From: Desulfobacterales bacterium
Lineage (GTDB): Bacteria > Desulfobacterota > Desulfovibrionia > Desulfovibrionales > Desulfothermaceae
Direction of reading: 5' to 3'
Assembly: GCA_027064715.1 (NCBI GenBank)
Contig: JAMOPG010000201.1
Span: 1 to 33,778, forward strand
DNA length: 33,778 bases
The position numbers were made by a program, and so were the translations under genes. How positions within the stretch are numbered: the stretch's first letter is position 1; every line of letters begins with the position of its first letter. The notes beneath the pieces were generated by a model. The model did no database searches. It was not told where the DNA came from and saw nothing but the letters and a program-made list of their open reading frames with translations. Below, in pieces: positions 1-33,778 of the stretch.

Positions 1-124
1 GGTAAACTTCTATTCTTTCTTTGAGAGCCCAGTTATAGAGGTAGCGACACATGGAGAACTGATTGAGAATACGTGTTTGCTGAGAACGTGTTGGATATAT
101 TCTGTATTTATATGCTTTTTTCAT
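1..124 (-). CDS. tnpB: IS200/IS605-family TnpB (OrfB), N-terminal 41 residues, cut by window edge
   Basis: Read on the minus strand from an ATG at 124, the frame stays open to the window edge. It encodes a start typical of TnpB/OrfB proteins: MKKAYKYRIYPT, then a stretch ending CRYLYNWALKERIEVY. The 'K-x-R-xYPT...Q...CR-x-x-YNWAL' pattern is the conserved N-terminus of this RNA-guided nuclease family carried by IS200/IS605 and IS1341-type elements. Only the N-terminus is visible, so the RuvC-like catalytic residues, the zinc finger and the downstream guide RNA (omega RNA) lie outside the window. A palindrome at 159-203, just upstream, is where the element's left end should be. Recognition is from the motif; the family call is firm. 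Whether the copy is intact is unknown. Confidence 0.85.
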   Translation of the reverse strand, partial: MKKAYKYRIYPTRSQQTRILNQFSMCRYLYNWALKERIEVY

Positions 125-158
125 GTTTATCATTATACAAAACAAAAAGAAAAAAGAC

Positions 159-203
159 AAGCCTGCTACATCCCCTATCTAAAGGAAGGGGTCTTGCAGG
201 CTT
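159..203 (-). repeat. Imperfect palindrome, probable left end of the IS200/IS605-type element
   Basis: Arms AAGCCTGC (159-166) and GCAGGCTT (196-203) pair perfectly, and a second inner stem CCCCT (172-176) / AGGGG (187-191) forms within the loop. Elements of this family have subterminal hairpins recognised as single-stranded DNA by TnpA instead of terminal inverted repeats. The palindrome lies 35 bases upstream of the tnpB start, the expected side for the left end. The right end is outside the window, so the exact element border cannot be set. Confidence 0.6.
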
Positions 204-211
204 AAATTTGA

Positions 212-240
212 TAAAAAAGCCGAAACACAAGGTTTCGGCC
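212..240 (-). terminator. Intrinsic terminator of the HesB-like selenoprotein gene
   Basis: On the minus strand an 8-bp stem GCCGAAAC / GTTTCGGC (219-226 with 232-239) and a 5-base loop is followed by a run of six T. It lies 25 bases after the stop of the gene at 265-570. The mobile-element palindrome begins only 9 bases beyond it, so the element sits directly behind this terminator. Confidence 0.8.
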
Positions 241-264
241 TTTTCTGTTAGCTTAAGTTTTTTA

Positions 265-570
265 TTAACCACAACTTGAACATGAAGAACACCCATTATT
301 ATTAGAAGACAGCCTAGATGTTATCTTAAATCCCCATGGACTTCCATCTAAGGTCACTGGAGATACTGATTCTAATAAATTTTTATCAATCACAAATTTA
401 TACTTTTCAATCACAAATACTTCGTCATTTTCTCTTTGCTCATCCAGAGCCAAGTTTAATTGTGGGCCTGATCACCCTGGTGCCAAATAAATCCTAATCG
501 AAGGCACCTCTGTCTTGTTCTCAAAGTGTTGATCTAAAAGTTCCTTTGCACCTTCTGTTAATGTAAACAT
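265..570 (-). CDS. HesB/IscA-like selenoprotein (Sec encoded by TGA at 472-474)
   Basis: Small A-type iron-sulfur-cluster protein homologue of 101 residues if TGA is read as selenocysteine. ATG at 570 follows AGGAGG (576-581). The frame runs 32 codons to TGA (474-472), then 68 more codons to the real stop at 265. Around the TGA the protein reads LAPG-U-SGPQLNLALDE. This aligns with GCSG of IscA, so Sec33 stands where IscA has its first cluster-binding cysteine. The C-terminus ends GCSSCSSCG (C94, C97, C100), in place of the IscA C-G-C motif. HesB-like selenoproteins with Sec at this site are an established prokaryotic selenoprotein family; their exact role is not settled, and iron-sulfur or metal handling is inferred. 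The gene is monocistronic, with its own promoter and terminator. A pseudogene is unlikely, because both halves are conserved and the signals are intact. A caller that stops at TGA would report only 265-453 or nothing. Confidence 0.88.
445..470 (-). promoter_or_regulatory. Candidate bacterial SECIS hairpin just after the Sec TGA
   Basis: Immediately 3' of the TGA on the minus strand, CAGGCC (470-465) can pair with GGCTCTG (451-445). That gives six base pairs with a single bulged T, closing a loop of about 13 bases. Bacterial SECIS elements sit in this position and commonly have a bulged U. The loop sequence does not show an obvious GU start, so the fold is only suggestive. Confidence 0.45.
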
Positions 571-623
571 CCTATCCTCCTAAATAATTTTTTTTTTTCA
601 CACTTTTTGTATGAAATTTAAAA

Positions 624-640
624 AGTTAATACTATTAACT
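624..640. promoter_or_regulatory. Perfect 17-bp palindrome over the predicted start site of the selenoprotein gene (candidate operator)
   Basis: AGTTAATA and TATTAACT (minus-strand reading) are perfect 8-base arms around one central base. The palindrome begins directly after the -10 box of the minus-strand promoter at 641-669, so it covers the expected transcription start. That is a typical position for a repressor. No regulator family is assigned from the sequence. Confidence 0.5.
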
Positions 641-669
641 AGTATAGGTATAGTCCCTCTTTTTGTCAA
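641..669 (-). promoter_or_regulatory. Sigma-70 promoter of the HesB-like selenoprotein gene
   Basis: Minus strand: -35 TTGACA (669-664), 17-base spacer, -10 TATACT (646-641). This is near-consensus, with predicted start at about 634 and a leader of about 65 bases. It is one of the strongest vegetative promoters in the window. Confidence 0.8.
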
Positions 670-749
670 CTCACTTTATTAAACCTTAAAAGATTTGATG
701 CAAGATTTATGGAAAATAAAAGTTCATTGTCCTATTTTTGATAACGTTT

Positions 750-1484
750 TTATTTTTTGCGTTTTATCCATATAATGCCTCCTTGTCTTCCACAAATCTT
801 TTCCCTTCTGTATGAAAAGAACATATCACTGTTGCAAAAAGTGCACAGATCTATGTGAAATATATTTTCCTTTAAAAGCCCTGAGACCAAGAATTGATAA
901 TAGGTTAATGCCCAAAGGTCAACTGTTTTTGTACTGGCATTGTAAAATTCTTTATATTTATTCTCCCATTCGTTAACATAATTTACAAATTCACTATGTT
1001 CAGGGCACAGACTTGGTCCTCGTACTGCCATGAGCTCATCAGGCCTCACAGAATAAGTTTTGCAAAAGATATCTATCCATTTTTTTATGTAACCTTCTTT
1101 ATTTGCCCTCCAGCCAACATGAAAGGCGCCTATGTATTTCCCTGATTTGTGTGCAACGAGAATTGGTTGGCAGTCTGCTGTTTTTATTAATAGGCCAACT
1201 TCTGGCAACCAAGTTGTCATGGCATCTGCTTCTTCTAACTTATCAAGAGGTTCAGATACTTGCACTATATTACTGCCATGTACCTGTTTTACATCCACAA
1301 GATACTTAATTTTAAGCTTATCACAGATTTTCTCTCTATTTTTTAACACATTTTCTTTTGCATCTCCAACTTCAAAGGATAGATTTAGACTTAAATAACA
1401 GCCAGGGCTTACACCTCCAATTCTAGTAGTAAAGACACAATATACATCTATATGGGGAAATTTAAATGGGATCAGAAACATCAT
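750..1484 (-). CDS. pgeF: PgeF/YfiH family protein (multicopper polyphenol oxidase-like, peptidoglycan editing factor)
   Basis: A 244-residue protein of the COG1496 family, once called laccase-domain proteins. Members remove wrongly incorporated L-Ser-containing muropeptides in E. coli and show purine-nucleoside phosphorylase/deaminase activity in other species; which activity applies here cannot be read from sequence. The conserved zinc/active-site residues are visible: H69 in KQVHG, C105 in TADCQP and H122 in HVGWR. The N-terminal TTRIGGVSPG and SLNLSFEVGD motifs and C-terminal CTFC...FFSYRREK and GRQGG are also present. Length is normal for the family. The ATG at 1484 overlaps the stop of the upstream cinA-like gene by 4 bases (ATGA), so the two are translationally coupled. 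No clear terminator follows. Confidence 0.9.
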   Translation of the reverse strand: MMFLIPFKFPHIDVYCVFTTRIGGVSPGCYLSLNLSFEVGDAKENVLKNREKICDKLKIKYLVDVKQVHGSNIVQVSEPLDKLEEADAMTTWLPEVGLLIKTADCQPILVAHKSGKYIGAFHVGWRANKEGYIKKWIDIFCKTYSVRPDELMAVRGPSLCPEHSEFVNYVNEWENKYKEFYNASTKTVDLWALTYYQFLVSGLLKENIFHIDLCTFCNSDMFFSYRREKICGRQGGIIWIKRKK

Positions 1485-2170
1485 AGACCTCTAAGCAAGG
1501 TAATTCTGGCGTAATTTATGGCAAGATACGCAAAATAGATTTTATTGAGTTCTCTATTATTGTGGTCTTCACAAATTTGATATGCAAAACTGAAGTCCTT
1601 ATAACATATCCCTATACATATTGTTCCAACAGGCTTAATTTCACTTCCACCTCCAGGTCCAGCAATGCCTGTTGTTGAAATGCTTAAATGGGACCCAAAG
1701 ATTTGTTTTACATTTTTGGCCATTAGATAAGCTGTAACCAAATGGACTGCACCAAATCTCTGTAATACCAAATCAGGTATATTTAGTAAGGACTTTTTCA
1801 CATCATTGGAATATGACACTACCCCACCTAAAAAATAGCTGGAACTACCAGGAATTGAAGTGAGCAAATGACTCAAAAGTCCACCTGTGCAACTTTCTGC
1901 AACTGATATTAATATATTGTTTTTAAAAACACGATTTGCAAATTCTTCTACAAGGCCCTTGCCTTCTATGGATATTACTATGTCGTAAAATCTTTTGCAT
2001 AATTCATCTACCAGTTCAGTTGATGGTACCCCTTTTTTTAGCAACACCTTTATTTTAACACATGGAAACAGGATATCTTTTTTCTCTATTACACATATCT
2101 TTTTTAGCTGTTTTATAAAATCAATATACCTTTTTTTATTAAATGGAAAGATGATTACATCATACATCAT
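1481..2170 (-). CDS. CinA-family nicotinamide-nucleotide amidase (PncC) lacking the MoaB-like domain
   Basis: A 229-residue protein. Residues about 85-229 are the CinA C-terminal (PncC) amidase domain, which converts NMN to nicotinate mononucleotide. It shows AESCTGG with the catalytic serine at S93, a FLGGVVSYSNDVK segment carrying the conserved tyrosine/lysine region, and TTGIAGPGGG near residues 167-176. Residues about 35-84 resemble the middle domain of full-length CinA, but the N-terminal MoaB-like (COG1058) domain is absent. The protein is therefore longer than stand-alone PncC (about 160) and far shorter than CinA (about 400). The start at 2170 (tandem ATG) lies two bases after the mgtE stop and has no good Shine-Dalgarno, so translation is probably coupled to mgtE. 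Next to pgeF, it suggests a housekeeping salvage/repair operon. Confidence 0.85.
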   Translation of the reverse strand: MMYDVIIFPFNKKRYIDFIKQLKKICVIEKKDILFPCVKIKVLLKKGVPSTELVDELCKRFYDIVISIEGKGLVEEFANRVFKNNILISVAESCTGGLLSHLLTSIPGSSSYFLGGVVSYSNDVKKSLLNIPDLVLQRFGAVHLVTAYLMAKNVKQIFGSHLSISTTGIAGPGGGSEIKPVGTICIGICYKDFSFAYQICEDHNNRELNKIYFAYLAINYARITLLRGL

Positions 2171-2172
2171 TT

Positions 2173-3549
2173 TTAGATACCAAGTATTATTTTTGCTGTG
2201 GTAAAAAACACAAAAAGTCCTGTAATATCAACTATGGTAGTCAATGCAGGACTAGCAATGACCGCAGGATCCTTGTTAAATCTTGCTGCAATTAATGGCA
2301 AGGCAGCACCTATCAATGTTGAACTCACAACTTGAATACATAAAGCAATACTCACGGCAGCTCCTATCTTTTCTAATGGTATATTAGATGAATTTGTGTA
2401 ATAATATATAAAAACTCTAATCAATGCAACCATTGCCAAAGTTAATCCCAACAATAAAGCAACCTTAAACTCCTTAAATAAGACCTTAAAACAATCTCCG
2501 GGAGTTATCTCTTTTAATGCCAAAGCCCTTACAACTAGTGTAGCAGATTGACTACCTGTATTTCCCCCTGTATCAGCCAACATTGGCATAAAGGTAGCTA
2601 ATATAGTAAACTGTACTAATACCTGTTCAAATCTTTCCACAATAAATCCAGATACAAGACCAAGCAGAGCAAGTAAAATGAGCCAACCACATCTGTTCTT
2701 AAAATGTTCAATAACAGGTGTTCTCATATATGCACCAGCTTCATGAGAACCTGTAATTGCCATAAGTTTTTCCATGTCTTCAGTGTGCTCTTGAGTTAGG
2801 ATATCCATTGCATCATCATATGTGATTATACCTACCAATGCATGATTATCATCTACTACAGGTAGAGCTATTAAATCATATTTTTGGATCTTTCTAGCAA
2901 CCTCTTCCTGGTCTTCAAGTACATGGGCATAGATCAGATCCTTATTCATTATCTCTTTAACTAATGTATCTGGTCTAGCCAGTATAAGATCTTTTAATGA
3001 GACAAAGCCTAAAAGCCTTCTATCATCATCTACCACATAACAATAATAAATGGTCTCTTTGTCTGGGGCCTCTTTTCTGAGTTTTTCTAATGCTTCTTTG
3101 ACATTGATATCAGGAGGAAGAGTGGCATAATCTGAAGTCATAACTGCACCAGCAGTACCCTCAGGATATGACGAGAGCCTTCTAATATCTTCTCTTTCTG
3201 CCTGTGCAATTGCTGGCAAAAGGGTTTCTTTTAATTCCTCTGGGAGTTTCTTCAAAAGATCAACCCTATCATCAGGAGACATCTCAGAGATAAGCTCAGC
3301 AAGTTCTTGCCTTGACAAAGATTCTGTTAATTGTATTTGAAGATCCAGATCTAAATGGCTAAAGATCTCAGCTCTAAGATCAGGATCCACCATCTTAAGT
3401 AGCTGCCATATCTCTTCACGTGTTAAAGGAGAGATAAATTCAGCTACTAAACCAGGATGGGTGCTTTGACAAAACTCTTGGATGGCTTTTTTATCGTTAT
3501 TTTTTAGAAACTGCCTTATTTCAGGAATTAATAAAGGATTTTTGGTCAT
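2173..3549 (-). CDS. mgtE: MgtE-family magnesium transporter
   Basis: A 458-residue inner-membrane Mg2+ channel/transporter. Order of domains: a helical, acidic MgtE N-domain (about 1-130, with the repeated 'SHLDLDLQIQL...LISEMSPDDRVDLLKKLP' type helices), tandem CBS domains (about 130-255, 'VVDDDRRLLGFVSLKDL' and 'VVDDNHALVGIITYDDA'), and a transmembrane domain of five helices (about 280-458). The TM domain holds the family signatures ADTGGNTGSQSATL and TTIVDITGL, whose aspartate lines the Mg2+ pore in characterised MgtE. Length is standard. The start is fixed by GGAGG six bases upstream. That Shine-Dalgarno is buried in a long hairpin, so expression is very probably controlled at translation (see the leader entry). 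It heads the operon mgtE-cinA-pgeF. Confidence 0.95.
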   Translation of the reverse strand: MTKNPLLIPEIRQFLKNNDKKAIQEFCQSTHPGLVAEFISPLTREEIWQLLKMVDPDLRAEIFSHLDLDLQIQLTESLSRQELAELISEMSPDDRVDLLKKLPEELKETLLPAIAQAEREDIRRLSSYPEGTAGAVMTSDYATLPPDINVKEALEKLRKEAPDKETIYYCYVVDDDRRLLGFVSLKDLILARPDTLVKEIMNKDLIYAHVLEDQEEVARKIQKYDLIALPVVDDNHALVGIITYDDAMDILTQEHTEDMEKLMAITGSHEAGAYMRTPVIEHFKNRCGWLILLALLGLVSGFIVERFEQVLVQFTILATFMPMLADTGGNTGSQSATLVVRALALKEITPGDCFKVLFKEFKVALLLGLTLAMVALIRVFIYYYTNSSNIPLEKIGAAVSIALCIQVVSSTLIGAALPLIAARFNKDPAVIASPALTTIVDITGLFVFFTTAKIILGI

Positions 3550-3712
3550 GGTTCACCTCCTAAATGACCGGATTTTATCCCCGGTCCTGGAGGTGAACTT
3601 CAAAAGTTATTTCAAACTCTCCTAGGACCAGGGACAAAAGGATATACATCTTCTACTGTCGGGATCAGGCATAATTATGACTTCTCCTGCTTAAGTTATA
3701 TCTAAATTTAAA
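3550..3712 (-). promoter_or_regulatory. Riboswitch-like leader of mgtE with two exclusive structures; not an M-box
   Basis: OFF structure: GTTCACCTCC (3598-3589) pairs perfectly with GGAGGTGAAC (3560-3551), burying the mgtE Shine-Dalgarno. An inner stem GACCGG/CCGGTC (3586-3581 with 3571-3566) extends it. ON structure: CCCTGGTCCTAGGAG (3633-3619) can pair with CTCCAGGACCGGGG (3592-3579), with one bulge and one G-U. That would consume the anti-Shine-Dalgarno and the inner stem and free the ribosome site. The remaining 80 or so bases upstream (3634-3712) could be the sensing part. None of the conserved M-box blocks could be found. Function in Mg2+ sensing is inferred from the gene controlled. 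Confidence 0.7.
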
Positions 3713-3718
3713 AAATAG

Positions 3719-3748
3719 TATATATAACCTCTTTTAAAAAAAAATCAA
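3719..3748 (-). promoter_or_regulatory. Probable promoter of mgtE-cinA-pgeF
   Basis: Minus strand: TTGATT (3748-3743) and a TATATA-type -10 region (within 3719-3726, spacer 16-18). This predicts a start near 3712 and a leader of about 160 bases, long enough for a structured control element. The -10 is repetitive, so the exact box is uncertain. The rest of the 3550-3855 gap holds nothing else recognised. Confidence 0.5.
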
Positions 3749-3855
3749 GTTAATAATTCTTTACTCTAATGTTTTTCGATGAACTCCATCTTCTCCCTTG
3801 ACATACTTATCATGGATCTTCTTCTTTTTTATGTCCTATCACTTTTTTACTTTGT

Positions 3856-6069
3856 TTAACATCTGGTATATCCACATGCAGGGCACAACATACACCCTTC
3901 TTGGAAGGTAATCTCTCCCCCACATTCAGGGCATCTGGGTTTTACTAAAGAATGACTTGTATCAAGGCTTTTCTTGTTATTTTTCTTTAAATAATGAGTT
4001 TCCAAAACCCATGCCACTGCATCAGGGATAGATAGAAGTAAACCCTTTTTCTGAAACACAGGATGCTCTCCACCTATGCCTTTTAATTGTCTAACGATCT
4101 CTTCAACCTCCACACCTGAGCGAAGGGCTAAGGATACTAATCTTCCAATAGCCTCTGCCTTAGCAGTGATTGATCTTCCAGACTTGCCTATTATTGCAAA
4201 GACTTCAAATGGTTTTCCTTCAACTTCATTAACAGTTAAATACAAGGTCCCAAGACCTGTTTTTACCTTTTGAGTGAATCCATATACCACATCTGGTCTT
4301 TCTTTTACCCTACTCTTTTTCTTTTGATCTTTTTTGAGATTTAAAACCTGCTCTGATTTACAACCATCGCGAAACACTGTAACGCCCTTTAACCCAAGCC
4401 TATATGCCTCAAGATAAATATTTTTTATATCTTCTTTAGTGGCACTGTTGGGTAAATTTACTGTCTTAGACACTGCATTATCTGTATATTTTTGAAAAGC
4501 TGCTTGCATCTTGATATGATCAATGGGTGCTATATCATGGGCAACAACAAAGATCCTCTTCAGCTCGTCAGGGATATTATTTAGATGTTTTATACTCCCT
4601 GTTTTTGATATTTCTTCTAAAAGTTCCTCTGAATAAAGTCCAAGTTTTTCAAAGGTCTCTTTAAATATTGGATTTACTTCTGGCAATATTTCTCCATCCA
4701 TTACTTTTCTGTAAAAGCATAATGAAAATACTGGTTCAATGCCTGATGAACATCCAGCTATTATAGATAAGGTACCAGTTGGTGCTATTGTGGTTGTGGT
4801 AGCATTTCTTATTTTTATACCTTTTTTCTCCCATGTGCTTGATTTCCAATTTGGGAACACTCCCCTTTCTTCTGCAAGGGCCATTGACGCCTTACGGGAT
4901 TCTTCCTGTATAAAGCACATGATCTTTTCAGCAACCTCACGACCTTTTTTACTATCATAAGGTATTTTTAATTTATAAAGCAGATCCGCAAATCCCATGA
5001 TTCCAAGACCAATCTTTCTATTCCCCCTTGACATCTCCTCAATTTGAGGGAGAGGATAATTGTTTGCATCGATTACGTTATCCAAAAATCTCACACATAG
5101 CCACACAACTTCCTTTAATTTGTCAAAATCTATTTTCCCATCCTTTTCAAACTTAGAGATATTGATTGATCCAAGGTTACAGGCCTCATAAGGCAAAAGA
5201 GGCTGTTCTCCACATGGATTAGTAGCCTCTATTTCACCAAGATGAGGGGTGGGATTGTCTTTGTTTATCCTATCTAAAAATATAATGCCAGGATCTCCAC
5301 TTTGCCAAGCCTTTTCAACCAGAAGATCAAATACCTCTCTAGCCTTTAACTCAGCCTTTACTTCTTTTGTGTGAGGGGCAATTAATTTGTATGTACCATC
5401 TGTCAAAACAGCCTGCATAAATTCTTCAGTAACTGCAACAGAGATATTAAAATTATTTAATTCGCCTTCGTTCTCTTTTGCCCTAATAAACTCTAAAATA
5501 TCAGGATGATCGACTCGTAAAACTCCCATATTGGCACCACGTCTTGTGCCACCTTGTTTTACCTGTTCAGTTGCAGTATTAAAGATCTTCATAAATGAAA
5601 CAGGTCCAGAGGCAACTCCTCCTGTGGATCCTACTCTGCTATTTTTAGGCCTAAGTCTGGAAAAGGAAAAACCTGTGCCACCACCAGATTTGTGGATCAA
5701 GGCAGCATATTTTATTGCGTCAAATATCCCCTCCATTGAGTCTTCCACAGGAATGACAAAACATGCTGCAAGTTGTCCAAGTTTGGTCCCTGCATTCATA
5801 AGGGTAGGAGAATTTGGCAAAAATTCCTTTGCCAGCATCAAATTATAAAATTTGATAGCCAGCTCTTCTACGTCATATGGAGAGTTATTGTATCTTTGTT
5901 CCATAGATGCAATATAAAAGGCAACCCTCCAAAACATCTCTTCAATTGTCTCTATTGGTTTGCCATCAGGACCTTTTCTCAAATATCTTTTTTCTAAAAC
6001 ACGTTTAGCATTTTCTGAAAAATCAGTGGCAATTACCTTAGATGAGGGTATATTTTTTAAATGGATCAT
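3856..6069 (-). CDS. nrdJ: Vitamin B12-dependent (class II) ribonucleoside-diphosphate reductase
   Basis: A 737-residue enzyme that makes deoxyribonucleotides using adenosylcobalamin as radical source, without oxygen or a small subunit. Visible motifs: NSPTLMNAG (86-94); AACFVIPVEDSMEG with the first redox cysteine at C103; SGGGTGFSFSRLRP; TNPCGEQPLLPYEACNLGS, the N-x-C-x-E catalytic triad region; APTGTLSIIAGCSSGIEP; and GVTVFRDGCK. The tail carries CPECG...CPACGY, a zinc-ribbon-like Cys cluster that usually relays electrons to the active site in this short NrdJ type. Length fits. GGAG lies about eight bases upstream of the ATG. No cobalamin riboswitch was found upstream; the gene begins 44 bases after cheX and may be read with it. 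Confidence 0.96.
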   Translation of the reverse strand: MIHLKNIPSSKVIATDFSENAKRVLEKRYLRKGPDGKPIETIEEMFWRVAFYIASMEQRYNNSPYDVEELAIKFYNLMLAKEFLPNSPTLMNAGTKLGQLAACFVIPVEDSMEGIFDAIKYAALIHKSGGGTGFSFSRLRPKNSRVGSTGGVASGPVSFMKIFNTATEQVKQGGTRRGANMGVLRVDHPDILEFIRAKENEGELNNFNISVAVTEEFMQAVLTDGTYKLIAPHTKEVKAELKAREVFDLLVEKAWQSGDPGIIFLDRINKDNPTPHLGEIEATNPCGEQPLLPYEACNLGSINISKFEKDGKIDFDKLKEVVWLCVRFLDNVIDANNYPLPQIEEMSRGNRKIGLGIMGFADLLYKLKIPYDSKKGREVAEKIMCFIQEESRKASMALAEERGVFPNWKSSTWEKKGIKIRNATTTTIAPTGTLSIIAGCSSGIEPVFSLCFYRKVMDGEILPEVNPIFKETFEKLGLYSEELLEEISKTGSIKHLNNIPDELKRIFVVAHDIAPIDHIKMQAAFQKYTDNAVSKTVNLPNSATKEDIKNIYLEAYRLGLKGVTVFRDGCKSEQVLNLKKDQKKKSRVKERPDVVYGFTQKVKTGLGTLYLTVNEVEGKPFEVFAIIGKSGRSITAKAEAIGRLVSLALRSGVEVEEIVRQLKGIGGEHPVFQKKGLLLSIPDAVAWVLETHYLKKNNKKSLDTSHSLVKPRCPECGGEITFQEGCMLCPACGYTRC

Positions 6070-6113
6070 TTCTGATTCTCCACTATGTCTTTGAATAAGA
6101 AAGAAATTCTTTA

Positions 6114-6587
6114 TCAGCCTTCAAAACTAACTTCAACAATAACTTTTCCGCCACTATTAACCGAAAATGGGATGGCAAGGATAGGGGCACCTGGAATGTG
6201 GTCCAGTTCTTTATCTTTTCCAATAATAACCTTTGGTGTACCTGCCTGAAATTTTTGACCCTGCTCTGATAACTGGATCCTAGCCTGTCCTGCTATCATA
6301 TTAGTTAGTTCACCAACAGCATCAGCAATCTCATCATTTAGCTCAGTATAGTTTTCAAATAACATGTTGTTTACAATAGTCAAAATTGCGTCCTTGGTAA
6401 TGGTTAGAGAGATCACTCCATTACACTGTCCTGATATATTAATAATACCAGTTATATCTCCTGCTGCAGTGCGTCTTTTGTTTATATAGGGCTTTTCAGG
6501 TTTCACCTTAACATTGGCCATTGTCTCAAGCACATTTATTACTGCATTCAAAAAGGGATTTATGAAATTTACGTCATATCTTCTCAT
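6114..6587 (-). CDS. cheX: Chemotaxis phosphatase CheX
   Basis: A 157-residue cytoplasmic protein of the CheC/CheX/FliY family, which dephosphorylates CheY-P. The active-site helix is clear: DEIADAVGELTNMIAGQA, with the E-x-x-N pair at E93 and N96. The protein has a single such helix, as in CheX (CheC and FliY have two). The N-terminal FINPFLNAVINVLETMA segment is typical. The length matches CheX. It lies 71 bases after the HDOD gene and two genes after cheR on the same strand, consistent with a small signalling operon. Confidence 0.93.
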   Translation of the reverse strand: MRRYDVNFINPFLNAVINVLETMANVKVKPEKPYINKRRTAAGDITGIINISGQCNGVISLTITKDAILTIVNNMLFENYTELNDEIADAVGELTNMIAGQARIQLSEQGQKFQAGTPKVIIGKDKELDHIPGAPILAIPFSVNSGGKVIVEVSFEG

Positions 6588-6658
6588 CTATTTATCCCAC
6601 TGTGGTAGAATTTTTTTTGATTGTATTTAGTTTAGACGCATTGGCAATTGCTTTTATA

Positions 6659-7879
6659 TCACAAAATAGTAGCCAATATTGTATCCAATAATTGATTGTG
6701 TTTTTCCACTATAGGTCTTAAGGCATTGATTGGCAAATTCAATTCATCAAAGTCTTCATCATTCATCCCAGGCACAACATATTTTCCACCCCTTGAAACC
6801 TCAATAGCATTGGCCAAATTGTCAGCTACCTGGAGTATAATTGCACCTTTTTTGAAATTAGCCCCTCTTGGTGAATGGTGATGAGTTACTATGTCTCTAA
6901 TTTCATCAGGGAATTCCCAACTTTCCATAATGAGATTGCTTAAATCTGTATGTGTAAAACCAAGGACAATCTCTTCAGCCTCAACCATTGGCACCATGTT
7001 CTCTCTGGCAAAGATTAAGGTCTCAACAGTGGAATAAGGCATATTCTTAAATAAAATTAATTTACCCACATCGTGAAGTAGGCCAGCAGTGAACATGGTC
7101 TCTTCATTTACATCCTTTACATAAGAGGCAATTATCTTGGAAAATATTCCACAACTCAAGCTATGTTTCCAAAAGGTCTTCATGTCCATCAATTCAGAGG
7201 GAATGTCTTTGAAATATCTAATTGCAGACAACCCCAATGCCACTTCTGTAAGTTCTTCCTCTCCTACCAAGGCTACTGCTTGTTCAATGGAGGTCACCTT
7301 TTTTGCTAAGGCAAACAGGGGGCTATTTACCAGTTTGAGTAGTTTAGTGGCAAGTGCCACATCTGAACTCACAACCTCTGCAATGTCTTTGGCAGAAGCA
7401 CTCCCGCTATCTAAAAGCTTTTTTAACCTAAAATAAACATCTGGAAACGACGCTAAAGATAATTCGTGCTTAACAATATCTTCAGGACCTCCCATATCCT
7501 TAAAAAATAGGTCCTTCATTCGCTCCACATGCTTAGCCCTTAAAATATCTTCACAGGGAAGCTCCAATCCCTTTTTGAGTCCATCAAAAACTAACTCAAC
7601 AACTATTTTAAAAAGTTCACTAACAAATTTGCTATCTGGATTGACATACATGAAGAATTTACTAACATAATCTTCTGCAATATTTAACAAAAATCTTTCT
7701 TCCTCTTCCTTTTCTTTTATTGTCACATAAACATAATCTATTCCTGCATCAATGAGCAATTTTATGTCTTTGTCATCCAAAACCTTGCCTTTTTCCAAAA
7801 GCACAGAACCATCTAGCCCTGTAACATCCTTGGCTAACATCATTCCAGGAATTATATATTCACTGCACATCTTTTTCAC
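6659..7879 (-). CDS. HDOD-domain signalling protein with retained HD motif
   Basis: About 406 residues. The start is set at GTG 7879, because GGAGG (7890-7886) lies exactly six bases upstream. A TTG at 7912 overlaps the cheR stop, and the ATG at 7870 is too far from the Shine-Dalgarno. Residues about 1-60 resemble the small N-terminal domain of HD-GYP proteins (MMLAKDVTGLDGSVLLEKGK). Residues about 135-340 are an HDOD domain (PDVYFRLKKLLDSGSASAKD, LLKLVNSPLF). Many HDOD proteins have lost catalytic residues, but this one keeps FTAGLLHDVGKL (268-274) and a following THHHS, so residual metal binding is possible. The substrate is unknown. Its place between cheR and cheX suggests a role in motility or chemotaxis signalling. 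Confidence 0.85.
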   Translation of the reverse strand: MKKMCSEYIIPGMMLAKDVTGLDGSVLLEKGKVLDDKDIKLLIDAGIDYVYVTIKEKEEEERFLLNIAEDYVSKFFMYVNPDSKFVSELFKIVVELVFDGLKKGLELPCEDILRAKHVERMKDLFFKDMGGPEDIVKHELSLASFPDVYFRLKKLLDSGSASAKDIAEVVSSDVALATKLLKLVNSPLFALAKKVTSIEQAVALVGEEELTEVALGLSAIRYFKDIPSELMDMKTFWKHSLSCGIFSKIIASYVKDVNEETMFTAGLLHDVGKLILFKNMPYSTVETLIFARENMVPMVEAEEIVLGFTHTDLSNLIMESWEFPDEIRDIVTHHHSPRGANFKKGAIILQVADNLANAIEVSRGGKYVVPGMNDEDFDELNLPINALRPIVEKHNQLLDTILATIL

Positions 7880-7908
7880 GTCACTCCTCCATATATAAAA
7901 AAACTTAA

Positions 7909-8784
7909 TCAATTTTTAATATAAACTATCCCACCTGGTTTGATTTGGGATTTAAATAACTTGGAAATCCTGTGAATACTTTCTGAATAGCCCAAAAATA
8001 AATAACCATCATCTTTTAACTTATCGTAAAAATTGTTAATTACTCGCCTTTTCACTTCATCATCAAAATAGATGATTACATTTCTGCAAAAAATAATATC
8101 AGAGTTAGGAACCTTTTTTGTATGTTTTGGATCAGTTATGTTTAAGAGTTGGAAATTAACTAGTTTTTGTACCTTAGGATGAATCTTGTATCCATCTGGC
8201 TGCTTTATAAAATATTTTTCTATTATGTGATCTGGTGTGGTCCTTAATGAATATTGATTATATATTCCCCTTCTAGCCCTAATAAGCACAGCAGGAGAGA
8301 TATCAGTGGCATATATCTGGATTCTCCAACCAATAATTGACACCTTTAATACTTCGTGAAGTATTATCCCTAATGTATAAGGTTCTTCACCAGTTGAACA
8401 TCCAGCAGACCAGATCTTGAGCTCTTTGTTTCCTTGTTTTTCCCTTTTTTTGATAATCTCTGGGAGTATAATATTTTTAAACACAGTGAGTTGTTTTATA
8501 TCTCTAAAAAAACTTGTCTCATTTACTGTAATAAGCTCACAGAGCTTTTTGAACTCACTTTCTTTTTTAGGCGAAAATTTTAAATATTTTATGTAATCGG
8601 CATAAGAAGATAAATGTAATTCTTTCAGCCTGTTCCCTAATTTGTTTTCTATAAGATATTTTCGTCGTACAGGGATAGCTATCCCCGTTTTATCATGAAT
8701 AAAGGCTGTCAATTCTTTGAACTCATTAATTGACATCTTTGGAGTTTTCCGAAGAGTTAATTTTCCGATTGATAATTCAGGCAT
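7909..8784 (-). CDS. cheR: Chemoreceptor methyltransferase CheR
   Basis: A 291-residue cytoplasmic enzyme that methylates glutamates of chemoreceptors with S-adenosylmethionine. The N-terminal all-helical CheR_N domain covers about 17-75. Then comes NETSFFRD (88-95), the SAM-binding loop WSAGCSTGEEPYTLG (125-139), YATDIS (motif II), FCRNVIIYF (motif III/IV) and GYLFLGYSES near the C-terminus. Length is normal. The start follows GGGAGG about 12 bases upstream; the next in-frame ATG (residue 17) has no ribosome site. It is first in the operon cheR-HDOD-cheX behind the promoter at 8833-8860. Confidence 0.95.
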   Translation of the reverse strand: MPELSIGKLTLRKTPKMSINEFKELTAFIHDKTGIAIPVRRKYLIENKLGNRLKELHLSSYADYIKYLKFSPKKESEFKKLCELITVNETSFFRDIKQLTVFKNIILPEIIKKREKQGNKELKIWSAGCSTGEEPYTLGIILHEVLKVSIIGWRIQIYATDISPAVLIRARRGIYNQYSLRTTPDHIIEKYFIKQPDGYKIHPKVQKLVNFQLLNITDPKHTKKVPNSDIIFCRNVIIYFDDEVKRRVINNFYDKLKDDGYLFLGYSESIHRISKLFKSQIKPGGIVYIKN

Positions 8785-8832
8785 AATATTATTCTACCTC
8801 CCGTTAATTTCTCTTGTGAACTCATTACTTTT

Positions 8833-8860
8833 TCTATAATAACTTTCTTCTTATGGTCAA
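8833..8860 (-). promoter_or_regulatory. Sigma-70 type promoter of cheR operon
   Basis: Minus strand: -35 TTGACC (8860-8855), 16-base spacer, -10 TATAGA (8838-8833). Predicted start near 8826 gives a leader of about 42 bases. Notably not a sigma-54 or sigma-28 type site, unlike the flagellar operon. Confidence 0.55.
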
Positions 8861-9002
8861 TTGAGAAAAGCAAGATTTTTGAGTTATTGTTTCTTCTTGT
8901 ATATAAATACCAACTTTTTTGTCTTACCCTGTGATTGCTACCTTCTAAAACTTACTGAGAGTTGCTGTTTATTTGATTTCATGATTTACCTTAAAAAAAT
9001 TA

Positions 9003-9031
9003 TTGAAAATTAAGGGGTAATTGTTTAATAT
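9003..9031 (+). promoter_or_regulatory. Sigma-70 promoter placing the transcript start at the DUF2284 ATG
   Basis: -35 TTGAAA (9003-9008), 17-base spacer, -10 TAATAT (9026-9031). The normal 6-7 base distance puts the start at 9038-9039, on the A of the ATG or one base before it. This fits the lack of a Shine-Dalgarno within the usual distance. Confidence 0.5.
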
Positions 9032-9038
9032 ATAACAG

Positions 9039-9512
9039 ATGGATACCTATGTAAAAATAATCTTTGAAAAAGAGATATCAACAGCACAAATAGTAGTATC
9101 TCCTCGGCCTGTGTGGAAGTGTTTCTCATGTCCCATGTATGGGATGCGTGCTTCGTGTCCACCTTTTGTCCCTTCATGGAAAGAAACCAAAGAGTGGGTT
9201 AAAAGCTATAACAAAGCCATTTTAATAAAATTTTTTGTCAATATGGAAAATTTTGAACAGGATAAAAAAAACATCATTTTATATCTATTAAATAAGGAAA
9301 AAGAGCTTTTTACCAAAGGTAATCCTTATGCATTTTCCCTATTTCCTGGCAGTTGCAATCTATGTAGAGATTGTTCCTTTCAGCACCATAAAAAATGTAT
9401 TATGCCAAATCGTGTGAGGCCTTCAGTTGATGCCATTGGGATAGAGCTCAGTTCTATTACCACAATTAATTTTCAGGAAAGTGTCCTCTATTCATTGATT
9501 TTTAAATCATAA
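9039..9512 (+). CDS. DUF2284 predicted metal-binding protein
   Basis: A 157-residue soluble protein with the cysteine pattern of DUF2284: C28-x2-C31...C40-P-P in KCFSCPMYGMRASCPP, and C106-x2-C109-x2-C112...C120 followed by the conserved RPSVDAIGI. The seven cysteines suggest a zinc or iron-sulfur site; the function of the family is not established. It is the only plus-strand gene between cheR and flgF, flanked by divergent cheR and convergent flgL. It has its own promoter and terminator and so is probably a single-gene unit. No Shine-Dalgarno is placed correctly for the ATG (AAGGGG lies 22 bases away). Length is slightly below many family members (about 190). Confidence 0.85.
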   Translation: MDTYVKIIFEKEISTAQIVVSPRPVWKCFSCPMYGMRASCPPFVPSWKETKEWVKSYNKAILIKFFVNMENFEQDKKNIILYLLNKEKELFTKGNPYAFSLFPGSCNLCRDCSFQHHKKCIMPNRVRPSVDAIGIELSSITTINFQESVLYSLIFKS

Positions 9513-9549
9513 AAAATAATTTAAGCCAATTCAACTTGTTGGGCAGTTT

Positions 9550-9584
9550 CAGATATTGCTCAGATAGCAATCTGTTATTTTTTT
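9550..9584 (+). terminator. Terminator after the DUF2284 gene
   Basis: CAGA (9550-9553) and TTGCT (9556-9560) pair with AGCAA (9566-9570) and TCTG (9571-9574), with a two-base bulge, followed by seven T (9578-9584). It faces the end of flgL, whose stop is 5 bases further on. On the minus strand no T run follows, so it serves the plus strand only. Confidence 0.65.
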
Positions 9585-9588
9585 AATT

Positions 9589-11496
9589 CTACACATAATT
9601 TACCAGGCTTACCTTCATTATCATTGATGCTGATTTTAATATTGCCTGATATACTGTCTGTTGTTGGCTTATTTTTGTTAAAAGATCTACAAAATCCACG
9701 TCTTCTATAAAACTTTTTCTCTCTGTTTGATTTAATTGAAGGTCTGTTAAAATAGATTCTGTGGTATTTAATCTATTTAGCTTTGCTCCAATCTTGACAT
9801 GCATCTTGGTAACTTGAGTTAAAGCACCATCAATGTAATCAAGGGTTTCACTTATGTTTTCCTGATTGTTTAATTCTAAAGCAGCAATGAGTTTTCCAAT
9901 ACCAACAAAGAGATTCATCTTTTCATCATTTGCAAAGACCATTTCCATACCAGATGAATTTTTGTAAAACCCACCAAAGATTTGGGTACCAACATGAGTA
10001 ACAGATATATCAACTCCTTGATAAATTTCAGATTCCATACTTGCATCTCTGGGATGGATTACAAATTGGTCTCCAGGAGATAGACTCTGCGTTAAAGTGG
10101 AGGGAGCGATTTTGAGAAGACCACCTTCCACTGGCAAAGTTTCATATCCTGAGCCAGTAGCGGTTATTTTATGACCACTGTCCCATGTAATTCCCCCGTC
10201 TGTACTGTATGAATATTCTATAATATCTCCATTTGCAAATCCATTAGTTCCAGTTACACTATCTATTCTCACTACAATATTATTTTTTATTTCTCCCTGT
10301 GCAAATGCATATAAATTAGTATTGGATTGTTCAACGTCAATAGAACCAATTTTGAATTCAAGTCCATCTAGTTGAGGTATAGATGCGCCACTTGAATGAT
10401 CCAATTGACTTAAAGTGACTTTGCCTCCAGGCAATTCCAATTCTATACTAGAACTACCACTAGGATTCTCAGCTATTACTTCATCTGACCAAGTAACACC
10501 ACCATCAAAGCTATATTGATATTCAATGGAATTACCATCACCTAATATAACTGATGATACAGTTGGATCTGCTGATTTTATCCTTACCAATACTTGATTT
10601 TCAAAACTTCCATTTTTTTCTGGAGTTATTGCTAAATTGTAGTCTTTATAGGTACCAGATGGAACCTTTTTTATTTCAACACCATTTCCTGATTCATTAT
10701 CTCCTTGATAGATTGCTGTGGGGGCAAGTATCAATTCTGTTCTCTCTTCACCAGCCTCTGTTTCATCAGTAACAACTTCATATCCCTTTTTTAATTCAAT
10801 TTGGACTCCACCAAGCTGTAAAGTTGTCTCTCCTGTCTTTAAGGTCCCTGTTCTTATGGTGGTTTGGGAACTACCTTTTTTAACAATATAATTGATATCA
10901 TCATCTATACCAATTCTTGCAGTTGCACTTCCAGGTTTACTAAATTCAATTACTATTACCTCATCACTATTTCCAGTTATATTTTTTACATAAGCATTAA
11001 CATCATCTAGCCCTGTATCATCCTTTTTATTAGAAAAAAGAGTCAGACCCTTCTCAAAGGCTTCACTATCTGTTTTGTGTCCAGCAAAGATAGACCTTCC
11101 TTCATAAGTAGTATTAGCCAAGGATAGAAGTTGGTCATATATCTGTTTTACTTCATTTAATATTGACTTTCTGTCCCTTTCATTTAGGGTGCCTGTAGAG
11201 GCTTGAACTGCGAGTTCTTTTAATCTTGTTAATTGATCTTCCACCTGTTTTAAGGTGGTATCAGCAAGTCCTAACCATCCTTTGGAATTATTGATATTTG
11301 CCTGATATTGGGTAAGGGCCTTAATAGAATCCCTATATGATAAGATTCTGGCCATGCCAACTGGGTTATCAGAAGGATTGTTTATCTTTTTCTGTGTGGA
11401 GCCCTGTTCATATAATTTGTGAAGTGAAGTTGTGGTCTGGTCTAAATAGTTTATAAAACTGGTATATAGCATGCTTTGAGATATTCTGGAAGTCAT
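9589..11496 (-). CDS. flgL: Flagellar hook-associated protein FlgL (HAP3), enlarged
   Basis: A 635-residue hook-filament junction protein, about twice the usual length (about 300-400). The conserved flagellin-like N-terminus covers about 1-150 (coiled coil, 'INNPSDNPVGMARILSYRDSI', 'NERDRKSILNEVKQIYDQL', 'IFAGHKT'), and the conserved C-terminus about 490-635 ('DVDFVDLLTKISQQQTVYQ'). The middle holds two related segments of about 80 residues, each with a (Y/S)S-x-DGG-(V/I)-TW motif and an ending like GDQF-x-I. These probably form surface-exposed domains. Exported by the flagellar type III system, presumably with FlgN as chaperone. AAGGGG lies upstream of the ATG. It follows flgK by 33 bases and is last in the operon. 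Confidence 0.93.
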   Translation of the reverse strand: MTSRISQSMLYTSFINYLDQTTTSLHKLYEQGSTQKKINNPSDNPVGMARILSYRDSIKALTQYQANINNSKGWLGLADTTLKQVEDQLTRLKELAVQASTGTLNERDRKSILNEVKQIYDQLLSLANTTYEGRSIFAGHKTDSEAFEKGLTLFSNKKDDTGLDDVNAYVKNITGNSDEVIVIEFSKPGSATARIGIDDDINYIVKKGSSQTTIRTGTLKTGETTLQLGGVQIELKKGYEVVTDETEAGEERTELILAPTAIYQGDNESGNGVEIKKVPSGTYKDYNLAITPEKNGSFENQVLVRIKSADPTVSSVILGDGNSIEYQYSFDGGVTWSDEVIAENPSGSSSIELELPGGKVTLSQLDHSSGASIPQLDGLEFKIGSIDVEQSNTNLYAFAQGEIKNNIVVRIDSVTGTNGFANGDIIEYSYSTDGGITWDSGHKITATGSGYETLPVEGGLLKIAPSTLTQSLSPGDQFVIHPRDASMESEIYQGVDISVTHVGTQIFGGFYKNSSGMEMVFANDEKMNLFVGIGKLIAALELNNQENISETLDYIDGALTQVTKMHVKIGAKLNRLNTTESILTDLQLNQTERKSFIEDVDFVDLLTKISQQQTVYQAILKSASMIMKVSLVNYV

Positions 11497-11529
11497 TTTA
11501 AGACCCCTTTTTATTTGTCTTTCTATGTT

Positions 11530-13689
11530 TTATGGCAACATTTGAATAATTGTGGACATCATCTGTTCTGAAACTGTAATGAGTTTTGCAGCTGCTGTAT
11601 ATGCTTGCTGAAATTTAAGTAGATTGCTCATTTCTTCATCTAAATTCACCCCTGATATCTCTTTTTGTTTTCTATCTAGATCTGTTGCCAGTGATTTGAA
11701 GAAGTTGTAATTATATTCTGCCCGTTGGGTATATGCGCCAACTGTGGCTGTAAGAGAGTTATAATATCCCTGTAGGGTATTTTTTGTTGTTCCCTCAGAC
11801 TTGGTGGTAAAGGACACCTGTTTATATTGAAGGGCAGCTATGCTGTTGGCTGTTGTGTTGTCTGCTGGGTTTGCCTCTCCTGCACCATTTATTTTTCCTG
11901 CAGCAATAAAGTCCAAGTTTTGATTTATATAAGAATTTACCGCAATGTCACCAGTTCCTGTCCCTTCAAAAAAGGTATTTATGCCTAGTGCAGCAAGAAG
12001 ACCTGTTGTATCATCTCCAAAGGCAAATTGGTAATTGGGGTTTTTTACTTTTATGTTTAGTTTATTATCAATTATTTGAGCTTGAAGATATTTGTTTAAT
12101 CTTGAATCGTTGTTAATTGCATTTGTTATGTCTTCTAATGAGTGTGTATTTGGATCAAAATTTGTTTGTCCAGTGGTGGGGTCGCCGTCTATGTCAGGAT
12201 AAGTAGGTCCTTCAACCAGTTTCCCTGTAGTTTTATCGGATATATAGATAGAAAAATTTCCCTGCGACAATTTGTCATAAAAAAACAGCCCTGAAGCATT
12301 GGAACCTAAGGGTTCTTTGGTATTTTGGACACTGTATGTTCCAGTAATTTCCCCAAATTTTTGTAGCCCTGCGCCCTGCGAATGTATTCTATTTACTTCC
12401 CATATTAGTTCTTTTGCAAATTCATTGAATTTTTCTTTGATTTCTCCAATATAGTTATCCCTAAAATAGAACATTCCAGCAAGAGTGCCACCAACCAATC
12501 TTCTAGTATTGTCCTCTCCATTACTAAGAACCATTGGCGTTATATTTACCTTAGATGAAGTTGTCTTATACCAGTATAAACCGTGTTTAGGGACAATATG
12601 AAAGGTGTCTCCTACTTCAATGGAATTTAATCCAGAATATTGATTAGGATCATTGGGATCTCCAAACCATACTTGCACATCACTGGTTGGAAGAGTGACA
12701 CGAGAATCATAATTTCTCGCAGGAATCGTAATTAAGTTTCCATTTTCATCAGTTAGCCAACTCTTCCCCCCATCAATAGATATTTTGAATTTTGCTGCGT
12801 TTGCATCGCTTGCACTGCTTCCCACCACTGAACCTGATTTAATTGCTTCCAATGTATATTCATATTCATCAGACCCACTAAAATATATTTGACCATCAAA
12901 AGTTGATTCTGGTGTGAGAAGGGTGATGGTTTGAGGACCTTCTAAGGCCAGTCTATAATATTCAATACCATCAACAAGTGTATAACCAGACTTGGTTGTA
13001 ATAAGCAGATCTCCTCCTCCATGGTCTATTACTGTTACGTCTAAAAGTTGGGAAAGATCCCTGATCAAAGAATTTCTCTTGTCATAGAGCTCATTGGGAT
13101 TGTTTTGTCCAGGATGATACCTCGCTGTTATCTGTCTATTGAGCTCAGCAATTTCTTTGATGAGTTTATTGGCCTTTTCTACATCTTGTTCAATAAAATC
13201 ATTAATCTGCATTTGGAGATTTTGGAGGTCAGTTGATGAAACATCAATTGCTTGAATTAAGTTCTCAGCATTCCCAAGTAGAGCTGTTCTAACACTGGAA
13301 TCATCTGGCCTTTGGGCCAAATCTTGCCAGGAGGCAAAAAATTGCTCAACTGCAGCGCTGACTCCAGCCTCTTCTTTATTTTTAAAAACAGCCTGCACAC
13401 TGTCTAAGTTCTCGTGTAATGTCCTCCACCTCTCCTGATATGTGTATTTATCCAGGTATTGCTTTTCAATAAAATCATTAAAGATCCTGACGATTTCTTT
13501 TGCCCTTACCCCTGTTCCCAGTTGACCTGGAGCATAGTCAATTGAAGGAGCCTCTTCTAATATGACCTTTCTTCTAGAATATCCTGGGGTATTTACATTA
13601 GCAATATTGTTACCTGTTGTCTCAATTGCACTTTGTGATGAAAAAAGTGCCCATCTACCTATGTCTAAGACTGCACCAAGTCCTGGCAT
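11530..13689 (-). CDS. flgK: Flagellar hook-associated protein FlgK (HAP1)
   Basis: A 719-residue hook-filament junction protein, longer than enterobacterial FlgK (about 550). N-terminal rod/hook signature: ALFSSQSAIETTGNNIANVN-TPGYSRR (residues about 12-40). The C-terminal signature is GVNLDEEMSNLLKFQQAY-TAAAKLI. Residues about 275-370 hold an insertion with an SIDGGKSW motif and VGDTFHIVP that resembles the repeated segments of FlgL. The ATG directly follows the flgN stop (TAGATG), with GGGAGG inside the end of flgN, so the two are coupled. Exported by the flagellar type III apparatus. Confidence 0.95.
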   Translation of the reverse strand: MPGLGAVLDIGRWALFSSQSAIETTGNNIANVNTPGYSRRKVILEEAPSIDYAPGQLGTGVRAKEIVRIFNDFIEKQYLDKYTYQERWRTLHENLDSVQAVFKNKEEAGVSAAVEQFFASWQDLAQRPDDSSVRTALLGNAENLIQAIDVSSTDLQNLQMQINDFIEQDVEKANKLIKEIAELNRQITARYHPGQNNPNELYDKRNSLIRDLSQLLDVTVIDHGGGDLLITTKSGYTLVDGIEYYRLALEGPQTITLLTPESTFDGQIYFSGSDEYEYTLEAIKSGSVVGSSASDANAAKFKISIDGGKSWLTDENGNLITIPARNYDSRVTLPTSDVQVWFGDPNDPNQYSGLNSIEVGDTFHIVPKHGLYWYKTTSSKVNITPMVLSNGEDNTRRLVGGTLAGMFYFRDNYIGEIKEKFNEFAKELIWEVNRIHSQGAGLQKFGEITGTYSVQNTKEPLGSNASGLFFYDKLSQGNFSIYISDKTTGKLVEGPTYPDIDGDPTTGQTNFDPNTHSLEDITNAINNDSRLNKYLQAQIIDNKLNIKVKNPNYQFAFGDDTTGLLAALGINTFFEGTGTGDIAVNSYINQNLDFIAAGKINGAGEANPADNTTANSIAALQYKQVSFTTKSEGTTKNTLQGYYNSLTATVGAYTQRAEYNYNFFKSLATDLDRKQKEISGVNLDEEMSNLLKFQQAYTAAAKLITVSEQMMSTIIQMLP

Positions 13690-14163
13690 CTATAGCCTCC
13701 CACTAAAAATACATGGACCTTCTGTTTTTTCATTCAAAATACCTTGCCTTGAGTAGAAATTTTTGGCCTTTGGTCTCAAATTATCATAAAGAAAATTTAC
13801 CAGTTCCTTGGTCTGTTCAAGGTGAGCAATTGCAAGATCTGCATTAATGGTAGCCTGGTCCATGCATTTTTTTTCCAAGGATTTAATTTTTTTAATAAGA
13901 CCAGTAATACAAGACCTTACCTCTTCATTCTCCTCATTTATCACTTCCATCAAACTTGATTTGTTAAACTTTTCTTCAATATATTTTTTTAACCATTGTT
14001 TTTCATTTAATATATGATTAATTAATCTCTGTATGGAAAATTGATTTTTTTGTAGTCCCTGTTTTTGTGTATCAATGAGCAATTTGTATTCTTGTTGTTG
14101 CAGAGAAAAAAGCAACTTAAGTGCAGCCAGTTGTCTTTTTAAAGAAGGTATTATCCTCTCCAT
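13690..14163 (-). CDS. flgN: FlgN-like flagellar export chaperone
   Basis: About 157 residues, entirely helical and rich in Lys/Glu/Gln, starting MERIIPSLKRQLAAL. The start at 14163 is chosen because AAGGAG lies six bases upstream, inside the last codons of the preceding M23 gene; a longer frame upstream only overlaps that gene. The sequence is weakly conserved, but the helical character, the 'LLxxQ...Y' pattern and the position immediately before flgK and flgL identify it as FlgN. FlgN binds the C-termini of FlgK and FlgL and brings them to the export gate. Confidence 0.82.
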   Translation of the reverse strand: MERIIPSLKRQLAALKLLFSLQQQEYKLLIDTQKQGLQKNQFSIQRLINHILNEKQWLKKYIEEKFNKSSLMEVINEENEEVRSCITGLIKKIKSLEKKCMDQATINADLAIAHLEQTKELVNFLYDNLRPKAKNFYSRQGILNEKTEGPCIFSGRL

Positions 14164-14164
14164 C

Positions 14165-15073
14165 TTAGGCTCCTTCATGTTCTTTATATATTTTTTTGGC
14201 ATATTTTGGATACAAGAAATTAATAGGATCCACTGGTTTATCATTTATCCTTAATTCAAAGTGTAGATGCGGACCTGTTGCGCGTCCAGTGTTTCCAACC
14301 AGGGCAATGACATCTCCTTTTTTTACTTTATCTCCTTGTTTTACTAAATTTTTTTCATTATGGGCATAAATGGTTTTAATTCCATTTTTCCCCTGGATTA
14401 TTACAACATTTCCATAACCATGTTTTTCGCCAGAAAAAATCACTTCGCCTTGTGTTACAGATTTTATGGGACTCCCTTTTGGCGCTGCTATATCCACACC
14501 ATTGTGCCATCTTATCTCTTTTAAAAAAGGATCTTGTCGCCATCCAAAGGTAGATGAAATCTTCCCATCAACTGGTAAGAAATTATTCTCAGCCTCTGCC
14601 CTTTTTTCTATCTTTTCTGCTATTTCATTAATCTTATCGGATAGATCTTCATTTTCATAAGTTATATTTGGTGGTTCACTGGAGATAGTTTGTTGTGTGT
14701 TTTTTAATTGATTTGTATTGTTTATATCTTTTTTATCTAAAATGGTTTCATGGCTTTTTTGTTCAAGTTGCTCAACAAGATTGTTATACAGATAACCCGC
14801 AAGACCTATTCCACCATCTCTTGCCATTTTTAGGCAAAAATCATAGTCAAATAAATCAACATATTTATTATTAAGGGGATCTTTAAACAATCCTTCAGAA
14901 GATACACTCTTTTTCATCTCATCCCATATCTTTTCCAGAAAAATAGCTTCAAATTTTTGACATGTATCCTTCAACGTTTTTTTATCTTTTGATCCTTTTG
15001 TCATTTTTAATTGGCTGGTTATTTTTTCTTCTACTGGATTTAGATTTGTATTGGGCACACCTAGTTTATACAT
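14165..15073 (-). CDS. FlgJ-type rod-binding domain fused to M23 metallopeptidase
   Basis: 302 residues in two domains. Residues about 35-105 are the rod-binding (FlgJ N-terminal) domain: CQKFEAIFLEKIWDEMKKSV and FDYDFCLKMARDGGIGLAGYL. After a Gln/Asn/Glu-rich linker, residues 168-288 form an M23 (LytM/gp13-like) endopeptidase. Its zinc ligands H190 and D194 lie in RWHNGVDIA, and GPHLHFEL (H269, H271) plus H238 (YAHNEK) are intact. In E. coli FlgJ the second half is a glucosaminidase; here it would cut peptide cross-links to let the rod through peptidoglycan. No signal peptide is seen, consistent with export by the flagellar type III system. The ATG overlaps the flgI stop by one base (TAATG). 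Confidence 0.92.
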   Translation of the reverse strand: MYKLGVPNTNLNPVEEKITSQLKMTKGSKDKKTLKDTCQKFEAIFLEKIWDEMKKSVSSEGLFKDPLNNKYVDLFDYDFCLKMARDGGIGLAGYLYNNLVEQLEQKSHETILDKKDINNTNQLKNTQQTISSEPPNITYENEDLSDKINEIAEKIEKRAEAENNFLPVDGKISSTFGWRQDPFLKEIRWHNGVDIAAPKGSPIKSVTQGEVIFSGEKHGYGNVVIIQGKNGIKTIYAHNEKNLVKQGDKVKKGDVIALVGNTGRATGPHLHFELRINDKPVDPINFLYPKYAKKIYKEHEGA

Positions 15074-16200
15074 TAGTAAACCTCCAATTCAGCATGTAGG
15101 GCGCCAGCTGCTTTAAGTGTTCTAAGTATAGAAATTAGATCCCTTGGAGATGCACCAATTGCATTTAATCCATCTATTAATTCTTTTAAGCTCGCACCCC
15201 TTATTATATTTAATTTCTTTTTCTTTTCCTCGACTTTTAGTTGTGTTCTAGGGACCCCTACAGTCATGCCAAGACTAAATGGTGCTGGTTGTGACACCTG
15301 TGGTATTTCCTTTACAACTACCTGAAGGTTCCCTTGGGCAATTGCCACAGGAGATATCCTTACATCCCACCCCATGACAATGGTCCCTGTCTTTTCATCC
15401 ACCACTACTTTTGCCTTTGAATCTGGTGTTACATACATGTTTTCAAGACTTGCCATTAGAGGTACTAGGTTGTGCTTAAATTGATCAGGTACTGTTAGCT
15501 CAATTGTGGATATATCCTTTGCAACAGCATAGGGCCCTCCAAGTTTTTTGTTTATGTCTTCAGTTATTTTTTCAACTGTTGAAAAGTCCCTGATATCCAG
15601 AGAAATAGTGATCTTGTCCTGAGAATTAAACTCAAAGGGTGTTGGTCTTTCAACTATGGCTCCTGATGGTATCTTTGCCACAGTGGGCACATTTTTTACA
15701 CTAGCTGCTGCCTGACCCCCTACTGAATAACCCCCAAGCAGCACAGGCCCCTGAGCAATTGCATATACCTTTCCATCTATTCCTTTTAATGGTGTAAGGA
15801 GCAAAACTCCACCTAAAAGACTAGATGCATCACCTATTGAAGAAACAGTTACATCAAGCCTATCCCCTGGTCTTGCAGATACTGGCATTTGAGCTGACAC
15901 TATAACTGCAGCAACGTTTTTGGGTTGTATCTGTTTTGAGTCTACCTTTATGCCCATATTTTCCAGCATGTTGGCTATAGACCTCACTGTAAACTGCGCT
16001 CCCCTCTTATCCCCTGTTCCTGAAAGTCCCACTACCAGTCCATAGCCTACCAGTTGATTTGTACGAACACCGCTAAATCTGGCTATGTCTTTTAGTCGCA
16101 CAACTTCACACCTGGCTGAATTTGAATATAAAACAATAGATACTAATGTTGTGAGGATTGCAATTAGATATTTTTTGTTAAGATGTTTTAAAATGGCCAT
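15073..16200 (-). CDS. flgI: Flagellar P-ring protein FlgI
   Basis: A 375-residue periplasmic protein forming the P ring in the peptidoglycan layer. A Sec signal peptide is visible ([20 protein letters not shown], cleavage near SARC/E). The mature start [20 protein letters not shown] is the family hallmark. [18 protein letters not shown]-type segments and the C-terminal [19 protein letters not shown] are also typical. Length fits. The gene overlaps the end of flgH by 13 bases and the next gene by one, as in a tightly coupled operon. Confidence 0.97.
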
Positions 16201-16865
16201 ACCTTATCCACCAATTTTTCCATCCAACCTTCTTTTTGTTTATTTGATAATACCCCATCCCCATAAACATAAATCTTTGCATCAGCCAATTGATCTGATG
16301 TTATTGTATTTTCTGGGCCTATATCCCTTGCCCTAATTAGGCCTTTAACAAAGATTATTTGTTTTTCTCCATTAACCAATATTTCCCTGTAACCTTGCAG
16401 TTCCATGAGACCATTGGGAAAAACCCTGATAATACGAGCTGCAACAGTTGCCTGAACCGTGGTCTTTCTACTAGTGTCTCCTGAGGTATCTAATTTGTTG
16501 TGATTGGATGCCTTAATTATTGGAGAGGATCCAACAGGCAAAATTGGCAACCCAAATACCCTGTCTTTTCCCAAAAAGTTGTCAAACCCAGCTGAGATAT
16601 TGTATTTTCTTTCAGATTTAGTGTCAGATTCTGTTGATGCTGTACTCTGCTCCACAATCTTGATAAGGACAATATCTCCAACCTTTTTTGCCCTATTGTC
16701 TTCAAATAAGAAATTGGCATCTTGTGGTTGAAATAAGGAGCCTGGATTCTCTATTTTTGATATTGGAGCTGGTTCAGGAGGAACTAGTGTTGGGATATAA
16801 TTTGGATTTTTCCCAGCACAAGATGCAAGAAAACTCATTGTAATTATTAAAATTAGTTTCTTCAT
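16188..16865 (-). CDS. flgH: Flagellar L-ring lipoprotein FlgH
   Basis: A 225-residue outer-membrane lipoprotein that forms the L ring. It has a lipoprotein signal [16 protein letters not shown] with the lipobox LASC, giving C16 as lipid-modified residue. The body has typical FlgH features: [65 protein letters not shown] and the C-terminal [13 protein letters not shown]. The start overlaps the flgA stop by four bases (ATGA). An L ring shows that the cell has an outer membrane. Confidence 0.97.
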
Positions 16866-17800
16866 CTTACCTCCACTGTTTCATTATTTATGATCTTTCC
16901 ATATACATATCTTTTGCTTTGAAGATTTATCACCTTAATTATATCTCCTATTTTCCCATCTTCTGTTGCTATTGCTATTGTGCGCAAAAGGATATGTTCC
17001 CCTGAGTATATGAGGTTTACCTTTTGTCCTTTTGTGATAGTGGGCATTGGCTCAAGCTTAAGTAAAGTTATAGGTTCATGAGTGCCAATTGGTATTTTTA
17101 TCCTCCATGGTCCACTTTTGCCGTCCCATATGTTTTTAGGAAGATATGCCAAGTTTTTCTTTTCAAAAGTCACTTTTTCAGGTGTTAACATCTCTCCCCT
17201 ATTTAAGGGTCGTGCTGCACAGGGAACTGGAGCAAATACATCTAAAAAGAATTTTGCAGGCCTTATTCTTACCTGTTTATTATTTTTTACTATGACAAAA
17301 CTAATACTGTTGTGTCCTGGCCTTATTTTCCCTCCAATAGGTTTGATTGTTATTTTTTCTCCTTCTCTAAGTTCCATATATTCTGGTAAAGAGATATCTC
17401 TGATTATTTTGTCTCCTCTTAAATACGGAGTATAACTCTTTACATAGTTCTTTAAGATATTAATCAATTGAATTTTAGTTAATACAATCTTGCCTTTGTA
17501 TATGTCTACATAATCTGGTATATAGATTTCAGATAAAAGGGCTTTGACACTTGTTTTTTCTAAGATGTTTTTTATAACATCTCCTGAAATTTTTTTATGT
17601 TTTGGAAAATCTTCAATATTTATTAAAGGGATATCCTTTATAGAACTAAAATATTCATTATTTTCTTTAATATCACATATATCTTTAAGTGATAAAATGT
17701 TTTTTTCAGTAATTACAACATTCTTAATCTGGATTGAATATGAATATAAATCTGTTACAATTGAAAAACATATTATTAACAAAAATATTATCTGCCTCAT
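16862..17800 (-). CDS. flgA: P-ring assembly chaperone FlgA
   Basis: 312 residues with an N-terminal Sec signal peptide (IIFLLIICFSIVTDLYS). The C-terminal SAF domain (about 185-312) has the FlgA pattern: VPCAARPLNRGEMLTPEKV, RIKIPIGTHEPITLLKLEP and GQKVNLIYSGEHILLRTIA, ending KVINLQSKRYVYGKI. FlgA acts in the periplasm as the chaperone for FlgI polymerisation. It is longer than E. coli FlgA (about 220) because of an N-terminal region of unclear role, common outside enterobacteria. It begins five bases after the flgG stop. Confidence 0.9.
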   Translation of the reverse strand: MRQIIFLLIICFSIVTDLYSYSIQIKNVVITEKNILSLKDICDIKENNEYFSSIKDIPLINIEDFPKHKKISGDVIKNILEKTSVKALLSEIYIPDYVDIYKGKIVLTKIQLINILKNYVKSYTPYLRGDKIIRDISLPEYMELREGEKITIKPIGGKIRPGHNSISFVIVKNNKQVRIRPAKFFLDVFAPVPCAARPLNRGEMLTPEKVTFEKKNLAYLPKNIWDGKSGPWRIKIPIGTHEPITLLKLEPMPTITKGQKVNLIYSGEHILLRTIAIATEDGKIGDIIKVINLQSKRYVYGKIINNETVEVR

Positions 17801-17805
17801 AACCG

Positions 17806-18588
17806 CTACCTTATAATATTATTTGCTAATCTAAGTATAGAATCAGTTGTTTCTAGAGACTTTGAATTACTTTCAAATGCCCTTTGGGCAATTATCATAT
17901 TCACCATCTCTTCAACCAACTCTACATTTGACATTTCTAAAAAGCCTTGAACTATTCTTCCAGCATTATCTGTCCCAGGGGTCCTTTGTTGTGCTGCTCC
18001 AGATGCAGGTGTTTCCAAATATAGATTTCCACCTATTGCATTAAGACCAGCTGGATTAATAAAAGTATAAATAGGGATATCAGCTCCAGCAAGTTCATTG
18101 CCTTCTTTATCTAAAGCAGAGATATGTCCATCATTAGTAACTACTATATTCACTGTTTCTGGTGGAACAGTAAAAGGCGGTTGTAATACATATCCTCTAG
18201 GTGTAACTATTTCACCATCTTCATTTAATTTAAAGTTTCCTGATCTGGTGTAAGCAATTTGACCATTCATATCCACCTGAAAAAAACCATCTCCTTCAAT
18301 GGCCAGATCTAAAGGATTTCCAGTATTTTGTAGATTGCCTTCAGTGAAGAATTTATGCACAGTACCAGGTCTAACCCCAAGTCCCACTTGGATGCCTGTG
18401 GGAATCGTCTGCCCTGCTTGATTTTGGTGTCCTGCTATTTTTAGTGTTTGATACATGAGGTCTTCAAATTCTGCCCTACTCTTTTTAAAACCCACTGTAT
18501 TAACATTGGATAAGTTGTGGGCTATAGTGTCTATGTTTAGTTCTTGAGCAATCATACCAGAGGCTGCTGTCCATAGTGATCTGAGCAT
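17806..18588 (-). CDS. flgG: Flagellar distal rod protein FlgG
   Basis: A 260-residue rod protein. N-terminal signature: MLRSLWTAASGMIAQELNID followed by HNLSNVNTVGFKKSRAEFED. The C-terminal signature is NVELVEEMVNMIIAQRAFES, then NSKSLETTDSILRLAN. The size and internal spacing match FlgG. It is exported by the flagellar type III system and polymerises beyond the proximal rod. It lies 26 bases after flgF, with GGGAGG upstream of the ATG. Confidence 0.97.
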   Translation of the reverse strand: MLRSLWTAASGMIAQELNIDTIAHNLSNVNTVGFKKSRAEFEDLMYQTLKIAGHQNQAGQTIPTGIQVGLGVRPGTVHKFFTEGNLQNTGNPLDLAIEGDGFFQVDMNGQIAYTRSGNFKLNEDGEIVTPRGYVLQPPFTVPPETVNIVVTNDGHISALDKEGNELAGADIPIYTFINPAGLNAIGGNLYLETPASGAAQQRTPGTDNAGRIVQGFLEMSNVELVEEMVNMIIAQRAFESNSKSLETTDSILRLANNIIR

Positions 18589-18614
18589 ATTTTCACCCTC
18601 CCTTATTTTTTTAT

Positions 18615-19385
18615 TTATTCAGTTGTTCCCATTTTATTTATTAAATTTATGTCTTCATCATTGGTGCTTGTCATGGTCTTTTGTAACCCCTCTAAAATTC
18701 TCAATGCTTCTAACATTCTCACCATTTCTGTGGTTACCTCCACATTTGAAGATTCTATGTATCCTTGATAGATCTTTGCTTTTTGTGCTGGTATTTCTTG
18801 AACTTGCTGTATTGGCTTATACAGATTTCCTCCAATTTTTTGTAGCTTTTGAGGATCTATCACATTTACCACAGGAATTATGTCTATTTGATTGTTGTTT
18901 ACATATACTATTCCATCTGAGGTAATCTCTATGTTTTTAGAAGTTGGAACCTGTATTGGCCCATTTTGTCCCAAAAGTTGATAGCCCTTATTTGTTACAA
19001 TAAATCCATTTGGATCTAGTTTAAAATTTCCATCCCTGGTATACATTATTCCCTGGGGTGTCTGCACCTTAAAAAAACCAGGCCCTTCAATTGCTAAACT
19101 TAAGGGATTTCCTGTTTGAATAAGTTGGCCTTGAGAAAAATCTATAACAACCTCACCTATCCTTGGCTGTGTCAACAGGTCCTTTTCTGGCCACCTGACA
19201 CCCCCTGTAATCCCTTTATTGGGATCTAAAAAGTCATGGGCATAATGAGTAAGTACATCCTCGAATGCAACCTTGTCCTTCTTGTATCCTGGAGTGCTGA
19301 CATTTGCCAAATTATTGGTTATGAGATCAATGGTGTATTGTTGAGTTAATGCTCCAAATAGGCTATTATATACGCTGTCTTGCAT
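18615..19385 (-). CDS. flgF: Flagellar basal-body rod protein FlgF
   Basis: A 256-residue proximal-rod protein starting MQDSVYNSLFGALTQQYTID, then LITNNLANVSTPGYKKDKV. The start at 19385 is set by AGGAGG (19395-19400) nine bases upstream; the frame is open for 44 more codons upstream, but that part lacks family similarity and contains the promoter. The C-terminus SNVEVTTEMVRMLEALRILE is typical. It is slightly more divergent than the following flgG, which separates FlgF from FlgG. It is the first gene of the nine-gene flagellar operon. Confidence 0.93.
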   Translation of the reverse strand: MQDSVYNSLFGALTQQYTIDLITNNLANVSTPGYKKDKVAFEDVLTHYAHDFLDPNKGITGGVRWPEKDLLTQPRIGEVVIDFSQGQLIQTGNPLSLAIEGPGFFKVQTPQGIMYTRDGNFKLDPNGFIVTNKGYQLLGQNGPIQVPTSKNIEITSDGIVYVNNNQIDIIPVVNVIDPQKLQKIGGNLYKPIQQVQEIPAQKAKIYQGYIESSNVEVTTEMVRMLEALRILEGLQKTMTSTNDEDINLINKMGTTE

Positions 19386-19414
19386 AGGAAAAAACCTCCT
19401 TTGCTTAAAGATTA

Positions 19415-19428
19415 GCAAAAAACAGACC
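19415..19428 (-). promoter_or_regulatory. Sigma-54 type -24/-12 promoter of the flagellar operon
   Basis: Minus strand TTGGTCTG-N4-TTGCT: the invariant GG (19428-19427) and GC (19416-19415) are separated by exactly ten bases, as required for sigma-54. The predicted start is near 19403, giving an 18-base leader that still carries the AGGAGG of flgF. Control by RpoN with an FlrC-like enhancer-binding protein is established in several flagellated proteobacteria; here it is inferred. Confidence 0.65.
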
Positions 19429-19556
19429 AAATTTGTTGAAAACAGAAAATATGCGTTATTGTTATTTTGTTTAGTAAAGATTTTTGGCTTAAGAGGATGG
19501 TAACAATTTATTGACACATAAAAAACATATTTAAATGAAAAGATGAAAGATAATCC

Positions 19557-19585
19557 TTGACTCTTTTGATGATTTTGGATAAAAA
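19557..19585 (+). promoter_or_regulatory. Probable promoter of tRNA-Gly
   Basis: -35 TTGACT (19557-19562), 17-base spacer, -10 TAAAAA (19580-19585, weak), placing the start near 19592, a few bases before the tRNA. It is divergent from the flgF promoter. It is the only candidate found upstream of the tRNA and rimP cluster. Confidence 0.45.
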
Positions 19586-19598
19586 ATATTTTGACAGA

Positions 19599-19674
19599 GC
19601 GGGTGTAACTCAGGTGGTAGAGTACAAGCTTCCCAAGCTTGGAGTCGCGGGTTCAAGTCCCGTCACCCGCTCCA
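19599..19674 (+). tRNA. tRNA-Gly (anticodon CCC), CCA encoded
   Basis: A 76-base cloverleaf: acceptor GCGGGTG/CACCCGC, D arm ACTC...GAGT, anticodon stem CAAGC/GCTTG with loop TTCCCAA (anticodon CCC), T arm GCGGG-TTCAAGT-CCCGT, and the 3' CCA encoded. The pairing in all four arms is complete except for a G-T closing the T stem. It reads GGG glycine codons. Confidence 0.95.
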
Positions 19675-19707
19675 CTCCCATAATATATTTGACAGATAAA
19701 AATGTGG

Positions 19708-19738
19708 AGTGGACCTAAATTAGGTCCACTTTTTTTTT
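19708..19738 (+). terminator. Strong intrinsic terminator between tRNA-Gly and rimP
   Basis: A perfect stem AGTGGACCT (19708-19716) / AGGTCCACT (19722-19730) with loop AAATT is followed by eight T. It ends 22 bases before the rimP ATG. No good promoter was found between it and rimP, so the rimP-pnp cluster may depend on readthrough of this site, as in a leader attenuator. Confidence 0.85.
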
Positions 19739-19760
19739 GATATAAGGAGCAAAAAAGATC

Positions 19761-20231
19761 ATGGATATAAATTTATTAATGGATAGAATAAAGAAAATAG
19801 TAGAAGATGCGGTTTCTTCTCTTGGATATAATCTATGGGGTATAGAATATCTTGGTTCAGAAAGAAGGAGTATACTCAGGGTATATATTGATTCTCCCAA
19901 AGGGGTATCAATATCTGACTGTGTTGAAGTCTCAAAGCATTTAGATGTTATTTTAGATGTAGAAGATCCAATACCTGGTTCTTATACCCTTGAGGTCTCA
20001 TCCCCTGGAGTAGACAGGAGGTTTTTTTATCCAGAGCAGTTAGAGGAATACATAGGAAAGAATTTTTCTATAAATCTTAAAGAATTAAAGGAAAATAGAA
20101 AAAAGTGGAAAGGGAAGTTGAAATCTATAGCACCTCATAAAAAAGAAATAGTTCTTGAGACAGAAGAAGGTGATATAAAATTTCATTGGGATGAGATAGA
20201 TAAGATAAAGCTCATATTTGGAGGTTTTTAG
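19761..20231 (+). CDS. rimP: Ribosome maturation factor RimP
   Basis: 156 residues. RimP binds the 30S subunit and helps assemble its head domain. The family pattern is clear: LGYNLWGIEYLGSERRSILRVYID, ISDCVEVSKHLDVILDVEDPI and YTLEVSSPGVDRRF, followed by a small SH3-like C-terminal domain (KSIAPHKKEIVLETEEGDI). AAGGAG lies 11 bases upstream. The stop directly abuts the nusA start. Confidence 0.96.
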   Translation: MDINLLMDRIKKIVEDAVSSLGYNLWGIEYLGSERRSILRVYIDSPKGVSISDCVEVSKHLDVILDVEDPIPGSYTLEVSSPGVDRRFFYPEQLEEYIGKNFSINLKELKENRKKWKGKLKSIAPHKKEIVLETEEGDIKFHWDEIDKIKLIFGGF

Positions 20232-21461
20232 ATGGGACTGGAGTTAAAAAAGGCAATAGAAACCATAAGTAAGGAAAGAAGGATAGATAGGGATGTACTT
20301 ATCGATACCATAGAAGAGGCAATAAAGGTTGCTGTTAATAAAAAGTATCACAACCGTTTAGATATAGAAGTAAATTACAATGAAGATACAGGAGATATAG
20401 AGGTCTATCAATTTAAAAGGGTTGTAGAGGAAGTAGAAGATCCAGAGACTGAGATTTCATATGAGGAGGCAAAAGAGATTGATGAGAATGTCCAGATGGA
20501 TGATGAGGTTGGCTTTAGGCTTGAAGTTGAAGATTTGGGGCGCATAGCTGCACAGGCTGCAAAGCAAGTGATAATTCAGAGAATGAGAGATGCTGAACAA
20601 GAGATAATTTATGAAGAATATAAAGATAGGGTGGGAGAAATTGTAAGTGGAACAGTCCAGAGAAAGGAGCGGGCAGGCCTTATAATAAATTTAGGTAGAA
20701 CCGAGGCCCTTCTTCCCAATGATGAACAGATTCCCACAGAACACTATAAAAGGGGTGATAGGGTTGATGGTTATATTATAGAAGTAAAAAAAGAGGGCAG
20801 GGGACCACAAATCATCTTGTCTAGATCACATCCATCTTATATGGAGGCCTTATTTAAACGGGAAGTTCCAGAAGTTAGTGATGGTACAGTTAAAATAATG
20901 GGAATTGCAAGGGAACCAGGAATTAAGGCAAAGGTCGCTGTTTATTCAAAGGATAGGGATGTGGATCCAATTGGTGCTTGTGTTGGTGTTAGGGGATCTA
21001 GAATAAACAAGATTATTCAGGAATTTAAAGGAGAAAAGATTGACCTTATTGTATGGAGTCCCAATATCACTACCTATGCAGTAAATGCCTTAGCCCCTGC
21101 AAGGATCACCAGTATAACAGTGGATGAAGATGAGAAGAGTTTGGAAGTTGTGGTGCCAGATAATCAATATTATCTAGCAGTGGGGAGAAAAGGGATAAAT
21201 GTAAAATTAGCAAGTAAACTCCTTGGATGGCATATAGACATTATTACAGAAAGTCGTTATGGGGAGATCTATCAAAACAGACAAAAGATGGAGCAACTAG
21301 CTGGGGTTGTGGAGCTTGAAGTGGAAGCCTTTTATGATGCAGGATTTTATTCTTTAGAGGATATAAAAGATGCATCAGATGAAGAAATTTTAGCTATTGA
21401 AGGAATGGATGAAAAAAAATTAGGGGAATTAAAATCTGCTTTAAATCTTTTAACTGCTTAA
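20232..21461 (+). CDS. nusA: Transcription elongation/termination factor NusA
   Basis: 409 residues. The N-terminal RNA-polymerase-binding domain covers about 1-125, an S1 domain about 132-200 ('GEIVSGTVQRKERAGLIINL'), and two KH domains about 205-345 ('DPIGACVGVRGSRI', 'VGRKGINVKLASKLLGW'). A single helix-hairpin-helix-like tail follows (about 355-409, 'AGFYSLEDIKDASDEEILAI'). It modulates pausing and intrinsic termination. It is shorter than E. coli NusA (495), which has two acidic repeats at the end. The ATG follows the rimP TAG directly, with GGAGG seven bases upstream. Confidence 0.96.
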   Translation: MGLELKKAIETISKERRIDRDVLIDTIEEAIKVAVNKKYHNRLDIEVNYNEDTGDIEVYQFKRVVEEVEDPETEISYEEAKEIDENVQMDDEVGFRLEVEDLGRIAAQAAKQVIIQRMRDAEQEIIYEEYKDRVGEIVSGTVQRKERAGLIINLGRTEALLPNDEQIPTEHYKRGDRVDGYIIEVKKEGRGPQIILSRSHPSYMEALFKREVPEVSDGTVKIMGIAREPGIKAKVAVYSKDRDVDPIGACVGVRGSRINKIIQEFKGEKIDLIVWSPNITTYAVNALAPARITSITVDEDEKSLEVVVPDNQYYLAVGRKGINVKLASKLLGWHIDIITESRYGEIYQNRQKMEQLAGVVELEVEAFYDAGFYSLEDIKDASDEEILAIEGMDEKKLGELKSALNLLTA

Positions 21462-21503
21462 ATATATATCTATGTATATTTTGTATTTGCTAGAGGGAGA
21501 TCT

Positions 21504-21734
21504 TTGGGTTTGGCAAAAAAACACGTCCCAATAAGAATGTGTATAATTTGTAGAACTAGGATGGAAAAATATAAATTAAATAGATATGTTTTAATTGACA
21601 GAAAATTTATATTGGATGAGAAACAAAGGCTTCCAGGACGAGGTTTTTATGTGTGTAATAATTTAAAATGCAAAAACATAGCAGAAAAAAAATTTTTAAA
21701 AGAGAAAAGAAAGATTTTTGGAAAAGGGGATTGA
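21504..21734 (+). CDS. rnpM: YlxR/RnpM family RNA-binding protein
   Basis: About 76 residues, with the YlxR pattern [19 protein letters not shown], then a RGFYVCNN segment with two more cysteines. In Bacillus the homologue (RnpM) binds and inhibits RNase P; the function here is inferred from the family. There is no ATG: TTG at 21504 or TTG at 21510 must serve, four or ten bases after GGGAG (21495-21499). The latter has the more usual spacing. Position between nusA and infB is the conserved one. The gene ends 10 bases before the infB start. Confidence 0.85.
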
Positions 21735-21744
21735 AGGGGGGATT

Positions 21745-24375
21745 ATGGCCATAATGATGCGTGTTAGAGATTTATCAAAGGAGCTTGGCATAAGTAATAA
21801 AGAGCTTTTGAGAATTTTAAGAGAAGAAAAGATTCCAGCAAAAAGTCATATGAGTGGACTTACAAAAGAACAGGTAGAAGAAATAAGAAAAAAATATAAG
21901 TCTCTAAAAGAGGAAAACAAAAGGGTTAAGAAGAAAAAGGTTTCAGGGGGAATTATTATTAGAAGAAGACCTGCAGAATCTAATAAGCAAGAATCAAAAG
22001 AGGAAAAAAAGGCAATTAAAGAAGAAGCGAAAAAAATTGAAGAAACTAAAAAAGAAGATAAAATATCTGCTTTAGAACAACAAGAGTCAAAACAACCAGA
22101 AGTCAAAGAAGAAAACAAAGAAGAAGTTAAAATAGAGGCCACCCCCCCAGATACTTCTGAGCATAAGAAATCTGAAGAAAAAGAAGATCAAAAAAAGGAA
22201 GGGAAAAAATCAAAAGATTATAGAAAAAAAAGGTTTTTTAGGGACAGAAAATTTAGAAAGAGAAGATCATTTCCAAAAGCAAGGGTAATTGAAAAGCCTG
22301 CCCCCAAAGAAGATGAGGAAAAAAAGGAAGAACAAAAATCCCCTGTAGAAGAAACACAAGAAATCCCAGTAGATGTCCCAGTTAGTGTGGAAAAAGAAAG
22401 TAGAAAGAAAAAGAAGAAAAAGGCCAAAAAAACAGTAGATGTATCTTCTATTTATGAAGAAGAGGAAATTAAAAAGAAGAAGAAAAAAGATTGGAAGAAG
22501 AAAAAAGAAGCTGATGTAGTTGATAAAACAGGGGGTAAGGTCCCTAAAAAGAAAAAGGCAGAAGCAAAGGAAAAAGAAGAACAAAAGCCTAAAATCTCAA
22601 CCCAGCCTATAAAGGCAGAAAAGAGAAAGATTAAAATAGAAGAAGCAATAAGGGTTTCAGAACTTGCACAACAAATGGGAGTTAAGGCGCAGGAGATAAT
22701 AAAGACACTTCTTGGCCTAGGTGTAATGGCCACCATAAATCAATCCATTGATTTTGACACTGCATCTATAGTTGCAGCAGAGTTTGGGTATGAAGTGGAA
22801 AAAGTGGGATTTTCTGAAGAGGAATTTATAGTTCCAAAAGAGGAAGACAAACCTGAAGATCTAAAACCAAGACCTCCTGTTGTAACTATAATGGGACATG
22901 TTGATCATGGAAAGACTACTTTGCTTGATGCCATCAGGATGTCAGATGTGGCACTTAGGGAAGCTGGAGGAATAACACAACACATAGGTGCATATCATGT
23001 AAAGGTTGGAGATAATTACGTAGTATTTTTGGATACTCCTGGTCATGAGGCATTTACAGAGATGAGGGCAAGGGGTGCCCAGGTTACTGATATTGTAATT
23101 TTGGTAGTGGCTGCTGATGATGGAGTGATGGAACAAACCAAAGAGGCCATAAATCACGCAAAGGCCGCAGGTGTCCCTATTATTGTGGCTATAAACAAGA
23201 TTGATAAAGAAAACGCAGATCCAGAACGTGTAAAAAGAGAACTTGCTGAGTATGGACTAATCCCTGAAGAGTGGGGTGGAGACACAATATATGTTCCAAT
23301 CTCAGCAAAAAAGAAGATTGGTATAGATCAATTGCTTGAGATGTTATTACTTCAGGCTGAAGTGTTAGAATTAAAGGCAAATCCAAATAAACGTGCAAGG
23401 GGATATATAATTGAGTCTAAGTTAGATAAAGGAAGGGGACCTGTTGGTACTGTGTTAATCAAAGAAGGAACATTGAAAACAGGAGACGCCTTTGTATGTG
23501 GATTAAATTACGGCAAGGTGCGTTCACTTATAAATGATAAAGGTCAGAAAGTTGACGCTGCAGGTCCATCTATGCCTGTGGAAGTCCAGGGTTTTGACGA
23601 TGTGCCAAGGGCTGGAGAGGAATTTGTGGTAGTAGAAAGTGAGAAGGTTGCCAAGAAGATCGCTGAGGCAAGGGTGCAAAAGCATAGGGAAAGAGAGCTT
23701 GCAAAGCAGACAAAATTAACCCTGGAGACCTTCTTTAAGGCAAAGGAACAAGAAGAAACAAAGACCTTGAATTTGATAGTAAAGACTGATGTTCAGGGTT
23801 CCTTTGAGGCAATCAATGAGGCGTTGAGCAAATTGTCAACAGATGAGGTCAATGTAAAGATTATCCATGGTGCAACTGGTGCTATAAATGAAAATGATGT
23901 GAGATTGGCTGCTGCATCTGATGCAATTATTATAGGCTTTAGGGTAAGACCAACTGCAAAGGTTAAGGAACTCGCAGAGCAGGAAGGTGTTGACATCAGA
24001 TATTATTCTGTAATTTATGATCTAGTAAATGAAGTAAAAGAAGCACTCATTGGTATGCTTGAGCCAGAGATAAAAGAGGTATACCTTGGTCAGGCTGAAG
24101 TAAAACAAGTATTCAATATTCCAAAGGTTGGAACTGTTGCTGGATGTGTGGTGGTCAATGGAAAGATTCAAAGAAATGCAAAAGTTAGGCTCCTTAGGGA
24201 AGGGGTGGTGGTATATACAGGTAAAATTGCCTCTTTAAAGAGATTCAAAGATGATGTTAAAGAGGTGACAAAAGGATATGAATGTGGTGTTGGTTTGGAA
24301 AACTTTAATGATATAAAGATTGGAGACGTAATAGAGGCATTTGAAGAAGTAGAAGAAAGACCTACCTCTTTATAA
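21745..24375 (+). CDS. infB: Translation initiation factor IF-2
   Basis: About 876 residues. The ATG at 21745 ([17 protein letters not shown]) follows AAGGGGGG and is preferred over a frame extension into ylxR. N-terminal IF2N subdomain 1-50; a very Lys/Glu-rich linker about 55-305 with repeated KKKKK clusters; a second IF2N subdomain about 310-360; the GTPase domain with GHVDHGKTT (383-391), DTPGHEAF (430-437) and NKID (484-487); and domains II-IV with [13 protein letters not shown] at the end. It delivers initiator tRNA to the 30S subunit. The A-rich linker produces several spurious antisense open frames. Confidence 0.97.
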
Positions 24376-24388
24376 AAAGAGTATTTAT

Positions 24389-24676
24389 ATGCAGATAGGT
24401 TGTCTTAAAATTGAATTTTATTTGCATGGAGTTTTTTCTTTAAAAGAAAAAAGAAATATAGCAAATAGTATAAAACAAAAATTAAGGAATAAATTCAATA
24501 TATCTGTTGCAGAAGTTGAATCTCAAGATAGTTTGACTAGATTAGTGCTGGGAGTTGTGACTGTTGGAAATAATGGAAGAGTAATTCAAACAGCGCTTGA
24601 TAATGTATTAAATTTTCTTGAAAGAGTTACTAGTGAGGAAATTACAGATACAACTATAGAAATTTTTAGTGTCTAA
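24389..24676 (+). CDS. DUF503 (YlxP-like) protein
   Basis: A 95-residue protein with the DUF503 pattern: an N-terminal strand MQIGCLKIEFYLHGVFSLKE, KRNIANSIKQKLRNKFNISV, AEVESQDSLTRLVLGVVTVG. Members sit between infB and rbfA in many bacteria; in Bacillus YlxP is linked to ribosome-binding factors, but the role is unsettled. It starts 13 bases after infB with only a weak purine-rich site (AAAAAGAG). It is followed directly by nrnA, so rbfA, normally next, is missing from this position. Confidence 0.88.
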   Translation: MQIGCLKIEFYLHGVFSLKEKRNIANSIKQKLRNKFNISVAEVESQDSLTRLVLGVVTVGNNGRVIQTALDNVLNFLERVTSEEITDTTIEIFSV

Positions 24677-25658
24677 TGAAAATATTATGCATAAAGATAA
24701 ACCTATTGAAGAAATTATAAAAAATATAGAAGATAAAAATTCTTTTTTAGTAGTAGCCCATGAAAATCCTGATGGAGATGCCATAGGATCCATGGGGGCT
24801 ATTTACTATATTTTGAAAAAATTGAATAAAGATGTTGTATTGTTTAATAAATCCAACATACCAGAGCGATTTTATTATCTTGAATTTGTTAAAAATATAA
24901 ATTCATTTCTTAAAAAAACAGATTATGACACTGTTATTGTCTTAGATAGTGGAGAGTTATCTAGGACAGGGCTTGCTATTGATAATTTAAAATATGAGTG
25001 CATAATTAACATAGATCATCATGTAACTAATGACTATTTTGGAGATATAAATTGGGTTGATCCCAAAATGTCATCTGTTGGAGAGATGATTGCTTACATA
25101 GCAAAAGAGATTAATATTGAATTAAAAGACAAACTTGCTGAATGTATTTATACTTCAATAGTATCTGATACTGGATCATTTACCTTTAGTAACACAAGGC
25201 CTGCTACTTTAAGAATAGTTATAGAAATACTTGAAAATGGTTTTGATTTAGATGATTTTAATAGAAAATATCAAAGGTATTGGACTTTAAATAAAGTACA
25301 TCTTCATGGGCTTTCCATGCAAAATGCCAAGCTTTATTTAGACGGACAGCTTGGCATTATTTCCATATCTAAAGATATGCTTGAAAGGACATCTACAACC
25401 AAGGAAGATTGTGAAGGTATTATAAATTATTTGAGAGTGATCAAAGGGGTCAAGGTAGCAGCTACATTGAGAGAGGATGATGATAGGGTTAAGGTGAGTT
25501 TGAGATCATATGGGGAAGTAGATGTAAGTAATATTGCAAAAGGATTAAATGGTGGCGGCCATAAAAATGCAGCTGGTGGATCAATTTTTTTGCCCCTTCA
25601 GCAAGCAGAGAAATTTTTGGTGAATAAAGTAGAGGAATTTCTTTTGGAAAATAGTTAA
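24669..25658 (+). CDS. nrnA: DHH/DHHA1 phosphoesterase, NrnA-like nanoRNase/pAp phosphatase
   Basis: About 323-329 residues. The DHH domain shows VVAHENPDGDAIGS (H31, D35, D37 metal ligands), VIVLDSG and NIDHHVTN. The DHHA1 domain ends with LRSYGEVDVSNIA and GGGHKNAAGG, which binds the substrate. NrnA degrades 2-5 nt RNA oligomers and dephosphorylates pAp. The start is uncertain: GTG 24669 overlaps the DUF503 stop by eight bases and ATG 24687 lies downstream; neither has a clear Shine-Dalgarno, so translation is probably coupled. The stop overlaps the truB ATG by one base (TAATG). Confidence 0.93.
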   Translation: MSNENIMHKDKPIEEIIKNIEDKNSFLVVAHENPDGDAIGSMGAIYYILKKLNKDVVLFNKSNIPERFYYLEFVKNINSFLKKTDYDTVIVLDSGELSRTGLAIDNLKYECIINIDHHVTNDYFGDINWVDPKMSSVGEMIAYIAKEINIELKDKLAECIYTSIVSDTGSFTFSNTRPATLRIVIEILENGFDLDDFNRKYQRYWTLNKVHLHGLSMQNAKLYLDGQLGIISISKDMLERTSTTKEDCEGIINYLRVIKGVKVAATLREDDDRVKVSLRSYGEVDVSNIAKGLNGGGHKNAAGGSIFLPLQQAEKFLVNKVEEFLLENS

Positions 25659-26599
25659 TGTTTATGGGCAAAAGATCAGTTAAGCAATATGATGGCTTAT
25701 TGATTTTAGACAAACCCAAAGGACCAACCTCAACAGCTTGTTTAGAAAAGATAAAAAGATTTTTTAAGCAAAAAAAGGTAGGCCATGCTGGGACATTGGA
25801 TCCTATGGCTAGTGGGGTCTTGGTGCTTCTTTTTGGTCAAGGGACAAAATTAGCGTCATATATTATGGAGGGGCTTAAAACCTATAGAGGTAAGATTGAG
25901 TTAGGCAAAGAAACAGATACTTATGATATTGAAGGAAATATTGTAAAAAGTGTGACTATAGATGGTCTAAAAAAAGAAGATGTGGAACAAGCGGTTTTAG
26001 AATGGAAGCATTTAACAGAGCAGGAAGTTCCTCAGTATTCCGCTGCCAAATATAAGGGAAGGCCTTTTTATGCATTAAAGAGAAAAGGGAGAAATCCCCC
26101 TAAAAAAACGAAAAAAATTTTTATTGACTATGTTGAGATTTTAGACATAAGGTTACCATATGTGGAATTTAGGGTGAGATGTTCCAAGGGCACTTATATT
26201 CGTTCCCTGGCCCACAGCCTGGGGAAACGATTAAATGTTGGTGGTGTGTTGGTAGAACTCATTAGGGAAGAGGTCTTTCCATACCACATTCACCAAGCAG
26301 TTGCCCTGGACTATTTACTCAGTAACCCCGAGGTTTTTCCAGAAAAGATTATCCCCTTGCATAATGCACTTCCCCATTGGCAGAAGGTGGAAGTGGATAG
26401 AGAAATTGCCTTACAGGTAAAAAATGGGGCTATGTTAAGGGTGAGTGACATCAAAGATGAAAAAGAAGTAAAAGAGGGTGACAAGGCAATTTTTTTAGAC
26501 ACTCAAAAAGAGGCACTAGCCCTTATGGAAGTAATTAAGAGAGATGGGGAGCTTTTTTGGAAAGTACTCAGGGGGCTTTGGAAAAAGAAATATTATTAA
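25658..26599 (+). CDS. truB: tRNA pseudouridine-55 synthase TruB
   Basis: A 313-residue enzyme that forms pseudouridine 55 in the T loop of tRNAs. Motifs: GLLILDKPKGPTST, VGHAGTLDPMASGVL with the catalytic aspartate D48, KTYRGKIELGKETDTYD, VPQYSAAKYKGRPFYA, and RCSKGTYIRSLAHSLG. A C-terminal PUA-like region follows. The start may be ATG 25658 or ATG 25664. Its place next to nrnA and rpsO is conserved. Confidence 0.96.
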   Translation: MFMGKRSVKQYDGLLILDKPKGPTSTACLEKIKRFFKQKKVGHAGTLDPMASGVLVLLFGQGTKLASYIMEGLKTYRGKIELGKETDTYDIEGNIVKSVTIDGLKKEDVEQAVLEWKHLTEQEVPQYSAAKYKGRPFYALKRKGRNPPKKTKKIFIDYVEILDIRLPYVEFRVRCSKGTYIRSLAHSLGKRLNVGGVLVELIREEVFPYHIHQAVALDYLLSNPEVFPEKIIPLHNALPHWQKVEVDREIALQVKNGAMLRVSDIKDEKEVKEGDKAIFLDTQKEALALMEVIKRDGELFWKVLRGLWKKKYY

Positions 26600-26624
26600 A
26601 AATCATCTTTAAGGAGGTATTGCT

Positions 26625-26894
26625 GTGGCATTATTAGCTGAGGACAAAAAAAAGATTATTGATGAATTTAAACGTCATGACAAGGACACTGGGTCTCCAG
26701 AGGTGCAGATAGCCCTGTTAACAGCAAGGATTAATTATCTCACAGAGCACCTGAAGGTTCATAAGCACGATTTTCATTCTAGAAATGGACTACTCAAGCT
26801 TGTTGGACAGAGAAGAAAGATGTTGAACTATTTACGCAAAAAAGACGTGCGTAGATATAAAGAGGTTATTGATAAACTCAATTTGAGAAAATAA
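26625..26894 (+). CDS. rpsO: Small-subunit ribosomal protein S15
   Basis: 89 residues, the standard size, all helical. Typical segments: [40 protein letters not shown] and [12 protein letters not shown]. It binds 16S rRNA early in 30S assembly. The start is GTG, with a strong AAGGAGG upstream. Confidence 0.98.
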
Positions 26895-26912
26895 GCTGTT
26901 TTAGAGACTTCC

Positions 26913-26936
26913 AGGGATGGGCATTCTCTCATCCCT
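26913..26936 (+). other. Hairpin in the rpsO-pnp spacer
   Basis: AGGGATG (26913-26919) pairs with CATCCCT (26930-26936) around a 10-base loop. It is followed by an AT-rich stretch without a proper T run, so it is at best a weak terminator. In E. coli this spacer holds the processing and autoregulation site of pnp; a similar role here is a guess. Confidence 0.4.
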
Positions 26937-27023
26937 AATTTAAATTCATCTCTGAAATTTGCTTCAAGATTTAGTGTGGGAGTATTTGGAGACCAAGAAT
27001 AAAACATTAGGAGATTGAATATA

Positions 27024-29234
27024 ATGGGAGAGATTAATGAGGTAATAGTCAAAAGTATTATAGATAACAGAGAATATAAATTTAGCACAGGAAAACTAGC
27101 TAATCAGGCCCATGGAAGTGTGTGGGTCCAGGGTGGAGACACTGTTGTTTTGGTGACAGCAGTTACCCAACCATTGGAAAGAGAAATAGATTTTATGCCT
27201 CTGGTTGTGGAATATCAGGAGATGTCCTATGCGTCAGGAAGGATTCCCGGAACCTATTTTAAAAGAGAGATTGGAAGGCCTTCAGAAAGAGAAATTTTGG
27301 TCTCCAGATTAATAGATAGACCCATAAGGCCACTGTTTCCAGAAGGTTTTAGGGATGAAGTGCAGATAATAGCAACTGTGTTATCAGCAGATCCTGACTG
27401 TGATCCTGATGTACTCTCAGTAAATGGTGCATCTGCAGCACTGCATATTTCTCAAATTCCCTTTCTAGGACCAATAGGTTGCGTAAGGGTGGCGTATGTA
27501 AATGGTAATTTTATTGTAAATCCCACTAAGCTAGAATTGGAATACAGCAAAATAGATATTGTGGTTGCAGGGACAAAAGAGGCAGTGGTAATGGTGGAAG
27601 GGTCAAGTGAATTTGTAGAAGAAAAGCTTTTGGTTGAGGCAATAGAGTGGGCCCATCAACATATTCAAAAGTTGATTGATGCACAGGAGGAACTGAGACA
27701 AAAGGTTGGAAAGCCAAAAATTTTAGTTGAACAAAGGGAGGAGGATCAGGAGCTTGAGAACTTAGTCAGGGAATTAGGTAAAGCTCCATTAAGTGAGGCC
27801 TTGAGAATTCCATCAAAAGTGGAAAGAAAGAATGCTTTAAAAAAAGTGGAAACACAAATAGTAAATGAGATTACTACGAGGTTTTCAGTGGACGAAGCTT
27901 TTCAGGAGAGGCTAAAAAATGTTCCTAAAATGATAAAAAAGTTGGAAAGTGAGATCGTTAGAGAATGGATAAAAAATAATGAGCCAAGGATAGATGGTAG
28001 ATCTCTTACTGATATACGCAATATTTCAATAGAAATTGGGCTGCTTCCTAGGGCACATGGTTCTGCCCTTTTTGCCAGGGGAGAGACAAAGGCCTTAGGT
28101 GTAGTCACTTTAGGATCAAGTCAGGATGAACAGCATGTGGAGACCTTGACAGGGGATGTAAGCAAGAGGTTTATGGTGCATTATAACTTTCCTCCCTATT
28201 GCGTGGGCGAGGTGAAGATGCTTAGGGGACCATCCCGTAGGGAGATAGGACATGGTGCCCTGGCTGAGAGATCCCTTGCTCCTGTGCTACCTTCTCCTGA
28301 AGAGTTTCCTTTTACTATAAGATTGGTATCTGAAATAATGGAGTCAAATGGTTCATCATCAATGGCTACTGTGTGTGCTGGATCTCTTGCACTGATGGAT
28401 GCAGGTGTACCAATTAAGAAACATGTGGCAGGAGTGGCCATGGGGCTGATTAAAGAGGATGATGATTTTTATATCTTGACTGATATACTTGGTGATGAGG
28501 ATCATTTGGGGGATATGGATTTTAAAGTTGCTGGGACCAAAGAAGGGATCACAGGAATTCAACTTGATATCAAGGTCACAGGGATTTCCAAAGAGATATT
28601 AATGAAGGCATTGAACCAGGCAAAAGAGGCAAGACTTCATATATTAGAACAAATGGAAAAAGTGATCTCAAAACCGAGGGAAGAGCTCTCTGAATATGCT
28701 CCAAGGATTGAGGTGTTGGAAGTAAATCCAGAAAGGATAAAGGATATAATTGGGCCTTCGGGAAAGAATATTAAGGCCATCCTAAAAGATACAGGAGCTA
28801 CAATTGATATAGAAGATACAGGTAAAATTACTATCTTTGCTCCTAACAAGGAATTACTTACCAAGACAGTTGAAAGGATAATGTATTATGACCAAAAGCC
28901 TGAATTAGGTAAGATATATGAGGGCACGATTAAATTACTAAAGGATTTTGGAGCTATTGTTGAGATTCTACCTGGAGTAAATGGGCTTGTACATATATCT
29001 CAACTGGATGTTGGAAGGATCTCAAATATCCATCAGCAATTTTCACCAGGTCAAAAGATAAGGGTCAAAGTGATAGATATAGAGAAAGATACAGGGAAGA
29101 TTAAATTGAGCAGAAAAGCAGTTTTGCTGGAAGAGCAGAGGAATAGATACCACCATAAAAAAAGGGATTATAACAAAAACAACTTCAACAAGAGAGGTCC
29201 AAGACATTCAGATAGTTTTGATAAAAAAAGATAA
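27024..29234 (+). CDS. pnp: Polynucleotide phosphorylase
   Basis: A 736-residue 3'-to-5' exoribonuclease that uses phosphate and is part of the RNA degradosome in many bacteria. ATG 27024 is taken (AGGAG at 27009-27013, ten bases away) in preference to TTG 27015. Domains: first RNase PH (GRIPGTYFKREIGRPSEREI), helical linker, second RNase PH (NNEPRIDGRSLTDIR, FPPYCVGEVKMLRGPSRREIG, GDEDHLGDMDFKVAGT), KH (IKDIIGPSGKNIKAI) and S1 (GKIYEGTIKLLKDFGAIVEI) with a basic tail. Length is typical. Confidence 0.97.
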   Translation: MGEINEVIVKSIIDNREYKFSTGKLANQAHGSVWVQGGDTVVLVTAVTQPLEREIDFMPLVVEYQEMSYASGRIPGTYFKREIGRPSEREILVSRLIDRPIRPLFPEGFRDEVQIIATVLSADPDCDPDVLSVNGASAALHISQIPFLGPIGCVRVAYVNGNFIVNPTKLELEYSKIDIVVAGTKEAVVMVEGSSEFVEEKLLVEAIEWAHQHIQKLIDAQEELRQKVGKPKILVEQREEDQELENLVRELGKAPLSEALRIPSKVERKNALKKVETQIVNEITTRFSVDEAFQERLKNVPKMIKKLESEIVREWIKNNEPRIDGRSLTDIRNISIEIGLLPRAHGSALFARGETKALGVVTLGSSQDEQHVETLTGDVSKRFMVHYNFPPYCVGEVKMLRGPSRREIGHGALAERSLAPVLPSPEEFPFTIRLVSEIMESNGSSSMATVCAGSLALMDAGVPIKKHVAGVAMGLIKEDDDFYILTDILGDEDHLGDMDFKVAGTKEGITGIQLDIKVTGISKEILMKALNQAKEARLHILEQMEKVISKPREELSEYAPRIEVLEVNPERIKDIIGPSGKNIKAILKDTGATIDIEDTGKITIFAPNKELLTKTVERIMYYDQKPELGKIYEGTIKLLKDFGAIVEILPGVNGLVHISQLDVGRISNIHQQFSPGQKIRVKVIDIEKDTGKIKLSRKAVLLEEQRNRYHHKKRDYNKNNFNKRGPRHSDSFDKKR

Positions 29235-29271
29235 AATCACTTGAATATTTTTAGATGTTTTTATACGTTGC

Positions 29272-29304
29272 CCCTAGTTTAGAAAGTCTAAACTAGGGTT
29301 TTTT
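29272..29304 (+). terminator. Intrinsic terminator after pnp
   Basis: A perfect 12-bp stem CCCTAGTTTAGA (29272-29283) / TCTAAACTAGGG (29287-29298) with triloop AAG is followed by six T. It closes the rimP-pnp cluster. Confidence 0.9.
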
Positions 29305-29357
29305 ATTTTATTGGGGTAAACCATAAATAGATTATTAAATAATTCGTAAGTTATGAA

Positions 29358-30473
29358 ATGGATAAATACATCTGGATAAGTGCATTGGAGACCTCTGCAG
29401 ACATTCATGGGAAAAGGGTAATGGAAAGTTTGAGAAGGCTTGGTTGTACGAGTAAGTTTTTGGGGATCGGTGGTCCAAATATGGCAGCCGCAGGGATGGA
29501 TCTGGTATTTGATGCTGAACAGTTTTCTGTAATGGGACTATTTGAGGTGATTTCCCATATCCCAAGGGTGTTTAAGGCTTATAAACATATAAAAAAGATT
29601 TTTACAGACATTAATATAGAAAAGGTCATCTTGATTGATGCCCCTGATTTTCACTTTAAGATTGCCAAGATTGCACGGGAAAAGAATATACCAGTTTATT
29701 ATTATATTAGTCCTCAGGTTTGGGCATGGAGAAAGGGTAGAATAAAGTTTTTAAAGAAATATGTAAAAAAACTGTTGTGCATTTTTCCATTTGAAAAAGA
29801 GTTTTATAGACAAAATGGATTGGATGTGGAATATGTGGGACATCCATTGATGGAATATTTAGATTTTCAACACCTAGATAAAATAGTGAGGGAAAATAAT
29901 TCAATTATACTTCTTCCTGGTAGTAGAATAAAGGAAGTACAAAAGATCCTTCCAATAATGTCTTTAAGTTGCGATATATTAAAAAAGTCTTTTGATATTC
30001 AAATAAAAATAGTGAAGGCACCACATATATCAGAAAAGATTATAAACAAAAGTTGGTTAAGCAATCTTGAATATAGATTAGTTGATTTTGAAGATAGATA
30101 TATTGAAATGGCCAAAAGTAGGGTTGGTATAGTTGCATCTGGCACTGCCTCTTTAGAATGTGGACTCATTGGACTCCCTTCTGTAGTAGTATACAAGGTC
30201 TCTTATCCCACATATATTATTGGTAGATTGTTTGTAAATACCAATTTTATAAAATTTATAAGCATGACAAATATCATGTTGAATAAACCAGTTTTTCCTG
30301 AATTAATCCAACATGATTTTACTCCTAATAATGTGGTTAATATTTTGTCTAAGTGGTTAAGTAATGAAGAAGAAATTTTTAAAATAAAAAAAGAGCTTGC
30401 AACGTTAAGAGATAAGTTTGGTGACAGCCAGGCATCTTTAGAGGCTGCAAAAATAATAATGGGAAATTCATAG
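29358..30473 (+). CDS. lpxB: Lipid-A-disaccharide synthase LpxB
   Basis: A 371-residue peripheral inner-membrane glycosyltransferase that joins UDP-diacylglucosamine and lipid X. Visible features: the N-terminal ISALETSADIHGKRVMESL (variant of the usual GExSGD), FLGIGGPNMAAAGMDLVFD, SVMGLFEVISHIPRV, LIDAPDFHFKIAK, YYISPQVWAWRKGRIK, VEYVGHPLMEYL and LLPGSRIKEVQ, then VASGTASLECGLIGLPSVVVYK. Length fits. There is no obvious Shine-Dalgarno. The next gene follows eight bases after the stop. Its presence shows an outer membrane with lipid A. Confidence 0.95.
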   Translation: MDKYIWISALETSADIHGKRVMESLRRLGCTSKFLGIGGPNMAAAGMDLVFDAEQFSVMGLFEVISHIPRVFKAYKHIKKIFTDINIEKVILIDAPDFHFKIAKIAREKNIPVYYYISPQVWAWRKGRIKFLKKYVKKLLCIFPFEKEFYRQNGLDVEYVGHPLMEYLDFQHLDKIVRENNSIILLPGSRIKEVQKILPIMSLSCDILKKSFDIQIKIVKAPHISEKIINKSWLSNLEYRLVDFEDRYIEMAKSRVGIVASGTASLECGLIGLPSVVVYKVSYPTYIIGRLFVNTNFIKFISMTNIMLNKPVFPELIQHDFTPNNVVNILSKWLSNEEEIFKIKKELATLRDKFGDSQASLEAAKIIMGNS

Positions 30474-30481
30474 AGGGGTAT

Positions 30482-31471
30482 ATGAAAAAGATAAAATTAG
30501 GGATAATTGGAGTAGGACATCTTGGCAGGTATCATGTTCAAGTTGCAAAGGATATTTCACAGATCGATCTTGTTGGGATACATGACATTAACAGAGAAAG
30601 ATTAAAAGAAATATCTCAATGTTATAATGTCACACCATATTATGATGTAGAAGAACTTTTAAATTTGTGTGATGCGGTATCTATTGTTGTTCCCACACAC
30701 GCCCATTTTGAAATAGCCACAGCTGCTTTGAATCAACATTGCCATGTATTTATTGAAAAGCCTATTACAGAGAGGGTAGAGCAAGGAGAAAAATTGATAG
30801 CCTTGGCAAAACAAAAAAATCTAAAATTGCAGATTGGTCATATTGAAAGGTTTAATCCTGCTTTTTTGTGTTTAAGACATATCAAATTATCACCTATGTT
30901 TATTGAGGCCCACAGGCTTAGTAAATTTAATCCTCGGGGCACAGATGTGAGTGTTATTTTGGATTTAATGATTCATGACATAGATATTGTTTTAAAGCTT
31001 GTGGACTCTCCTATAAATTTTGTGCACGCATGTGGGGTAGGAGTTGTTTCTCCATCAGAAGATATAGCAAATGTAAGGATAGAGTTTAAAAACGGTGCTG
31101 TTGCTAATCTCACTGCAAGCAGGATCTCTGCAAAACATATGCGAAAGATGAGATTGTTTCAAAGGGATCAATACATATCCATTGATTTTTTAAATAAAAA
31201 AAGTGAGATTATAAGCCTAAAAGATAATTCTTATTTAAGACAATTTGGATTTAATCCCATATTTTTAGGTGAGATTGGAGAAAATGACCAAAAAAAAGAA
31301 GTCTATTTAATAAAGCCACCTTTGGTAGAAGTAAATTCATTGAAACTTGAATTACAGGAATTTGCCACCTCTATTATAGAAGATAAAGATGTGCCAGTAT
31401 CAGGAGAAGAGGCACTTGCGGCCTTGCGACTTGCTTATAAAATAATAAAGCTAATGAAAAAGCCACAATAA
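30482..31471 (+). CDS. Gfo/Idh/MocA-family oxidoreductase next to lpxB (possible GnnA)
   Basis: 329 residues. N-terminal Rossmann fold with GIIGVGHLGRYH (residues about 8-19), then HVFIEKPITERVEQGEKL with the family EKP motif. The C-terminal domain has IGHIERFNPAF and DLMIHDIDIVLKLV, the conserved catalytic His region. NAD(P)-dependent oxidation of a sugar is the family activity. In Acidithiobacillus, GnnA, which oxidises the 3-OH of UDP-GlcNAc for an amide-linked lipid A, is a member of this family encoded beside lpx genes. Adjacency to lpxB makes that role plausible, but no GnnB-like aminotransferase is in the window. AGAGGGG precedes the ATG. No clear terminator follows. Confidence 0.85.
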   Translation: MKKIKLGIIGVGHLGRYHVQVAKDISQIDLVGIHDINRERLKEISQCYNVTPYYDVEELLNLCDAVSIVVPTHAHFEIATAALNQHCHVFIEKPITERVEQGEKLIALAKQKNLKLQIGHIERFNPAFLCLRHIKLSPMFIEAHRLSKFNPRGTDVSVILDLMIHDIDIVLKLVDSPINFVHACGVGVVSPSEDIANVRIEFKNGAVANLTASRISAKHMRKMRLFQRDQYISIDFLNKKSEIISLKDNSYLRQFGFNPIFLGEIGENDQKKEVYLIKPPLVEVNSLKLELQEFATSIIEDKDVPVSGEEALAALRLAYKIIKLMKKPQ

Positions 31472-31499
31472 AAAAATTTAAAAACATATTAAAAAAGAC

Positions 31500-31528
31500 T
31501 TGCAAACCTAAAAAATTTTATATATACA
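31500..31528 (+). promoter_or_regulatory. Promoter of tRNA-Leu/tRNA-Phe
   Basis: -35 TTGCAA (31500-31505), 17-base spacer, -10 TATACA (31523-31528). The predicted start near 31535 is 11 bases before tRNA-Leu. Confidence 0.55.
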
Positions 31529-31545
31529 TCTAACTTGTCTACAGC

Positions 31546-31630
31546 GCCGAAGTGGTGGAATTGGTAGACACGCTAGGTTCAGGACCTAGTGGGATTATAT
31601 CCCGTGGGAGTTCGACTCTCCCCTTCGGCA
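31546..31630 (+). tRNA. tRNA-Leu (anticodon CAG)
   Basis: An 85-base class II tRNA. Acceptor GCCGAAG/CTTCGGC, anticodon stem CTAGG/CCTAG with loop TTCAGGA (anticodon CAG), a long variable arm GGGA-TTATA-TCCC, and T arm GGGAG-TTCGACT-CTCCC. Discriminator A; CCA is not encoded. It reads CUG. Confidence 0.96.
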
Positions 31631-31665
31631 TGGGAAGTGGGTTCTTTAATTTTTTAAGGTGATAA

Positions 31666-31738
31666 GCCGAGGTAGCTCAGTCGGTAGAGCAGGGGACTGA
31701 AAATCCCCGTGTCGGTGGTTCGATTCCGCCCCTCGGCA
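31666..31738 (+). tRNA. tRNA-Phe (anticodon GAA)
   Basis: A 73-base cloverleaf. Acceptor GCCGAGG/CCTCGGC, D arm GCTC...GAGC, anticodon stem GGGGA/TCCCC with loop CTGAAAA (anticodon GAA), T arm CGGTGG-TTCGATT-CCGCC. CCA is not encoded. It lies 35 bases after tRNA-Leu and probably shares its transcript. Confidence 0.96.
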
Positions 31739-31760
31739 TAAATAAATAGCTAATAATTAA

Positions 31761-31797
31761 AGCCTGTTAGAGAGAAATTTCTAACAGGCTTTTTTTG
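31761..31797 (+). terminator. Terminator after tRNA-Phe
   Basis: A perfect 11-bp stem AGCCTGTTAGA (31761-31771) / TCTAACAGGCT (31780-31790) with an 8-base loop is followed by seven T (31791-31797). Confidence 0.9.
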
Positions 31798-31809
31798 TGA
31801 CCAAAATCT

Positions 31810-31832
31810 ATGGGTGCCCCCATGGATGCCCC
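31810..31832. repeat. Two tandem copies of an 11-base repeat downstream of tRNA-Phe
   Basis: ATGGGTGCCCC (31810-31820) and ATGGATGCCCC (31822-31832) differ at one position and are separated by one base. G/C-rich repeats in an AT-rich stretch directly behind a tRNA gene resemble the short repeats seen next to tyrosine-integrase genes of tRNA-inserted elements, but no integrase is present here. Confidence 0.5.
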
Positions 31833-32271
31833 GCAATACATTTTATCTGCATGAAATCTCAGAACACCTTAAAGCTCAAATTAGGATACTTACTACTTAT
31901 GACGTGGTAAATGTAGGCAATAAAAAGAGAATAAAACTAAATCTATTTGATATATAAATAATTAACATCCAAATTTTTAATAATATGCAACGTTTTGTCA
32001 ATATTTTGACAATATAAATCGACTGACAACATAGTGCATCACAACCATCTAATATTGAAAAGCCTATCTCCTCATCCATCAAGGCTTAACCCTCATAACT
32101 TAAGAACTTGCAATGATTTAGCTTCTCTAAGAAAGGTAAATTTTTTTCACGTTTTTAAAGGGGAAAGCATACAAATTGCAAGGTATTTTCAGTAAATTAT
32201 ATATATTTTTTAAGCATCGACTAATTAGAGAGGCAGGATATAGCAAGTTTTTAGTTTTAATAAAAAAGTCT

Positions 32272-32469
32272 CTAGGCGATTGGCAGATAGGTCAGTGAAA
32301 ATGGGCTAACGCCATTAGAACGTTTAACAAAACCCATAAAGTTAAAGAAATAAACAACGCCTGCTTCATAGAAGAGATCTGTAATGTAACCGCAAAGGAT
32401 AATACAATCAAAAGATGTGGAGGAAAACTTGATATTTTCTAAAAATTGAGCGATAAAGTTGTTGTCCAC
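32272..32469 (-). other. Unassigned 65-codon open fragment, possibly a transposase N-terminal remnant
   Basis: Starts at GTG 32469 and reads MDNNFIAQFLENIKFSS..., ending KRSNGVSPFSLTYLPIA before a stop. A 'K-R-x-N/K-G-V-S' segment followed by hydrophobic residues is reminiscent of N-terminal regions of some DDE transposases. A one-base shift near the end opens a further short frame (NRLETFLLKLKTCYILPL). There is no ribosome site at the normal distance. It could equally be a chance frame. I do not assign a function. Confidence 0.25.
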
Positions 32470-32525
32470 AGGTAATTTTTCACCTCATATGCGTTAGTTA
32501 ATTACCTTTTAGGAAATTACCTGTG
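32467..32525. repeat. Perfect 12-bp inverted repeat with 35-base spacer
   Basis: CACAGGTAATTT (32467-32478) and AAATTACCTGTG (32514-32525) are exact reverse complements. An additional AATTACCT copy lies between them (32500-32507). It could be a hairpin in RNA, a protein-binding site or the trace of a small mobile element. The left arm overlaps the start of the fragment at 32272-32469. Confidence 0.5.
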
Positions 32526-32755
32526 AGCAGTTAATTTTTTTCTGGCAAAATTATGAGACTTATAAATAATTAAAAATTCATAATACAGACCAACATGCAT
32601 TTTTCGTAATTTTAGTTTGTTAAACGTTTTGACATGATGTTTAAATTTATGAGTATTGGATTTACAATAATAACAATATTGATTGTGGTATTTAAATTTA
32701 TTCATTGATTTGTAGTACGAGGATATAACCCAAAAATTTTTAATGAGGAAAAGAA

Positions 32756-33778
32756 ATGGTAAAAGAATATAATACATTATTTGTTACTGGTGGAGCAGGG
32801 TTTATAGGGTCGAATTTTATTAGATATGTGTTGGAAAAAACAGAATTTAAGGGCATTATTGTGAATTTAGATAAATTGACATATGCAGGAAATTTAGAAA
32901 ATCTTACAGATATTTATGAAAAATATAGTGGAGATAAGTATTTTTTTGAAAAAGTGGATATTTGTGATTTTAATAAATTAGAAAAGATTTTTGACAAATA
33001 TAATCCAGATGCAATTATTCATTTTGCCGCAGAATCCCACGTAGATAGATCGATTTATGGTCCAAAGGATTTTATAACTACCAACATTTTAGGTACTTTT
33101 AATCTCCTGGAAATTGCAAGAAAATTCTGGCAAGACAAATATGATAATACAAGGTTTCATCATATTAGTACAGATGAGGTATACGGTTCTTTGGGGGATA
33201 GAGGATATTTTTATGAACATAGTCCATATGAACCAAGGAGTCCATATTCGGCCTCAAAGGCGTCATCAGACCATCTGGTAATGGCATATTTTTACACTTA
33301 TGGAATGAATGTTGTAATAACCAATTGTTCAAACAATTACGGACCCTATCAATTTCCAGAAAAGCTTATTCCTCTTATGATTCTAAATATGTTGGAAGAA
33401 AAGCCCCTTCCTGTTTATGGTGACGGAAAAAATATAAGAGATTGGCTATATGTGGAAGATCATTGCAGGGGAGTTTGGTTAGTCTTAAATAGAGGAAGGC
33501 CAGGTGAGAAATACAATATTGGTGGTGAGAACGAGTGGCGTAATATAGACCTTATAAACAAACTTTGTGAGATTGTCGCAGAAAAAACTTATAAACCAAA
33601 GGATTTTTACAAAAGACTTATAACCTTTGTAAAAGACCGTCCAGGACACGACAGAAGATATGCCATAAATTGTGACAAAATAAAAAGGGAACTTGGTTGG
33701 AACCACAGTGTGGATTTTGAGACAGGTCTTGAAAAAACTGTTGAATGGTATCTGAACAATAAAAAGTGGATAGAGAAT
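32756..33778 (+). CDS. rfbB: dTDP-glucose 4,6-dehydratase RfbB, 3' end cut by window
   Basis: 341 codons open to the window edge. It makes dTDP-4-keto-6-deoxyglucose for dTDP-rhamnose and related surface sugars. NAD-binding [10 protein letters not shown] (11-20); [11 protein letters not shown] (90-100); the catalytic STDEVYGS (138-145) with the Asp-Glu pair D140/E141; and YSASK with Y164 and K168. [20 protein letters not shown] and [18 protein letters not shown] also match the family. The ATG follows GAGGAA. The last visible residues ([14 protein letters not shown]) are near the expected C-terminus, so only a few codons are missing. Further dTDP-rhamnose genes (rfbA, C, D) may follow outside the window. 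Confidence 0.95.

Follow-up and report, generated by a model that had tools for sequence, protein, structure and literature searches.

The mgtE gene in the DNA analysed here (a stretch of 33,778 nucleotides, hereafter the window) is probably governed by translational attenuation through a leader peptide, in which the ribosome would act as the sensor of Mg2+. The mgtE leader can form two mutually exclusive hairpins, one of which (OFF) hides the mgtE Shine-Dalgarno (SD) sequence while the other (ON) takes up the strand that does the hiding. Because the end of a conserved leader open reading frame (ORF) forms the upstream arm of the ON hairpin, sensing most likely falls to the translating ribosome and not to an RNA aptamer. 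The features are as follows:

2173..3549, minus strand: mgtE, encoding a Mg2+ importer of 458 aa (TIGR00400 and Pfam).
3560-3551, minus strand: OFF hairpin, strand with the mgtE SD, GGAGGUGAAC (sequence and folding; match of covariance model R1 at 3544-3609).
3566..3586, minus strand: OFF hairpin, inner stem-loop, 3586-3580 with 3572-3566 (folding; covariation).
3598-3589, minus strand: OFF hairpin, anti-SD arm, GUUCACCUCC (folding; covariation over 42 leaders).
3592-3573, minus strand: ON hairpin, 3' arm, CUCCAGGACCGGGGAUAAAA, common to the OFF hairpin (folding).
3639-3619, minus strand: ON hairpin, 5' arm (antisequester), UUUUGUCCCUGGUCCUaGGAG, made up of the final leader codons, the stop and 3 nt more (20-bp helix).
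3672-3622, minus strand: leader ORF, MPDPDSRRCISFCPWS plus stop, 16 codons (read directly; relatives have related leaders).
3655..3657, minus strand: conserved serine codon AGT, following the acidic motif (AGT bias among leaders).
3658..3669, minus strand: Pro-Asp-Pro-Asp codons, the proposed ribosome-destabilising motif (conservation of acidic residues and [DE][DE]PG[PS] across loci; EPDP of E. coli MgtL).
3688-3684, minus strand: SD of the leader ORF, AGGAG (sequence; SD-like sites in relatives too).
3719..3748, minus strand: weak, putative promoter-like element TTGATT-18-TATATA (ad hoc scan).

The mgtE product scores 397 bits against TIGR00400 (cut-off 233 bits) and carries the Pfam domains MgtE, MgtE_N and CBS. 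The promoter-like element, of which the same ad hoc scan found similar examples in loci L003 and L032, would put the RNA start approximately 35-40 nt upstream of the leader ATG; a stricter scan for sigma-70 promoters found none.

The OFF stem consists of exactly the 10 bp that a previous, sequence-only reading of this DNA had described (3598-3589 with 3560-3551), burying the mgtE SD, and the inner stem of that reading is also present, with a size of 7 bp instead of 6. The alternative pairing, described there as a 15-base complement between 3619-3633 and 3579-3592, is real but longer, with 20 bp in which 3639-3624 and 3622-3619 pair with 3592-3573 and A3623 is bulged. Compared with dinucleotide shuffles, the OFF hairpin alone (−28.9 kcal/mol) has a z of −4.7 and the ON hairpin alone (−33.6 kcal/mol) a z of −5.7, with none of 200 shuffles as stable as the latter. 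When the anti-SD arm is paired with the upstream segment, the energy is −29.3 kcal/mol, vs. −13.5 kcal/mol for shuffled upstream sequence (z −5.9). Both folds need 3592-3573, which means that they cannot coexist, and the layout of a translational on/off switch seen in the earlier reading is borne out by two exclusive folds at the mgtE SD. That the hairpin hides an SD points to control at translation. For the 153-nt leader, the minimum free energy fold is OFF and the centroid is ON; naked RNA would tend toward ON, since the ON hairpin is finished first in transcription and is more stable.

The same reading had placed a sensing domain in 3634-3712 and proposed a candidate new riboswitch class, and neither idea is supported: the stretch contains the SD and most of the 16-codon ORF, the N-terminus of which is conserved as protein, and a conserved ORF stands where a conserved, structured non-coding aptamer would be expected. 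An aptamer 5' of the anti-SD arm that decides between the folds by direct sensing of Mg2+ or some other ligand would be compatible with two exclusive folds and an SD-hiding hairpin. It would also agree with the Rfam search of the window leader, which, in line with the earlier failure to recognise an M-box or other known class, gave no family at gathering score and nothing plausible at E ≤ 10. However, the candidate space for the aptamer is taken up by a ribosome-binding site and by an ORF in which the amino acids are conserved while third codon positions vary freely, same-genus relatives have no common structured element 5' of the ORF, and their sequence there is AT-rich and divergent save for a promoter-like element. 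We consider a new riboswitch class very improbable.

The leader ORF (ATG CCT GAT CCC GAC AGT AGA AGA TGT ATA TCC TTT TGT CCC TGG TCC TAG) has its own SD, lies 5' of a Mg2+ importer gene, has conserved acidic and proline codons close to its N-terminus, and overlaps one of the two exclusive folds, with the final codons and the stop doubling as the ON arm. It is presumably translated, and its translation is presumably coupled to folding of the RNA. Leaders at the matching place in the same genus start with MIDPDSRR..., MSDPDSPR... and MPDPDSRR..., the last of these in a genome in which mgtE is broken by stop codons and the leader is intact. In the other families of the order the starts are MSESDGSHSC, MEEGSS, MDEGGSS, MDLPSS, MDEGPP, MDPDGS and MSEPGSS.

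Most of the 80 nearest mgtE loci (records with one genome per species) carry such an acidic leader; at some of the mgtE loci no leader can be seen. Cultured carriers include Desulfatibacillum alkenivorans (L087) and Desulfoluna spongiiphila (L081). By record title, leader loci belong to Desulfobacterota, Acidobacteriota (Aminicenantes), Planctomycetota, Lentisphaerae, Kiritimatiellae, Spirochaetes, Ignavibacteria, WOR-3, Fermentibacteria, Neomarinimicrobiota and others, although single phylum labels may be wrong because most loci are metagenome-assembled. Two motifs recur among the leaders, an N-terminal one of the type M-x-[DE]-S-D-G-S-H-S-C and a central [DE][DE]PG[PS]. Identities in the DDPGP motif are 0.91, 0.92 and 0.55 at the three codon positions, so that variation falls mainly on third positions, and a segment-wise test gives a pN/pS of 0.26 across leader codons 2-11. 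Whole ORFs give a pN/pS of only 0.33-0.93, probably owing to an RNA-level constraint on the 3' half; this half shows no conservation as protein, which fits an RNA role. At locus L032 (G001:C1), in-frame stops interrupt mgtE, and the leader peptide and hairpin are intact.

The SD-hiding hairpin is common to 42 leaders from many phyla, with 45 double-change cells vs. 15.2 in shuffles (15 of 17 pairs) and pairing in 84% of cells vs. at most 51% in slid versions. This covariation count is probably an underestimate, since MAFFT misaligned some inner stems of the alignment (A2). The signal was repeated on further matches, where 18 double-change cells compare with 5.3. For the antisequester, the anti-SD arm pairs upstream better than with shuffled upstream sequence in 79 leaders (mean z −1.8, 35% with p < 0.05), the result being individually non-significant in about two thirds of leaders and the pooled p-value being too small because the sequences are kin. 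The best upstream partner of the anti-SD arm is usually the final leader codons. In Aminicenantes, 95.6% of the cells of the ON helix are paired, vs. at most 49% when slid, and four related sequences carry a C-G to U-A double change, which may be a single event. Rfam searches at gathering and relaxed thresholds found no riboswitch and no M-box at any leader examined; the relaxed matches, mostly eukaryotic microRNA models fitting a long hairpin, were dismissed.

The geometry of the leaders is in keeping with a ribosome that acts on the ON arm. The leader stop codon and the anti-SD arm are separated by 12 nt in both median and mode (interquartile range 11-15.5, n = 63), which is about where the leading edge of a terminating ribosome would be. 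The window leader, with 16 codons, is shorter than most leaders and without DDPGP, and its distance is 28 nt, not 12. Assuming the usual footprint, a ribosome that has the stop codon in the A site should span about 3639-3612. The terminating ribosome should thus cover the ON arm and leave the anti-SD arm free.

We propose the following scheme, in which drop-off gives ON and completion gives OFF, because the design matches those described for mgtL, where EPDP destabilises ribosomes at low Mg2+ and completion of the leader represses mgtA (PMC11282234, PMC11552253), and for mgtQ, where the mgtB ribosome-binding site is masked by a stem-loop on which acidic codons act (PMC8092293). Ribosomes would initiate on the 16-codon leader and, at adequate Mg2+, complete it, so that the ribosome covers 3639-3619, the ON hairpin is blocked, and 3598-3589 pairs with the mgtE SD (OFF). 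At low Mg2+, ribosomes would be destabilised at Pro-Asp-Pro-Asp and leave or stall early, and this early loss would free the ON arm to capture the anti-SD strand, allowing mgtE to be translated.

The RNA logic would be unchanged if the ribosome stalled upstream of the ON arm instead of dropping off, either through nascent-chain arrest (DDPGP, SDSDGSHSC) or at slow AGT serine codons, the pause being set by Mg2+ or some other cue. Specific residues are indeed strongly conserved beyond plain acidity, and AGT makes up 64 of the 92 serine codons at leader positions 5-11, compared with 17 of 186 in other parts of the leaders and 199 of 2259 in mgtE. The window peptide, however, is left with only PDPDS of the conserved residues, the position of the motif is variable, and the acidic/Pro leaders of known Mg2+ importers work via destabilisation; we therefore regard stalling as unlikely. 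The AGT bias nevertheless points to a codon-level constraint that drop-off at acidic residues leaves unexplained. The DDPGP core (e.g., L048, L051, L068, L113) is also similar to the NPGP core of 2A “stop-go” peptides, a likeness that is probably chance convergence on a slow Gly-Pro step.

As to the signal, scarcity of charged tRNA (Pro, Ser, Cys) instead of Mg2+ would be the cue in amino-acid attenuation or simple translational coupling, which the recurrent Pro and Ser codons and the response of Salmonella mgtP to charged tRNA-Pro (PMC8092293) would suit. We give this reading hardly any credence, as the acidic residues are the most constant feature, the repeated codon differs from leader to leader, and the partner genes found are Mg2+ importers.

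One of the described systems nearest in design to the window leader is mgtQ of Salmonella (PMC8092293). Both have a short acidic ORF ahead of a Mg2+ importer gene, an importer ribosome-binding site masked by a stem-loop with an exclusive alternative, and control at translation; the Asp/Glu codons of mgtQ are needed. The mgtQ ORF, though, has 8 aa, lies within an operon and overlaps stem region 1, and its translation is needed for ON, whereas here the end of the ORF is itself the antisequester (region 2, not stem 1), the peptide is unrelated, the target is MgtE, and the hosts belong to other phyla. The full mgtQ layout (mgtC-mgtB intergenic position, 1:2/3:4/2:3 pairing, stem 1 in the ORF) is absent from the window, and there is no mgtC among its neighbouring ORFs. 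The mgtL leader of mgtA (E. coli and Salmonella) has an N-terminal EPDP that resembles PDPD, as well as two exclusive leader folds, and its efficient translation represses the importer, as proposed here; it works via Rho-dependent transcription termination, whereas here a hairpin hides the SD, and past the short motif there is no sequence homology with the window leader. Similarly, corL of corA is a short leader ORF with translation inverse to expression of the Mg2+ transporter (PMC11552253), but it is Rho-based, has few acidic/Pro residues and serves a different gene. The M-box (ykoK, RF00380) has the same gene target, in that it regulates mgtE, along with other Mg2+ importers, in many bacteria, but its covariance model does not match the window, and the sensor region here is coding.

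We ran a covariance model (R1), built from the SD hairpin of the 42 leaders, on 395 genomes of the phylum. R1 finds the window at 3544-3609 with 36.9 bits, and 25 of its 26 matches at E ≤ 1e-4 precede mgtE, mgtA or NRMT genes: 13 lie before mgtE, 10 before genes for a Mg-translocating P-type ATPase, 2 before an NRMT-type transporter or its remnant, and 1 before an unrelated gene. Several of the genomes with the 13 mgtE matches contributed sequences to R1, while the mgtA matches are outside the training set. As a control in the same loci, a leader with SD hairpin was found at 38 of 67 mgtE genes vs. 2 of 287 unrelated genes, the latter count having initially been 6 positives, 4 of which turned out to be mgtE copies. 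Matches weaker than approximately 1e-4 are mixed, with L150, L151, L156 and L158 before mgtE or mgtA; L148, L149, L152, L153, L157 and L159-L168, with unrelated genes downstream, were taken as chance, as was L147 (9.9e-5).

The P-type ATPase genes, for which TIGR01524 is the best model, follow the hairpin directly or after a short ORF, and several mgtA leaders encode a 45-aa peptide nearly identical to that of mgtE leaders (L124 vs. L125). Ahead of mgtA, the hairpin often controls the short ORF and not mgtA itself (L124, L129, L135, L137, L139, L143, L154, L158), and in L124 and L135 this ORF starts MgtE-like (MKNKHPLFIPD and MKNPFIVPGF, respectively), as if the module had travelled with the first mgtE codons. 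At L155 and L169, both in one genome (G363), the hairpin is followed by a 66-aa ORF of no assigned family, an Nramp-family gene and a gene for a PRC-barrel/MgtE_N protein, the second of the two NRMT-like transporter copies being broken. The best solved relative of the Nramp-family gene is 7qia (9e-67, the next at 3e-16), which we take to be EleNRMT. EleNRMT is a Mg2+ transporter (PMC8806188).

A leader peptide for mgtE is described in none of the open-access papers found, and the leader region has no entry in Rfam, Pfam or NCBIfam. Searches of the leader peptides themselves against Pfam and NCBIfam gave no entry, one Pfam query having been padded with four arginines and thus not being a clean test. 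By sequence, the leader peptides appear akin to one another and not visibly related to the mgtQ and mgtL peptides or to any annotated family. In the papers found, accounts of Mg2+ sensing via ribosome instability on acidic peptides are confined to enterobacteria; what appears to be the same logic, here present in many phyla and ahead of Mg2+ importers from three unrelated families, suggests that the ribosome is widespread as a gauge of Mg2+. A broader view, on which we are evenly divided, is that a homologous leader-peptide family (N-terminal SDSDGSHSC and/or central DDPG[PS]) and the SD-hiding hairpin that goes with it would form a general Mg2+ sensor in many phyla, in which the ribosome does the sensing and the module has passed among MgtE, P-type ATPase and NRMT importers, and that the conserved AGT serine codon would mark an undescribed feature of the sensing step. 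The leader set offers many natural variants for working out the sequence rules of ribosome destabilisation, and the covariance model together with the peptide is a hallmark for finding Mg2+ importers.

Two further observations concern the surroundings of these leaders. In L059 and L062 (Aminicenantes), tandem mgtE paralogues (at approximately 1.2-2.6 kb in these loci) each have their own leader peptide and hairpin, and at two unrelated loci a fluoride riboswitch lies within a few kb of mgtE (L035, 427-489, minus strand; L050, 1819-1886, plus strand).
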